From contig NZ_JAATVY010000020.1 in NCBI RefSeq assembly GCF_011947195.1, forward strand, positions 1-64,000: 64,000 bases of DNA, given 5' to 3'. Positions 1 to 64,000 of the stretch are shown in pieces. Below the pieces are notes generated by a model. The model made no database searches, was not told where the DNA came from, and worked only from the letters and a program-made list of their open reading frames with translations. How positions within the stretch are numbered: the first letter of the stretch is position 1; every line of letters begins with the position of its first letter. The position numbers were made by a program, and so were the translations under genes. The DNA is from Planosporangium thailandense (GTDB lineage Bacteria; Actinomycetota; Actinomycetes; Mycobacteriales; Micromonosporaceae).

Positions 1-83
1 TTTTAAAAGAAAAAGCCGCCAACCAAATACGTATTCGGTGATTGGTGTCATGCTTTTTCCCCTCCCCCCCCCGCTGAGGGACG

Positions 84-126
84 CTCGTGGCGGCCCGCCG
101 GCAACGCGCCGGCGGGCCGCCACGAG
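84..126. terminator. Perfect 19-bp GC-rich hairpin
   Basis: Arms at 84-102 and 108-126 are perfectly complementary around a 5-nt loop (AACGC). There is no T-tract on the plus side, which is common for actinobacterial terminators. It follows an AT-rich stretch (1-60) and a run of ten C residues, and lies 20 bp before the GTG of the small cupin gene. It could end transcription entering from the left or act as a leader structure for the cupin gene. Confidence 0.5.
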
Positions 127-145
127 GCGATGGAACGGGGAAAAG

Positions 146-439
146 GTGGAACAGGCACACTCAGAGGTACAGATCAACGAGGCCGGCGTCCGGGTGACCC
201 GCTGGAGGTTCGAGGTCGGCGAGCACACCGGCACCCACCGGCACGAGGTGCCGTACGTCGTCGTACCCGTGGTGTCCGGCCGGGTCGGCGTGCGGGTGGG
301 TGACGACGTGAACTACCAGGACCTCGTCGCGGGCCGGAGCTACCTCCGCCCGGCCGGAGCCGAGCACGACGTGTACAACGCCGGCATCGCCCCGTTCACG
401 TTCGTCGAGATCGAACTCGTCGCCGACCACACCGCGTAA
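146..439 (+). CDS. Small single-domain cupin protein
   Basis: This 97-residue protein is essentially one cupin barrel. Motif 1 is visible as H31-x-H33-E34 followed by G45, and motif 2 as P69-x-G71-x-x-H74-x-x-x-N78, so the usual three-His metal site (H31, H33, H74) is intact. Small cupins of this type bind a divalent metal and act as sugar or carboxylate-binding enzymes or sensors; no substrate can be read from the sequence. The GTG at 146 is preceded by a GGGGAAAAG ribosome-binding stretch. An in-frame ATG at 38 would add 36 Arg/Pro-rich residues translated through the hairpin, which is unlikely. The sugar acetyltransferase starts 35 bp downstream on the same strand, so the two are probably cotranscribed. 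Confidence 0.75.
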   Translation: MEQAHSEVQINEAGVRVTRWRFEVGEHTGTHRHEVPYVVVPVVSGRVGVRVGDDVNYQDLVAGRSYLRPAGAEHDVYNAGIAPFTFVEIELVADHTA

Positions 440-474
440 GCGTTCGCGCGGAGCGGCGTACGTAGGCTGGGGAT

Positions 475-1044
475 GTGGCCCCGGACCGAACCATGCGCGA
501 GCGGATGCTCGCCGGTGAGCTGTACATCGCCGACGACCCGGAGCTGGCCCGGGACTCCGCCCGCGCCCAGGCGTTGAGTCACCGGTACAACACCATGGAC
601 CCGACCGACGGCGACGCGCGTCGGGCCCTGCTCACCGAACTGCTGGGCGCCTTCGGCGCGGGCAGCGAGATCCGGCCGCCGTTCTACTGCGACTACGGCT
701 ACCAGACCTTCATCGGCGCGCGGACCTTCGCCAACTTCGGACTGGTGTGCCTGGACGTGGCCACGGTGACCATCGGCGACGACGTCCAGCTCGGACCCAA
801 CGTCCAGCTGCTGACGCCCACCCATCCGCTCGAGCCCGATCCGCGCCGGGACAAGTGGGAGGCCGCCCGCCCCATCGCCATCGGCGACAACGTCTGGCTC
901 GGCGGCGGCGTCATCGTCTGTCCCGGCGTCACGATCGGGGCGAACACCGTGGTGGGCGCGGGCGCCATCGTCACCCGTGACCTGCCGCCGAACGTCGCCG
1001 CGGTCGGCAACCCGGCGCGCGTCGTGCGCGAGCTGACGCCCTAG
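475..1044 (+). CDS. Maltose/galactoside O-acetyltransferase family (Maa/NodL/LacA-like)
   Basis: This 189-residue left-handed beta-helix acetyltransferase would transfer acetyl from acetyl-CoA to a sugar hydroxyl in the cytosol. The N-terminal Maa signature (MLAGELYIADDPEL, residues 11-24) is followed by a hexapeptide-repeat coil from about residue 75. The catalytic histidine is expected at H117 in TPTHPL. The C-terminal loop GNPARVVR is diagnostic of the Maa/NodL group. The GTG at 475 gives six extra residues; ATG 493 (M7) is an equally possible start, since neither has a strong ribosome-binding site. The gene converges on the kinase-GGDEF gene with 29 bp between them. The acceptor sugar is not determinable. 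Confidence 0.85.
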   Translation: MAPDRTMRERMLAGELYIADDPELARDSARAQALSHRYNTMDPTDGDARRALLTELLGAFGAGSEIRPPFYCDYGYQTFIGARTFANFGLVCLDVATVTIGDDVQLGPNVQLLTPTHPLEPDPRRDKWEAARPIAIGDNVWLGGGVIVCPGVTIGANTVVGAGAIVTRDLPPNVAAVGNPARVVRELTP

Positions 1045-1073
1045 CCACGGGTGGGGCGGCCCCACCGCCCCGG

Positions 1074-4000
1074 TCAGGCCTCCTCGACCCGGTTGCGGCC
1101 GGCCTGCTTGGCCCGGTACAGCGCGAGGTCGGCGCGGGCGAGCAGCTGGTCGAGGTCGTCGTCCACGGGGGTGAGCCGGGCCAGCCCGACACTGACCGTG
1201 ACCGGGACCGGCCCGCCGCGGGTGGGCACCGGCGACGCCGCCACCGCCGCGCGGACCCGCTCGGCGAGGTCGACGTCGTCGTCGAGATCGGGCAGCACGG
1301 CGGCGAACTCCTCGCCGCCGTAGCGACCGAGCACGTCGCAGCTGCGGACAGTGGTCGCTACCCGGTGCGCCACCTCGCGGATGACGTCGTCGCCGACGGC
1401 GTGCCCGTACGTGTCGTTGATCTTTTTGAAGCTGTCGACATCGAGCATGATGGCGCCGAGCGCCCGGCCGTTGCGCCGCGCCGCGGCCACCAGCGTGCCG
1501 GCGAGAGCGTAGAAGTGCCGCCGGTTCGGCACCCCGGTCAGCTCGTCGGTGGTGGCCAGCTCCCGCACCCGGCTGAACAGCACCGCGTTGTCGTAGGCGC
1601 TCATGCCCTGACTCGCGAGGCCGGCGCAGATCGCCCGGCCGCTGTCGTCGAAGCCCGCACCGGCCAGGACCACGAGACCGACCGGCCCTTCGCGGGCGAC
1701 CAGCGGTACGACCAGGGCCGCCGGGTGCTGACCGACCGCGGCGCGCAGCGCGGGCGGCAGCTCGTCACCGCTCACCACCGTAGGTGTCGAAGCAGACCAG
1801 AATGCCGCAAGCGCAGCGTCACCGGACAGGTCGATCTCCGCGCCGGACGCGACCGCGCCGGCGACCGCCATGGCCGTCAACCGCGGCCCGTGGCCGCGCA
1901 GCAGGCAGCCGGCCCGCGCCCCGGCCTGGTCGTACAGCGTGGCGAACAGCTTGTTCAGCAGCTCGGTCGGGTCGAGGATCGCGCTGAGCTCGACCATGCT
2001 CGCGCGCAGCGTCTCGGCCAGCTCCTGTTGCCGGCGGCTGGTGAGGACCTCGGCGTCGAGCTGCGCGGCGCGCGCGGTCTCCAGCGACACCGCCACGTGG
2101 TGGGTGATCGCGGTCAGCACCGACACGTCGTCTTCGGTGAAGACGCCACGCGCGACCCGGCTGTCGAGGTACACCACGCCGCGCACGACGCCCTTGAGCT
2201 GCACCGGGGCCACCATGATGCTGCGCAGCCCGTGCGCGACGACGCTGCGCGACCCGAGCGCCGCGCCCTCGTCGGTGCCGGTGACGACCAGCGCCTCACC
2301 GGTCTCGAGGACCCGCCGGACGAGTGTCGAGCCGTACCCGCTCGCTGCGTCAACGTCGTTGCCGGCCGCGTCGCGACCCGCGAACGGCACCGGCTCGCCG
2401 GCCTCGTCGACGACGAACATCAGCGCCCGCTCGGCGCCGAGGATGCCCAGCGTCTCGTCGAGCGCGACACCGGCCAGCCGCCGCGGGTCGAGGATGCTCG
2501 CCGCGGCGGCGCTGACCTGCTGCAGCGCCTCCAGCCGACGGTTGGTGCCGGAGCTGGCTCCGGCCGCGTGGGTGAACCGGGCGGCCGACGGCGCGTCGTC
2601 CACTCCGAACTCCACCCGCACCTGGCGGCGCCGGTGCTCCCAGCCGTGGTCGACGGCCAGCACGTACGCGTTGCGCGCCTGCCGTTCGGCCTCCGCGGTG
2701 AGCCCGAGCTGCCGGAAGGCGCGCGCCCGGATCCGGGCCACCTCGAACGACACCAGGGGCGCGTCCAGCGGCCGGGCCACCCGGTCGACCCGGTCGATCA
2801 GCTCGATGGCCTTCTCCGTACGCCCCCGCTGCTGCTCCAGCGCGGCTCTGGCGATCTGGTGGGCGACCTTGAGCAGCGGGGTGGTGGTGACGCGGCTCGT
2901 TTCCTTCACCGCGTGCTCGGCGACCGCGAGCCGGGCGGCCCGCTCGCCCTCCGGGGCCATCCGCAGCTGCGCGAGCCGTCCGTGCGCCCGGTAGATGTAG
3001 AACCATTTGACGTGGGGCATCAGCTCCGAGCGGCGCAGGCCCAGCCCTTCGAACTCGGCGACGAGCTCGTCGAACGGCGCGCCGAACTCGCCCTGCTCGA
3101 CGGCGGCGGACGCGGCGGCCGTAATGATGTTCGCCCGCTGCACCGGCGTACCGGAGCCGTCCGGGAACGCCGCCCGCAGCGCGGCGTACGCGGCCGCGGC
3201 CTCGGCGTGCCGGCCCTGCTGGGCGGGGACCATGACGCCGAGCATCGCGAACGAGGTGCCGGCGGCCTGCGCCGGATCGGGTAGGTGGCGCAGACCCTGC
3301 TCGTAGGCTGTCCGCGCCTCACGGGTGTGGCCGCGCAGCACGAACCGCAGGCCGGCGGCGGCCTGTCCGGTGATGAACTGGGCGGGCTCCAGCCACCGGG
3401 TGTGCTGGGCGGTCGCCTTGTCCCAGCCGACCCCGTCGTCGAGGCCGCCCTGCACGAGCGCGATGCTGCGCATCCAGTCGGCGAAGGCGACCATCGCCGG
3501 GTCGTTGAGAGCCTCCGCCGCCCGGGCCGCCCGCGCGAACGCGCGCTCGGCGACCCGGCGCCGCTTCAACAGGGCCGCGAGGTATCCGAGCAGGCCGTAC
3601 ACCTGGACGTAGGGCGGGCACGGGCCGAGCCGGTTCACCGGGTACAGGGCCCGGAGCGCGAAGATCGCGACCTCCTTCAGCCGGAGACCGACCGCGGCGG
3701 CGTAGGCGCCCGAGCCGAGCAGGGCGGCCGCGGCTGCCAGCTCCTCGCGCCGGCGTCCACGGACGGCGCCGAAGCCGATGCGGAACCGGGCGGCCAGCAT
3801 GCCCACCAGCCCGAGGGCGAGGGTCGTCACGATGAGCACGGCCTTGTTGCGCGGCAGTCCGTGCCCCAGTTCCGCAAGGCCCTGCCGCACCGCGTCGGTC
3901 GCCCGGTCGTCGGCCCAGGTGGTGTGGTGCAGTTCGACCATCGTCCGGTACAGCTCGGCGCGCCGCCGCGGCTCCCGCTCCCCGGCCAGCGCCTCCTCCA

Positions 4001-6338
4001 GCGTGGACAGCGTGTCGGCGAACCGGCCGGCCCGCAGGTACGCGATGGCGAGCGGGTGCAGCAGCTCGGCGCCGGCGGGGTGGCCGCCGGCTGCGGCGAG
4101 GGCCCGCGCCTGCTCCAGGAAAGCCACCGCCTCGCCCGGTACCTGGTCGGCGAGCGCCTGCTGCCCGGCGGCGAGGGCGCTGGCGTACCGTGCCGACGGG
4201 TCGGCGTCGGCGCCGGCCTGGGCGTGGTGGCGGGCGAGCGCGTACACGTGGCCGGCGTCGCGCGCCTGCGCGGGCAGGGCGTCGAGAGCGGCGGCGACCG
4301 TGGCGTGCAGCCGGCGCAGCGCCGTCGCCGGTACCCGGGCCAGCAGCGCGTCCCGGATGTTCGGATGGATGAACCCGTACCGGCCGTCGCCCCGGGGCTC
4401 GACGAGCCGGCGGGCTACCGCCACGTCGAGCGCGGCGACGATCCGCTCGTCGGGCAGCGCGCAGGCCGCCGTCACGAGGTCGAGCCGGAAGTGGCTGCCG
4501 ACCACCGCGGCGGCCACGAGCAGGTCGCAGGCGTCCGGGGGCAGCCCGTCGAGCCGCGAGACGATCAGGTCGCCGACGTCCTGGGTCCGATTGAGGCTGT
4601 CCAGGCCGCGCTCGTCCAGCAGCCAGCGACCCCACAGCGGGGCCAGCAGCCCGGTGTCGACCAGCTGGCGCAGGTACTCCACGCTCGCCAGCGGCAGTCC
4701 GCCGGTACGGGCGGCGACGTGCGCGACGAGCTCCGGGGGAACGGTGGCGCCGGGAAGTCGGGAGGCCACCAGGGCGGCGGTACCGGCGAGGTCGAGCGGG
4801 CCGGCGGAGACCTCGACCTCAGCCGGGAATTCCGGGGCGCCCGCGTCATCGAGCCAGGTGAGGACGACCAGCAGCGGCGCGCCGGGCAGGTCGGCGGCGA
4901 GAACGTCGAGCACCCGGTGGGACGCCGCGTCGAGCCACTGGGCGTCGTCGACCTCGAGGACGCCGCCGCCGTACTGGCGGGCCAGCTCGGTGAGGAAGAC
5001 CGCGAGCGCGGAGAACAGCCGGTCGTCGCGACCGTCGGCCGGCGGCCCGGGCCGGTCGCCGAGGATCGCCGTCAACGCCGGCGACAGGTTCGCGACCAGC
5101 GCGGGCCCGGCCGTGTCCGCCGCGCGCCGCAGCCGCTCGTGCGCCTCGGCGCGCCGCTCGTCGGGCAGCTCGCGTACCCGGGTCAGGTGCCCCTCCACGG
5201 CGGCGCGGACGGCGGCGAGGGGCAGCTCTTCGTCCTTGACGGCGCGCGTGCGCAGCACGAGCGCCGATCCGTCGGCGGCGGCGGCGACCTCGGCGGCGAG
5301 CCGGCTGCGGCCGCCACCGGCCGGGCCGCGAACGACCGCGAAGCCACCCCGGCCGTTCCTGACCTCCTCCCAGCGGGTGAGCAGCGCCCGCCGCTCGGCC
5401 GCCCGACCGCACAGCGGCCACTCGGCACCGGCGACCGCGACCGGAACGCCGGCTTGATCGGCCGCGCCGTCGATGCCGCTGAGCGCCGCCAGCAGCGCCG
5501 TCGCGCTCGGGTACCGGTCGTCCGGGTCCTTGGCGAGCAGCCGCGTGACGACGGCCGCGAAGGCCGGGTCGAGGTCGGGCCGGAGGTCGCGGGGGTCCGG
5601 CACCGGCGCCACGGCGTGCAGCCGCAGCAGTTCGCCGACGTCGTCGGCGAGGTACGGCGGACGCCCGGTGAGGCATTCGTACAGCACCGCGCCCAGGGAG
5701 TACAGGTCCGACCGGCCGTCGACCGGCCGCTTGAGCATGCCCGACTGCTCGGGCGCGCCGTACGCGAAGGTGCCGACCGCCGCGTCCGGCGCGATCCGGT
5801 TCTGACCCAGCGCCGCGAGGCCGAAGTCGATGAGCACCGCCGGGCGGCCCGCCGGCACCATGATGTTCTGGGGCTTGATGTCGCGGTGGACCAGTCCGGT
5901 GCGGTGGGCGGCGGCCAGCGCCTCGGCCAGCTCACGGGCAAGGACGGCGACCCGGTCGCGCGGCAGCGCCCCGTTGACCAGCTCGGCGGCGAGTGAGCGT
6001 CCGCCGATGAGTTCGGTGACCAGGGCGGGGCTGCCGTCGTAACGGCCGGCGGCGTAGGCGCGTACCACGCCGGGATGGTCGACGCAGGCGAGCAGCGCCG
6101 CCTCCCGGCGGAAGGAGGTCAGGACCGGCTCGTCGTCGACGGCGGGAGTGCGCGGGCGCTTGAGGGCGAAGCGGCGGTCGTCGCGGCGGACGCGGTGCAC
6201 CACCGTGTACGCGCTACGCCCGATCTCCGCCTCGACCGCCATGCCGGTCAGTTCCATGCCGGCCGGTTCCATGCCGGCCAACTCCGCCGGGTCCGTGTCA
6301 CGGCCCGGCTGACGTGCGCCTGTGTCCACCTGCTTCAC
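1074..6338 (-). CDS. Ser/Thr protein kinase - AAA ATPase - GAF - GGDEF fusion protein
   Basis: This 1754-residue cytoplasmic signalling protein has five blocks. An N-terminal Hanks-type kinase has the ATP lysine in ALK at K60, catalytic HRD at 151-153, DFG at 171-173 and APE at 195-197. A STAND/AAA-type ATPase follows, with P-loop GPAGGGRS at 338-345 and a Walker B-like LEVDDAQW. A long helical TPR-like region follows, then two GAF-type segments, and a C-terminal diguanylate cyclase with GGEEF at 1674-1678. An RSCD inhibitory site (1665-1668) sits exactly five residues before GGEEF, so product inhibition by c-di-GMP is expected. The kinase-ATPase-GAF order is known from large bacterial signalling proteins, often ending in a histidine kinase; here the output is a cyclase. 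The GTG at 6338 has GAAGG upstream. The first 35 residues contain a degenerate GMEPAGMELTGM repeat, so later ATGs (for example codon 33) are possible. It is divergent from the helicase gene. Confidence 0.9.
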   Translation of the reverse strand: MKQVDTGARQPGRDTDPAELAGMEPAGMELTGMAVEAEIGRSAYTVVHRVRRDDRRFALKRPRTPAVDDEPVLTSFRREAALLACVDHPGVVRAYAAGRYDGSPALVTELIGGRSLAAELVNGALPRDRVAVLARELAEALAAAHRTGLVHRDIKPQNIMVPAGRPAVLIDFGLAALGQNRIAPDAAVGTFAYGAPEQSGMLKRPVDGRSDLYSLGAVLYECLTGRPPYLADDVGELLRLHAVAPVPDPRDLRPDLDPAFAAVVTRLLAKDPDDRYPSATALLAALSGIDGAADQAGVPVAVAGAEWPLCGRAAERRALLTRWEEVRNGRGGFAVVRGPAGGGRSRLAAEVAAAADGSALVLRTRAVKDEELPLAAVRAAVEGHLTRVRELPDERRAEAHERLRRAADTAGPALVANLSPALTAILGDRPGPPADGRDDRLFSALAVFLTELARQYGGGVLEVDDAQWLDAASHRVLDVLAADLPGAPLLVVLTWLDDAGAPEFPAEVEVSAGPLDLAGTAALVASRLPGATVPPELVAHVAARTGGLPLASVEYLRQLVDTGLLAPLWGRWLLDERGLDSLNRTQDVGDLIVSRLDGLPPDACDLLVAAAVVGSHFRLDLVTAACALPDERIVAALDVAVARRLVEPRGDGRYGFIHPNIRDALLARVPATALRRLHATVAAALDALPAQARDAGHVYALARHHAQAGADADPSARYASALAAGQQALADQVPGEAVAFLEQARALAAAGGHPAGAELLHPLAIAYLRAGRFADTLSTLEEALAGEREPRRRAELYRTMVELHHTTWADDRATDAVRQGLAELGHGLPRNKAVLIVTTLALGLVGMLAARFRIGFGAVRGRRREELAAAAALLGSGAYAAAVGLRLKEVAIFALRALYPVNRLGPCPPYVQVYGLLGYLAALLKRRRVAERAFARAARAAEALNDPAMVAFADWMRSIALVQGGLDDGVGWDKATAQHTRWLEPAQFITGQAAAGLRFVLRGHTREARTAYEQGLRHLPDPAQAAGTSFAMLGVMVPAQQGRHAEAAAAYAALRAAFPDGSGTPVQRANIITAAASAAVEQGEFGAPFDELVAEFEGLGLRRSELMPHVKWFYIYRAHGRLAQLRMAPEGERAARLAVAEHAVKETSRVTTTPLLKVAHQIARAALEQQRGRTEKAIELIDRVDRVARPLDAPLVSFEVARIRARAFRQLGLTAEAERQARNAYVLAVDHGWEHRRRQVRVEFGVDDAPSAARFTHAAGASSGTNRRLEALQQVSAAAASILDPRRLAGVALDETLGILGAERALMFVVDEAGEPVPFAGRDAAGNDVDAASGYGSTLVRRVLETGEALVVTGTDEGAALGSRSVVAHGLRSIMVAPVQLKGVVRGVVYLDSRVARGVFTEDDVSVLTAITHHVAVSLETARAAQLDAEVLTSRRQQELAETLRASMVELSAILDPTELLNKLFATLYDQAGARAGCLLRGHGPRLTAMAVAGAVASGAEIDLSGDAALAAFWSASTPTVVSGDELPPALRAAVGQHPAALVVPLVAREGPVGLVVLAGAGFDDSGRAICAGLASQGMSAYDNAVLFSRVRELATTDELTGVPNRRHFYALAGTLVAAARRNGRALGAIMLDVDSFKKINDTYGHAVGDDVIREVAHRVATTVRSCDVLGRYGGEEFAAVLPDLDDDVDLAERVRAAVAASPVPTRGGPVPVTVSVGLARLTPVDDDLDQLLARADLALYRAKQAGRNRVEEA

Positions 6339-6390
6339 CCGTCGCCTTCACTCCCGTACGCAAGAGCCCATCGGCGTGCGATGGGTGTAC

Positions 6391-6448
6391 GTGAATCTTT
6401 TTCTCCCGCCGACGCGGCGGCGCGTCAGCCGTGATTCACCCGATTCAC
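6391..6448. promoter_or_regulatory. GATTCAC heptamer sites between divergent kinase and helicase genes
   Basis: The 160-bp divergent intergenic region holds two tandem GATTCAC copies 9 bp apart (6433-6439 and 6442-6448) and one inverted copy GTGAATC at 6391-6397. Just left is a hairpin with arms CCCATCG/CGATGGG. Short, precisely spaced heptamers in a shared promoter region suggest an operator for one or both flanking genes. The cognate regulator is unknown. Confidence 0.4.
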
Positions 6449-6498
6449 GTAACACGCCGGAGTTTGCCTATTTCAGGGGATTACACCCTTAAAAGGGC

Positions 6499-9400
6499 AT
6501 GATTGTCACTGACGGGCGTAGCGGGAGGGCCATGCGCAGCGGCGTGTTCGAGCGGTTCACGGAGGACGACGGCGAACTGCGGGTCGAACTGCACGTCCAG
6601 CCGGCGATCAACTACGCGCTCGTACACAACCGGGTACCCGTCGTCCGGCACCTGTCGGTCACCAACCGGACCGGCCAGCCGGTCACCGACCTGCGGATCA
6701 CGCTCGAACTGCTCGGCCCCGACGGCCCCCTCGCCCCACAGTGGACCCGCTTCGTGTCCGCGCCCGTACCGCCCGGCTCCACCGTCGGCTGGGAGGACTT
6801 CACCGAGTTCGTACCCGACCACGGGCGTCTACGCGACACCGACGAGGCGTTCCCGGTCGACTACCGGCTCACGGTCGTGCGACCCGGACAGCCCGACACC
6901 CGGCTGGTCGCGCCGTCGTCGGTGCTCGCGCACAACGAGTGGTTCAACAGCCCGGCCCTGTACGACAGCCTGGCCGCGTTCGTGCAGCCCAACACGCCCG
7001 CGGTGGATGCGACGCTGCGGGCCACGGCGCGAATCCTCCTCGACCGCACCGGCTCCGGGTCGCTGCAGGGCTACCAGGCCGGACCGGAGCGCGCCGCGCA
7101 CATCGCCGGCGCGGTGTACGAGGCGCTGCGCCAGCTCGGCATTCACTACCAGCACGTACCGGCGTCCTTCGAGCACACCGGACAGAAGGTGCGCACCACC
7201 GCGGCGGTGCTCGACGGCCGGATGGGCAACTGCCTGGACCTGTCGGTGACGTACGCCGCCTGCCTGGAAGCCGCCGGGCTGCACCCGCTGATCTGGCTGA
7301 CCGGCACCCACGCGTTCGCCGGCTTCCTGCTCGACGCCGACCGGCTCAGCGACGCCGTCGTGACCGAGGCCAACCTGCTCATCTCGATGGTCGAGGCGGG
7401 CCGGACCGTACCCGTGGAGCTGACCCGGATCGGTCCGGGCGCCACCTGCGCCGACTTCACCGACGCCGTCCGGGCCGGCCTGGAGCACTTCCGGGCCCGC
7501 CGCCACGACCTGCAGGGCGTGGTCGACGTGCACCTCGCGCACCGGTGCGGCATCCGCCCGCTACCCTCGACGGCCACCGTGGACGGCGGCCAGCCCCCGC
7601 GGCCCGCCGAGCCGACGGCCGCGCCCGCCGCCGGCTCCATCGACCTTCCCGACGGGGTGGCCCGCGCACAGCTGCGCAAGCGCGCCGAGGCCGGCGAGGC
7701 GCCCGAGCGCGCCGACGACTCACCCCGCCGCGTGCAGCAGTGGAAACGGTCCCTGCTCGACCTCAGCCTGCGCAACCCGCTGCTCAACCTGCCCACCCGC
7801 GGGCGCGGGCTCGACCTGCACGTACCGGCCGGCGCACTGGCCCTGCTCGACAGCCTCGTCCACGAGGGCGGCCAGATCCAGGTCATCCCGCAGGACGCGA
7901 TCAGCCAGCTGCACCGGCTCGCCGGGACGGTGCGGGCCCAGGATCTCGACCCGGACGTCCTGGCCCGGGAGCTGCGCACCGACCGGCGCATCTACGGCGC
8001 GGTCAGCGAGCAGAAGTACGTGTCCACCATGCGCGACCTCCAGCGCGAGGCCCGCACGATGGAGCAGGAGACCGGCAGCAACTACCTCTACCTGACGATC
8101 GGCACGCTCGTACACACCCGGAGCAACGGCGCCGAGGCGCACGCCCCGCTGTTCCTGGTTCCGGTACGCGTCGAGGGCGGCACCGGCCGCCGGCCGTACT
8201 TCTTCGCGGCCGACGGCCCCGAGCTCGCCGCGCCCAACCACTGCCTGATCGAGTGGCTGCGCCGCCGGCACGGGGTGGAGATCCCGGAGCTGACGAACCC
8301 GGTCGTGGACGACTACGGCATCGACATCGCCAAGACCCTCGCGGCGATCAACGGAAGGCTCGTCGACAGCCGCCTCAACTACCGCATCGACGAGCGCGCC
8401 AGCCTGCGGCTGCTGCAGTTCTCGACGTACCGGATGTGGCGCGATCTCGCCGACCACTGGCCGGCTTTCGTCGAGAACCCGGTCGTCCGCCACCTGGTCG
8501 ACCCCGGCACGGCGCGGTTCGACGACCCGGCCGGCACCGACGGAGCGCACGTCGACGAGGCGGCGCTACACGTGCCGATCCAGGCCGACGGCTCCCAGCT
8601 GCAGGCCATCGCGATGGCCGAGCAGGGCCGCTCGTTCGTCCTCGAGGGGCCGCCCGGCACCGGCAAGTCACAGACCATCACCAACCTGATCGCCCGCGCC
8701 GTCGCCGCCGGGCGCTCGGTGCTGTTCGTGGCCGAGAAGCAGGCCGCGCTCGACGTCGTCAAGCGCCGGCTCGGCCAGGTCGGGCTCGCCCCCTTCGCCC
8801 TCGACCTGCACGGACGCAAGCAGTCGATGAACGCGATCCGCGAGCAGCTGCGCGAAGCTCTCGACCAGCGCGAACGCGGCGGCGAGGCGGGCTTCACTGC
8901 CGTCGAGACCGGCTACCGCGCCCGGCTCGCCCCGCTCGCCGGGTACCCGGCCCGCGTCCACACCGCCGGCCGGACGGGCCTGTCCGCCTGGTCGGCGTAC
9001 GAGGCGACCCTCGCGTACGGCGACGGGCCGAGCGCCCCGGTGCCCGGCAGCTATCTCGCCGCCGCCGGTCACGAGCGGGTGGAGCAGGCGCTCCGGTCGC
9101 TGCCCGCCGTCGCCCGGGCGGCCCGGCTGCGCCCGCACCACCCGTGGGCGCTCAGCGGCCGCCGGAGCCTCGACGGCCTGCACGCCGGCGCCGCGACGCA
9201 GGTCGCCGCCGAGCTGGAAGAGGTCCGGGGCCTGGTGAGCGAGCGGCCGCATCTGATCCGGCTGCTGCGCGGGCTGCCCAGCCCCACCGCGATCGGCGCG
9301 TTCCTGCCGGCCGCCCGGCTCGCCGCCCGCGGCGACCTGCCGGACCGCGAGGTCGTGGCGCGGGCCGCCGATCCACGCTGGGAGCCGGCGCTCGCACGGC

Positions 9401-12400
9401 TGACCGCGGAGCTGGACCGGTTCCGCGCCGAGTACGCCGCCGAGCTCGCGGCCTTCTCCCCCGAGGTGTTCAGCCTCCCCGACCTGCCGCACCTGCACGC
9501 GGAGGCCCGGGAAGCGGCGACCCGCCTGTTCGGCAAGGCCCGGCGCCTGCAGGAGGTCGCCGACCGGCTCACCCCGTACCTGCGGCCCGGCGCCACGGTG
9601 GCCGCCGACGACGTCGAGCGGGTGATCGGCCGGCTGCTGCACGCCGGGAGCGCCGCGTCCACCCTCCACCGGCGCATCGAGGAGCTCGGCGGGCTGGTCC
9701 TCCCGGACGGCTGGCTGCCCACCGGGCCGGCCGCGCCCGCCGAGCTGGTCCACGCCCGCCAGGCGAGCGTGGCCAGCCGCCAGCTCGTCGCCGGGCACCC
9801 GGTGGCGTGGGCGGCCCTGCGCGCGGGCGTCACCGACAACGACGTGCGCGTGCTGGAACGACTCGCCGCGGCCTGGCGGGCCTGGGCCGGCATCCTGCGC
9901 AGCGGCCCGCCCCAGCTCCGCCTGTGGACGGCCGGCCTGCACTGGCTCGACGCCTGGGACCGGGACGGCTCGGCCTGGCTGACCGACCTGGGCGCCGAGG
10001 AGCTGGCCCCGGTGCGGCACTGGGCGGCGGTCCTCGCCCACACCGACGTGCTGGCCGAGGCCGGTCTGACGGACCTCGCCGACCAGCTGCTGCGCGGCGA
10101 GGTCGACCCGGACCTGGCCGAGGAGGCGTACCGGCGCGGGCTTGCGCGGGCCTGCCTCGCCGAGCGGCTGCGCGCCGGCGGGCTGGACCGCTTCGACCCG
10201 ACGCTGATCGACAAGCACATCGAGCAGTTCGAGGCGGCCGGCCGGCAGCTGCGCGCCGCCCTGCGCGACCAGCTGCCCTCGACCCTGGTACGCCACCGGG
10301 CCCGCGCCACCGACGGCCAGGGCGACCGGCTCGCCGAGTTCGCCGCCGAGCTGCGCCGCAAGCGCGGCGGCCGGTCGTTCCGGGACCTGTTTTCGGCCTA
10401 CCCCGACCTCGTGCTGGCGCTGACCCCGTGCGTGCTGGTCAGCCCGGCCTCGGCGGCCAACTTCCTGGCGCCCACCGCGGCGCGGTTCGACCTGGTCGTG
10501 TTCGACGAGGCGTCCCAGATCCGGGTGGCGGAGGCGGTCGGCGCGATGGGGCGCGGCCGGTCGGTGGTCATCGTCGGTGACTCCCGCCAGATGCCGCCGA
10601 GCACGATGATGCAGGCCGCGGCCGGCGGCGACGAGGCGGCCGGCACGGCCGGCGACAACGGCCCGGCCGAGGACCTGGAGAGCATCCTCAGCGAGGCCGT
10701 CGAGTCCGGTCTCCCCCAGCGGTGGTTGACGTGGCACTACCGCAGCCGCGACGAGTCGCTCGTCGCCTTCTCCAACCGGTACTACTACGACAGCAGGCTG
10801 TCGACCCTGCCCGCCCCGGGCCCGAGCAGCACGGCCGGCATCGGCTGGCGCCGGGTCGACGGCGCCTTCGACCGGGGCGGTACCCGTACCAACGAGGTGG
10901 AGGCCCGCGCGGTCGTCGCGGAGATCGCCGCCCGGCTGCGCGACCCGGCGACCGCCGACGACTCGATCGGCGTGGTGACCTTCAACATCCAGCAGCGTGA
11001 CCTCATCCTCAACCTGCTGGAGGACAGCTCGGACCGGTTGATCCGCAACCGGATGGCACCCACCGCGGTCGAGCCGATCTTCGTCAAGAACCTGGAGAAC
11101 GTACAGGGGGACGAGCGGGACCTGATCCTGTTCTCGTTGGCGTTCTCCACCAACCCGGAGACCGGGCAGCTTCCGTTGAACTTCGGGCCGCTCAGCCAGG
11201 TGGGCGGGGAGCGCCGGCTGAACGTCGCGATCACGCGGGCCCGGCGGCAGGTCGTGCTGTTCTCCTCCTTCGACCCGGCCGACATCGACCTGTCGCGCAC
11301 CACGGCCACCGGTACCCGGCACCTGCGGGCCTACTGCGAACTGGCCGCCGCCGGCGCGGACCGCCTCGGCGACCTCGCCCCCGGCGCCCGCGCCGACCAC
11401 GACCGGGTCCGGGAGGCGGTCGCGGACGCGATCCGGGCCCGCGGCCACGAGGTGGTCACCGGGTACGGGCTGTCGGACTTCACCGTCGACATCGCGGTAC
11501 GCGCCCCCGGTTCGCCGCGCTGGCAGGTCGCCGTGATGCTCGACGGTCCCCGGTGGAGCGCGCGGCCGACCGTCGCCGACCGGGACGGCGCGCCGCTGCT
11601 GCTGCGTACGGTCATGGGCTGGCCCGAGGTCGTGCGCTGCTGGCTGCCGGCCTGGGTCCAGGACCGCGAGGCGGTGCTGGACCGCATCGACGCCGCCGTG
11701 GCCCAGGCGGTCGCCGCCGCCGCAGCGCAGGCGGTCGCCGCCGCCGCAGCCGAGCGGGACGCACCGGCCATTCCCGCGCGGCCCGCGGTCGACCCGCCGG
11801 AGGAGAGCGGGATCCCGGACCCGCCGACCCCGTCCGCCGACGCCGGCCCGCTCGACCTCGTCGCGCGCGCGAGAAACGGCGCGAGGCGGGACGCAGCCGC
11901 CAGGAGCGGGCCGGCCCGCAACGGCGCGGTGACCGGACGCCGAGCCCGTTCGCAGGCGACGCCGGGCCGGCGCCAGGTGCCCGAGCAGGTGCTGGTCGCG
12001 TCGATCGACGCGCCGCCGGCGCCCGCCGCCGAACGCAGACCGGGCGGCGCCGGCGCGCCGTTCGTGCCGTACACGCCGACCCCGCTCGGCAGCCAGTCCG
12101 ACATCGACGCCCTCGGCACCGACCAGCGCGTACGCAAGCTGGTCCGGGCCAGCCTCAACGAGATCGTCGCCGCCGAGGGTCCCATCGAGCAGCATCGACT
12201 CGCGCGCCTGACGCTGGCCCGGTTCGGCTTCGCCAAGATCCGGGAGGACCGCCGCAACGCCGTCCTGGCCCTGGTCGATCCCGCCACGCTCCGCCACCAC
12301 GAGGGTGTCGGCACCTTCGCCTGGCCGAGCGGGCTCGATCCCCGGCGGTGGAACGGCTTCCGCACCACGCAGTCCCGGACCGACCGCGCCTTCGAGGAGA

Positions 12401-12612
12401 TCGCTCCCGAGGAGATCGCCAACGCCGTGCGGTACGCGCTGACCGCGGCGCCGGAGCTGACCGAGCAGGAGCTGTTCCGCAGCACGCTGGAGCTGCTCGG
12501 GTACCAGCGCCGGACCGAGAAGATCACGAAGCTGCTGCGGTACGGCCTGCTGACGGCGCTCACCAGTGGCCGGGTGGTTCACGGCGGCCACGGCCGCTAC
12601 CTGCTCAGCTGA
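6499..12612 (+). CDS. DUF4011-type superfamily 1 helicase with transglutaminase-like and nuclease-fold domains
   Basis: This protein has 2037 residues. Residues 1-200 look beta-rich. Residues 235-285 resemble a transglutaminase-like core with C245 (GNCLDLS), H271 (GTHAF) and D279. A DUF4011 signature (LLDLSLRNPLLNLP) begins near residue 416. The SF1 helicase core has Walker A GPPGTGKS at 717-724, Walker B FDEAS at 1335-1339, a QGDERD motif near 1536 and NVAITRARR near 1575. A restriction-endonuclease-like segment follows, with D1664 and D1682 (VDIAV ... VMLDGP). A disordered Ala/Arg/Pro linker leads to a C-terminal DUF3320-like winged-helix region. This architecture occurs in single-protein anti-phage candidates and in uncharacterised actinobacterial helicases. 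ATG 6499 sits one base after AAAAGGG; ATG 6532, behind GGGAGGG, is a realistic alternative. Function in defence or repair is inference. Confidence 0.85.
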   Translation: MIVTDGRSGRAMRSGVFERFTEDDGELRVELHVQPAINYALVHNRVPVVRHLSVTNRTGQPVTDLRITLELLGPDGPLAPQWTRFVSAPVPPGSTVGWEDFTEFVPDHGRLRDTDEAFPVDYRLTVVRPGQPDTRLVAPSSVLAHNEWFNSPALYDSLAAFVQPNTPAVDATLRATARILLDRTGSGSLQGYQAGPERAAHIAGAVYEALRQLGIHYQHVPASFEHTGQKVRTTAAVLDGRMGNCLDLSVTYAACLEAAGLHPLIWLTGTHAFAGFLLDADRLSDAVVTEANLLISMVEAGRTVPVELTRIGPGATCADFTDAVRAGLEHFRARRHDLQGVVDVHLAHRCGIRPLPSTATVDGGQPPRPAEPTAAPAAGSIDLPDGVARAQLRKRAEAGEAPERADDSPRRVQQWKRSLLDLSLRNPLLNLPTRGRGLDLHVPAGALALLDSLVHEGGQIQVIPQDAISQLHRLAGTVRAQDLDPDVLARELRTDRRIYGAVSEQKYVSTMRDLQREARTMEQETGSNYLYLTIGTLVHTRSNGAEAHAPLFLVPVRVEGGTGRRPYFFAADGPELAAPNHCLIEWLRRRHGVEIPELTNPVVDDYGIDIAKTLAAINGRLVDSRLNYRIDERASLRLLQFSTYRMWRDLADHWPAFVENPVVRHLVDPGTARFDDPAGTDGAHVDEAALHVPIQADGSQLQAIAMAEQGRSFVLEGPPGTGKSQTITNLIARAVAAGRSVLFVAEKQAALDVVKRRLGQVGLAPFALDLHGRKQSMNAIREQLREALDQRERGGEAGFTAVETGYRARLAPLAGYPARVHTAGRTGLSAWSAYEATLAYGDGPSAPVPGSYLAAAGHERVEQALRSLPAVARAARLRPHHPWALSGRRSLDGLHAGAATQVAAELEEVRGLVSERPHLIRLLRGLPSPTAIGAFLPAARLAARGDLPDREVVARAADPRWEPALARLTAELDRFRAEYAAELAAFSPEVFSLPDLPHLHAEAREAATRLFGKARRLQEVADRLTPYLRPGATVAADDVERVIGRLLHAGSAASTLHRRIEELGGLVLPDGWLPTGPAAPAELVHARQASVASRQLVAGHPVAWAALRAGVTDNDVRVLERLAAAWRAWAGILRSGPPQLRLWTAGLHWLDAWDRDGSAWLTDLGAEELAPVRHWAAVLAHTDVLAEAGLTDLADQLLRGEVDPDLAEEAYRRGLARACLAERLRAGGLDRFDPTLIDKHIEQFEAAGRQLRAALRDQLPSTLVRHRARATDGQGDRLAEFAAELRRKRGGRSFRDLFSAYPDLVLALTPCVLVSPASAANFLAPTAARFDLVVFDEASQIRVAEAVGAMGRGRSVVIVGDSRQMPPSTMMQAAAGGDEAAGTAGDNGPAEDLESILSEAVESGLPQRWLTWHYRSRDESLVAFSNRYYYDSRLSTLPAPGPSSTAGIGWRRVDGAFDRGGTRTNEVEARAVVAEIAARLRDPATADDSIGVVTFNIQQRDLILNLLEDSSDRLIRNRMAPTAVEPIFVKNLENVQGDERDLILFSLAFSTNPETGQLPLNFGPLSQVGGERRLNVAITRARRQVVLFSSFDPADIDLSRTTATGTRHLRAYCELAAAGADRLGDLAPGARADHDRVREAVADAIRARGHEVVTGYGLSDFTVDIAVRAPGSPRWQVAVMLDGPRWSARPTVADRDGAPLLLRTVMGWPEVVRCWLPAWVQDREAVLDRIDAAVAQAVAAAAAQAVAAAAAERDAPAIPARPAVDPPEESGIPDPPTPSADAGPLDLVARARNGARRDAAARSGPARNGAVTGRRARSQATPGRRQVPEQVLVASIDAPPAPAAERRPGGAGAPFVPYTPTPLGSQSDIDALGTDQRVRKLVRASLNEIVAAEGPIEQHRLARLTLARFGFAKIREDRRNAVLALVDPATLRHHEGVGTFAWPSGLDPRRWNGFRTTQSRTDRAFEEIAPEEIANAVRYALTAAPELTEQELFRSTLELLGYQRRTEKITKLLRYGLLTALTSGRVVHGGHGRYLLS

Positions 12613-12913
12613 CCAGCCGGTAACACCCGGGAAAACAGTGCCTACCGTCGATGCCCCCATCCGTTACTCTGATCGCGTGCCCGCTGACTTTCCGCATACG
12701 TCGGCGTTGACGCTGCCGGAGCGCGACCCACCGGGACGCGACCGGCCCGGGCGCGATCAGTCCAGACGCGACGGCCCGCACGACGGACCCGGATCCGCAG
12801 CTGTAAACCCGCCGTTCACACCTGCCCGCGCGGCGCGGACGGCTTCCCTGAACTGCTCAACCATCCCTGACCGGTGCCGATGACACTCACGAGGCCGAGG
12901 GAGAGGAGGCGCC
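12613..12913. other. Intergenic region with a possible leaderless small ORF
   Basis: A TANNNT-type -10 (TACTCT, 12665-12670) lies 6 nt before GTG 12677, the arrangement of leaderless actinobacterial genes. It would open a 68-codon Arg/Asp/Pro-rich frame ending at 12883. The composition does not resemble a folded protein, so the -10 may simply serve the GGDEF gene at 12914. I see no hairpin terminator for the helicase gene here. Confidence 0.3.
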
Positions 12914-14401
12914 ATGCGCTGGCCCCGCAGTGCCTCGTCGGCCGCCCCGGTCCATGCCGGGTTCATCGGCGTGACCCTGATGGCCACCATCTCGTACGCC
13001 CTCGCCGACCCGGCCGGGCGCACCGTGGTGTACGCGCTGGTCACGCTCGTGCCGGTCACCACCTTCCTGCTCGCGCTCCGGGCCGGGCACCTGCCTGACC
13101 GCGTACCGTGGGGCGCCGCCATCGGCGGCCTCGCCCTGCTCACGTTGAGTCACCTGGTGTGGCCGGACTGGATCCCCGCCCACCACCTCGGCCGGGCCGA
13201 GGGTTCGCTCACCGACCTCACCATGAACGTCTCCCACACGCTGTTCCTCGTGGGCACGGGCGCGGCGCTGCGCCGGCACGCGGTCCACGACAGCGGCGGG
13301 CTGCTGGACGCCGCGATGGTCGGTCTGTGCGCGGGCGGTCCACTGTGGGAGTGGGTGATCCGGCCGCACCTCGGGCCGGACGCGTCACCGTTCGGCCAGG
13401 TCATGCTCCTGCTGGACCTGCTGACCCTCGCCGGGGTGGGCGGCTGCCTCCTGCGCATCGGCGTCACAGCGAAGAAGGCGCGCGGACCGCTCGGGTACCT
13501 GATCGCCTGCGACGCGTTCACGCTGCTCGCCAACGCCACCGCGGTCCTGACCGTGCACGGCCCCTCGGTGTGGACCGCCGAGTTCATGATGCTGGGCTAT
13601 CTGACCCTCGCCGCGGCACCGTTGCACCCGGCCGCCCCGTACTGCACCCTGCCGGAGCCCACCGCCGGCCGGGCGACGGGTCACCCACATCTCGGCTGGC
13701 TCGGCGCCGCCCTGTGCGCCAACCCGCTGATCGCCGCCGTGCAGACCATTCGCGGCGGTGCCGGCTCCAGCCTGCTGCTGCCGGTCGGTACCCTGCTGGT
13801 CATCCCGCTGGTGCTGCTGCGCTTCCAGCAGCTTTCCGCGCAACGGGACAGGGCCGAACGGACCCTTGCGCACCACGCGAGCCACGACGAACTGACCGGC
13901 CTGTACAACCGGCGGCACATCGTCGCCGAGATCGACCGCGCGCTGGACGAGGTCCGGCAGGGCGCGCTCGACGGGATCGCCCTCGTGCTGTGCGACCTCG
14001 ACGGGTTCAAACCGGTCAACGACCGGATGGGCCACCAGGCCGGCGACCTGGTCCTGCAGACCGTCGCGGCGCGGCTCGCCGGCTGCCTGCGCGGCGACGA
14101 CGTGGTCGGCCGGCTCGGCGGCGACGAGTTCCTGATCCTCTGCCGGGGCGCACCGGAGCGCGCGGTGGCGCAGCTCATCGAGCGCATCCCGCGAGCGGTG
14201 GGCACGCCGGTGGAGCTTGCGGGGGTCACCGTGACCGTCGGGGTCACGATCGGTTCGGCGATCGCCGGCACCGCCACCACCCTGGACCGGGACGCGCTGA
14301 TCGGGCAGGCCGACGCCACCATGTACGCCGGCAAGGCGGGGCGGCGCCGCCTCCCCGGCCCGGGTACCACCCCTCGGGTGGCCATCGAGACGTACAAGTA
14401 G
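12914..14401 (+). CDS. Membrane-anchored GGDEF diguanylate cyclase
   Basis: This 495-residue protein has an N-terminal half of hydrophobic helices (about eight to nine segments up to residue 310) and a cytoplasmic GGDEF domain. GGDEF is at 402-406 with an RGDD inhibitory site five residues earlier, so it should make c-di-GMP from two GTP and be product-inhibited. The cyclase opening motif HDELTGLYNRR and the LCDLDGFKPVND metal/substrate segment are intact. No EAL domain is present. The ATG at 12914 follows a strong GAGAGGAGG ribosome-binding site. The membrane half probably senses an unknown signal. The domain pattern is the same as in the twin genes at 25308 and 27007, but sequence similarity in the sensor half is low. 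Confidence 0.88.
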   Translation: MRWPRSASSAAPVHAGFIGVTLMATISYALADPAGRTVVYALVTLVPVTTFLLALRAGHLPDRVPWGAAIGGLALLTLSHLVWPDWIPAHHLGRAEGSLTDLTMNVSHTLFLVGTGAALRRHAVHDSGGLLDAAMVGLCAGGPLWEWVIRPHLGPDASPFGQVMLLLDLLTLAGVGGCLLRIGVTAKKARGPLGYLIACDAFTLLANATAVLTVHGPSVWTAEFMMLGYLTLAAAPLHPAAPYCTLPEPTAGRATGHPHLGWLGAALCANPLIAAVQTIRGGAGSSLLLPVGTLLVIPLVLLRFQQLSAQRDRAERTLAHHASHDELTGLYNRRHIVAEIDRALDEVRQGALDGIALVLCDLDGFKPVNDRMGHQAGDLVLQTVAARLAGCLRGDDVVGRLGGDEFLILCRGAPERAVAQLIERIPRAVGTPVELAGVTVTVGVTIGSAIAGTATTLDRDALIGQADATMYAGKAGRRRLPGPGTTPRVAIETYK

Positions 14402-14436
14402 TCTCGACCGCCGGAGCGTGACGACGGGAGGCGGGC

Positions 14437-14841
14437 GTGGAATCGGGGAACCCGGGTGGGGCCGCGGCGATGCTGGCCGCCGATCGGGCGTCCGCCGGGC
14501 TGGGCATCGAACCGGTCGAGCTCTCCCCCGGCCGCGCCGTGCTCCGGATGACGGTCACCGAGACGATGCTCAACGGGCACGGCATCGCCCACGGCGGATA
14601 CGTCTTCCTGCTCGCCGACAGCGCGTTCGCGTGCGCGTGCAACTATCCCGGCTCGACCACCGTCGCGGCGAACGCCGAGATCGACTTCCTCGCGCCGGTC
14701 CGCGTGGGCGACCAGCTCGTCGCCGAGGCGGTCGAGCGGGTGCGCCGCGGCCGCAGCGGCATCTACGACATCACCGTCCGGCGCGGTGACGAGGTGGTGG
14801 CGGAGTTCCGGGGCCGCAGCCGCACGCTGCGCACCGGCTGA
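14437..14841 (+). CDS. paaI: Hydroxyphenylacetyl-CoA thioesterase PaaI
   Basis: This 134-residue hotdog-fold acyl-CoA thioesterase fits PaaI closely. The signature MLNGHGIAHGGYVFLLADSA (residues 44-63) contains the catalytic environment N46, H52-G-G and D61. PaaI hydrolyses ring-hydroxylated phenylacetyl-CoA and rescues CoA trapped by dead-end intermediates of phenylacetate degradation. No other paa gene is visible in this window, so it is a stand-alone copy here. The GTG at 14437 follows GGGAGGC. The ureohydrolase gene converges from the right with 39 bp between the stops. Confidence 0.85.
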   Translation: MESGNPGGAAAMLAADRASAGLGIEPVELSPGRAVLRMTVTETMLNGHGIAHGGYVFLLADSAFACACNYPGSTTVAANAEIDFLAPVRVGDQLVAEAVERVRRGRSGIYDITVRRGDEVVAEFRGRSRTLRTG

Positions 14842-14880
14842 CGCCCGCACCCGCCGGCAACGGGCGCCAGCCGGCAACGC

Positions 14881-15858
14881 CTACTTCGCCGGGTGGCGCA
14901 GGGCCATCGCGGACAGCAGCTCGTACGCGGCGTGCGACGCGGCGATCCCGGTGATCTCCGCGTGGTCGTACGCGGGCGCCACCTCGACGATGTCGGCGCC
15001 GACGAGGTTGAGCGTGGCGAACGAGCGGAGGATGGCGAGCAGCTCGCGGCTGAGCAGGCCGCCGGACTCGGGGGTGCCGGTGCCCGGGGCGAAAGCGGGG
15101 TCGAGCACGTCGATGTCGACCGAGACGTAGACCGGCCGGTCGCCGACCCGTGCCCGGATGCGTTCCGCCACGCCGCGGGTACCGAGGTCCTCCATCTCCC
15201 GCGCGTGCACGATCTGGAAGCCGAGCTCGACGTCGTCGGTCAGGTCCGCCGAGGAGTACAGCGGCCCGCGGATGCCGACGTGCAGGCAGCCGGACTGATC
15301 GATCAGCCCTTCCTCGGAGGCGCGGCGGAACGGGGTGCCGTGGGTGTACGCCGCGCCGAAGTAGGTGTCCCAGGTGTCGAGGTGGGCGTCGAAGTGCACG
15401 ACCGCGACCGGGCCGTGCTTGTGCGCCATCGCCCGCAGCAGCGGCAGCGCGATGGTGTGGTCGCCGCCGATGGTGAGCAGCCGGCCGGCCCGCTCGAGGA
15501 GGCTGCGCGCGCCCCGGTCGATCCCGGTGATCGCCTCGTCGAGAGAGAACGGGTTGGCCACGATGTCACCGGCGTCGACGACCTGCTGCCGACCGAACGG
15601 CTCGACGTCGAGCGCCGGGTTGTACGGGCGCAGCAGGCGCGAGGACTCCCGGACGTGGGTGGGGCCGAAGCGGGCGCCGGGCCGGTAGCTGACGCCGGTG
15701 TCGAACGGCACCCCGACGACGGCGACGTCCACGTCGGACACCTCGTCGATGCGCGGCAGCCGGGCGAACGTGGCGGGGCCGGCGAAGCGGGGCAGGACGC
15801 TGGCGTCGACCGGACCCACGTTGGTGCCGGAGACGACGCGCGGCGGATTGTCAGTCAT
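14881..15858 (-). CDS. speB: Agmatinase-type ureohydrolase
   Basis: This 325-residue ureohydrolase hydrolyses a guanidino compound to urea plus amine. All binuclear manganese ligands are present: GGDH with H134, D157-x-H159-x-D161 (FDAHLD), and D248-x-D250 in [13 protein letters not shown]. Agmatine (giving putrescine) is the default substrate. Guanidinobutyrate (giving GABA) is a serious alternative because a complete GABA-to-succinate route lies 7 kb away. It is the last gene of a three-gene minus-strand unit with the nitrilase (8-bp gap) and the SnoaL-like protein. The symbol speB is by family resemblance. Confidence 0.8.
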
Positions 15859-15866
15859 GCAGTTCC

Positions 15867-16715
15867 TCAGATTCGGTAGACGGGCGCGTAGAGATCCGGG
15901 CGGCGGTCGGCGTGCACGTCGTTGTGCTCGCTGATGCGCTTGTCGCGGGCGGCCGCGAGATCGAGGTCGGCCACCACCGTCGCCTCCCGGCCGAGGACCA
16001 GGTCGCGCAGCGGCCAGCCGTCCGGATCGACGACCACCGTGCCGCCGACCCAGTCCACGCCACGTTCGCCGGCGGTACGGTCGGCCACCGCGACGAACAT
16101 GCGGTTGATGGCGGCCGCCGCCTGCACCCGGACGATCTCGCTCGGGCGCTCACCCGCCGGCCGGGGCAGCTGCGGCCAGTTGACCGGGGCGCACAACAGC
16201 TGGGTCCCGGCGAGCGCGGCCATCCGGGTCCACTCGGGAAACTCGAGGTCGTAGCAGATCATGACCGCGAGCCGGCCGTACGCGGTGTCCACCACGGCCG
16301 GGGCCGCGTCACCCGGGTCGAACACGAGCTTCTCGCGGTCCCACAGGTGCGCCTTGCGGTACAGCGCACGCACGCCGGAGGCGTCGACCAGCACGGCCGA
16401 GTTGCGCACCCGCCGGTCCGGGTCCAGCTCGCAGAAGCCGCCGACGAGGACGGCGTCGTGCCGGAGCGCCAGGTCGACCCAGCCGGCCACGGTCGGCCCG
16501 TCGGCCGGCTCGGCGAGCGAGCGGGCCTCGGCGGCGTCGCGGAACACGTACCCGCTGTTGGCCAGCTCGGGCAGGACGATGATCCGGGCGCCCGCTTCGG
16601 CCGCCTCCGCCACGGCGCGGCGTACCCTCGCCCGGTTGCCGTCGACGTCTCCGACAGCGAGCCGGACCTGGCAGCAGGCCACCCGCACGGCTGTCACCGG
16701 GTCACCGGAGGACAT
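15867..16715 (-). CDS. Carbon-nitrogen hydrolase (nitrilase superfamily amidase)
   Basis: This 282-residue protein has the full nitrilase-superfamily triad: E50 (LPELANSGY), K121 (RKAHLW) and C154 (ICYDLEFPE). The family hydrolyses amides or carbamoyl groups. Next to an agmatinase, N-carbamoylputrescine amidase or omega-amidase activity is plausible but not shown. ATG 16715 overlaps the end of the upstream SnoaL-like gene by 14 bp and implies translational coupling; GTG 16697 is an alternative. A longer frame from 16796 would add an Arg-rich tail inside the upstream gene and is rejected. Confidence 0.82.
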
Positions 16716-17202
16716 CGGCGGCCGGCGCTGTCGGCTCCAGCGCGGTGGCTTGCGGCGCCCTGTCATCCGTGGTCGCAGCATCCGGAGCCGCGTCATCCGG
16801 CGCCGGGTCGACCGACAGGTGCTCGTGCACCGCCAACCACCCGCCGGCGGGCTCGCGCCGGAACACGATCGTCTCCCGCTCCCTCAGCTCGGCCGGCTCA
16901 CCGGCGACCCGGGTGCGCACCCGGTGGGTGAACACGGCCGTGTCGGGGGTGAGCAGCCGCACGCGCTGGTCGAGCGAACGGCACCCGTGGACCGCGAAGC
17001 CGTCGCGCTCCCATTCGCGCCAGACCTCCTGATAGCGCGAGCGGGAACCGATCAGCTCGGCGCAGTTGTGGAACACGAAGGTCGCGTCGGCCGCGAAGGC
17101 GGAGAAGTAGCGGTCCACGTCGTGCGAGCCGAACGCGTGGACCAGTGCCCGGGCCGCGCCCAGCACCTCGGCCCGCGCCACCTCGGCTTCCGTACGCGCC
17201 AT
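16702..17202 (-). CDS. SnoaL-like/NTF2-fold protein
   Basis: This 166-residue protein is a cone-shaped NTF2/SnoaL-like domain. An N-terminal helix (ALVHAFGSHDVDRYFSAFA) is followed by beta strands with DATFVFHNCAELIGSRSRY and a terminal HEHLSVDP. The last 35 residues are a disordered Ala/Asp/Pro tail that overlaps the nitrilase start. Related small proteins sit in ureide and triazine hydrolysis clusters as helper or isomerase-like proteins. It heads the minus-strand unit with nitrilase and ureohydrolase and is divergent from the XRE-cupin regulator. ATG 17202 has a GGAGG-type sequence upstream. Confidence 0.65.
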   Translation of the reverse strand: MARTEAEVARAEVLGAARALVHAFGSHDVDRYFSAFAADATFVFHNCAELIGSRSRYQEVWREWERDGFAVHGCRSLDQRVRLLTPDTAVFTHRVRTRVAGEPAELRERETIVFRREPAGGWLAVHEHLSVDPAPDDAAPDAATTDDRAPQATALEPTAPAADVLR

Positions 17203-17245
17203 GACAACCTCCGACCGCTGGCCTCTTGCGCATCAGTGGCAGCGA

Positions 17246-17275
17246 TGTTGCCATGTGTTCAACGTCAGTTGCAAG
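17246..17275. promoter_or_regulatory. Candidate operator, left side of XRE-cupin regulator
   Basis: The AT-richer divergent region contains TGTTGCCA (17246-17253), GTTCAAC (17257-17263) and GTTGCAAG (17268-17275). The GTTCAAC heptamer recurs at 18111 in front of the permease, with a GGCAAC element close by. Both promoters flank the XRE-cupin gene, so these are candidate sites for that regulator. Confidence 0.4.
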
Positions 17276-17410
17276 TCAGTAAACATTCGACAAAAGGCCG
17301 CTCTGGCCCAATGATCTCTTCAGGCCCACCGGCCGCCATCGGCCGACGACGCTCGGTCACACAACCCGACGAGGACTGAAGCCGGGAACCCGGCGAGGAA
17401 AGGGGATGCG

Positions 17411-17998
17411 GTGAAATCCGTCCCGGTCTCCCCCAGCAACGGCAGGCTGCGCATCGGCGCGCGGCTGCGCGCCGCCCGGCAGCGGCAAGGGCTCACCATC
17501 GACCAGGTGGCCGCGAGCGCGGAGGTGACCAAGGGCTTCATCAGCCGCATCGAACGCGACGAGACCTCGCCCAGCGTCGCCACGCTGGTGACCATCTGCG
17601 AGGTCCTGTCGCTGCCGATCGGCACGCTGTTCGAGTCGCCGCAGACCGACCTGGTCCGCGCCGACGAGGCGCCGCGCATCCAGCTCACCGGCGCCGGCGC
17701 GGACGAGCGGCTGCTGACGCCGCGCGGGCAGGCCCGACTGCAGCTGATCCGGTCGGTGATTGAGCCGGGCGGCACCGGCGGCACCGAGCTGTACACCCTG
17801 AACTGCGAGATCGAGGTGCTGCATGTCCTGCACGGCACCATCGAGCTGGTATTCAGCCAGCACACCGAGCGCCTGGGCAGCGGCGACGCCATCACCTTCT
17901 CCGGCCGCGAACCGCACACCTGGATCAACCCCGACCAGGCCCGCAGCGCCGAGGTCATGTGGGTCATCGCGCCCGCGGCCTGGGACACGTCGGCCTGA
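17411..17998 (+). CDS. XRE-family regulator with C-terminal cupin (PuuR-like)
   Basis: This 195-residue regulator has an N-terminal helix-turn-helix (about residues 14-68, with VAASAEVTKGFISRIERDET as the recognition region). The C-terminal ligand-binding cupin spans about residues 110-185. The architecture matches PuuR and related repressors of polyamine and amino-acid catabolism. It lies between the ureohydrolase unit and the permease-to-gabD operon and is the obvious local regulator of both. The GTG at 17411 is preceded by GAGGAAAGGGG. The effector is unknown; an intermediate such as putrescine, agmatine or GABA would fit. Confidence 0.85.
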   Translation: MKSVPVSPSNGRLRIGARLRAARQRQGLTIDQVAASAEVTKGFISRIERDETSPSVATLVTICEVLSLPIGTLFESPQTDLVRADEAPRIQLTGAGADERLLTPRGQARLQLIRSVIEPGGTGGTELYTLNCEIEVLHVLHGTIELVFSQHTERLGSGDAITFSGREPHTWINPDQARSAEVMWVIAPAAWDTSA

Positions 17999-18110
17999 CC
18001 CGGCCCCGACGGGGACCACCACGCCGAGTAGACATTACGCGGAGTAGGCACACCGCCACCCCACCCGGCGGATCCGCAGGGTGGACATGGTTGACTGCCA
18101 GGCAAGTTTA

Positions 18111-18128
18111 GTTCAACATTGGGCAACT
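18111..18128. promoter_or_regulatory. Candidate operator upstream of permease operon
   Basis: GTTCAAC (18111-18117) followed by GGCAAC repeats the arrangement found at 17257. A TTGACT -35-like hexamer lies at 18091-18096, which would put the GTTCAAC element within the core promoter and suit repression. Confidence 0.38.
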
Positions 18129-18170
18129 TCACGCCCTTACCGTCATACGCACTTCCCATGGAGCTGTCTG

Positions 18171-19646
18171 GTGGCATCTGATACATCGCAGGCGGCGGTC
18201 GCCGCGCCTCCGCTCATCGAGGTCCGCTCGATCGACTGGGTGCCCGACGAGGAGCGCCACGGCCGGCTGTGGCACCAGGCGCCCCTGTGGTTCCTCGGCA
18301 ACTTCCAGTACTTCACGATCCCGATCGGCTTCATCGGCCCCGGGCTCGGCCTGTCGCTGGGCTGGACCGCCGTCGCCGGCATCCTCGGCATCATCATCGG
18401 CACCCTGTTCATGGCCTTCCACGCCTCGCAGGGGCCGACGCTCGGGCTGCCGCAGATGATCCAGTCGCGCGCCCAGTTCGGCTACCGCGGCGTCATCATC
18501 CCGCTGTTCGCCACGCTGTTCACGTACCTCGCGTTCAACGTCGCCGACCAGGTCCTGCTCGGCGACGGCCTGAACAGCGCGTTCGGTTTGAACGCCAACC
18601 TCGTCGCGGTCATCGCGGCGCTCGCTGCCGCCCTGCTGGCGATCTTCGGCCACGACTGGGTGCACAAGGCGTTCCGGGCCCTGCTGTACGTCTCGCTGCC
18701 GCTGATGGCGATCCTGACCATCGGCGTCATCACCGGCCACGGCGGCGGCGCGCCCAGCAGCCACCACTACGGGTTCAACACGGTCGGGTTCATGGCCGAG
18801 CTCGCCGCGGCCGCCGCTTACAACATCACCTACGCGCCCTACGTCTCGGACTACTCCCGCTACCTGCCGGCGTCGACCAAGCCCCGCGCGGTCATCGCGT
18901 CCGTCTTCTTCGGCGCCTCCGGCTCGGCGGTCTGGCTGATCGTGCTCGGCGCCTGGCTGGCGATCCGGCTCGGCGCCACCGACGGCCTGGCCGGCCTGGT
19001 GACCGCCGGCAACAACGTGATCCCCCACCTGGGCCAGGTGGTGGCGCTTCTGTCCACGCTGGCGCTGGTCGCCACCATGGGCATGAACGCCTACGGCGGC
19101 ATGCTGACGATCCTCACCGGGGTCGACTCGATCCGCCCGATCAAACCCAGGCGCACCGCTCGCGTGGTCACGATCATCGTGCTCACGGTGGTCTGGTTCG
19201 TCATCGGCAAGTCGATCACCGCCGGCGCGGTCGACACGGTGTTCTCGGCGCTGACCCTGATGCTGTACCTGCTGGTGCCGTGGACGGCCAGCAACCTGAT
19301 GGACTTCTTCGTGGTCCGCCGGGGGCACTACGCGATCACCGAGCTGTTCCGGCCGCGCGGCCTGTACGGGTCGTGGGGCTGGCGGGGCCTGACCTCGTAC
19401 GCGATCGGCATCCTGGTCGAGATCCCGTTCATGGTGCTGCCGCAGCTCGGTCACTGGAGCTACACCGGGCCGCTGGCCAAGGCGCTGGGCGGCGTCGACA
19501 TCGCATGGCTGGCCGGGCTGGTCGTCACCGGCATCGCCTACTGGCTGTTCAGCCGCTCCATCGATGTGACCGCCGAGCACAACGCCGAGGTCGCCAGCGA
19601 CCGGGCGCTCGACGACGCGCTGCACGCCGGGGAGGCGACCGCATGA
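18171..19646 (+). CDS. NCS1-family cytosine/purine-type permease
   Basis: This 491-residue inner-membrane transporter has about twelve hydrophobic helices. Its N-terminus is typical of NCS1 carriers (WHQAPLWFLGNFQYF, then a long glycine-rich first helix pair). The family imports nucleobases, hydantoins, allantoin or related nitrogen compounds by cation symport. In this operon a guanidino compound or polyamine-derived substrate is more likely, but this is inference. GTG 18171 is preceded by GGAG at 18160-18163 with 7-nt spacing. An upstream ATG (18081) lacks such a site and would add 30 non-membrane residues. The last codons overlap the next gene (ATGA). Confidence 0.85.
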   Translation: MASDTSQAAVAAPPLIEVRSIDWVPDEERHGRLWHQAPLWFLGNFQYFTIPIGFIGPGLGLSLGWTAVAGILGIIIGTLFMAFHASQGPTLGLPQMIQSRAQFGYRGVIIPLFATLFTYLAFNVADQVLLGDGLNSAFGLNANLVAVIAALAAALLAIFGHDWVHKAFRALLYVSLPLMAILTIGVITGHGGGAPSSHHYGFNTVGFMAELAAAAAYNITYAPYVSDYSRYLPASTKPRAVIASVFFGASGSAVWLIVLGAWLAIRLGATDGLAGLVTAGNNVIPHLGQVVALLSTLALVATMGMNAYGGMLTILTGVDSIRPIKPRRTARVVTIIVLTVVWFVIGKSITAGAVDTVFSALTLMLYLLVPWTASNLMDFFVVRRGHYAITELFRPRGLYGSWGWRGLTSYAIGILVEIPFMVLPQLGHWSYTGPLAKALGGVDIAWLAGLVVTGIAYWLFSRSIDVTAEHNAEVASDRALDDALHAGEATA

Positions 19647-20746
19647 CCATCCACGGCCGTGTCCTCACCGCGGCCGGCGCGCCGACCGTCGAGACCCCGC
19701 TGGAGCTCGTCGAGCCCGACGGGGACCTCGTGCGGGTCCGGCTGACCGCCAGCGGCGTATGCCACTCGGACCTGCACGTGGCCAATGGCGAGTGGTCCGC
19801 TCCCCTGCCGATGGTGCTGGGCCACGAGGGCGCCGGCGTCGTCGAGGCGGTCGGACCGCAGGTCCGCACGCTGCGCCCCGGCGACCACGTCGCGCTGTCC
19901 TGGTACGCCCAGTGCGGGCACTGCCGGCGCTGCCGGTCCGGCCGCGCCTGGCTGTGCACCGGCACCCGGGCGACCAGCCACGAGCTGCCCGACGGCCGCA
20001 CCTCGCTGCGCGACGCGCACGGCGCCCCGGTGCACGCGTTCCTGGGGCTCGGCACGTTCGCCGAGGCGGCGGTCGTACCCGAAGCGGCGGCCGTGGCCGT
20101 CCCCGACGACGTGCCGGCCAGGATCGCCGCCCTCATCGGCTGCGCGGTCACCACCGGCGTGGGCGCCGTCCTGAACACCGCCCAGGTACGCGCGGGCGAC
20201 AGCGCGGTCGTGGTCGGCTGCGGTGGCGTCGGCCAGTCCATCCTGCTCGGGCTGGCGCTGGCCGGGGCCCACCCGATCATCGCGGTGGACCTCTCCGACG
20301 ACCGGCTGGCCCACGCGCGCGCCCTCGGCGCGACGCACGTGCTGCGCGGCGACGACCCGGACCTGGTGGCGCACGTGGCCGCGATCACCGACGACGGGGC
20401 CGACCACGCGTTCGAGGCGATCGGCCGGCCGGAGACGATCGAGCAGTTGCCGTCGCTCGTCGGGCGGGGCGGGAACGCGGTCCTGGTCGGCATGCCGGCC
20501 GAGGGCGTACGTGCCAGCTTCGACCCGTTCGACCTCGCCGACGCCGGGAAGAGAGTACTCGGCTGCAACTACGGAAGCAGTGTGCCGGCCGTCGACTTCC
20601 CCCGCATCGCCGGGCTGTACCGGTCGGGTCGCCTTCCGCTGGACGCCCTGGTCGGCGCGGTCCGCCCGCTCGCCGAGCTGGACGCGGCGTTCGGCGACCT
20701 GCGTGACGCCGTCGGCCTGCGCACCGTCCTGGACCTGACCAAATAG
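19643..20746 (+). CDS. Zinc-dependent alcohol dehydrogenase (MDR superfamily)
   Basis: This 367-residue medium-chain dehydrogenase has the catalytic zinc site (GVCHSDLH cysteine, then GHEGAG histidine), the structural zinc CGHCRRC plus a fourth cysteine in WLC, and the nucleotide-binding GCGGVGQS. It should oxidise an alcohol or reduce an aldehyde with NAD(P). Between a permease and an aminobutyraldehyde-type dehydrogenase, it may handle a 4-carbon amino-alcohol or amino-aldehyde. ATG 19643 overlaps the permease stop by 4 bp. The domain structure resembles the mycothiol-dependent dehydrogenase at 51289, but the middle segment differs. Confidence 0.82.
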
Positions 20747-20774
20747 CTCATCTCGCAACCCCGTTAGGAGTGTC

Positions 20775-22205
20775 ATGACCAGGCGAGTACAGAACGTCAT
20801 CGACGGGAAGCTCGTCGACGCCGCCGACGGCCGCACCACCGACCTGATCGACCCGTCGACCGGCGAGGTCTTCGGCACCGCGCCGCGGTCCGGACCCGAA
20901 GACGTCGACCGTGCGTACGCCAGCGCCGCCCGCGCGTTCGAGACATGGCGCGACACCACCCCCGGCGAGCGGCAGCAGGCGCTGCTGCGCTTCGCCGACG
21001 CCCTCGAACGGCGCGCCGAGGAGCTGGTGGCCGCCGAGGCCGAGAACACCGGCAAGCCGATCGAGCTGACCAGCACGCTGGAGCTGGCCCCCTCGATCGA
21101 CCAGATCCGGTTCTTCGCCGGTGCCGCGCGCCTGCTGGAAGGCAAGAGCGCCGGGGAGTACCTCGCCGGGCACACGTCGTACGTGCGCCGCGAGCCGGTC
21201 GGCGTGGTGGGGCAGGTCGCGCCGTGGAACTACCCGCTCATGATGGCGGTGTGGAAGTTCGCGCCGGCCGTGGCGGCCGGCAACACGGTGGTCCTCAAGC
21301 CCAGCGACACCACCCCGGTCACCAGCGCGCTGATGGCCGAGATCGCCGCGGAGTTCTTCCCGCCGGGCGTGCTGAACGTGGTCTGCGGCGACCGTGACAC
21401 CGGCAAGGCGGTCGTCTCGCACAAGACCCCGGCGATGGTGTCGATCACCGGCTCCACGAGGGCCGGGTACGAGGTGGCCGCCGCCGCGGCCGCCGACCTC
21501 AAGCGGGTCCAGTTGGAGCTGGGCGGCAAGGCGCCGGTGATCGTGTTCGACGACGTCGACATCGAGGCCGCGGCCGAGGGAATCACCGGCGCCGCGTACT
21601 TCAACGCCGGCCAGGACTGCACCGCGGCGACCCGGGTGCTGGTCAGCGACCGGGTGGCCGACGAGTTCGCGGAGGCCCTGGCCGAGCAGGCCCGCGTCAC
21701 CCGTACCGGCCCGCCGAGCGACCCCGACGCGGCCTATGGCCCACTCAACAACGCCAACCAGCTCGCCCACGTGGACGGCCTAATGTCCCGGCTGCCCGAC
21801 CACGCACGGGTGCTGGCCGGCGGCTCGCGCGCCGGCGACCGCGGGTACTTCTGGTCGCCCACGGTCGTGGCGGGCCTGGAGCAGTCCGACGAGCTCAGCC
21901 AGACCGAAATCTTCGGCCCGGTCATCACCGTGCAGCGGTTCAGCGACGAGGACCAGGCGGTCCGGTGGGCCAACGACGTGGAGTACGGCCTCGCGTCCAG
22001 CGTCTGGACCCGCGACCACGGCCGCGCCATGCGCGTCGTCCGCCGGCTGGACTTCGGCGCCGTGTGGGTCAACTGCCACACCGCGATCGTGGCCGAGATG
22101 CCGCACGGCGGGTTCAAGCACTCCGGCTATGGAAAGGATCTTTCCATGTACGGTCTGGAGGACTACACCAGGATCAAGCACGTCATGCACAACATCGAGT
22201 TCTGA
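20775..22205 (+). CDS. Aminobutyraldehyde/betaine-aldehyde dehydrogenase family
   Basis: This 476-residue NAD(P)-dependent aldehyde dehydrogenase has catalytic C282 (GQDCTAA) and general base E248 (LELGGKAP). The family resemblance is to gamma-aminobutyraldehyde dehydrogenases (PatD/PuuC type). The expected reaction is 4-aminobutanal to GABA, feeding the next gene, the GABA aminotransferase. ATG 20775 follows TTAGGAG. It is a different enzyme from the betB-like gene at 59139, with different local context. Confidence 0.83.
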
Positions 22206-22271
22206 CCTGCGAACATACGACGAACCCGTCCCCCACCCCCGGCGGTACAACGATCCGATGGAGACACTGAA

Positions 22272-23609
22272 GTGAGTACGATTCCGCAACAGCGCCTGCT
22301 ACGTACGGAGGTCCCCGGTCCGCGCTCGCGCGAGCTGCACGCCCGCAAGAACGCGGCGGTCTCGGCAGGCGTCGGCACCACCCTGCCGGTCTACATCGAA
22401 CGCGCCGGCGGGGGCATCCTCGTCGACGTCGACGGCAACCAGCTCATCGACTTCGGCTCCGGCATCGCCGTGACGTCGGTCGGCAACGCCGCGCCCCGCG
22501 TGGTCGACGCGGTACGCGAGCAGGTCGGGGACTTCACCCACACCTGCTTCATGGTCACCCCGTACGAGGAGTACCTGGCGGTCTGCGAGGCCCTCAACGA
22601 GCTGACCCCCGGTACGCACGAGAAGCGCTCGGCGCTGTTCAACTCGGGCGCGGAGGCGGTCGAGAACGCGATCAAGATCGCGCGGCACGCCACCGGCCGG
22701 AGCGCGGTGGTCGCCTTCGACCACGCCTACCACGGCCGCACCAACCTCACGATGGCGCTGACGGCGAAGTCCATGCCGTACAAGCACGGTTTCGGCCCCT
22801 TCGCCGGCGAGATCTACCGGGCGCCGATGGCGTACCCGTACCGCTGGCCCACCGGCGTCGAGAACTGTGCCGAGGAGGCCTTCGCGGCCTTCGTCGAGCA
22901 GGTGCACGCCCAGGTCGGCGAGTCCAACGTGGCGGCCGTCGTCGTGGAGCCGATCCAGGGCGAGGGCGGCTTCGTCGTACCCGCGCCGGGCTTCCTGAAG
23001 TCGGTGGCCGACTGGTGCCGCGAGCACGGCATCGTGTTCATCGCCGATGAGATCCAGACCGGCTTCTGCCGTACCGGCGACTGGTTCGCCTGCGAGCACG
23101 AGGGCATCGTGCCCGACCTCATCACCACGGCCAAGGGCATCGCCGGCGGCCTGCCGCTCGCGGCGGTCACCGGCCGCGCCGAGCTGATGGACGCCGTGCA
23201 CGGCGGCGGCCTGGGCGGCACGTACGGCGGCAACCCGGTCGCCTGCGCCGCGGCGCTCGCCGCCATCGAGACGATGCGCGCGGACGACCTCGCGGGCGCC
23301 GCCCGGCGGATCGAGTCCATCATGCTGCCCCGGCTGCGGGAGCTCGCCGACAAGTACGACGTCATCGGCGACGTCCGCGGCCGCGGCGCGATGATCGCCG
23401 TCGAACTGGTGGCCGGCGGCGGCTCGAAGGAGCCCAACGCCGCGCTGACCGGCAAGATCTCGGCGGCGTGCCACGCCGAGGGCCTGGTCACGCTCACCGC
23501 CGGTACCTTCGGCAACGTGCTGCGGTTCCTCCCGCCGCTGGTCATCGGCGAGGACCTGCTCACCGAGGGGCTCGACATCATCGAGGGCGCCCTGGCGGCG
23601 AACGCATGA
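22272..23609 (+). CDS. gabT: 4-aminobutyrate aminotransferase
   Basis: This 445-residue class-III PLP aminotransferase moves the amino group of GABA to 2-oxoglutarate, giving succinate semialdehyde and glutamate. The PLP lysine is K288 (TTAKGIAGG), with the cofactor-binding D259-E-I-Q-T and a HAYHGRT motif near residue 151. Start GTG 22272 is preceded by GGAGA. It overlaps gabD by an ATGA junction, so the two are translationally coupled. It may also act on putrescine, since no dedicated putrescine aminotransferase is visible. Confidence 0.88.
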   Translation: MSTIPQQRLLRTEVPGPRSRELHARKNAAVSAGVGTTLPVYIERAGGGILVDVDGNQLIDFGSGIAVTSVGNAAPRVVDAVREQVGDFTHTCFMVTPYEEYLAVCEALNELTPGTHEKRSALFNSGAEAVENAIKIARHATGRSAVVAFDHAYHGRTNLTMALTAKSMPYKHGFGPFAGEIYRAPMAYPYRWPTGVENCAEEAFAAFVEQVHAQVGESNVAAVVVEPIQGEGGFVVPAPGFLKSVADWCREHGIVFIADEIQTGFCRTGDWFACEHEGIVPDLITTAKGIAGGLPLAAVTGRAELMDAVHGGGLGGTYGGNPVACAAALAAIETMRADDLAGAARRIESIMLPRLRELADKYDVIGDVRGRGAMIAVELVAGGGSKEPNAALTGKISAACHAEGLVTLTAGTFGNVLRFLPPLVIGEDLLTEGLDIIEGALAANA

Positions 23610-25054
23610 GCGCCCCGCTGCCCGCCGGTACGCCCACGCAGCAGCTCGTGGGCGGCGCCTGGACCGCTGGTGAGCAGGGCGACTTCGCCGTGCTCAACCC
23701 GTCGACCGGGGAAGAGATCGCCCGCGTGCCGCGGGCCGGCCGGGGTGACGTGGCCCGCGCCGTGGACGCCGCGGCCGCGGCGCTGCCCGGGTGGGCCGCC
23801 ACCGCGCCCCGCGAGCGCGCCGAGGCGCTGCGCCGGATGTTCGAGCTGATGACCGCGCGGCGCGAGGACCTCGCGTACCTGATGTCGCTGGAGATGGGCA
23901 AAGCGCTGTCGGATGCCCGGGGCGAGGTCACGTACGCGGCGGAGTTCTTCCGCTGGTTCTCCGAGGAGGCGGTCCGCGTCGGCGGCGAGCTGCGGATGGC
24001 GCCGTCGGGCGCGAACCGGATCCTCACCTTCAAGCGGCCCGTCGGCGTCGCGCTGCTGCTGACGCCGTGGAACTTCCCCGCGGCGATGGCCACCCGCAAG
24101 ATCGCCCCGGCGCTGGCCGCGGGCTGCACCGTGCTGCTCAAGCCCGCCGAGGACACGCCGCTGACCGCGTTGCTGCTGGGTCAGCTGCTGGCCGAGGCCG
24201 GCGTACCGGACGGCGTGGTCAACGTGCTGACCACCGACCGGCCCGGTGAGGTGGTGGAGTGGGCGCTCGCCGACTCCCGCGTACGGAAGCTGTCGTTCAC
24301 CGGCTCCACCGGGGTGGGGCGGATCCTGCTCAAGCAGGCCGCCGACCGGATCGTCAACGCCTCGATGGAGCTGGGCGGCAACGCGCCGTTCATCGTGCTC
24401 GACGACGCCGACCTCGACGCGGCCGTCGAGGGGGCGATGCTGGCCAAGATGCGCAACGGTGGTCAGGCCTGCACCGCCGCCAACCGGTTCTTCGTCCACC
24501 ACAGCGTGGCCGCGGACTTCGCCGACCGGCTGGCGCAGGCGATGGGCGCGTTGCGGATGGGGCCCGGTACCGACGAGAAGACCCAGCTCGGCCCGATCAT
24601 CAACGCCAAGCAGGTCGACGGCATCGCGCAGAAGGTCGACGCGTCCGTCGCGGCCGGCGCGAAGGTGCTCCTCGGTGGAGCGCGGCACGAGGGCCCGGGG
24701 TTCTTCTACCCCGCCACGGTCCTCACCGACGTGCCGGCGGACGCTCCGGCCGGCCGGGAGGAGATCTTCGGCCCGGTCGCGGCGATCGTCCCCGTCGCCG
24801 ACGAGGACGAGGCGGTACGGCTGGCCAACAGCACCGACATGGGGCTGTCCGGCTACGTCTACACCCGTGACCTCGCGCGGGGCCTGCGGATCAGCGAGCG
24901 GCTCGAGGTCGGGATGGTCGGCCTCAACCGCGGCCTGGTCTCCGACCCGGCCGCCCCGTTCGGCGGTGTCAAGGAGTCCGGCCTCGGCCGGGAGGGCAGC
25001 CACGAAGGGATCGAGGAGTACCTCGAGACGACGTACGTCGCCACCCAGTGGTGA
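23606..25054 (+). CDS. gabD: Succinate-semialdehyde dehydrogenase
   Basis: This 482-residue aldehyde dehydrogenase has catalytic C289 (GGQACTAANRFF) and E255 (MELGGNAP). It oxidises succinate semialdehyde to succinate, the last step of the GABA route into the TCA cycle. ATG 23606 overlaps the gabT stop by 4 bp. It ends the plus-strand operon that begins with the permease. Confidence 0.87.
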   Translation: MSAPLPAGTPTQQLVGGAWTAGEQGDFAVLNPSTGEEIARVPRAGRGDVARAVDAAAAALPGWAATAPRERAEALRRMFELMTARREDLAYLMSLEMGKALSDARGEVTYAAEFFRWFSEEAVRVGGELRMAPSGANRILTFKRPVGVALLLTPWNFPAAMATRKIAPALAAGCTVLLKPAEDTPLTALLLGQLLAEAGVPDGVVNVLTTDRPGEVVEWALADSRVRKLSFTGSTGVGRILLKQAADRIVNASMELGGNAPFIVLDDADLDAAVEGAMLAKMRNGGQACTAANRFFVHHSVAADFADRLAQAMGALRMGPGTDEKTQLGPIINAKQVDGIAQKVDASVAAGAKVLLGGARHEGPGFFYPATVLTDVPADAPAGREEIFGPVAAIVPVADEDEAVRLANSTDMGLSGYVYTRDLARGLRISERLEVGMVGLNRGLVSDPAAPFGGVKESGLGREGSHEGIEEYLETTYVATQW

Positions 25055-25149
25055 CCGTCTCGACCGGCTGAGCTCCGCGCCGTGCGGGCCGGGTCGACGC
25101 ATCCGCGTCGGCCCGGCCCGCTGCGCTTCACCCGGCCTCGTGAGCGTCA

Positions 25150-25256
25150 TTATCATGATCGACCGCGCCGACGACACGGGCATCCACCCACTGTGACCGC
25201 GTCCTATTACGAGGGTCACGGCCGGTTTCGGTCAGCATCATGATCATGGTGCCGAT
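25150..25256 (+). repeat. Leader element copy A upstream of first twin GGDEF gene
   Basis: A segment of about 107 bp aligns without gaps to 26838-26944 in front of the second twin gene. The first 11 bases TTATCATGATC are identical. A 46-nt core starting at 25191 differs at only 2 positions. It contains an inverted repeat GTGACC...GGTCAC (25193-25217 region), flanked by outer TGATC/GGTCA-like arms. It could be an operator, a duplicated promoter or a structured 5' leader. Confidence 0.8.
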
Positions 25257-25307
25257 CCGGCGTCAGTGAGTACTGAGGGGCCGGGGAGCACTGACGGGTC
25301 GGGCGCG

Positions 25308-26831
25308 ATGACGCATGGTTGGGGACGTACGGTATCCGCGCTGGTCGCCGCCGCCGTCGCCGTCGCGGCATACCTGGCGATCCAGCTGACCCGACCCGGC
25401 TCACCGGCCCTGATGACCGTCCTCACCCGCGGACTCGCCGTCGCGCCCGCCCTGGTCAGCGGAGTCCTGTGGCTACGCGCCGCACGATGGGCGTCCGGCC
25501 GCGCCAGGTTGGCGCTGCGGCTGGCCAGCGGCGCCATGCTCGGATGGGCGGCCGGCGAGGTGATCCGAATCGGCGACTACCTGCTCCACGGGCCCCGGCC
25601 CGGCGCCCCGCTGTCGGCGACTCTCCTCTTCCTCGCCACCACGCTGCTGGTGCCGGTGGCCGTACTGCTCCTGTTCGGCGCCCGGAACTTCACCAGCCTC
25701 CGTACCGTGCTCGACGCGCTGCTCATCGCCGCCAGCACGCTGTATGTGGCCTGGTCCGTCGCGCTGCACACGGTGTACCGGGCGCGGGGCGGCGGTGTCG
25801 GCGCGCTGACGTCGCTGGGGTACTCCCTGGCGGACATCGCCTTCATCGCCATCGTGCTCATCCTGGTCCGCGACGCCGCTCCGATCCTGCGCACACCGGC
25901 GGCCCTCGTCGCGACCGGACTGATCCTCAAATGCGCCAGCGACTTCGCCTCGTCCTACTTCTCGGTGCGGGCCACTGCGTCGCAGGGCGCGCTGACCGAC
26001 ATCGGCTGGCTCGTGGCGTTCGTCGCGATCGCCCTCGCGACGCCGCGCCGCCCCGAGATCGCCGGCCTGGCCGAAGGCCCGGACGGCCAGTCCGCCTGGC
26101 TGTTCCTGCCGTACGCGCCGTTCCTGCTCGCGCTCGTCACCGCCGGTGTGCTGTTCGTCGCCAAGCACGGACACGTGGATCCGACCCAGTACCTCATCAG
26201 CGTGGTGCTGGTCGTACTGATCTTGTTGCGGCAACTGATCACACAGCACGACAACCGGGCCCTGACCCGCCGGCTGAAGACCGCCGCCGAGGACCTGCGG
26301 TACCGCGCCTACCACGACCCGCTGACCGGAATGGCCAACCGGGACAAGTTCATGGAGTCCGTCGAGCGCCGACTCGCGGCCCCCACCGGCCCCCAGATCG
26401 CCGTGCTCTACATCGACCTCGACGGGTTCAAACCAATCAACGACACCTTCGGCCACGCCGCCGGCGACCGGGCCCTGGCCGCCGTCGCCGAGCGGCTCAC
26501 CCGCGCCACCCGGACCGGTGACCTGGTGGCGCGGCTCGGCGGCGACGAGTTCGCCGTCCTGCTCCCCGACCTCCACTACATGCCGGACGCGCACAGTGTC
26601 GCGCAGCGGATCCAGTCCGCACTCGACACCGATCTCGACATCACGGACGGGCCGGTACGGGTGGGCGCCAGCATCGGCGTCGCCTACGGCCGCCCCGGCC
26701 GCATCGGCCTCGGCGAGCTGCTCCGCAACGCCGACGTGGCCATGTACACCGCCAAGCTGCAGGGCCGCCGCCGCACCGTCACCTTCGACCCCCGGCTGCT
26801 GACGCGCCGCCGGCTCGACCAGGCCTCCTGA
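25308..26831 (+). CDS. Membrane GGDEF protein, first of a tandem pair
   Basis: This 507-residue protein has about eight N-terminal hydrophobic helices and a C-terminal diguanylate cyclase domain. GGDEF is at 411-415, with an RTGD inhibitory site five residues before it and LYIDLDGFKPIND intact. It should synthesise c-di-GMP under control of its membrane half. ATG 25308 is chosen because it aligns with the paralogue start and keeps a similar distance from the shared leader; GTG 25266 is in frame and cannot be excluded. The next gene is a clear duplicate, with conserved stretches such as RYRAYHDPLTG and VRVGASIGVAYGRPG. Confidence 0.85.
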   Translation: MTHGWGRTVSALVAAAVAVAAYLAIQLTRPGSPALMTVLTRGLAVAPALVSGVLWLRAARWASGRARLALRLASGAMLGWAAGEVIRIGDYLLHGPRPGAPLSATLLFLATTLLVPVAVLLLFGARNFTSLRTVLDALLIAASTLYVAWSVALHTVYRARGGGVGALTSLGYSLADIAFIAIVLILVRDAAPILRTPAALVATGLILKCASDFASSYFSVRATASQGALTDIGWLVAFVAIALATPRRPEIAGLAEGPDGQSAWLFLPYAPFLLALVTAGVLFVAKHGHVDPTQYLISVVLVVLILLRQLITQHDNRALTRRLKTAAEDLRYRAYHDPLTGMANRDKFMESVERRLAAPTGPQIAVLYIDLDGFKPINDTFGHAAGDRALAAVAERLTRATRTGDLVARLGGDEFAVLLPDLHYMPDAHSVAQRIQSALDTDLDITDGPVRVGASIGVAYGRPGRIGLGELLRNADVAMYTAKLQGRRRTVTFDPRLLTRRRLDQAS

Positions 26832-26837
26832 AGCTCT

Positions 26838-26944
26838 TTATCATGATCAACCGGCCGCCGACGGGAGCCCCCCACCCGCTGTGACCGCGCCCTATTACGA
26901 GGGTCACGGCCGGTTTCGATCAGCCAGATGATCATCGTGCCGAC
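26838..26944 (+). repeat. Leader element copy B upstream of second twin GGDEF gene
   Basis: This is the partner of the element at 25150-25256. The distance from TTATCATGATC to GTGACC is 43 bp in both copies. In this copy the outer inverted repeat is clearer: TGATCAACCGGCCG at 26844-26857 faces CGGCCGGTTTCGATCA near 26907-26922. It begins 6 bp after the stop of the first twin gene, so each gene carries its own regulatory copy rather than sharing one operon promoter. Confidence 0.8.
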
Positions 26945-27006
26945 CTTGATGCAGTACGTGCAAAGTTGCCCTCCGCAGGGACGGCACAGCTGAAGGAGCG
27001 GGCGCC

Positions 27007-28563
27007 ATGGCCTCAGGTCGCAACCGGGAGATCCGGGCGCTCGCCGCCACCGCCGTCACGGTGTACGTCGGGATCCAGACCGGCCGACCCGGCTCGCCCA
27101 CGGTGGTGGCCGCGCTCACCGGCGGGCTCACGATCGCCGCCGCGCTCGTCACCACCGTCGTCTGGCTGCGGGCGTCGCGCTGGGCATCCGGACGTGCCAG
27201 GCTGGGGCTGCGACTGATCGGTATCGCCATGGCCGGCTGGGCGACCGGCGACGCCATCTGGATCGGCGGCTACGCGGCCCACGGCGCGCGCGGCGCGAAC
27301 GTACCGCCGCTGGCAGACCTCGCGTTCCTGATCCCGATGGTGCTCGGCCCGCTGGCCATGGCGCTGCTCTACGGCACGCGCCGGATCGCCAGCATCCGCA
27401 CCCTGCTCGACGCGCTGCTCATCACCTGTGCGCTGCTGTACATGGCCTGGGCGTTCGTGCTGGGCCCCACGTACCGCGCCCACGGCGGCGGCACGGGCGC
27501 GTTCGCCCTGCTCATCTACCCGCTCGCCGACGTGGTCATCGCGAGCACCGCGCTCCTGCTGGTCCGCGACGCCGTTCCCGCCATGCGCGTACCCGCACGG
27601 CTCGCCGCGGCCGGGCTGATCCTGATGTGCCTCAGCGACGTCACCTACGCCTATCTGTCGGTACGCGGCAGCTACCAGCCGGGGCGCATCAGTGACCTCG
27701 GCTGGTTCCTCGGCCTCGTGGTGATGGCCGTCGCCGCGCCGCGCCGACAGGAGCTGACCGGCTGGTCGGCGAGCGCCGACGCCGAGCCGGGCTCGCTGTT
27801 CCTGCCGTACGTGCCGTTCGGCCTCGCCCTCGTCACCGCCATGGCGTTGTTCGTTGCCCGGCACGGACAGGTCGAGCCGGGCCTGTACGGCATCAGCATC
27901 GCGCTCGTGATCCTGGTCGTGGTCCGGCAACTGGTGGTGCTGGCCGACAACCAGCGACTGACCCGGCGGCTCACCCGCGCCGTCCGGGACCTGCGGTACC
28001 GGGCCTATCACGACCCGCTGACCGGACTGGCCAACCGGGACAAGTTCATGGAGTCGGTCGAGCACGCCCTCGCCGGCCCGTCGGGACGGCAGGTCGCCGT
28101 GCTCTACATCGACCTCGACGGGTTCAAACCGATCAATGACAGTCTCGGCCACGCCGTCGGCGACCGGGTGCTGTCCGTCGTCGCGGAGCGACTGGCCGGC
28201 GCCGCCCGGCCCGGAGATCTGGTGGGGCGGCTCGGCGGTGACGAGTTCGCCGTCCTGCTCCCGGACCTCCGCCACCCGCCGAGCGCGCTCGGAGTCGCCC
28301 AGCGGATCCAGGCCGCGCTGGACGCAGACCTCGACGTCGACCTCGACCTCGACGTCGACCTCGACGTCGACGTCGACGGTGCGCCGGTACGGGTCGGCGC
28401 GAGCATCGGTGTCGCCTACGGCCGCCCCGGCCACATCGGCCTCGGCGAACTCCTCCGCAACGCCGACGTGGCCATGTACACCGCCAAGCTCCAGGGCCGC
28501 CGCCGCACCGTCACCTTCGACCCCCGGCTGCTCGCCGGCCGCCCGCTCGGCCGGGCATCCTAG
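27007..28563 (+). CDS. Membrane GGDEF protein, second of a tandem pair
   Basis: This 518-residue paralogue of the preceding gene has the same membrane half and a GGDEF domain with GGDEF at 410-414 and RPGD as inhibitory site. Compared with its twin it has about 12 extra residues, an alternating Asp-Leu/Asp-Val stretch from residue 441, inserted between the GGDEF helix region and VRVGASIGVAYG. ATG 27007 has GAAGGAG upstream. The pair arose by duplication that included the leader DNA. Confidence 0.87.
   Translation: MASGRNREIRALAATAVTVYVGIQTGRPGSPTVVAALTGGLTIAAALVTTVVWLRASRWASGRARLGLRLIGIAMAGWATGDAIWIGGYAAHGARGANVPPLADLAFLIPMVLGPLAMALLYGTRRIASIRTLLDALLITCALLYMAWAFVLGPTYRAHGGGTGAFALLIYPLADVVIASTALLLVRDAVPAMRVPARLAAAGLILMCLSDVTYAYLSVRGSYQPGRISDLGWFLGLVVMAVAAPRRQELTGWSASADAEPGSLFLPYVPFGLALVTAMALFVARHGQVEPGLYGISIALVILVVVRQLVVLADNQRLTRRLTRAVRDLRYRAYHDPLTGLANRDKFMESVEHALAGPSGRQVAVLYIDLDGFKPINDSLGHAVGDRVLSVVAERLAGAARPGDLVGRLGGDEFAVLLPDLRHPPSALGVAQRIQAALDADLDVDLDLDVDLDVDVDGAPVRVGASIGVAYGRPGHIGLGELLRNADVAMYTAKLQGRRRTVTFDPRLLAGRPLGRAS
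28327..28374 (+). repeat. In-frame GAC(C/G)TC hexamer repeat inside GGDEF gene
   Basis: Eight consecutive hexamers of the form GACCTC or GACGTC encode alternating Asp-Leu/Asp-Val. The equivalent place in the paralogue at 25308 has no expansion. The change is a multiple of three, so the frame is kept. It looks like a replication-slippage minisatellite. Confidence 0.85.
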
Positions 28564-28597
28564 GTTCGCCGTCGGCCGCGCCCGTGCGCCGCCCCGG

Positions 28598-29803
28598 TCA
28601 GACCAGCACCCTCCGGCTGTCCTCCTCCGACCAGCTGACCATCAACAGCGTCGCGTCGTCACGCAGCGGGCCGTACTGGTGGGCCAACACGTCGTGGGAC
28701 AGCCGGCGGAGGGTTTCGGGTACGGGCAGGCCGGCCGCCGCGTGCCGTTCGGCGAAGTCGACGAGCCGGTGCACGCCGAACTCCCCGCCGTGCTCGTCGC
28801 GCGCCTCGGTGAAGCCGTCGGTGTGAAACAACAGCCGGTCGCCGGGCTCGAGGGCCAGCTCGGCGGGCTCGACGGCGGGGTCGTCGAGCCCGAGCGGCAT
28901 CCGCCGGCCCCGGTCGAGGACACCGACCGCCTTGCCACCGCGCAGCAGCACGGGCGGCGGGTGCCCGGCGTTGACGTAGCGCACCGCGCCGCTGATGAGG
29001 TCGATCTCGGCGAGGACCGCGGTGACGTACCGCTGGTCGCCGAAGTTGTCGGTGAGCGCCTCGTCGGCGGCGCGGGCCACCGCGTACAGGCCGTCGCCGT
29101 CGATCCGGGCGGTACGCATCGCCGACAGCGCGACGGCGGCGGTCAGCCCGGCGTGCAGCCCACGTCCGACGGCGTCGAGGACCGCCACCCTGGCGACGTC
29201 GGCGTCGACCGCGTAGTCGAACGCGTCGCCGCCGACCTCGTAGGCCGGCTCCAGGATCGCCGAGATCACGACGTGGTCGGTGGCGAAGCTCAGCGGCGGC
29301 AGCATCCGCCACAGCAGCTCCGAGGCGGTCGACGGCCGCCGCGAGCGCCGGGCCCGCCGGAGGGCGTCGCCGTACGGGTTCTTGGCCGCTACGAGGTGGC
29401 CGACCAGCTCGTTGAACTGCCGGAGACCCGCGGTCACCTCGGGGTCGCCCGGGTCGAGCCACTCCGGCAGCCTCAGGTTCAGCACGCCGAGCCGCTCGGT
29501 GCCGTCCTGAAGCTGCGTCCACAGCCGCCACCGCTCGCCGGCGACCGGCACGAGGGTACCGGTCATGAACGCGCGACCGGCCAGGCTGGCGTCGACGGGC
29601 AACGACTGGGGCGTCGGCCGGCCGCGACCGGGCACGGCCCGCAGCGTCCGCTGTTCGTGGTCGACCAGGTAGATGGTGATCTCGGCGTCGAGCGGGCGGA
29701 CCGCGGCGTTCGCCGCGTCGGCGAGGTCGCCGGGCTGCGCGCGCTGTGTGCGTCGCAGCAGCTCGAAGATCGCGTCCTGCCACAGCTCCGGCGGAGGCTT
29801 CAC
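28598..29803 (-). CDS. SpoIIE-type PP2C phosphatase with GAF-like sensor (RsbU-like)
   Basis: This 401-residue protein has an N-terminal GAF-like region (about residues 20-135) and a C-terminal SpoIIE phosphatase. Metal-ligand motifs are visible: GGDAFDYA (residues about 190-197), VLDAVGRGLHAG, NAGHPPP, HTDGFTEARD and a terminal DDATLL. Such phosphatases dephosphorylate STAS anti-anti-sigma factors and thereby release alternative sigma factors. A STAS gene starts divergently 145 bp away and is the likely partner. The GTG start at 29803 is accepted because the sensor domain begins soon after. Confidence 0.85.
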   Translation of the reverse strand: MKPPPELWQDAIFELLRRTQRAQPGDLADAANAAVRPLDAEITIYLVDHEQRTLRAVPGRGRPTPQSLPVDASLAGRAFMTGTLVPVAGERWRLWTQLQDGTERLGVLNLRLPEWLDPGDPEVTAGLRQFNELVGHLVAAKNPYGDALRRARRSRRPSTASELLWRMLPPLSFATDHVVISAILEPAYEVGGDAFDYAVDADVARVAVLDAVGRGLHAGLTAAVALSAMRTARIDGDGLYAVARAADEALTDNFGDQRYVTAVLAEIDLISGAVRYVNAGHPPPVLLRGGKAVGVLDRGRRMPLGLDDPAVEPAELALEPGDRLLFHTDGFTEARDEHGGEFGVHRLVDFAERHAAAGLPVPETLRRLSHDVLAHQYGPLRDDATLLMVSWSEEDSRRVLV

Positions 29804-29948
29804 GCTCCCACCGTATGCCGGCCGGAGAAACGGGGGCGCGGACTCCCCCTTCGGCTACGAGGGCGTCCCGTCGGCCTTCTTTACGGGCGCGTCCCGGCGG
29901 GCGGCGGCAGCGGCAGGCTAGACTCCTGGGTCGGCGAAGGAGGACCGG

Positions 29949-30299
29949 ATGAGTGCCGCTGAGATCGATTTCGAGCCGGCCCGTCTGGAGCTCGACCGGG
30001 TCGTCGACGGTGAGGGCCGGGGCCGGCTGATCGCCACCGGTGAGGTCGACATCAGCACCCTCGAGCGGCTGCGGGCCGCGATCGCCGCCATCCTGACCGA
30101 ACCGGGTTTGACGGATCTGGTCGTCGATCTCGAGCCACTGGAGTTCATCGACTCCGCCGGCGTGCAGGCGCTGCTGAACGGAAAACGGATGGCCGACGAC
30201 CGCGGAATCGCCTTCCGCGTGGCCAACGCCCGCGGCAAGGTGCTGCGGGTGCTGACGATCCTCAACCTGGACCGGGTGCTCGCCCCGACCACCTCCTGA
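29949..30299 (+). CDS. STAS-domain anti-anti-sigma factor
   Basis: This 116-residue STAS protein has the phospho-acceptor segment FIDSAGVQALL (serine near residue 72). Proteins of this type sequester an anti-sigma kinase when unphosphorylated. ATG 29949 follows GAAGGAGGA. A TAGACT hexamer at 29919-29924 could be its -10. No anti-sigma kinase (RsbW-like) is present in the window, so the partner kinase must be elsewhere. Confidence 0.85.
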   Translation: MSAAEIDFEPARLELDRVVDGEGRGRLIATGEVDISTLERLRAAIAAILTEPGLTDLVVDLEPLEFIDSAGVQALLNGKRMADDRGIAFRVANARGKVLRVLTILNLDRVLAPTTS

Positions 30300-30383
30300 C
30301 GGTCCGTCTCCCCCGGTCGCCGATGAGTTCCCGGCACGGGACCGGTCACTACGGCGAACACGTCCACGTACAGGGAGGTACCG

Positions 30384-30860
30384 GTGACCACCGCGGAGCT
30401 GACCACGTGCCTGTGGTTCGACGGCCAGGCCGAAGAGGCGGCGAACCACTACGTTTCCATCTTCAAGCGCTCCAGGCTCGGGGCGGTGAGCCGCTTCGCC
30501 GAGGGCGCGCCGGGTGCCGCCGGCAGCGTCATGGCCGTCGAGTTCGAACTCAACGGCCAGAAGTTCGTCGCCCTGAACGGCGGCCCGCAGTTCACGTTCA
30601 ACGAGTCCATCTCGTTCCAGATCCACTGCGCTGACCAGGACGAGGTGGACTACTACTGGAGCAGGCTCTGCGAGGGCGGGCAGGAAGGCCCCTGTGGCTG
30701 GCTCACGGACAGGTACGGCGTGTCCTGGCAGGTCATTCCGGCGGCGCTGAGCGAACTGATCGGCGGGCCGGACCCGGCGAAGGCGAAGCGGGCCACCGAG
30801 GCGATGCTGTCGATGAAGAAGCTCGACATCGCCGCGCTCTGGAAGGCGTACGAGGACTGA
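30384..30860 (+). CDS. VOC-superfamily PhnB-like protein
   Basis: This 158-residue glyoxalase/bleomycin-resistance-fold protein is of the PhnB / 3-demethylubiquinone-methyltransferase-like type. It starts with TTCLWFDGQAEEAANHYVS and contains the family segment CGWLTDRYGVSWQVIP near residue 93. The biochemical role of most members is unknown. GTG 30384 is preceded by AGGGAGG. It is monocistronic, with a strong hairpin beginning at its stop codon. Confidence 0.82.
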   Translation: MTTAELTTCLWFDGQAEEAANHYVSIFKRSRLGAVSRFAEGAPGAAGSVMAVEFELNGQKFVALNGGPQFTFNESISFQIHCADQDEVDYYWSRLCEGGQEGPCGWLTDRYGVSWQVIPAALSELIGGPDPAKAKRATEAMLSMKKLDIAALWKAYED

Positions 30861-30922
30861 TCTCCATGATCACGGAAACTTTTCCGTGCTTGAGGGCGGA
30901 AAAGTTTCCGTGATCATGGAGA
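30861..30922. terminator. Perfect 26-bp bidirectional terminator hairpin
   Basis: Arms 30861-30886 and 30897-30922 are perfectly complementary around a 10-nt loop. The stem contains AAAACTTTT-like A/T runs that give T-tracts to either strand. It separates the VOC gene (stop at 30860) from the convergent serine deaminase gene (stop at 30929), so it serves both. Confidence 0.9.
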
Positions 30923-30928
30923 AGGAGA

Positions 30929-32310
<1,382 letters not shown>

Positions 32311-32311
<1 letters not shown>

Positions 32312-33441
32312 CAGCTGTCGAAGCTGCCGATCTTCTCGGTGACCCACTCGTGGAACGCGCCGATGTGGTGCTCGGACGGCACGAGGACACCGCCGGCCGC
32401 GTACGCCCGCGAGCTCATCGCCGGCTGGCAGCGCTCGCACACGTCGAAGTCCTGGGTGTTGACCCGGTGGAACAGCTCGACCGAGCGCGAGACGTCCTTG
32501 CCCGACGCCACGACCTCCTTGGAGTACAGCCAGTCACACTCCACGATGGTCCGGTCGACCGCCACCGGGTACATCCGGTGCCAGATGATGTGGTCGGGCA
32601 CCAGGTTGACGAACACCTGCGGCTTGATCGTGATGGCGTAGTAGCGCCGGTCCTGGTCGTCGCCCACGCCGGGCAGCTTCTCGAAGCCCTCGCTGCCGTC
32701 GACGGTGAAGCCCTTGATCTCCTCACCGAACTCCGCGCCGTGGCCCACGTAGTACTGCGCGGCGTAGCCGTCGGCGAACTCCGGCAAAACCTCGGTCAGT
32801 TCGGGGTGGATCGTGGCGCAGTGGTAGCACTCCATGAAGTTCTCGATGAGCAGCTTCCAGTTGGCCTTCACGTCGTAGACGATCCGTCTGCCGACGGCCA
32901 GGTCGCCGATCTCGTACGAGTCGATCACCTCGAGCTCGCCGAGCCGCTCGGTCACCGCGCCCATCACGTCGTCCTCGAACGACGGCGGCTCGTCGGCCAG
33001 GCAGACCCACACGTACCCGAGCCACTCCCGCAGGTGTACGTTGACCAGTCCGTACTCGGTACGGTCGATGTCGGGCATCTTGGTGAGGTTCGGGGCGGCA
33101 ACGAGCTTGCCGTCCAGGCCGTACGTCCACGCGTGGTACGGGCACTGGAAGGCGCGCTTGACCTCGCCGCTGTCCTCCGTGCACAGCTTGGCGCCGCGGT
33201 GGCGGCAGATGTTGAGGAACGCGCGCAATTCGCCCTGCCGGCCGCGCACGATGATGACGCTCTCCTTGCCGATGTCCACCGACTTAAAGCTGCCCGGGTT
33301 GGCCAGGTCGCTGGCGCGCACCGCGCAGAACCACATGCTCTCGAAGATGCGCGACTGTTCCAGGCTGAAGATGGCCGGGTCGGTGTAGTAGTGGCCGGGC
33401 AGCGTCGGGAGGAGGCTGGCAGGCAGGCTGATAGCGGTCAC
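32311..33441 (-). CDS. gbcA: Rieske oxygenase, glycine betaine monooxygenase type
   Basis: This 376-residue oxygenase alpha subunit has a Rieske [2Fe-2S] site (CRHRGAKLC then CPYHAW) and a mononuclear iron site ([15 protein letters not shown]). Overall it fits GbcA-like and stachydrine-demethylase-like Rieske enzymes, which oxidatively demethylate quaternary amines and release formaldehyde. It sits between a dimethylglycine oxidase-like gene and sdaA, in line with betaine to dimethylglycine. It needs a ferredoxin and reductase, absent locally; the pair at 55630-57280 is the best candidate. The symbol is by context and similarity. Confidence 0.82.
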
Positions 33442-33534
33442 GGTGACACCTCAGGAAGAGCGTCGGGCGACGTGCGGAAGGTCACGCCGCGGGTCGAAGA
33501 GGCTGATGGAGTACGACTTGGTGTGCCTGCGCGG

Positions 33535-36102
<2,568 letters not shown>

Positions 36103-36139
36103 TCAATAGCCACACGTGTCGCTCATTCGAGGTGTCGGG

Positions 36140-36202
36140 CCGGGTCCTCAGCTGGCACGGCCGGGTCCTCAGCTGGCACGGCCGGGTCCTCAGCTGGCAC
36201 GG
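36140..36202. repeat. Three perfect 21-bp tandem repeats
   Basis: Units at 36140-36160, 36161-36181 and 36182-36202 are identical and begin CCGGGTCCTCAGCTGG. They lie in the intergenic space between the dimethylglycine oxidase promoter and the 3' end of the ABC permease gene. A 21-bp period equals two helical turns, so protein binding is possible; there are no spacers, so it is not a CRISPR array. Confidence 0.9.
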
Positions 36203-36244
36203 TCGCCTCCCCAGCCCCGACCGGGACCTGCGCTGCCGACGCCC

Positions 36245-37792
36245 TCAGGCGGAGCGCAACTCGTCCACCGAGGTCGCGCTACGCAGCACGAGCAGTCCTG
36301 CCCCCACAACCAGCAGCACCGCGGCCAACGCGCCCACGCCGACCACGGCGAGATCTGCGAACGGTACCGGGATGGTGTGCGCGAACGTGGGCACCTCGAG
36401 CGTGCGCAGGTTGGGTGAGTTGGGATCCTGGCACAGGTCCCAGTCGCCGACACAGTACTGTGTGCTGCCGCCGCCGGCGCGTGACTCACCGGCGATGCCG
36501 CGGGGCAGGGCCGCCCCCGCGACAAGCGCCACCAGGACGGCCGGCACCACCGGTGCGAACGTCTGCCAGAGGATGGCCCGGGCGAGCGTGCCGCGTGGCA
36601 CGCCGGTCGCGACCAGCGACGCGTACGCGCGCCGCCGCGACACGATGCCCTCCACGATCGCGACCAGCATGCCGGCCGCGGCCAGCGCCGTCGCCACTCC
36701 GACCACGCCGTTGACCAGGTCCATCGAGTCGAAGTAGAAGCTGGTGTCGCGCGGCACGTACGGCTGGCCCTGCGCCCGCGCCATCCACCGGGAAGCCTCC
36801 TCGCTGGTGGCGAAGTCGCTGGCGAACCAGGCGCGCACGGCGGCCGCACCGGCGCCGAACAGCACACAGACCAGGAGAACGGCGAAGGTGCGGCTGCCGG
36901 ACCACGGATCCGCCATGAGCCTGCGGGCGGCGAGCAGCGCGGCCGGCCGTCGCGCGAACCGGTGCAGGATCCGTCCGGCGGCGTGCGACACCGAACCGGT
37001 GCCGACGACGACCCCGACGGCCGCCAGCAGGACCGCGACGAAAAGCAGGATCGGAAAGAGCGGTACAGGCAGCGTCCAGTGCCGCCGGTCAGCCCACCGC
37101 GCGAGCGGTTGCAGCAGCGAGATGAGCCCGAATCCGGCGACGACGAGCACCACCGGCCACGGTCTGGGTGCCCGGGTGCGGGTGCGGCGTACGACGCCGA
37201 ACGGGGTGAACGACACCCGCCGCAGGAGCACGACGGTGACCGCCATCGCGAGCAGCGGCAGCCCGACGCACACGACGCCGATGCCCGGCCATGGCGGCGG
37301 CACGTCGGTGGGCAGCAGCAGCCTGCCCTCGGCATCGGGCCGGTGCAGCAGCACCCGTCCCGCGAGATAGCCGGCGAGCCCGAGCAGCGCGCCGAGCGCG
37401 GTAGCGACTCCGGTTTCCGTCGCCGCGAGCATGGCGGTCTGGCGAGGCGTGGCGCCGGCCATCCGGATCGCGGCGAGCCGCCGGTCGCGGGCCGGCGCGC
37501 CGAGCCGTCCGCACTGTCCGGCGAGGACCAGCACCGGAACGGCCAGGAGCACCAGCGCGATGACGACGCCCGGCCGCAGCCCCGGCTCGACGAGCAGTTC
37601 GAGCCGGTACTGCCGCGACCAGCTGTCGGAGCTGGTGTCCCCCGGCTTCCCCGGGGTCGGAATGGCGAGCACCGTGACCGCGAGGAGAAGCACGACCGTG
37701 GCGAGCGCTCCGCTCGCGGTGGTCAGCACGACCCGGAGGGCGTCGGTACGCGTGCCGGCGAGCGCGAGCCGCACGGCCGCCGACGGCCTCAT
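36245..37792 (-). CDS. FtsX/MacB-type ABC transporter permease
   Basis: This 515-residue membrane protein has two FtsX-like permease blocks. The first four helices surround LAAIRMAGATPRQTAMLAATE, and the last block around SLVATGVPRGTLARAIL repeats the pattern. Large extracellular loops precede and follow. With the ATPase it would form an exporter or mechanotransmission ABC transporter, commonly for antibiotics or lipophilic compounds. ATG 37792 overlaps the ATPase stop (ATGA). Confidence 0.82.
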   Translation of the reverse strand: MRPSAAVRLALAGTRTDALRVVLTTASGALATVVLLLAVTVLAIPTPGKPGDTSSDSWSRQYRLELLVEPGLRPGVVIALVLLAVPVLVLAGQCGRLGAPARDRRLAAIRMAGATPRQTAMLAATETGVATALGALLGLAGYLAGRVLLHRPDAEGRLLLPTDVPPPWPGIGVVCVGLPLLAMAVTVVLLRRVSFTPFGVVRRTRTRAPRPWPVVLVVAGFGLISLLQPLARWADRRHWTLPVPLFPILLFVAVLLAAVGVVVGTGSVSHAAGRILHRFARRPAALLAARRLMADPWSGSRTFAVLLVCVLFGAGAAAVRAWFASDFATSEEASRWMARAQGQPYVPRDTSFYFDSMDLVNGVVGVATALAAAGMLVAIVEGIVSRRRAYASLVATGVPRGTLARAILWQTFAPVVPAVLVALVAGAALPRGIAGESRAGGGSTQYCVGDWDLCQDPNSPNLRTLEVPTFAHTIPVPFADLAVVGVGALAAVLLVVGAGLLVLRSATSVDELRSA

Positions 37793-38481
37793 GCGCCGAC
37801 CGCCTTGTCCGTCAGCCCCATACCGGTGGCGTCGATGACGCCGTCGCGCAGCGTGAGCTCGCGGTCGGCGTATCCGGCGATTCGCGGCTCGTGGGTGACC
37901 AGCACGACCGTGGTGCCCTGCTCGCGGGCGAGCCGGACCAGATGCCCCAGCACCTGCTCGCCCGCGAGCGTGTCGAGCGCGCCGGTCGGCTCGTCGGCGA
38001 ACAGTACCCGCGGCTCGGTGACCAGCGCCCGGGCGAGAGCCACCCGCTGTTGCTGACCGCCGGAGACCTCCCCCGGGCGCTGGTCGGCCAGTTCCGCCAC
38101 GCCGAGCCGCTCCAGCCACGACAGCGCCGCGGTCCGCGCCTCTCGCCGCCCCGTGCCGGCGAGCATGAGCGGCAACGCGACGTTCTCCGCCGCGGTCAGC
38201 TCGGCGACGAGCTGACCGAACTGGAACAGCACCCCGAACGCACCGCGACGCAGCTTCGAACGGGCCGCTTCGGACAGCGTGTCGACGCGCTGTCCGAGAT
38301 AGAGCACCTCGCCGGCGTCCGGCCGCAGGATGCCGGCGAGACAGTGGATGAGGGTGGACTTGCCGCAGCCGCTCGGACCGGTGACGGCGAGGATCTCGCC
38401 CTCGGCGAGGCCGAGGGTGACGCCGCGCAGGGCCGGTGTCGCACCGTACGACCGGACGAGTCCCCGGGCTTGCAAGATCAT
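37789..38481 (-). CDS. ABC transporter ATP-binding protein (LolD/MacB type)
   Basis: This 230-residue ATPase has Walker A GPSGCGKS (35-42), the Q-loop in LFQFGQL, signature SGGQQQR, Walker B VLFADEP and the H-loop in VTHEP. The GALDT D-loop places it with FtsX-type exporters. ATG 38481 overlaps the PadR stop by 4 bp, giving a PadR-ATPase-permease operon. An upstream frame extension (38535) lies inside the padR gene. Confidence 0.87.
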   Translation of the reverse strand: MILQARGLVRSYGATPALRGVTLGLAEGEILAVTGPSGCGKSTLIHCLAGILRPDAGEVLYLGQRVDTLSEAARSKLRRGAFGVLFQFGQLVAELTAAENVALPLMLAGTGRREARTAALSWLERLGVAELADQRPGEVSGGQQQRVALARALVTEPRVLFADEPTGALDTLAGEQVLGHLVRLAREQGTTVVLVTHEPRIAGYADRELTLRDGVIDATGMGLTDKAVGA

Positions 38482-39038
38482 GAGCGTACTTCCCCGTGGG
38501 TGTTGGCGACGCGCTCCAGGGTGGTCTGCAGCCACCGCAGGTCGGCGTCCAAGTGGACGATGGCGAAGTCGGCCGCGATCACGGCGCCGAGATCGGCGCC
38601 GGGCGCCGTCTTGACCGCGGTCAGCTCGCGCAGCCGTTCGACGTGCGCCCGGCGCTGGGCGACGAGGTACGTGCGGGCCTTGTCCGCATCGGCGACGAGC
38701 AACGCGACGGCGACCTTGGCGAGCAAGGTGCTGGTGACGTACGGAGCGGGCGTCTCGATGCGTTCGAGCCAGCTGTCCAGCTGCGCACGGCCGGCCGGGG
38801 TGAGCGCGTACGACGTGCGCTCAGGACCGCCGGCCTGGTCCTGACCGACGGCGGTGACCAGACCGTCCCGCTGCAACCTGCCCAGGGTGGCGTACACCTG
38901 GCCGTAGGCGAGCGGCTTCGCGCGCGGCAGCCGCTCGTCATGGGCCCGTTTGAGCTCGTACCCGTGGCGCGGGCCGGCGGCGAGCAGGCCGAGCAGGACG
39001 TGCGCCGTGGTCGATCCGGCGGCGGGGGTGGCGGACAC
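38478..39038 (-). CDS. PadR-family transcriptional regulator
   Basis: This 186-residue regulator has the N-terminal winged helix (HVLLGLLAAGPRHGYELKR ... GQVYATLGRLQRDGLV) and a C-terminal Vir-like dimerisation helix pair, as in long PadR proteins. PadR repressors usually control their own operon with an efflux pump and respond to its substrate. A 21-bp palindrome lies 8 bp from the start codon. The gene heads the ABC exporter operon. Confidence 0.88.
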   Translation of the reverse strand: MSATPAAGSTTAHVLLGLLAAGPRHGYELKRAHDERLPRAKPLAYGQVYATLGRLQRDGLVTAVGQDQAGGPERTSYALTPAGRAQLDSWLERIETPAPYVTSTLLAKVAVALLVADADKARTYLVAQRRAHVERLRELTAVKTAPGADLGAVIAADFAIVHLDADLRWLQTTLERVANTHGEVRS

Positions 39039-39045
39039 GAGCGCA

Positions 39046-39066
39046 ACTATTCATTGAATGAATAGT
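39046..39066. promoter_or_regulatory. Probable PadR operator palindrome
   Basis: Perfect arms ACTATTCATT (39046-39055) and AATGAATAGT (39057-39066) surround a single G. The site is AT-rich in a GC-rich setting, lies immediately upstream of the padR start and probably overlaps its promoter, so autorepression of the exporter operon is expected. Confidence 0.8.
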
Positions 39067-39228
39067 GGCTGTCAAGGAGGTGGCGTCGGCGCGGACGGCG
39101 CCGGCCACGGTGTTGGGCCGCCGGCCATGGCGTTGGGCCGCCCCGAGTGCGGCGCCGCCACCTCCCCCGTGTTCGACATGTGGCGCGACGCCACTGCCCG
39201 GCCGGTCCGGCGGTGGCATCATCCGGCG

Positions 39229-40287
39229 ATGGACGTCGACCGGATCCGGCTCACCGCCAACGGGATCAGCCAGAACGTACTCGTGCGTGGCCCGGCGGGC
39301 GGCCGGCCCGTACTCCTCGTGCACGGCAACTGCTCGTCGGCCGCGTTCTGGCTGCCGCTGCTGCGCCACCTGCCGGACACCGTCCGCGTCGTCGCGCCGG
39401 ACCTGCGCGGGTACGGCGACAGCGAGGGCGCGCCGGTCGACGCCACCCGGGGCCTGCGTGACTTCGCCGACGACGTGGCGGCGCTGCTCGACGCGCCCGG
39501 CCCCTTCTCCCCCGACGCCCGCCCGGTGCTCGTCGGCCACTCCATGGGCGGCGGCGTGGCGATGCAGCTTGCCGTCGACCGTCCGGGGCGGTTCGCCGCC
39601 CTCCTGCTGGAGTCACCCGTGTCGCCCTACGGCTTCGGCGGCACCCGCGACGCTGACGGCACACCGACCACACCGGACTTCGCCGGCACCGGCGGCGGCT
39701 CGGTCAACCCGGAGTTCGTCGCGCGACTGGCGGCCAAGGACCGTACCGGCGACGATCCGGCCAGCCCCCGGGCGGTGCTGCGCGCCACGTACGTCGCTGA
39801 CCCGGCGAGCCTGGGCGACGACGAGGAGCCGCTGCTCGACAGCGCGCTGTCCACCCTGGTCGGCGAGGACAACTACCCGGGAGACGGCGCGCCGAGCCCG
39901 CACTGGCCGTGCACCGGGCCCGGCACGCGCGGCGTGCTCAACGCGATGTCGCCGCGGTGGTTCCGGCTGGCGGAGGCGCTCGTCGCGCTCGACCCGAAAC
40001 CGCCGATTGCCTGGGTACGCGGGGACGCCGACGTGATCGTGTCCGACACGTCGCTGTTCGACCTGGCGTACCTCGGCAAGCTGGGCGCAGTACCCGGTTG
40101 GCCCGGTGACGACGCCTGCCCACCGCAGCCGATGGTCACCCAGACCCGGGCCGTCCTCGACCGGTACGCCGCCGCCGGCGGCTCGTACACCGAGGTCGTG
40201 CAGCAGGGCTGTGGCCACTCCCCGCACGTCGAGCGGCCGGCCGAGTTCGCCGCCGCGCTCATGGCGCTGGTCGAGTCGGCGGCCTGA
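39229..40287 (+). CDS. Alpha/beta-hydrolase
   Basis: This 352-residue alpha/beta-hydrolase has the oxyanion-hole segment VHGNCSS, nucleophile S105 in GHSMGGG and the histidine in GCGHSPHVERP near the C-terminus. Esterase, epoxide hydrolase or peptidase activity is possible; a substrate cannot be assigned. An insertion between strands 6 and 7 (about residues 130-220) forms the lid. ATG 39229 is chosen because the fold begins directly after it; no strong ribosome-binding site precedes it. An upstream in-frame extension to 39058 runs into the PadR operator and is rejected. Confidence 0.8.
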   Translation: MDVDRIRLTANGISQNVLVRGPAGGRPVLLVHGNCSSAAFWLPLLRHLPDTVRVVAPDLRGYGDSEGAPVDATRGLRDFADDVAALLDAPGPFSPDARPVLVGHSMGGGVAMQLAVDRPGRFAALLLESPVSPYGFGGTRDADGTPTTPDFAGTGGGSVNPEFVARLAAKDRTGDDPASPRAVLRATYVADPASLGDDEEPLLDSALSTLVGEDNYPGDGAPSPHWPCTGPGTRGVLNAMSPRWFRLAEALVALDPKPPIAWVRGDADVIVSDTSLFDLAYLGKLGAVPGWPGDDACPPQPMVTQTRAVLDRYAAAGGSYTEVVQQGCGHSPHVERPAEFAAALMALVESAA

Positions 40288-40320
40288 CGGTCAGCGTTCG
40301 TAGCACCGCGACCAGTCAGA

Positions 40321-40947
40321 TCAGGCGCGTGGTGGTTCGCTGGCGGCCGGGCGACGGCCTCCGTAGGAGGCGACCAACGCCTCTACCACGGTCGCCGCGT
40401 CCGCCTCGGCCGCGTCCGCCGGATACTCCGGCAGCAGGTCGTCCCAGACGACCATCCACGACCCGTACAGCTGGGCCTGCCCCTCCGGCCGGGCGAAGAA
40501 CCAGATGTGCAGATGCGCGCCGCCATCCCCGAAGCGGTAGACATGGGACCGCGCGATGTGCGGCAGCGCCTGCACGTGGCGGGCGATGTGAGTGGTCAGC
40601 AGCCCCAGTTCGGCCGCCAGCTCATCGGGCAGGTCCGCCAGGTCGTAGTGGTCGCGTGGAAGCAGCATCAGCACCAGCGGCACACCGACTTTCGTGATCC
40701 GCGTCAGCCGCCAGCGGTCGTCGAACCAGATCCCTTCGTCCCGGTTACGGCACGCGCTGCAGTCCGACGGGTCCTCGCCGTGCCGCGGCGGCTCGGGCAG
40801 AACCGGCGGGCGCAACGGCGCGACGCGTAGCCCGTCGGGCTCGAACGGACTGATGTCCCACCCCGTCATTCGGGCCAGCGGGAGGCGGCGCGCACCGTCC
40901 GCGGTGGCGATCGCGTGCTCGTAGAACTCGTCCGGTCGCAGGGCCAT
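40321..40947 (-). CDS. HIT-like domain protein
   Basis: This 208-residue protein has a CSACRNRD zinc-knuckle-like start near residue 62 and a HIT-like signature AHLHIWFFARPEGQ near 145. The motif keeps the first two histidines of the triad but has Trp at the third position. HIT proteins are nucleotide hydrolases or transferases; the altered triad makes the reaction uncertain. ATG 40947 is chosen; an extension to 41121 would cross the promoter of the divergent GH12 gene. Confidence 0.6.
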   Translation of the reverse strand: MALRPDEFYEHAIATADGARRLPLARMTGWDISPFEPDGLRVAPLRPPVLPEPPRHGEDPSDCSACRNRDEGIWFDDRWRLTRITKVGVPLVLMLLPRDHYDLADLPDELAAELGLLTTHIARHVQALPHIARSHVYRFGDGGAHLHIWFFARPEGQAQLYGSWMVVWDDLLPEYPADAAEADAATVVEALVASYGGRRPAASEPPRA

Positions 40948-41088
40948 GATCCGAAGACTAGTACGGCAGCGACGACTCAGGATCATGCACCTGGTTCGAT
41001 GGCTGGTCGTCGCGGCCGGCGCCGCTGCGGCCGGCGCCCGCCGGAGCGGGTGTGATTTTCGCCCGTGCGCCGCTTCGTTCAGACGTGC

Positions 41089-41143
41089 TAACGTGCCGGA
41101 ACTTCTTGGGAGCGCTCCCATTTAGGCGCGCTCCCAAGAAGTT
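41089..41143 (+). promoter_or_regulatory. CebR operator and promoter of the GH12 gene
   Basis: TGGGAGCGCTCCCA (41107-41120) is exactly the 14-bp CebR box known from cellobiose-controlled genes of Streptomyces. It lies just after a TAACGT -10-like hexamer (41089-41094). A perfect 16-bp inverted repeat, arms 41100-41115 and 41128-41143, overlaps it and supplies an additional half-site GGGAGCGC. Binding of a LacI-type CebR here would block the start of transcription until cello-oligosaccharide is present. Confidence 0.85.
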
Positions 41144-41170
41144 GCTCGACCCCCTCGCACAAGGAGCACC

Positions 41171-42052
41171 GTGGCACGTCTACTGCACAACCTGGCGGCT
41201 GCTGGCCTGCTGCTCGCAGCCTCGGCGTCGACCGTTGCCTGCGGCGGCAGTTCGACCGCCGTGCACAAGAGTTCGGCAGCCCCTGCCGCCGGCAGCACGT
41301 CGACCGGCGCGGCCGGCGCGGCCGGCGCGGCCGGCAGCACCACGCACGTCGACACCAAGCTCTGCAACAAGACCGAAACGACGACGATCCAGGACCAGTA
41401 CGTCGTCATGAACAACGTCTGGGGCGCCGACACCCCCCAGTGCATCAACGTGACCGACGATGGCTTCTCGGTCACCGCGGACCACAACAAGCCGCAGAAC
41501 GGCGCCCCGGCCTCGTACCCGGCCATCTACGTCGGCTGCCACTACACCAACTGCTCCGACGGCACCAACCTGCCCATGCAGGTCAACAAGATCCACAGCG
41601 CGACGAGCAGCATCACCTACGCGTACCCGAGCAGCGGCGCATACGACGCCGCGTACGACATCTGGCTGGACCCGTCGCCCAAGAAGGACGGGGTCAACCA
41701 GCAGGAGCTGATGATCTGGTTCAACCACCAGGGCTCCGTCCAGCCGGTCGGCACGAAGACCGGTACGGTGACGGTCGGCGGCCGTAGCTGGGACGTCTGG
41801 ACCGGCAACAACGGCTCGAACGACGTCGTCTCGTACGTCGCGTCGTCACCGATCCAGAGCTGGAAGTTCAGCGTGCTGGACTTCATCAACGACGCCAAGA
41901 AGCGCAGCAAGGTCACCGACGAGTGGTACCTGACCAGCATCCAGGCCGGGTTCGAACCCTGGACGGGCGGCAACGGCCTGTCCGTCACCTCGTTCAGCGC
42001 CAGCATCAACGGTGTCGGCGGTAGCGCGAAGCCGGCCGCGCCGAAGAGCTGA
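41171..42052 (+). CDS. GH12-family endoglucanase, predicted lipoprotein
   Basis: This 293-residue secreted protein has a signal peptide and lipobox (STVAC-G, cysteine near residue 24), then an Ala/Gly/Ser/Thr linker to about residue 58. The GH12 beta-jelly roll follows: QDQYVVMNNVWG, the nucleophile segment QELMIWFNHQG and WYLTSIQAGFEPWTGG near the end carrying the expected acid/base glutamate in the GFE sequence. GH12 enzymes cut beta-1,4-glucan. Lipid anchoring would keep the enzyme on the cell surface, unlike most free GH12 cellulases. GTG 41171 follows AAGGAG, and the gene is under a CebR box. Confidence 0.88.
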   Translation: MARLLHNLAAAGLLLAASASTVACGGSSTAVHKSSAAPAAGSTSTGAAGAAGAAGSTTHVDTKLCNKTETTTIQDQYVVMNNVWGADTPQCINVTDDGFSVTADHNKPQNGAPASYPAIYVGCHYTNCSDGTNLPMQVNKIHSATSSITYAYPSSGAYDAAYDIWLDPSPKKDGVNQQELMIWFNHQGSVQPVGTKTGTVTVGGRSWDVWTGNNGSNDVVSYVASSPIQSWKFSVLDFINDAKKRSKVTDEWYLTSIQAGFEPWTGGNGLSVTSFSASINGVGGSAKPAAPKS

Positions 42053-42096
42053 GGGCGTCGGGTTCCCCGCGACCCTGCGATCAGCGCCGGTGTTGC

Positions 42097-42133
42097 GTTA
42101 TCGACGTTATGAGGGCCCCATAACGTCGATAAC
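42097..42133. terminator. 15-bp perfect hairpin downstream of GH12 gene
   Basis: Arms GTTATCGACGTTATG (42097-42111) and its complement (42119-42133) enclose the loop AGGGCCC. It lies 45 bp after the GH12 stop and is the likely terminator, although it lacks a T-tract. Its AT-rich arms would also suit a protein-binding palindrome. Confidence 0.6.
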
Positions 42134-42328
42134 CCACCGCTGGCGTGCGTCCGGAGTAGACCGCCGGCCTCGGTTTCCGGCACCGGCGCGGCGTGCCGCC
42201 TCTCGATCCCGGCGATCGGCAGCGTCTCGTTCGTGCTCGATGACGGCCGTAGCGGCGCCGACCCGCCCCGTACGGTCCTCAGTGGAACCGCCGGCACGAC
42301 CGCGTAACCAACGCGCGGCGGTGACACC

Positions 42329-42372
42329 CGGCTCCGGCGCGTCGGCCTGTACGGGTCGACGCGCCGGAGCCG
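42329..42372 (+). terminator. 16-bp GC hairpin followed by T-tract
   Basis: Perfect arms 42329-42344 and 42357-42372 with a 12-nt loop are followed by ATCCTTTTC, the classical intrinsic terminator form on the plus strand. No intact gene ends just before it, so it either backs up the GH12 terminator or belongs to a lost gene. Confidence 0.7.
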
Positions 42373-42392
42373 ATCCTTTTCAATCGGGCCCG

Positions 42393-42448
42393 CCATGATC
42401 CTGAAGGGTTCGAGGTGCTATCGCCCCCGGAACCCTTCAGGGTCATGG
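42393..42448. terminator. 19-bp near-perfect hairpin
   Basis: Arms 42393-42411 and 42430-42448 pair over 19 positions with one G-T wobble. It follows the preceding terminator by 20 bp and may protect the next gene (42604) from read-through, or end transcription from the opposite side. Confidence 0.6.
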
Positions 42449-42603
42449 AGTCCGCGACGCAAACCGATGCGTGAAGATTCCGGCTCTGGTCGTACTCAAC
42501 GACTGATGCTCTTCAGCCCTTCTTCAGGTGGGGCGGGAAGCGCGAAGACAGGATGTCCGGTGGTCCGCCGGGCGACCACCTCGAGTACGGCAGGAGGTTC
42601 GCC

Positions 42604-43068
42604 ATGAAACCGATCGCTCGCGTCGTGACGACAGTTGCGGCAGGCTCCGTCGTAGCGATCAGCGGAGGGGTTGGCGCGGCATGGGGCCAGGGCTCGCCAA
42701 CGCCTGCGCCGAGCCCGACGAGCACGCCCAGTCCGACAAGCGTGCCCAGCCCGACGACCACGCCGAGTCCGACAACGGTGGTCGTCCCGCCCACCTCACC
42801 CGGCGGGCCGTCCTCGACCATGACGACGACCGTGCCGAGCCCCACGACCACGCCGAGCCAGACCACCATTCCCAGCCCGACGACGGTCACGGCCTCGCCG
42901 AGCCCGACCACGACGCCCAGTCCGACAACCGTGCCCAGCCCCACCATGGTGCCGAGCCCGACAACGGTGGTCGTCCCGCCCACCTCACCCGGCGGGCCCT
43001 CCTCGACCATGACGACGACCGTGCCCAGTCCGACATTGACGCCCAGCCCCACGACGACGCAGCGGTGA
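42604..43068 (+). CDS. Secreted Pro/Thr/Ser-repeat protein
   Basis: This 154-residue protein has a signal peptide (MKPIARVVTTVAAGSVVAISG, cleavage near A26-W-G-Q) and then only low-complexity SPTTTPSPTT-type repeats. A longer unit with VVVPPTSPGGPSSTMTTTVPSP occurs twice, 63 codons apart (DNA at 42771 and 42960). No folded domain, transmembrane anchor or sortase signal is visible. Such proteins are typically cell-wall spacers or glycosylated surface material. ATG 42604 follows AGGAGG at 42593. The longer frame from 42553 adds nothing useful. Confidence 0.65.
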   Translation: MKPIARVVTTVAAGSVVAISGGVGAAWGQGSPTPAPSPTSTPSPTSVPSPTTTPSPTTVVVPPTSPGGPSSTMTTTVPSPTTTPSQTTIPSPTTVTASPSPTTTPSPTTVPSPTMVPSPTTVVVPPTSPGGPSSTMTTTVPSPTLTPSPTTTQR

Positions 43069-43103
43069 TCGTTCCCCGTATCAGCGCCGCCGGGCGTCGT
43101 TGT

Positions 43104-43136
43104 GTACGGCCGTACATTTCATGTGTACCGTTGTAC
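43104..43136. promoter_or_regulatory. Tandem TetR operator-like palindromes
   Basis: GTACGGCCGTAC (43104-43115, perfect) and GTACCGTTGTAC (43125-43136, imperfect) are centred 21 bp apart, two helical turns. The second ends 2 bp before the TetR ATG. This is the expected place for autorepression of the TetR-MFS pair. Confidence 0.6.
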
Positions 43137-43138
43137 GC

Positions 43139-43762
43139 ATGGACATGGGGGGCAAGCCGGTGGTCCGGCGGGCCCGCCGGTTCGACCCGAAGCGGCGGGA
43201 GCGCATCCTGGATGCCGCGATCGAGGTCATCGCCGAGCACGGCGTGGCAGGCACGACGCACCGGCTGATCGCCCGTGCGGCGGACGTGCCGCTAGGCTCG
43301 TTGACGTACCACTTCACCGGCCTCGACGAGCTGCGCGCGTTGGCGTTCACGCGGCTGGCCGAGCGGCTGTCGCGGGCGTACGCGGCGCACTTCGACGGCG
43401 TCCGGACGCTGGACGACCTCGTCGAGGCGGTCACCGACATGGTGCACGGCAACGTGGGCACCGATGCGCGGGAATGGGCCGTCAGCTACGAGCTCTACCT
43501 GGCCGCGCTGCGCGACCCGGCGCTGCGGACGGTGACCGAGGAGTGGATGCGCACCAGCCGGACGGTGCTGGAGCGGTTCGTCGACCCGGACACCGCCCGC
43601 GGCCTCGACGCCCTGATCGAGGGCCTCGTCATGCACCGGATGCTGTCGACCGCACCGTTCCCGCGCGCGGTCACGCGGGCCGCGGTCGCCCGCGCCGTCC
43701 AGCCGCTGCCCGGCACCGACGCCGGGCGAACGCCCACCCATGAGCCAGAAGGACGCCCATGA
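43139..43762 (+). CDS. TetR-family transcriptional regulator
   Basis: This 207-residue regulator has an N-terminal helix-turn-helix (RERILDAAIEVIAEHGVAGTTHRLIARAAD with the recognition helix near PLGSLTYHF) and an all-helical ligand domain. The ATG at 43139 is preferred over GTG 43100, because the latter would be translated through the palindromic operator and gives a Cys/Met-rich prefix. It overlaps the MFS gene by 4 bp (ATGA), so it very likely represses that exporter. Confidence 0.87.
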   Translation: MDMGGKPVVRRARRFDPKRRERILDAAIEVIAEHGVAGTTHRLIARAADVPLGSLTYHFTGLDELRALAFTRLAERLSRAYAAHFDGVRTLDDLVEAVTDMVHGNVGTDAREWAVSYELYLAALRDPALRTVTEEWMRTSRTVLERFVDPDTARGLDALIEGLVMHRMLSTAPFPRAVTRAAVARAVQPLPGTDAGRTPTHEPEGRP

Positions 43763-45027
43763 CCCCGACCACCGCCGCACCGATCACACCGGCAGCGGTC
43801 CGGGCCGCCACCGCGGCCACCTACGCCGCCTTCATCGGCTCGGGTTTCGCGATCGCCAGCTGGGCCTCGCGCATCCCGCAGGTACGCGACCGTCTGGAGC
43901 TCAACCCGGCGACCCTCGGCCTGGTACTGCTCACGGTAGCCGCCGGGTCCCTTCTCGCGCTGCCGCTGTCCGGGCCCGTCGTCACGCGGTTCGGCTCCGC
44001 GCGGACGGTCCGGACGATGGCGGTACTGCTCTGCGTCGGCCTGGCCACCACCGCGGTCGGCTCCCTCGTCGGCGTGGTGCCGGTCGTCATCGGGCTGCTC
44101 CTGCTCGGCTTCGCCAACGGCGCGTGGGACGTGGCGATGAACGTGCAGGGCACGGTCGTGGAGCAGCATCTCGGACGGTCGATCATGTCCCGTTTCCACG
44201 CGGGATTCAGCCTCGGCACCGTCGCCGGCGCGCTCCTCGGCGCGGCCATGGTCGCCCTGCACGTGTCGGTCGCCGCGCACCTGGCCGGCGTCGCGCTCGC
44301 CGTCGGGGTCGGCGTCCCGTGGTTCGCGCGGCGCTTCGTCCCCGATCACGTTGAGACCGCGCCGGCCGTCGCTGGCGAGCCGCCGCGCGTCGGCGCGTTC
44401 AGCGCCTGGCGTGAGCCGCGCACCCTGCTCATCGGGGTGTTCGTGCTCGCCTTCGCGTTCGCCGAGGGTACCGGCAACGACTGGATCAGCGTCGCCGCCA
44501 TCGACGGCCACCACGTCGCGGCGACGCTCGGTACGCTCGCTTTCGCCGGCTTCCTCACCGCGATGACCGCCGGCCGCTGGTTCGGTCCCGGGCTGCTGGA
44601 CCGCTACGGCCGGGTGCCGGTCGTGCGGATTCTCGCGCTCGTCGGCATCGCCGGCGTCGCGCTGTTCGTCTTCGGGCCGTTGCCGGTCGTCGCGTTCGCC
44701 GGCACCTTGCTCTGGGGATTCGGTGTCTCGCTCGGCTTCCCGGTGGGCATGAGCGCCGGCGGCGACGACCCGCGGCGGGCGGCCGCCCGGGTCAGCGTCA
44801 TCTCCTCGATCGGATACTGTGCGTTCCTCGGCGGTCCGCCCGCCATCGGCTTCCTCGGCGTCCACGTCACCGTGCTGCGCGCCCTGACCGTCGTCGCGGT
44901 GCTGCTCGGCCTGGCCGCCCTGATCGCCGCCAGCGTCCGCCCGCTCGGTACCGGGCCGGTAGCACCCGGTGCCGTGCCGGACGACCGCGAGACGGCGGGC
45001 GAAACCACCACGGCGGCGCACTCCTGA
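43759..45027 (+). CDS. MFS transporter
   Basis: This 422-residue protein has twelve predicted membrane helices. The cytoplasmic loop motif between helices 2 and 3 is recognisable (GPVVTRFGSARTVR), and a second-half equivalent reads GLLDRYGRVPVVR. It belongs to the sugar/drug MFS group that includes YbjJ-like proteins. The ribosome-binding site AGAAGGA lies inside the tetR end. Efflux of the TetR ligand is the simplest role. The disordered C-terminal tail ends just before an insertion-sequence-like end at 45029. Confidence 0.82.
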   Translation: MTPTTAAPITPAAVRAATAATYAAFIGSGFAIASWASRIPQVRDRLELNPATLGLVLLTVAAGSLLALPLSGPVVTRFGSARTVRTMAVLLCVGLATTAVGSLVGVVPVVIGLLLLGFANGAWDVAMNVQGTVVEQHLGRSIMSRFHAGFSLGTVAGALLGAAMVALHVSVAAHLAGVALAVGVGVPWFARRFVPDHVETAPAVAGEPPRVGAFSAWREPRTLLIGVFVLAFAFAEGTGNDWISVAAIDGHHVAATLGTLAFAGFLTAMTAGRWFGPGLLDRYGRVPVVRILALVGIAGVALFVFGPLPVVAFAGTLLWGFGVSLGFPVGMSAGGDDPRRAAARVSVISSIGYCAFLGGPPAIGFLGVHVTVLRALTVVAVLLGLAALIAASVRPLGTGPVAPGAVPDDRETAGETTTAAHS

Positions 45028-45028
45028 T

Positions 45029-46096
45029 CTAGAGCGTGTTTCGAAAGTGAGTTGAGATCGAGTTCTCTCGGCGGGCGGGATGGTCAGGTTGTGGAGCACC
45101 ACGGCGGGCTGCCGGTCGGGTCGCTACAGGGCCAGTAGATCGGCGAGAAGGTACGGCTCGGTGCCGGCCAGGCCGACGGATGCGTACACGGTTATAGCGT
45201 CGGGGTTTGTCCGACCGGGGTGATCTCCGGCGATGATCGCGCCCAGTGCGACCGCTGCGTTGTTCGTGAGCAGTGCAGGTGGATCGTAGGCGCGCAGCTG
45301 GGGTAACGAGTCGGTGACGATCAGCTGTGCTCGCATGGGTAGGTCGAGGCCGAACTCGGCGCGATCAATCTGCTTCGGCCCGACGGTGGTCACGGCGCTC
45401 CCGGGTGCGAGCCAACTGGCGTCGAGGACGGGTGTCGGCGATGAGGTCGCCAGGACCACGATGTCGCGGGCGGCGACGGCCTCGTGGGCGGTCTGGACAG
45501 CGCGGGCCGGAATGCGAAGTTCGGTCTGCACGCGGTCGACCAGGGCGGACTGGCGTTGTGGCGTCCGACTGTAGATCGCGACGTCGGATAGTTGACGGAC
45601 CGCGGACAGCGCCCACAGTTGGGTCCATGCCTGCCGGCCGGTGCCGATCACACCAACGGTGGTCGCGTCACGTCGGGCCAGGACATCGGCTGCGACTGCG
45701 CCGAGCGCGCCGGTACGGAAGGCGCCGAGCGCTGTTCCGACCGCGACGCCAGCGAGATCACCGGTCGGTTCAGCGTGGACGGCTACAACCTGTTGACCGC
45801 CCACGTGGGTGTCATAGGCGCGGTACCCGTACCAGCGTCCGGGCAGCCGACCTGCGGTAAAGGTCAGGCCTCCGGCATGCACCCGCGGCGGCGCTACAAG
45901 CTCGCCACGGTGCGCAGCGAGCAGAGCGGCCCGCATCGCGGCGACTGCGGCGGTTGGTCGAAGACGGGTGGTCACCGCAACGTCGTCGAGCATGATCGAC
46001 ATGCGGGCATCGTGGCAGTTGAAGCTGGGTTGAGGTCAAGCCGGAAGGCCGTCATGGCACACCGCCCGGATACGCCCCTTTTGAAACACGCCCTAG
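45029..46096. mobile_element. IS-like unit with inverted repeats enclosing a passenger gene and no transposase
   Basis: The left end reads CTAG-AGCGTGTTTCGAAAG (45029-45047) and the right end, read inward, CTAG-GGCGTGTTTCAAAAG (46096-46078). The inverted repeats match at 13 of 15 positions and each is flanked by CTAG, a possible target duplication. Ends of the form GCGTGTTTCGAAAG are usual in actinobacterial insertion sequences. Inside is only an ornithine-cyclodeaminase-like gene, so this resembles a non-autonomous passenger element. Confidence 0.6.
45124..46002 (-). CDS. Ornithine cyclodeaminase/mu-crystallin family protein
   Basis: This 292-residue NAD(P)-binding protein has a central Rossmann motif VGVIGTGRQAWTQL (near residue 115). 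The flanking family segments are visible (GLTFTAGRLPGRWYGYRAY and GSAVTTVGPKQIDRAEF). Members convert ornithine to proline, reduce imino acids, or form 2,3-diaminopropionate and related building blocks. It is the only gene inside the IS-like unit. The upstream region on the minus strand has TTGACC as a possible -35. Codon use is slightly less GC-rich than in neighbours. Orphan status makes the substrate unknown. Confidence 0.8.
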   Translation of the reverse strand: MSIMLDDVAVTTRLRPTAAVAAMRAALLAAHRGELVAPPRVHAGGLTFTAGRLPGRWYGYRAYDTHVGGQQVVAVHAEPTGDLAGVAVGTALGAFRTGALGAVAADVLARRDATTVGVIGTGRQAWTQLWALSAVRQLSDVAIYSRTPQRQSALVDRVQTELRIPARAVQTAHEAVAARDIVVLATSSPTPVLDASWLAPGSAVTTVGPKQIDRAEFGLDLPMRAQLIVTDSLPQLRAYDPPALLTNNAAVALGAIIAGDHPGRTNPDAITVYASVGLAGTEPYLLADLLAL

Positions 46097-46105
46097 GAGC
46101 ACCTC

Positions 46106-46336
46106 CTATCGGGCGCCACGGAGCCACCCGAGGAAGCGGACGCGCAACTCCCCTGCCGGCACGTCGTGCAGATCCTCCGAAGCCTCGACGAAACGCGACG
46201 CCATCACCAACGCCAGGCACGCCGGCGCCCGGTCGTACGCCGCGGAGAGCTGGCCCCGACGGGTCGGACACGGCCACGCCCGCGCGCAGGCGGCGCAGAT
46301 CCACCGAGGCAGTATCGGTGTGTGGAGAGAGGTCAC
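46106..46336 (-). CDS. Small cysteine-motif protein, downstream member
   Basis: This 76-residue protein has a zinc-ribbon-like CAACARAWPC motif (residues 15-24), then a helical stretch ending RFLGWLRGAR. GTG 46336 overlaps the preceding small gene (GTGA). Similar tiny proteins occur beside XRE-TPR regulators in actinomycetes. No activity can be assigned. Confidence 0.6.
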   Translation of the reverse strand: MTSLHTPILPRWICAACARAWPCPTRRGQLSAAYDRAPACLALVMASRFVEASEDLHDVPAGELRVRFLGWLRGAR

Positions 46337-46515
46337 CGGAACCGCCCGGAATTGCCGCGTACCCGCTCCAGGCGGAGCCGCTCCTCCAGCGCGACGATCG
46401 CCAGGCACGGGTACGCGTCGCGGCAGGTCAGGCAGGTGAGCTGGACGGCGCAGCCCCACCAGGTGATCGTGGGGGCATGAGCGGCCCGTATCCGGGCCAC
46501 CGTGTCCGGGTCCAT
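46333..46515 (-). CDS. Small cysteine-motif protein, upstream member
   Basis: This 60-residue protein contains CAVQLTCLTCRDAYPC (residues 22-37), the same C-x-x-C-x-x-x-x-x-C layout as its downstream partner. The two may be related zinc-binding modules that act together. ATG 46515 is preceded by GAGGGGA. It is divergent from the XRE-TPR regulator gene, sharing a 284-bp regulatory region with two inverted repeats. Confidence 0.6.
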   Translation of the reverse strand: MDPDTVARIRAAHAPTITWWGCAVQLTCLTCRDAYPCLAIVALEERLRLERVRGNSGRFR

Positions 46516-46624
46516 GGGATCCCCTCGAAGCAATGACGGCGTGGCTTCATTGCGGTTCCTTGAACAGTGGAACGGCACCGAGACGAGCGGGGTCTGTGCC
46601 ACAGCACCCGCCCCGGTGCCAGCC

Positions 46625-46654
46625 AGCGGTGCGAGGACCATTCCTCGCACCGCT
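46625..46654. promoter_or_regulatory. 13-bp perfect inverted repeat in divergent region
   Basis: Arms AGCGGTGCGAGGA (46625-46637) and TCCTCGCACCGCT (46642-46654) enclose CCAT. It could be a hairpin in the leader of either divergent transcript, or an operator. Confidence 0.5.
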
Positions 46655-46694
46655 GACCATTCCGGAGTTCACGCTCGCAACCCATGGCGCGGAC

Positions 46695-46713
46695 TCATGT
46701 CACGGTGACATGA
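46695..46713. promoter_or_regulatory. 19-bp palindrome upstream of XRE-TPR gene
   Basis: TCATGTCACGGTGACATGA is perfectly symmetric around a central G. It lies 87 bp upstream of the XRE-TPR start, in the shared region with the small cysteine-motif genes. This is the best operator candidate for the XRE-TPR protein. Confidence 0.6.
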
Positions 46714-46799
46714 CGTACTCGACCGCTAACCGCGCCTACGCCTACGCTCGACCCGAGGACCGCCGGTAGCCCTGCCCACGACAATGAGTTGAGGGACGC

Positions 46800-48233
46800 A
46801 TGCCGCATGGCGCGCTCAGTCCACTCCGGATCCAGTACGAGTTCTGGAGTCGCGACGATGTCGTCGCTGCCTTACGCACTCGGGATATCGGAGCACTCTT
46901 CCGGCTCATCCGTCGCTACACCGGGGCGAGCCAGACCCAGCTCGGCATAGCGGTCGGCCTGGAGCAGGGCTACGTCAGCCGCATCATCAGCGGGCGGAAG
47001 GTGATGACGATCGACGTGCTCGAGCGCATCGCCGACGGTTGTGGAATGCCTGACGAGGCTCGCATCACGGTCGGCTTGGCGCCCTGCCGCACTGCCGCCG
47101 ATGACACATCAACGATCTCAGCCGGGCAGGCCGACGGTTCGTGGCAGTGCGCAGTCGGGCGTGCGGTCGAGTTTTGGGGAGGTGACGTGGAACGTCGGGA
47201 TATGCTCCGCTACGGGGTGTTCAGTGCCGCCGGCTACGCCCTGCCAGCGTTGCAGTGGTTCACCTCAGAGGACGACCTCCCCCACTCCATCGCTGGGCGG
47301 CGGACGGTCGGCCAGCCCGACGTCGACATGATCCGCGAGATGACCGGCACGCTGCGCCAACTGGACAACCAGTACGGCGGCGTTCGGACCCGCGCGACCG
47401 CCGCGCGTTACCTCTACAGCGAAGTAGCGCCGCTACTGCGGGACGGGCGCTTCGACGATCGAACCGGCCGCTTACTGTTCAGCGCGGTGGCAGAGGTGTC
47501 CCAGCTTGCTGGGTGGATGGCCTACGACAGTGGCGAACATGGGGTGGCGCAGCGGTATCTCACCCATGCGCTCGATCTCGCGCGTTCGGCCGGCGACCGA
47601 CCGCTCGGTGCGGAGATCCTCGCTGCCATGAGCCATCAGGCCACCTATCTCGGTGACGCCCGTACGGCGATCGACCTTGCCCGTGCGGCTCGCCGGACGG
47701 CAGCGGAGGCCGGTATCCAGGTGCTGGTTGCGGAGGCTGCCGTCATGGAGGCACATGCGCATGCGCGAGGCGGAGATGGCCGAGCCTGCGCCACGTCATT
47801 GTCGCGCGCTGAGCAGGCACTTGACCGGGCCGACCGCAGTCTCGACCCGCAATGGATCTCCTACTTCGACACCGCGTACATGTCGGCCAAGTTCGCACAC
47901 TGCTTCCGCGAGCTGGGTCAGGCCAGGAAAGCCGAGCACTTCGCGATCCAGTCGCTGCGTATGGACGGTCGGTACGTTCGCGGCCGGACGTTTAACCTGC
48001 TCCTCCTGGCAACGACGCACGCCCAGCAGGACGACTACGAACGCGCCTGCGTAATCGGCGGGCAGGCGCTGACCCTTATGGCCCAGATTCAGTCTGTGCG
48101 CGCGGTCGAGTACCTGCGCGTGTTGCAGGAACGGCTCAGTCGGTACGCGACGTTTCCGGTGGTGCGGCAGTTCAACGCCCGCGCTGCGGCTGCTACGGGG
48201 CGCGACGCTCAGGCCTCCAGCTCGCCGCGCTGA
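46800..48233 (+). CDS. XRE-family regulator with TPR-like C-terminal region
   Basis: This 477-residue protein has an N-terminal XRE helix-turn-helix (about residues 30-85, TQLGIAVGLEQGYVSRIISG) and a long helical TPR-like region (about residues 190-460). Proteins of this layout (NsdA-like and others) regulate development or secondary metabolism in streptomycetes, often sensing a peptide or small ligand through the TPR part. Codon use is less GC-biased than surrounding core genes. It runs into the convergent NUDIX gene, overlapping it by 25 bp at the 3' ends. Confidence 0.82.
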   Translation: MPHGALSPLRIQYEFWSRDDVVAALRTRDIGALFRLIRRYTGASQTQLGIAVGLEQGYVSRIISGRKVMTIDVLERIADGCGMPDEARITVGLAPCRTAADDTSTISAGQADGSWQCAVGRAVEFWGGDVERRDMLRYGVFSAAGYALPALQWFTSEDDLPHSIAGRRTVGQPDVDMIREMTGTLRQLDNQYGGVRTRATAARYLYSEVAPLLRDGRFDDRTGRLLFSAVAEVSQLAGWMAYDSGEHGVAQRYLTHALDLARSAGDRPLGAEILAAMSHQATYLGDARTAIDLARAARRTAAEAGIQVLVAEAAVMEAHAHARGGDGRACATSLSRAEQALDRADRSLDPQWISYFDTAYMSAKFAHCFRELGQARKAEHFAIQSLRMDGRYVRGRTFNLLLLATTHAQQDDYERACVIGGQALTLMAQIQSVRAVEYLRVLQERLSRYATFPVVRQFNARAAAATGRDAQASSSPR

Positions 48234-48778
48234 CGCCGGGCGAGCACGTCGAGTATGCCGACGACCGAGGCCGCACCGACGATCTCACCTCGCGCGATGT
48301 AGTCCAGGACCTTATCGAGCGGAATCCAGTCGATCCGCTCGGCCTCGTTGACGTCCTCGGGGGTACCGACGTAGTCCGCGCCGCGCGCGAGGAACAGTAG
48401 GTTCTCCGCGTCGGCGGTCCCCACCATAGGCTGGAATGACAGCAGCGGCTCGATGCTCCGCGGTCGCCACCCGGTCTCTTCCTCGACCTCGCGGGCGGCC
48501 GTGGTGGCTGGGTCTTCCGACTCGTCGACGTAGCCGCCGGGCAGCTCCCATACCCAGCGGTCGATGATGAACCGGTGGCGCCACATCATGAGGACCCGGT
48601 CGTCTTCATCGAGCACGACCACGATCGCGGCCTTCGGCAGCCGAAGCACGTACTGCTCGAACCGCACTCCATCGGGCAGTTCCACCTCGGCGATGCTCCA
48701 TCGCGCCCGACGCGTGTCGTCGATGACGCGCTCACCGTGGATGGTCCAACGCGTCAACTCAGCCGGTCCCTCGGTCAC
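48209..48778 (-). CDS. NUDIX hydrolase (ADP-ribose pyrophosphatase-like)
   Basis: This 189-residue protein has a complete NUDIX box: GYVDESEDPATTAAREVEEE followed by TGW (G-x5-E-x7-REV-EEE-T-G-W). N-terminal strands precede, as in ADP-ribose and nucleotide-sugar pyrophosphatases. The start is GTG 48778; the minus-strand hexamer TACGGT (48785-48790) lies 6 nt upstream, the pattern of a leaderless transcript. A longer frame to 48880 enters the neighbouring hairpin and is rejected. XRE-TPR and NUDIX genes are often neighbours in actinomycetes. Confidence 0.83.
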   Translation of the reverse strand: MTEGPAELTRWTIHGERVIDDTRRARWSIAEVELPDGVRFEQYVLRLPKAAIVVVLDEDDRVLMMWRHRFIIDRWVWELPGGYVDESEDPATTAAREVEEETGWRPRSIEPLLSFQPMVGTADAENLLFLARGADYVGTPEDVNEAERIDWIPLDKVLDYIARGEIVGAASVVGILDVLARRQRGELEA

Positions 48779-48784
48779 GCTTCG

Positions 48785-48790
48785 ACCGTA
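48785..48790 (-). promoter_or_regulatory. -10 box of a probable leaderless NUDIX transcript
   Basis: TACGGT (TANNNT form) ends 6 nt before GTG 48778 with no ribosome-binding site between, so transcription should begin at or near the start codon. Confidence 0.55.
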
Positions 48791-48824
48791 CTCGACGCCC
48801 CGGTCGGGAAGTTCCCGGCAGCAG

Positions 48825-48868
48825 CCGACAGGCGCGCCCAACGAAGATCCCTCGGGCGCGCCTGTCGG
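48825..48868. terminator. 15-bp perfect hairpin after the PD-(D/E)XK gene
   Basis: Arms 48825-48839 and 48854-48868 are perfectly complementary with a 14-nt loop. It begins 5 bp past the stop of the minus-strand nuclease-fold gene and separates it from the NUDIX promoter. Confidence 0.7.
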
Positions 48869-48872
48869 CGAT

Positions 48873-50297
48873 CTAGACATCGACCGGAGTATCCCGGTTG
48901 TCCACCTGCGTCGACACTTGGTCTTCGATTCTGGCTTGGCTTAGGTCGCTGCCCTCCGACTGCGGGCCATCTTGAGACGAGATCGCGGTGGAGACCAGGC
49001 TCGCAGGTACTGGCTCGACGGGTTTGGGATCATCCGGAGAGCGCAACCGGGGGGCCGCCGGCATCCACGGCTTCAGGTTCTGGATCACCTGCGCATAGAA
49101 GTCGTCGATGGCACCGAGAAGTGAATCGATGAACGATCCACGGCCGGTTCCGCGCTTGGTACCGGCCGGGTAGGTCATCGCTATGCGAAAAGAACGGAGC
49201 TCTTTAGCGGTGTCGCCGATCAGGATTGTCGGCTCAGTGCGGACCGCCCCCAGCAGTTCAGCCTTACCTGGTCCACGGGCATGCATGGTGAACGCCTCGA
49301 TGCGCACGTTGTCTGGGGCTTCTTTGAGCTGGCGCACCAACCAATTGACCCTTGTCGTGGGCCTGCCCTCACGCGGCGCCTCAACATCCACATGGCACGT
49401 GACCTTTCCGGCTCGCAGGTCAGCCGTCACCTGCAGCGGACCAACAGCACCGGGAATCTTGAGGCCTGCCGTCATCGTTCCAACGCTTGCCAGCTGGGTG
49501 CCAAGTGCCTGCGTTCGCGTGGCAGGTTCGCTGACCTCCCGACGTGTGAGCGCAGGCATAACTTCAGTACCAAGCTGCCTTCCCAACTTCAGGCCGGCGT
49601 ACCGAACCAAAGCGTCGAAGCGCCCAGCCACTTCAGGAACAACCTTGTCGCCTGGGCGCAGAGTGCCTGCGCTGATTGCCTCGCGCGTTGGGACCCAGGC
49701 CGGGCCCATGTCGCTGAACTCCATGGCACCCGATCGGGGGTGCTCAAGATACCGAATCAGCTCACCGAGGATCCATGCCTGGTCGGGATCCGCGACTCCT
49801 CGGTATTCCTTCTGCATCACTGCAGCGGTGAGGATCTCGGTCCAGGGCAAGTGATGGAGCGAGACCTTCCTCAGCTTCCGCTTGTCGACCGGTGTCGGAT
49901 GCTGCCCGGGGATGGGCGGAATCTCGTTGGAGATGGTGATAACCGCATCGAAGCCCTGCTCGCGCGCGATGTCCAAGTAACGCTCAAGCTGCTCCGTAGC
50001 CAGCTGATTGCTCCCGGTTTTTACCTCGACAAGGGCAGTCCACTGTCGCTGCCCACGGGTCACCCTGATCAGGCCGTCTGGGAAGTACTGCTTGTCGCCA
50101 AGCTTGAAAGGAACCTCGATGAAGGTCTGCACCGTCCCGGCCGGCGCACCGTACGGCTGGGTGAGCGCCCGACCAAACTCCCGTACCGCGCTCATTACCG
50201 CCAGGAGCGCCGAGGTCGCTCGACGCTCCTGCTCCTCAGCGCCGTTGATCCCGGAGGTGGGGATGAGACGCGCAGCGAGCCAGGTCTCCTCAGACAT
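48873..50297 (-). CDS. Uncharacterised protein with PD-(D/E)XK nuclease-like core
   Basis: This 474-residue protein I cannot name. Residues 55-125 carry a PD-(D/E)XK pattern: E61, P73-D74 (YFPDGLIRV), then E91-V-K93 (ALVEVKTGSNQ), followed by the helix TEQLERYLDIAREQGFDAVI. The order acid-PD-ExK fits restriction-like nucleases. The middle and C-terminal regions (about 240-420) are beta-rich and unrecognised; the last 55 residues are disordered and acidic. GC and codon bias are lower than in flanking metabolic genes. The ATG has a GGAGTGATG-type site. No methylase or helicase is adjacent. Confidence 0.65.
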   Translation of the reverse strand: MSEETWLAARLIPTSGINGAEEQERRATSALLAVMSAVREFGRALTQPYGAPAGTVQTFIEVPFKLGDKQYFPDGLIRVTRGQRQWTALVEVKTGSNQLATEQLERYLDIAREQGFDAVITISNEIPPIPGQHPTPVDKRKLRKVSLHHLPWTEILTAAVMQKEYRGVADPDQAWILGELIRYLEHPRSGAMEFSDMGPAWVPTREAISAGTLRPGDKVVPEVAGRFDALVRYAGLKLGRQLGTEVMPALTRREVSEPATRTQALGTQLASVGTMTAGLKIPGAVGPLQVTADLRAGKVTCHVDVEAPREGRPTTRVNWLVRQLKEAPDNVRIEAFTMHARGPGKAELLGAVRTEPTILIGDTAKELRSFRIAMTYPAGTKRGTGRGSFIDSLLGAIDDFYAQVIQNLKPWMPAAPRLRSPDDPKPVEPVPASLVSTAISSQDGPQSEGSDLSQARIEDQVSTQVDNRDTPVDV

Positions 50298-50659
50298 TCA
50301 TCACTCCTCGTGGCAGGGGCTTAACGCAACTTACTCCTGCATTGACGAAGGGAACGGATGCCGTAACCGGAACGAGTGCACATGAAGAGTTGACCGTACG
50401 GCTCAAACTGCTGGCACTTCTGGATAGACCGCTCCCAATCAGTAGCGGTAGCTGAAGCGGTGCAGCAACTCGCCGACGCCAAGCTACGGGAGTAGTCCTG
50501 ACGCCAGGCCTGGACGTGTGTGTCCAACACACTGCAACGTTTGACACCGGGAAAACTTGCCTGGCACCCCTCGGTCTCGAGGGGAAGCACCAGCAGATAC
50601 AGATCGGCCGTCGCCCGCAGCGACTGCGAGCGACGGCCGACCTATCAATACAGACCCGC
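50298..50659. other. 362-bp intergenic region of lower GC
   Basis: No gene is supported here. A Cys/Ser-rich minus-strand frame (50321-50590) has atypical codon use and no ribosome-binding site. The only clear element is the hairpin at 50604-50640. The base composition matches the accessory genes to the left, so the boundary of acquired DNA may lie near 50600. Confidence 0.5.
50604..50640 (-). terminator. 11-bp hairpin after the MBL-mscR unit
   Basis: Arms TCGGCCGTCGC (50604-50614) and GCGACGGCCGA (50630-50640) lie 20 bp beyond the stop of the minus-strand MBL gene, where a terminator is expected. Confidence 0.6.
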
Positions 50660-51289
50660 TCAGTGCCCCCGGGCCAGCCATTCCTCCACGTCACCGGCTT
50701 CCGCGCCGATGCTCGTGTCGGACCCGTGCCCGGTGTGGACGACCGTCTCCCCCGGCAACGACAACAGCCGCTGCCGGATCGACTCCACGATCGTCGGGAA
50801 GTCGCTGTACGACCGGCCCGTGGCGCCCGGCCCGCCCTGGAACAGCGTGTCCCCGGTGAACACGACACCCAGCGAAGGCGCGTACAGGCACACCGCACCC
50901 GGCGCGTGACCGGGCGTGTGCCGGACCTCCAGCTCCGTACCGGCGACCGGGAGCCGCTGCCCATCGGACAGCGAACCGTCAGGCGCCCGGTCCGGGTGGG
51001 TCATGTCCCACAGCACCCGGTCGTCGGGGTGCAGCAGGATCGGCGCTCCGGTGGCAGCCGCCAACGCGGGTGCCGCGTCGATGTGGTCGTTGTGCGCGTG
51101 GGTGCACACGATCGCGACGACCCGCCGCTCCCCGACCGCCGAGGCGATCGCGGCCGCGTCGTGGGCGGCGTCGATGACGACCACCTCATTGTCGTCGCCG
51201 ACCAGCCAGACGTTGTTGTCGACGTCCCAGGTGCCACCGTCCAGGCTGAACGTGCCGGAGGTGACCAGATGCTCGACCCGTGCGGCCAT
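50660..51289 (-). CDS. MBL-fold metallo-hydrolase linked to mycothiol-dependent dehydrogenase
   Basis: This 209-residue metallo-beta-lactamase-fold hydrolase has HAHNDHID (the H-x-H-x-D-H zinc motif), the second-shell histidine in HTPGHAPG, the bridging Asp in FTGDTLF and a terminal HTGHG. Genes of this kind follow the mycothiol-dependent formaldehyde dehydrogenase gene in many actinobacteria and probably hydrolyse S-formylmycothiol or a related thioester. ATG 51289 overlaps the mscR stop by one base. Confidence 0.8.
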   Translation of the reverse strand: MAARVEHLVTSGTFSLDGGTWDVDNNVWLVGDDNEVVVIDAAHDAAAIASAVGERRVVAIVCTHAHNDHIDAAPALAAATGAPILLHPDDRVLWDMTHPDRAPDGSLSDGQRLPVAGTELEVRHTPGHAPGAVCLYAPSLGVVFTGDTLFQGGPGATGRSYSDFPTIVESIRQRLLSLPGETVVHTGHGSDTSIGAEAGDVEEWLARGH

Positions 51290-52374
51290 CAGAGGATGAC
51301 CACCGAGCGCAGCACGTCGCCGTGGTGCATCTTCTCGAACGCCTGCTCGACGTCGTCGAGGCCGATCTTCTCGGAGACGAACGCGTCGAGGTCGAGGCGC
51401 CCCTGCTGGTACAGGTCGACCAGCATCGGGAAGTCGCGCGAGGGCAGGCAGTCGCCGTACCACGACGACTTCAGCGAACCGCCCCGGCCGAACACGTCCA
51501 GCAGCGGCAGTTCGAGCTTCATCTCCGGGGTGGGCACGCCGACGAGCACGACCGTACCGGCGAGGTCGCGGGCGTAGAACGCCTGCTTGTACGTCTCCGG
51601 CCGGCCGACCGCGTCGATGACGACGTCGGCGCCGAACCCGCCGGTCAGCGACTGGATCGCTGCGACCGGGTCGCCTTCGGAGGCGTTGACCGTGTGGGTG
51701 GCGCCGAGCTTCTTCGCCCACTCCAGCTTCCGCGGGTCCACGTCGACCGCGATGATCTTCGCCGCGCCCGCCAGCCGCGCGCCGGCGATGGCCGCGTCGC
51801 CGACGCCGCCGCAGCCGATGACGGCGACCGAGTCACCGCGGGTGACGTTACCGGTGTTGATCGCGGCGCCCAGGCCGGCCATCACGCCGCAGCCGAGCAG
51901 GCCGACTGCGGCCGGGGACGCGCTCGGGTCGACCTTGGTGCACTGGCCGGCCGCGACGAGGGTCTTCTCGACGAACGCGCCGATGCCCAGGGCCGGCGAC
52001 AGTTCGGTGCCGTCGGCGAGCGTCATCTTCTGCTTGGCGTTGTGGGTGTTGAAGCAGTACCACGGGCGGCCGCGCAGGCAGGCCCGGCACTGACCGCAGA
52101 CGGCGCGCCAGTTGAGGACGACGAAGTCGCCGGGGGCCACCTCGGTGACGCCCTCGCCGACCGCCTCGACCACGCCGGCTGCCTCGTGGCCGAGCAGGAA
52201 CGGGAAGTCGTCGTTGATGCCGCCCTCGCGGTAGTGCAGGTCGGTGTGGCAGACGCCGCACGCCTGTACCTTCACCAGCGCCTCGCCCGGACCCGGGTCC
52301 GGCACGATGATCGTCTCGACCGAGACCGGGGCGCCCTTGCTTAGGGCGACGACTCCGCGTACCTCGTGTGCCAT
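51289..52374 (-). CDS. mscR: S-(hydroxymethyl)mycothiol dehydrogenase
   Basis: This 361-residue zinc medium-chain dehydrogenase has the catalytic cysteine in GVCHTDLH (C42), GHEAAG histidine, structural zinc CGQCRAC plus WYC, and the NAD-binding GCGGVGDA. The segments [15 protein letters not shown] and [14 protein letters not shown] mark the mycothiol-dependent formaldehyde dehydrogenase group. It oxidises the formaldehyde-mycothiol adduct. ATG 52374 has CAGGAG upstream; seven codons earlier another start (52395) is possible. In this window formaldehyde is expected from Rieske and oxidase N-demethylation. Confidence 0.87.
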
Positions 52375-52425
52375 CGACGTTGTGCTCCTGTTCAAGAAAA
52401 TTGGTTACGCGTCGAACGGGTTCAG

Positions 52426-53298
52426 TTACCGGAAGACCACTGTACGGTTCCCATTAAGTAGGACGCGCCGCTCCACGATCGCCTGGACGGCGTGGGCCAG
52501 CGCCAGGCACTCGACCTCACGGCCGATCGCGGTCAGCTCGGCGGGGGTCTTGGTGTGGTCTACCCGCACGACCTCCTGCTCGATGATGGGTCCCTCGTCG
52601 AGGTCCGAGGTGACGAAGTGCGCCGTCGCTCCGATCAGCTTCACCCCTCGGGCGTACGCCTGGTGGTACGGCCGGGCGCCGGCGAAGCTGGGCAGGAACG
52701 AGTGGTGGATGTTCACCGCCCGGCCGGCGAGGGCGTCGCACAGCTCCGGCGACAGCACCTGCATGTACCGGGCCAGCACCACCAGGTCGACCTGGTGCTC
52801 GGCGACGATCTCCAGCAGGCGCTCCTCGGCCTGGGGTTTCGTCTCCGGGGTGACCGGCACGTGGTAGTACGGCAGCTTGTGGGACGCCGCCAGGTCGGCG
52901 AAGTCGGGGTGGTTGGAGACGATGCCGACGATCTCGGCGTTCAGCGATCCGATGCTCCACCGGAACAGCAGGTCGTTGAGGCAGTGCCCGAGACGGGAGA
53001 CCATCAGCAGCAGGCGCGGCCGGTCGTCGACGGCGTGGATGCCCCACTCCATGTCGGGGCGGGCCGCGCTCGCGGCGAACCGGGCCCGCAGCGCGGCGAC
53101 ATCGAGGTCGATGCCTGGGCGCCGGAACTGGATCCGCAGGAAGAAGCGGCCGGAGTCCCGGTCGCCGAACTGCTGGCTCTCCATGATGTCGCAGTCGTTT
53201 GCGACGAGGAAGCCGGTGACCGAGTGCACGATGCCCGGCCGGTCCTCGCAGGTGAGCGTGAAGACGAATTCGCGTGCCTGTTCGGTCATGACGGTCAC
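52426..53298 (-). CDS. purU: Formyltetrahydrofolate deformylase
   Basis: This 290-residue enzyme hydrolyses 10-formyl-THF to formate and THF, regenerating free folate. An N-terminal ACT-like region ([15 protein letters not shown]) is followed by the formyltransferase-fold catalytic part with [10 protein letters not shown] and [18 protein letters not shown] 53298 overlaps the glyA stop (GTGA); ATG 53289 is a close alternative. Together with GlyA and the folate-linked dimethylglycine oxidase it balances C1 units during betaine catabolism. Confidence 0.9.
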
Positions 53299-54581
53299 AG
53301 TTCCGCGTAGAGCGGGTGGCGACGGGCCAGGTCGGCGACGCGGGCGCGCAGCTTCTCGCCGAGCGCCTCGTCGAACGCGGGCTGGAGCGCGGTGGCGATC
53401 ACGTCGGCCACCTCACGGAAGTCCTCGGCGCCGAAGCCGCGGGTGGCCAGCGCCGGCGTGCCGATACGCAGCCCCGAGGTGACCATCGGCGGGCGGGGGT
53501 CGAACGGTACCGCGTTGCGGTTGACGGTGATGCCGATGTGGTGCAGCCGGTCCTCGGCCTGCTTGCCGTCGAGTTCGGAGTCGCGCAGGTCGACCAGGAC
53601 CAGGTGCACGTCGGTACCGCCGGTGAGCACTTTGACCCCCGCGGCCGGGTCGGTGGCGGTGAGCCGGTCGGCCAGGATCTGGGCGCCTTCGAGGGTGCGC
53701 TGCTGCCGCTCGCGGAAGGGTTGCGACGCGGCGACCTTGAAGGCGACCGCCTTCGCCGCGATGACGTGCTCGAGGGGGCCGCCCTGCTGGCCGGGGAACA
53801 CGGCGGAGGCGATCTTCTTGCCCAGGTCGGGGTCGGCGCTGAGGATGACGCCGCCACGCGGGCCGCCGAGCGTCTTGTGGGTGGTCGTGGTGACCACGTG
53901 GGCGTGCGGCACGGGGCTGGGGTGCAGCCCGGCGGCGACCAGGCCGGCGAAGTGCGCCATGTCCACCATGAGGTAGGCGCCGACCTCGTCGGCGATCCGG
54001 CGGAAGTGCGCGAAGTCGAGCTGGCGCGGGTACGCCGACCAGCCGGCGATGATGAGCTTGGGCCGGTGCTCGCGCGCCAGCCGCTCCACCTCGTCCATGT
54101 CGACCAGGCAGTCGGACTCACGGACGTGGTACGCGACGACGTTGTAGAGCTTGCCGGAGAAGTTGATGCGCATGCCGTGCGTCAGGTGCCCGCCGTGCGC
54201 GAGGTCGAGGCCGAGGATCGTGTCCCCGGGGGTCAGCAGCGCCATCATCGCGGCGGCGTTGGCCTGTGCGCCCGAGTGCGGCTGCACGTTGGCGTACTCC
54301 GCGCCGAACAGCGCCTTCACCCGGTCGATCGCCAACTGCTCGGTGACGTCGACGTACTCGCAGCCCCCGTAGTAGCGGCGGCCCGGGTAACCCTCGGCAT
54401 ACTTGTTGGTCAGCACCGATCCCTGGGCTTCCATGACCGCGCGCGGAGCGAAGTTCTCCGAAGCGATCATCTCCAGCGTCGTCTGCTGGCGTCGTAGCTC
54501 CTGGTCGACCGCGTGGGCGACCTCCGGATCGAGCTCGGCGAGTGGCAGATCGAGCAGCGTGCGGGAATCGACATGGACCAT
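53295..54581 (-). CDS. glyA: Serine hydroxymethyltransferase
   Basis: This 428-residue PLP enzyme interconverts glycine plus methylene-THF with serine. The PLP lysine is K236 ([14 protein letters not shown]), with DMAHFAGL near residue 207 and [16 protein letters not shown] near 58. ATG 54581 follows AAGGAGT; the frame extension to 54641 has no ribosome-binding site. In this operon with purU, and with sdaA 21 kb away, it likely works in the glycine-to-serine direction. It is likely a pathway-specific copy. A GTTGCGT element lies about 50 bp upstream of its start. Confidence 0.92.
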
Positions 54582-54627
54582 GAACTGACTCCTTCGCGGT
54601 GACCAACAGTTGCACCATACGATGCGC

Positions 54628-54644
54628 GTTGCGTAAAGCACAAC
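54628..54644. promoter_or_regulatory. IclR-type operator candidate upstream of glyA
   Basis: GTTGCGTAAAGCACAAC is a 17-bp pseudo-palindrome (GTTG...CAAC arms). It matches the site at 55574 at 13 of 17 positions and shares its left half with those at 55555 and 36071. Confidence 0.65.
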
Positions 54645-54663
54645 GCCGTACCCGAAGATTCCC

Positions 54664-55455
54664 TCAGCCGAAGAAGCCCATCTGCGCGCTCACCTCGTTG
54701 GCGGCAGCGACGACGTGCTGCGCGATCCTCGGGAACTCGTCCGGGGGCAGGCGGTAGGCGGGGCCCGAGACACTCAGCGCCGCGATCACAGTACCGTCAG
54801 CGCCCCGCACCGGCGCGGCGACCGCGTTCAAACCGACCTCGTACTCCTCGGCGGTGCAGCCCCAGCCGAGCGCCTTGATCTGGTCCAGCTCGAGCGCGAG
54901 CACCTGCGGGTCGGTGATGGTGGCGGCGGTGAACCGTTCGAGGGGCTGGGCGAGGATGCGGGCGCGCTCACTGGCGGACGCGTACGCGACGAGCACCTTC
55001 CCACTCGACGTGGCGTGCAGCGGCGTCTGCTGGCCGACCCAGTTGTAGCTGGCGACCGACGACGCGCCGAGGGCCTGGGTGACGTTCACCGCCCGGTCGG
55101 CGTCGCGGATCGCGATGTTGACGGTCTCGCCCAGGGCGGCAGCGAGCCGGTCGCACGCCACGCGACTCTGTCGGGTCAGGTCGAGCTGGGCGGTGATGGC
55201 GCCGGCCAACCGCACGATCCCGAAGCCGAGCCGGTAGTTGCCCCGCTCCTCGGCCTGCTCGACGAAGCCGCGGTTTTCCAGGACGGCCAGGAGCCGGAAC
55301 GCGGTGGACTTGTGTACGCCAAGCTCCTTGCCGATGTCGGTGACACCCGCTTCGCCCCGGCGCGCCAGGATTTCGAGAATATTGAGTGCACGGTCGACGG
55401 ACTGGACGAGGGCGGGACCGGCGTCACCCGGCCTGGAGTCGACAGAGTTGCTCAT
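54664..55455 (-). CDS. IclR-family transcriptional regulator
   Basis: This 263-residue regulator has an N-terminal winged helix ([38 protein letters not shown], about residues 24-62) and a C-terminal GAF-like effector domain (THAT-like [14 protein letters not shown]). It lies between the glyA-purU unit and the divergent reductase-ferredoxin-betA unit and is the natural regulator of both. GTTGCGT-type sites occur on both sides and at two distant pathway promoters. Whether it activates or represses is not visible. Confidence 0.87.
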
Positions 55456-55554
55456 GGCGCAACCGTAAGCGAAATCCGACGATATCGCGAGGTCCACCCA
55501 CCGTGTAAAGAGCCGGTTTCGTGTCTTGACTAGGCCCGAGCCTGCGTGCACGCT

Positions 55555-55590
55555 GTTGCGTAATTCACGAACCGTTTCGTATGTCACAAC
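55555..55590. promoter_or_regulatory. Tandem IclR-type operator candidates upstream of reductase gene
   Basis: Two 17-bp elements, GTTGCGTAATTCACGAA (55555-55571) and GTTTCGTATGTCACAAC (55574-55590), lie 19 bp apart start to start. Both fit GTTKCGTAWNNCACRAM. They occupy the divergent region between the iclR gene and the reductase gene, 40-75 bp upstream of the latter. Confidence 0.65.
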
Positions 55591-55629
55591 GGAGCGGTTC
55601 GACGCCTGTCGCGATTCGGAGGTACCGGC

Positions 55630-56817
55630 GTGAAACGGACGATCGCGATCGTCGGTGCCTCCCTCGCCGGCCTGTCGGCCGCCCGTGCCCTCCGTGACCA
55701 GTCCTACGACGGGACGATCATCGCGATCGGCGCCGAGCGGCACGAGCCGTACGACCGGCCGCCGCTGTCGAAAGACTTCCTGACCGGCGCGATGGCCGCG
55801 GCCGACCTGGCGCTGGGCGCGCCCGACGAGGACCTCGACGTGCAGTGGCGGCTCGGCGTCCCCGCCGTACGCCTGTCCGCGGCCGACCGCAGCATCACCC
55901 TCGCCGACGGCGATGAGATCCGCGTCGACGGCGTCATCGTCGCGACCGGTTCCCGGGCCCGGCCGCTGCCGGGCACGGGAGGCCTCGAAGGCGTGCACAC
56001 CCTGCGCACCCTCGACGACGCGATCGCGCTGCGGTCCGACCTCACCGCCGGCCGCCGACTCGTCGTGATCGGCGCCGGCTTCATCGGCGCCGAGGTCGCC
56101 TCCAGCGCCCGCTCGCTCGACCTCGACGTCACCGTCGTCGAAGCCCTCCCCACGCCGCTCGCCGGGGCGCTCGGCGTCGAGATGGGCGCGATCTGCGCGG
56201 GCCTGCACGCCGACCACGGCGTACGCCTGCTGACCGGCGTCGGCGTCGCCCGACTGGCCGGCTCGTCCCGGGTCGAGGCGGTCGAACTGGCCGACGGCAC
56301 CCGACTGCCCGCCGACGTCGTGGTGGTCGGCATCGGGGCCCAGCCGAACGTGGAGTGGCTGGCCAACTCCGGCCTCGAGATCGCCGGCGGGGTCGTCACC
56401 GACGCGACCGGCGCGACCAACCTGCCCGGCGTCGTCGCCACCGGCGACTGCGCGGTGTCGTACCGCCCGTACACCGGCGCCAGCGTCCGCAACGAGCACT
56501 GGACCCACGCGCTCGAGCACCCGGCCACCGCCGTCGCGACCCTGCTCGGCAGCGCCACCGCGCCCCGCCGCCCGGGTTCGGACGTCCCCTACTTCTGGTC
56601 CGACCAGTACGGCGTACGTATCCAGTTCGCCGGCCACCGCGAGGAAGGCGACCCGGTACGGGTCGTGGAAGGCGATCCGGACCAGCGCAGCTTCCTCGCC
56701 GTGTACGAGCGCGACGGCCGGCCCGTCGCGGTACTCGGCCTGAACCAGCCCAGACTGTTCACCCGGTGGCGGCGTCAACTGCGCACGCCGGATCAGGCCG
56801 CGCTGTCCGCCTCATGA
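55630..56817 (+). CDS. FAD-dependent ferredoxin reductase
   Basis: This 395-residue pyridine-nucleotide-disulphide-type oxidoreductase has FAD motif IVGASLAGLSAARAL, an NADH motif VVIGAGFIGAEVASSA, the FAD-side segment VATGDCAVSY and a C-terminal reductase domain. It resembles the reductase of three-component oxygenases. The Rieske ferredoxin 109 bp downstream is its electron acceptor, and the distant Rieske oxygenase at 32311 the likely end user. GTG 55630 follows CGGAGGT. Confidence 0.85.
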   Translation: MKRTIAIVGASLAGLSAARALRDQSYDGTIIAIGAERHEPYDRPPLSKDFLTGAMAAADLALGAPDEDLDVQWRLGVPAVRLSAADRSITLADGDEIRVDGVIVATGSRARPLPGTGGLEGVHTLRTLDDAIALRSDLTAGRRLVVIGAGFIGAEVASSARSLDLDVTVVEALPTPLAGALGVEMGAICAGLHADHGVRLLTGVGVARLAGSSRVEAVELADGTRLPADVVVVGIGAQPNVEWLANSGLEIAGGVVTDATGATNLPGVVATGDCAVSYRPYTGASVRNEHWTHALEHPATAVATLLGSATAPRRPGSDVPYFWSDQYGVRIQFAGHREEGDPVRVVEGDPDQRSFLAVYERDGRPVAVLGLNQPRLFTRWRRQLRTPDQAALSAS

Positions 56818-56926
56818 CGACGTCCGCGTCGCGCTGACCGTCCACATCGAACTGAACTTCACGACGCACTGAACTCCACGACGCACTGAACTCCACATCG
56901 CACCGAGCGCATCAGGAGCCCATACG

Positions 56927-57280
56927 ATGCAACCCGTTTGTCCCCTCAGCGCCATCCCGCGCGGTGAAGCCTTCCGGTGGGACGTCGAACCCCCCGTCGC
57001 GATCTTCCACACCGAGGACGGCGAGGTGTTCGCGATCGACGACACGTGTACCCACCAGGACGCCTCCCTGGCGGACGGCTGGCTGGAAGGCTGCGAGGTC
57101 GAGTGCCCGCTGCACGCGTCGCGGTTCGACCTGCGGACCGGAAAGGTGGACGCGCCGCCGGCCAAGAAGCCGGTGCGCACGCACGGAGTCGAGGTGATCG
57201 ACGGGGTGGTCCACGTCGGCCTCTCCGACGAGGAGCCGAACCTCCCACCGAGCATGGCCACCAACAACGAGGCGAAGTGA
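56927..57280 (+). CDS. Rieske [2Fe-2S] ferredoxin
   Basis: This 117-residue soluble Rieske protein binds its cluster through CTHQDASL and CPLHASRF. It resembles ferredoxins of dioxygenase systems and should carry electrons from the upstream reductase to a Rieske oxygenase. ATG 56927 follows AGGAG. The 109 bp before it contain a short near-duplicated stretch (CACGACGCACTGAACTC occurs twice around 56860-56895). The choline dehydrogenase starts 7 bp downstream. Confidence 0.88.
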
Positions 57281-57287
57281 GGCTGAT

Positions 57288-58946
57288 ATGACGTCACCGC
57301 GGTACGACTTCGTCATCGTCGGCGGCGGTTCGGCGGGCAGCGCGCTCGCCAACCGGCTGTCGGCCGACCCGAACAACAAGGTGCTGGTGCTCGAGGCGGG
57401 ACGGCCCGACTACCGCTGGGACGTCTTCATCCACATGCCGGCGGCGCTGACGTACCCGATCGGCAGCCGGTTCTACGACTGGAAGTACGAGTCCGAGCCC
57501 GAGCCGTACATGCACAACCGGCGCATCTACCACGCCCGGGGCAAGGTGCTCGGCGGGTCGAGCAGCATCAACGGCATGATCTTCCAGCGGGGCAACCCCA
57601 TGGACTACGAGCGCTGGGGCGCCGACCCGGGCATGGGGACCTGGGACTACGCGCACTGCCTGCCGTACTTCAAGAAGATGGAGAACTGCCTGGCCGCCGA
57701 CCCCGACGACCCGTACCGGGGGCACGACGGCCCGCTGGTCCTGGAGCGCGGCCCCGCCACCAACCCGCTGTTCGGCGCGATGATCGAGGCTGGCCGGCAG
57801 GCCGGGTACCCGATCACCAGCGACGTCAACGGCGAACAGCAGGAGGGCTTCGCCAGGTTCGACCGCAACATCCGTAACGGCCGGCGGCTGTCGGCGGCGC
57901 GGGCGTACCTGCACCCGGTGATGAACCGGCCCAACCTGGAGGTGCGCACCCGGGCGTTCGTCACCCGCGTCCTCTTCGACGGCACCCGCGCCGTGGGCGT
58001 GGAGTACACCAAGGGCAAGGGCGCGCCGCGCCGGGTGTACGCCGGGGACGTCATCCTCTGCGGCGGCGCGATCAATACGCCGCAGATCCTGCAGCTGTCC
58101 GGTGTGGGCAACGCCGACGAGCTGCGCGCGCTGGGCATCGACCCGGTCCACCACCTGCCCGGTGTCGGCGAGAACCTCCAGGACCACCTCGAGGTCTACG
58201 TCCAGTACGCGTGCACCCAGCCGGTGTCGATGCAGCCGTACCTGGCGAAGTGGCGCGCACCCTGGATCGGCGCGCAATGGCTGTTCGCGCGCACAGGTCC
58301 GGCGGCCACCAACCACTTCGAGGCCGGCGGCTTCGTCCGCAGCAACAACGAGGTGGCGTACCCGAACCTGATGTTCCATTTCCTGCCGATCGCGATCCGC
58401 TACGACGGCTCGTCGCCGGCGGGTGGCCACGGATTCCAGGTCCACGTGGGCCCGATGTACTCCGACGCCCGCGGCACCGTGAAGATCAAGAGCCGCGACC
58501 CGCGGGTACACCCGGCGCTGCGCTTCAACTACCTGTCGACCGAGCAGGACCGGCGCGAGTGGGTGGAGGCGATCCGGGTCTCCCGCGACATCCTCAACCA
58601 GCCCGCGCTGGGCCCCTACAACGGTGGTGAGATCTCGCCCGGCCCGTCGGTGCAGACGGACGAGGAGATCCTCGACTGGGTGGCCAAGGAGGGCGAGACC
58701 GCGCTGCACCCGTCCTGCACGGCCAGGATGGGCACCGACGAGATGTCGGTCGTGGACCCGCTCACCATGCGGGTGCACGGCCTGACGGGCCTGCGCGTGG
58801 TGGACGCCTCGGCGATGCCGTACGTCACCAACGGCAACATCTACGCCCCCGTAATGATGGTGGCGGAGAAGGCCGCGGACCTCATCCTGGAGAACACGCC
58901 GCTGCCCCCGGCCACCGTCGGCTTCTACCGTCACCAGCACAGCTGA
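57288..58946 (+). CDS. betA: Choline dehydrogenase (GMC oxidoreductase)
   Basis: This 552-residue GMC flavoprotein opens with FAD motif [17 protein letters not shown]. The GMC signatures are [15 protein letters not shown] (about residue 83) and [14 protein letters not shown] (about 258). Catalytic H474 lies in [11 protein letters not shown] and the partner residue in [10 protein letters not shown]. It oxidises choline toward betaine aldehyde and possibly on to betaine. It is part of the reductase-ferredoxin-betA unit, followed by a hairpin terminator. Confidence 0.9.
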
Positions 58947-58955
58947 CCTGCGGAC

Positions 58956-59005
58956 GTCGTCCTGCCCGCCTGCAGCGGTCCGCGGCCGCCGACAGGCAGG
59001 ACGAC
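58956..59005 (+). terminator. 11-bp hairpin downstream of betA
   Basis: GTCGTCCTGCC (58956-58966) pairs with GGCAGGACGAC (58995-59005) around a GC-rich 28-nt loop that contains further pairing. It starts 10 bp after the betA stop. Confidence 0.55.
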
Positions 59006-59091
59006 CGGCCGGAATATCACCGGCACCCCCTTGACGCCGCTCCCCCACCGGGGAAGGGTGGTGTTTCTCACTAAGCGGGTTAATGCGTAAG

Positions 59092-59108
59092 ACGCAACTG
59101 AACAGGCG
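59092..59108. promoter_or_regulatory. IclR-type operator candidate upstream of betB
   Basis: AATGCGTAAGACGCAAC includes the strict palindrome TGCGT-AAG-ACGCA and matches the core TGCGTAA...AAC of the other sites. It lies 31 bp before the betB start. Confidence 0.55.
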
Positions 59109-59138
59109 CCCGACGAGTGGGCGCACCTTGGAGCCCAT

Positions 59139-60608
59139 GTGAAACATTTGTTCATCGGCGGTGAGTGGCGCGAACCGGTTGCCGGCGGCAGCCGCGAGAT
59201 CCGCTGCCCCGCTGACGGCAGCCTGGTAGCCACCGTCGCCGAGGCGACCGGCGAGGACACGCTCGCCGCCATCGCCGCCGCACGGCGCGCGTTCGACGAG
59301 GGGCCGTGGCCCCGCACGCCCGAGCGCGAGCGCGGCGACCTGCTGCTGCGCGTCGCCGACCTGCTGCAGCGCGACAAGAACGAGCTCGCCCGCGCGGAGG
59401 CGCTCGACACCGGCAAGCGCCTGGTCGAGGCCGAGTACGACATCGACGACGTCACCGCCTGCTTCCGGTACTACGGCGGCATCGCGGGCACCGACAGCGG
59501 GCGGGTCATCGACACCGGCCGCGCCGACGCAATCAGCCGGATCGTGCACGAGCCGCTCGGCGTGTGCGGGCTCATCACCCCGTGGAACTACCCGCTCCTG
59601 CAGACGTCGTGGAAGGTCGCCCCGGCGCTCGCCGCCGGCAACACCTTCGTCCTCAAGCCCAGCGAGCTCACGCCGTCGACGGCGATCCTGCTCATGCGGC
59701 TGCTCGAGGAGGCCGGGCTGCCGGCCGGGGTCGCCAACCTGGTGCTGGGCGCGGGCGCCGAGGTCGGCGCGCCGCTGGGTGAGCACCCGGACGTCGATCT
59801 GGTGTCGTTCACCGGCAGCCTGCCGGTCGGTCGCAGCCTCATGGCCGCGGCCGCCAGGACGGTCAAGCGGGTGGCGCTCGAACTCGGCGGCAAGAACCCG
59901 AACATCGTGTTCGCCGACGCCGACTTCGACACCGCCGTCGACTTCGCGCTCACCGCGGTCTTCCTGCACTCCGGGCAGGTCTGCTCGGCCGGCGCGCGGC
60001 TGATCGTCGAGGAGTCCATCCACGACGCCTTCGTCGACGCCGTGGTCGACCGCGCCCGGCGCATCCGGGTGGGCGGGCCGTTCGACGCCGAGGCCGAGAC
60101 CGGCGCTCTCATCTCGGCCGCGCATCTGTCCAAGGTGGAGTCCTACGTGGTGGCCGGTATCGCCGAGGGCGCGACGCTGCGCTGCGGCGGCCGCCGCCCC
60201 GACGACCCCACCCTCAGCGGCGGCTACTTCTACCTGCCGACCGTGCTCGACAACTGCCACGCCGGCATGTCCGTCGTACGGGAGGAGTCCTTCGGCCCGG
60301 TCCTCACCGTCGAGACGTTCAACGGCGAGGACGAGGCCGTGCGCATCGGCAACGACACCGACTACGGCCTGGCCGGAGCGGTGTGGACACGCGACGCCGG
60401 CAAGGCGCAGCGGGTCGCGCAGCGGCTGCGCCACGGCACCGTCTGGATCAACGACTACCACCCGTACGTCCCGCAGGCGGAGTGGGGCGGCTTCAAGCAG
60501 TCCGGTCTCGGCCGCGAGCTCGGCCCCACCGGCCTGGACGAGTACCGCGAGACCAAGCACATCTGGCAGAACATCGACCCCCGACCGCAGAACTGGTTCC
60601 GTGGCTAG
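59139..60608 (+). CDS. betB: Betaine aldehyde dehydrogenase
   Basis: This 489-residue NAD(P)-dependent aldehyde dehydrogenase has C282 (SGQVCSAG), E248 (LELGGKN) and a C-terminal ETKHIWQNI close to betaine-aldehyde dehydrogenases. It should complete choline oxidation to glycine betaine. GTG 59139 follows GGAG. The betaine importer genes follow after 45 bp, suggesting one betB-proV-proW transcript. Confidence 0.87.
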
Positions 60609-60653
60609 CGCGTAAGCGGTAGGCGACCGTCAACCCGCGACATGAGAGGCGTC

Positions 60654-61733
60654 ATGAGTACTGAGACGGCGGCGCCGCCGCGCCAGACCAAGACCGGAGG
60701 CCGCTCCCCGGTCATCTCGGTTCGGGATCTGTGGAAGGTCTTCGGACCGAACGCCGACAAGGTGCCGGGATCGCCGGAGCTGGCCGCGCTGTCCCGGCGC
60801 GAACTGATGGAGCGGGCACACTGCACCGCCGCGGTCCGGGAGGTCGGCTTCGACGTCGCCCCCGGCGAGGTCTTCGTCGTCATGGGGCTGTCCGGCTCCG
60901 GCAAGTCCACCCTGGTGCGATGTCTGACCCGGCTGGTCGAGCCGACGGCCGGCGAGGTCGTCTTCGAAGGCGAGGACATCCTGCACGTCGACGCCAAGCG
61001 GCTGCGCGACCTGCGCCGCCGCAAGTTCTCCATGGTGTTCCAGCACTTCGGCCTGCTGCCCTACCGCAAGGTCGTCGACAATGTCGCGTACGGGCTGGAG
61101 ATCCGCGGTACCGGCCGTGCCGAGCGCACCCGCCGCGCCATGGAGGTCATCGAGCTCGTCGGCCTCGGCGGCTACGAGAACTCGTACCCGAGCCAGCTCT
61201 CCGGCGGCATGCAGCAGCGGGTCGGGCTGGCCCGGGCCCTCGCGGGCGACCCGGACGTGCTCTTCTTCGACGAGCCGTTCTCCGCCCTCGACCCGCTGAT
61301 CCGCCGCGACATGCAGAACGAGGTCATCCGGCTGCACCGCGAGGTGGGCAAGACGATGGTCTTCATCACCCACGACCTGTCCGAGGCGCTGAAGCTGGGT
61401 GACCGGATCCTCATCATGCGCGACGGGCGCATGGTCCAGTGCGGTACCGGCGACGAACTGGTCGGCGCGCCGGCCGACGACTACGTCGCCGACTTCGTCA
61501 GCGACGTGCCCCGCTCCCATGTCCTCACGCTGCGCTGGATCATGCGGCAGCCCCGGCCCGACGACGTGCTCGACGGCCCGGAGCTGGGGCCGGACGTCAT
61601 CGTCCGGGACGCGACCCGCGTGGTGCTCGGCGCGGAGAAGCCGGTGCGGGTGGTACAGGACGGCAAGCTGCTCGGCATCGTCGGCAACGAGGAGATCCTG
61701 GCCGTCGTGGCGGGCACCGAGGCCGGTGCCTGA
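60654..61733 (+). CDS. proV: Glycine betaine/choline ABC transporter ATPase
   Basis: This 359-residue ATPase is of the OpuA/ProV type. It carries the ProV-specific insert ([12 protein letters not shown] ... [20 protein letters not shown]), Walker A GLSGSGKS, signature LSGGMQQR and Walker [18 protein letters not shown]-like C-terminal regulatory region from about residue 290 ends in [18 protein letters not shown] 60654 is preceded by GAGAGGCG; M-R-G-V upstream of it is less likely. The stop overlaps the permease start (TGATG). Confidence 0.9.
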
Positions 61734-63784
61734 TGGCTGTCACCACCACCGCGACTCCGCCCACCGCCCCGGCCGCCGGTGGCGCGTCGGCCGCCACCCC
61801 GCCGGCCGCGTCCGGACGTGCCGGTCGGCGGTTGCTGACCCGGCCGGCGGCGGTGGCCGGCACCGTCGTCGTCTGGATCGCCGTCTGGCTGCTGACGCGC
61901 GGCCGCGACACCCTGCACCTGTCCGGCGCGCAGCTGACGCCGCTGCACCGCTGGCTCAACAGCGTCAACGACTCCGTCGGCGCCAGCCGCAACTCGAACC
62001 CGCTCTTCCTGTACTTCTTCAACGAGATCCGGCTGGTGATCGACACCCTGGTCACGTTCATCCAGGGGCTGATCTCCCAGCCGGCGCACGGGCGCCCGGT
62101 ACCCATCCTGGGCTGGCTGGGCGTCGTCGCGATCGTGACGTTCGTGGCGTGGGCGGTCGCGAACTGGCGCGTCGCGCTGCTGGCGGCCGCCGGGTTCGTG
62201 CTGTTCGGTCTGCAGGGCCTGTGGCAGGAGAGCATGGACACCCTCGCGCTGACGCTGTCGGCGGTGCTGGTGTCGCTGCTGATCGGCATCCCGCTTGGGA
62301 TCTGGGCTGGCCTGTCCAACCGGTTCAACAAGCTGATCACGCCGGTGCTGGACTTCATGCAGACGATGCCGACCTTCGTCTACCTCGCTCCGCTCACCCT
62401 GCTGTTCGCCATCGGCCCGGCGTCGGCGACGATCGCGACCCTGATCTACGCCGCCCCGCCGGCCATCCGCATCACCGCGCACGGGATCCGGTCGGTGCCC
62501 GAGTCGCCGCTGGAAGCGTCCGACTCGCTCGGCGCGACGCGCTGGCAGACCCTCACGAAGGTGCTGCTGCCGCTGGCCAAACGCACGATCGTCATGGGCG
62601 TCAACCAGACCATCATGGCGGCGCTGTCGATGGTGACGATCGCGGCGCTCATCGACGCCCCGGGGCTCGGCAAGACGGTCATCAAGGCGCTGCAGACCCT
62701 CGACGTCGGCACCGCGTTCAACGCGGGCCTGGCGATCGTGGTGATGGCCATCGTCCTGGACCGGGTCACCACGGCGGCCGGCGCCAAGGTCGAGGAGGCC
62801 CAGAGCGCCGCGCGCCCAGGCGCGCAACGGCTGCGTAAGCCCCTGCTCATCGCGTTCGGCCTCGGCGCGCTGGTCTGCGCCTACCTGTCCTACACCTATG
62901 TGTGGGCCGCCGAGTTCCCTAGCACCATCGACCTGGGCAGCTACCTGTCGCGGGCCGCCACCGCCGTGTACGACTGGGCGCAGGGCGACGTGTCCCGGTT
63001 CACCGGCGCCATCAAGGACACGCTCACCAATGCGCTGCTCAACCCGTTCCAGACCTTCCTGACGAGCTCCCCGTGGTGGCTGGTCGGCGCGGTCGTCGTC
63101 GCACTGGCGGCGCTGCTGGGCAGCGTCCGGGCCGCGATCACCGCGGCGATCTGCGTGGGGCTGCTGGTCGGCACCGGAGTCTGGCAGGACGGAATGACGA
63201 CGCTCGCCAGCACCATCGTCGCGACCTTGCTGACGATGGTGCTGGGCGTGGTCATCGGGGTCTGGATGGGCCGTAGCACACGGGCCGACCGGATCATCCG
63301 CCCGATCCTGGACGCCGGGCAGACGATGCCGGCGTTCGTCTACCTGATCCCGTTCCTGGCGCTGTTCGCGGCCAGCCGGTTCACCGCGATCGTCGCGGCG
63401 ATCGTGTTCGCCGCGCCGGTGTCGATAAAGATCGTCGCCGACGGTGTCCGGGGCGTCCCGGAGACCACCGTCGAGGCCGCCACGGCCGCCGGGTCGAGCA
63501 CCTGGCAGACGATCACGAAGGTCCAGCTGCCGATGTCGCGCAAGGCGCTGACGCTAGCGGCCAACCAGGGCCTCATCTACGTGCTGTCGATGGTGGTCGT
63601 CGGCGGCCTGGTCGGCGGCGGCGCGCTCGGCTACGACGTGGTCGCCGGCTTCTCCCAGGACTCGCTCTACGGCAAGGGCCTCGCCTCCGGCGCCGCCATC
63701 GTGCTGCTCGGCATCATGCTCGACCGGATCACCTGCGCCGCGGCGGAGCGGTCCGGCGGCGGCACGACACCCCGTTACAGGTAG
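61733..63784 (+). CDS. proW: Betaine ABC transporter permease, tandem-fused double domain
   Basis: This 683-residue permease contains two complete BPD-type transmembrane domains in one chain. Each has the coupling EAA loop: ESPLEASDSLGATRWQTLTKVLLP near residue 257, and ETTVEAATAAGSSTWQTITKVQLP near 580. Most ProW proteins have one domain and work as homodimers; here a pseudo-dimer is encoded. ATG 61733 overlaps the proV stop. Confidence 0.88.
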   Translation: MAVTTTATPPTAPAAGGASAATPPAASGRAGRRLLTRPAAVAGTVVVWIAVWLLTRGRDTLHLSGAQLTPLHRWLNSVNDSVGASRNSNPLFLYFFNEIRLVIDTLVTFIQGLISQPAHGRPVPILGWLGVVAIVTFVAWAVANWRVALLAAAGFVLFGLQGLWQESMDTLALTLSAVLVSLLIGIPLGIWAGLSNRFNKLITPVLDFMQTMPTFVYLAPLTLLFAIGPASATIATLIYAAPPAIRITAHGIRSVPESPLEASDSLGATRWQTLTKVLLPLAKRTIVMGVNQTIMAALSMVTIAALIDAPGLGKTVIKALQTLDVGTAFNAGLAIVVMAIVLDRVTTAAGAKVEEAQSAARPGAQRLRKPLLIAFGLGALVCAYLSYTYVWAAEFPSTIDLGSYLSRAATAVYDWAQGDVSRFTGAIKDTLTNALLNPFQTFLTSSPWWLVGAVVVALAALLGSVRAAITAAICVGLLVGTGVWQDGMTTLASTIVATLLTMVLGVVIGVWMGRSTRADRIIRPILDAGQTMPAFVYLIPFLALFAASRFTAIVAAIVFAAPVSIKIVADGVRGVPETTVEAATAAGSSTWQTITKVQLPMSRKALTLAANQGLIYVLSMVVVGGLVGGGALGYDVVAGFSQDSLYGKGLASGAAIVLLGIMLDRITCAAAERSGGGTTPRYR

Positions 63785-63884
63785 TTCCCATCTCCCCTCC
63801 CGTGTGCGCCGGTCGGTGCCTACCGGGAGCACGGACATCACGCACCCACACATCGGCCCCACCGACACTCCGGAGGACCAGATC

Positions 63885-64000
63885 ATGAAATTCACCAACA
63901 GTAAGGGAGCGAGACTGGCCGGCGTCTCCATCGCCGCCGCGGCAGTCCTCGCCCTCACCGGCTGCGGCGGGGCCAAGGTCGGCGCCTCGTCCGGCTCCGG
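63885..64000 (+). CDS. Betaine transporter substrate-binding lipoprotein (partial)
   Basis: Only the first 38 codons are present before the window ends. They encode a lipoprotein signal peptide with lipobox LTGC (cysteine near residue 27) and a Gly/Ser linker. ATG 63885 follows GGAGGA at 63872. Its place 100 bp after the permease identifies it as the extracellular betaine-binding protein (ProX/OpuAC role). Confidence 0.8.
   Translation, partial: MKFTNSKGARLAGVSIAAAAVLALTGCGGAKVGASSGS

Follow-up and report, generated by a model that had tools for sequence, protein, structure and literature searches.

A repeated leader before twin GGDEF genes of Planosporangium thailandense as a probable duplicated promoter region of the flagellar class, possibly with a regulator site

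In the stretch of Planosporangium thailandense DNA analysed here (the window, 64,000 nucleotides), two GGDEF genes are arranged head to tail, and each is preceded by a copy of the same leader, which raises the question of what these leaders do and why they are so alike. The original prediction, made from the letters alone, described an ungapped repeat of about 107 bp with a 46-nt core differing at two positions and a GTGACC/GGTCAC pair, and took it for an element under selection, either a two-dyad operator or a structured RNA that might sense the cyclase product. The description was borne out, with 83 of 107 positions identical over 25150–25256 and with the core and the paired hexamers present (Table 1). 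From the comparisons given below, we consider the leader to be, probably, a promoter region of the flagellar class that has been duplicated and may also hold a regulator site; this reading and the alternatives weighed against it overlap, and their probabilities do not add to one. The ATG of the first gene (W1) was set by alignment with a sister-species gene, and the second gene (W2) carries at 28318–28383 an in-frame GACGTCGACCTC-type repeat that gives an (Asp-Leu/Val)n insert in its GGDEF domain.

Table 1. Coordinates in the window of the twin genes, their leaders and the sites discussed in the text.
Feature	Position	Strand	Details
FliA/WhiG-type promoter, third GGDEF gene	12856..12883	+	perfect CTCA-N16-GCCGAT; sole 10/10 match in the window, both strands
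Third GGDEF gene	12914..14401	+	495 aa; Pfam GGDEF E 3e-38
Leader of gene 1 (W1)	25149..25260	+	85/112 identical to 26837–26948, ungapped
Box A, copy 1	25151..25163	+	TATCATGATCGAC; candidate sigma-70 −10 (TATCAT) or regulator site
46-nt core, copy 1	25191..25236	+	44/46 vs copy 2; best core
Dyad GTGACC-N15-GGTCAC, copy 1	25193..25219	.	GTGACC 25193–25198, GGTCAC 25214–25219
FliA/WhiG-type promoter, gene 1	25231..25258	+	GTCA (25231–25234), 16 nt, GCCGATCC (25251–25258); 9/10, shuffle p 0.017
GGDEF gene 1 (W1)	25308..26831	+	507 aa from likely ATG; Pfam GGDEF E 8e-40 on longer ORF; TIGR00254 E 3e-40
Near-identical patch of gene 1	26721..26800	+	1 mismatch in 80 vs 28453–28532 of gene 2
Leader of gene 2 (W2)	26837..26948	+	begins a few bases past the gene 1 stop codon
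Box A, copy 2	26839..26851	+	TATCATGATCAAC; exact-pattern search, sigma-70 scan
46-nt core, copy 2	26879..26924	+	offset 1688 from copy 1
Dyad GTGACC-N15-GGTCAC, copy 2	26881..26907	.	pattern not special to these leaders
FliA/WhiG-type promoter, gene 2	26919..26946	+	ATCA (26919–26922), 16 nt, GCCGACCT (26939–26946); 8/10
GGDEF gene 2 (W2)	27007..28563	+	518 aa; Pfam GGDEF E 3e-38

The downstream end of the leader carries a promoter-like xTCA-N16-GCCGAY. Sites were scored as matches out of ten to CTCA-N16-GCCGAT, and a score of 9/10 is reached eight times in the window, both strands counted. The −10 box of W1 agrees with GCCGAT and that of W2 departs from it at one of the six scored bases, while the twin −35 boxes are each one base off the genus form CTCA and the spacing is exactly 16. 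The W2 site is not significant alone (shuffle p 0.17); its position before the start codon is as in its relatives. These relatives were sought in a genus set of four genomes, namely the own genome (G000), that of a sister species (G001), G002 and G003; the sister species holds four such genes (Ga, Gb, Gc and Gd). Each of the six family genes in the genus has its best CTCA-N16-GCCGAT site 77–88 nt upstream of the ATG, with scores of 9 (W1), 8 (W2), 9 (Ga), 9 (Gb), 7 (Gc) and 8 (Gd); the further shuffle p values are 0.014 for Ga, 0.010 for Gb, 0.73 for Gc and 0.14 for Gd, and three of the six sites (W2, Gc and Gd) are not significant singly. A combined p of 2e-9 was set aside, given the choice of the six outside genes by eye and the kinship among the sequences. 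Without such selection, 23 relatives in other genera of the family were counted: nine score at least 9 and 13 at least 8, and eight of the 11 that show 40% identity or more score at least 8.

Flagellar-class (FliA/sigma-28/WhiG) promoters likewise consist of two short boxes with a −10 of GCCGAT and a 16-nt spacing. Their consensus is given as TAAA / GCCGATAA in the portion of PMC8325347 available to us, from which the present sites differ in the −35 box (G/ATCA here and mostly CTCA in the genus) and, for gene 2, in a −10 of GCCGAC. A FliA/WhiG-class sigma factor would, on this likeness, read the downstream end of the leader and transcribe each diguanylate cyclase gene, with predicted starts at about 25264 (gene 1) and about 26952 (gene 2), both downstream of the dyad.

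The same site recurs at its fixed spacing before other GGDEF genes and before flagellin genes. The window's third GGDEF gene has the perfect match (at 12856) 58 nt ahead of it; directly 5′ of that gene is an ORF at 6499–12612 (2037 aa; DUF4011, AAA_11/AAA_12 helicase, MTES_1575 nuclease). Among the 39 GGDEF matches in the genus genomes, 33 lie outside the twin-gene family, and these were scanned from 200 nt upstream to 100 nt inside the longest open frame. A site of at least 9/10 was found at 13 of the 33, as against 4 of the 68 genes that served as controls (Fisher p 6e-5; four genus genomes), a test that overstates independence because the 33 genes include orthologues across the four genomes. 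The 13 positive genes themselves form orthologue sets, in which the boxes are kept and the spacers vary, and therefore do not count as independent cases; some of the sites fall within mechanically called ORFs or near the called start. At other spacings (11–15 and 17–21) 0–3 of the 33 genes scored at least 9, and on the antisense strand at 16 two did. Of the four control matches, inspected post hoc, two are flagellin genes themselves, and the other two (L254 and L258) look like the own promoters of GGDEF genes. Four of the eight flagellin-family (PF00669) matches in the genus carry the site 94–100 nt before the matched domain (three at 10/10 and one at 9/10, the carriers being the three strongest matches and one weaker), and the other four have no 9–10/10 site; two of the three PF00669 matches of the own genome are so preceded. 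Several other GGDEF genes of the genus seem, by these matches, to share the same kind of promoter. In named records, where 8 of 80 loci were skipped, scores of at least 9 were reached by 2 of 8 GGDEF loci from Micromonosporaceae, 1 of 12 from other Actinomycetota and 5 of 52 from elsewhere, a weak signal that counts against a family-wide rule; the protein-alignment scan of the named genomes, which left out the own genome, gave among the matches listed mostly distant GGDEF domains.

Why the two leaders are so alike was addressed by comparison with the coding DNA. The original prediction had argued that the leader is better conserved than the genes and hence under selection. Over the first 300 codons W1 and W2 are indeed less alike (67% nucleotide identity, with 66 of 111 fourfold sites the same), but their 3′ ends rival the leader in likeness: the coding DNA contains 74 windows of 46 nt at 44/46 or better, the longest stretch with at most two mismatches measures 83 nt in coding DNA vs 47 nt in the leader, a coding run of 41 nt is free of mismatches, and the patch near the end of gene 1 is almost invariant (Table 1). 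Since the likeness of the 3′ coding ends equals or exceeds that of the leader, the step from conservation beyond the genes to selection fails. Coding identity equal to leader identity, which the prediction had equated with simple recent duplication, is thus seen locally, at the 3′ ends, and not along the whole gene.

The leader is also narrowly distributed. The own genome holds two copies, with the next match at E 0.004, and as a DNA query at E 1e-4 the leader found no copy in the other 353 genomes of the family (1 of 354 positive, the own genome); within the genus only the own genome of the four matched, and the sister species lacks the element. Copies unlinked to GGDEF genes, which the prediction had named as evidence against itself, were found neither in the own genome nor in those of the genus and family. 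In the sister species, three of the four relatives form a tandem array at the corresponding position, following an aldehyde-dehydrogenase-like end. The tandem genes Ga and Gb (locus L040) share 133 identical variable codons in one run (p 0.0005, the lowest value obtainable with 2000 permutations, uncorrected), their identity spanning a long 3′ stretch, and are, to judge from their sequences, a clear case of gene conversion. For W1/W2 the corresponding run is 11 identical variable codons (p 0.0035, uncorrected), and for W1/Ga it is 14 (p 0.013, uncorrected). Within the first 300 codons, Ga is closer to W1 (81% nucleotide identity) than W2 is, whereas in the leader the order is reversed, W1 being closer to W2 (0.85) than to Ga (0.35) in one 60-column window. 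Since the leader of W1 is nearer to W2 and its codons are nearer to Ga, the leader seems younger than the genes, and this looks like the pattern expected from conversion or copying. As the sister-species copies are clearly converted, recent homogenisation can account for much of the leader identity, and we suggest that the likeness of the W1 and W2 leaders is largely owed to such exchange between tandem genes, to which a measure of constraint on the boxes may have added.

Plain recent duplication or conversion might then be the whole story, the core having no function beyond that of a minimal promoter. We give this somewhat less than an even chance: gene conversion does occur in the gene family, the 3′ coding patches match the leader in likeness and the element is missing in the sister species, but the mismatches between the leaders are not randomly spread (permutation p 0.0002) and box A is retained in Ga. 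The clustering of mismatches fits a constraint on the boxes and a short conversion tract equally well.

The same two observations, the clustering of mismatches outside the boxes and the box A kept in the sister-species orthologue Ga, also speak for a two-dyad operator under strong selection, served by a dedicated regulator and with the sigma class incidental. By eye, the TGATC boxes moreover covary, with ATCATGATC/TGATCAT in the twin leaders vs ATCACGATC/TGATCGT in Ga. Such an operator is nevertheless doubtful, as the dyad is lost in the sister species (the leaders of Ga and Gb both have gaps in 19 columns that take in most of the dyad) and its pattern is frequent even in genomes that lack the leader: with up to one mismatch allowed, GTGACC-N15-GGTCAC has 29–43 sites per genome in all four genus genomes, compared with 9–13 for the backwards control. 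Given these numbers, the dyad is no guide as a regulon motif. BldD, whose half-sites read GTGAC/GTCAC, was one candidate considered. The exact box A pattern, TATCAYGATCRAC, has two matches in the own genome (both leaders), one in the sister species (leader Ga) and one each in two other genomes; box A was thus set aside as a regulon motif too, its exact matches in the own genome being the two leaders only, and the want of a wider copy set there also weighs against the operator. The TcrA box of Actinoplanes missouriensis, as described in the accessible part of PMC12691653, offers a parallel from the same family in being a regulator site upstream of developmental promoters; its motif, the direct repeat GCA(A/C)CCG-n4-GCA(A/C)CCG, reaches at best 10/14 in the leaders, no better than in flagellin loci (11/14). 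In a duplicated flagellar-class promoter region, which we prefer, box A (TATCATGATC) and the dyad, the latter centred about 59 nt before the expected start, both lie upstream of the predicted promoter and may form a putative activator or repressor site. As the leader is a promoter region, an operator-like, regulatory role is plausible, and this half of the predicted function may hold.

The other half, an RNA that senses c-di-GMP, found no support from Rfam, from folding or from the sister species. GEMM-I and GEMM-II are c-di-GMP riboswitches that stand as leaders before c-di-GMP genes, and the present element shares this position ahead of a c-di-GMP gene but lacks a covariance-model match and a significant fold. 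A search of 24900–27100 against Rfam at E 10 returned six weak matches, none to a c-di-GMP family and none to GEMM. The folding z-scores were −1.03 (W1), −1.68 (W2), −0.97 and −0.45 (two sister-species leaders), which gives no support in these four leaders for stability beyond composition; a structured RNA in the 5′ UTR downstream of the promoter was likewise discarded (z +1.05, −0.94, +1.17 and −1.15). Because the predicted promoter lies downstream of the dyad, a flagellar-type transcript would exclude the dyad element, and a structured leader or riboswitch would need a sigma-70-type promoter at box A for its transcription. A sigma-70-like −10 (TATCAT) does occur there in both leaders (two found vs 0.1 expected from shuffles), so that a second, longer transcript including the dyad is possible, and both core differences can be read by eye as changes from a G-U to a standard pair. 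In the sister species, however, the −10 reading drops its last T (TATCAC) and most dyad columns are gapped in Ga and Gb, and no relative turned up among the 353 other family genomes. We regard a structured RNA as very improbable. With only two near-identical copies, arguments for RNA and operator alike are hardly open to covariation. The case also carries a caution, in that duplicated, gene-converted promoters can pass for conserved RNA.

If a FliA/WhiG-class sigma does read these sites, c-di-GMP synthesis would be turned on alongside flagella or spore motility. A parallel comes from Rubrobacter, where, according to the available part of PMC8325347, WhiG-type promoters lie upstream of DGC/PDE genes, which would likewise place cyclase genes under a flagellar-class sigma. 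RsiG, the known c-di-GMP-dependent brake on WhiG, holds the sigma with c-di-GMP in Rubrobacter and is absent from Actinoplanes, which has WhiG (same part of PMC8325347); in contrast to Rubrobacter, none of the four genus genomes gave an RsiG (PF22802) match, although the same model matched in 40 of 60 class genomes as a positive control. Since the genus has no RsiG match, its cyclases can hardly feed back on the sigma through RsiG. A further-reaching version, in which a flagellar or sporulation sigma drives a battery of cyclases free of the RsiG brake and their product feeds back through a putative c-di-GMP-dependent regulator at box A and the dyad, seems to us unlikely. Beyond the Rubrobacter paper we found no literature report that places cyclase genes of Micromonosporaceae under a flagellar sigma; for the FliA of Actinoplanes it may be in print (Jang 2016, Hashiguchi 2020). 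Mutants lacking FliA/WhiG-family sigma genes exist in the laboratory relative Actinoplanes missouriensis (PMC13293333). If the promoter reading is true, a large part of the genus's cyclase gene complement would be wired to the flagellar/spore sigma though RsiG was not found, which raises the question of how c-di-GMP acts on the motile stage of RsiG-less actinomycetes and makes the GGDEF genes behind flagellar-class promoters in this genus worth following.

As to the sigma factor itself, the FliA_WhiG model (TIGR02479) matched above its cut-off in G001 and G003 and not in G002 or the own genome, the latter yielding two fragments, at the start of contig C59 and the end of C34. FliA/WhiG-like fragments also lie at contig ends in the sister species (C11 and C43), as though near-identical copies had broken the assembly.
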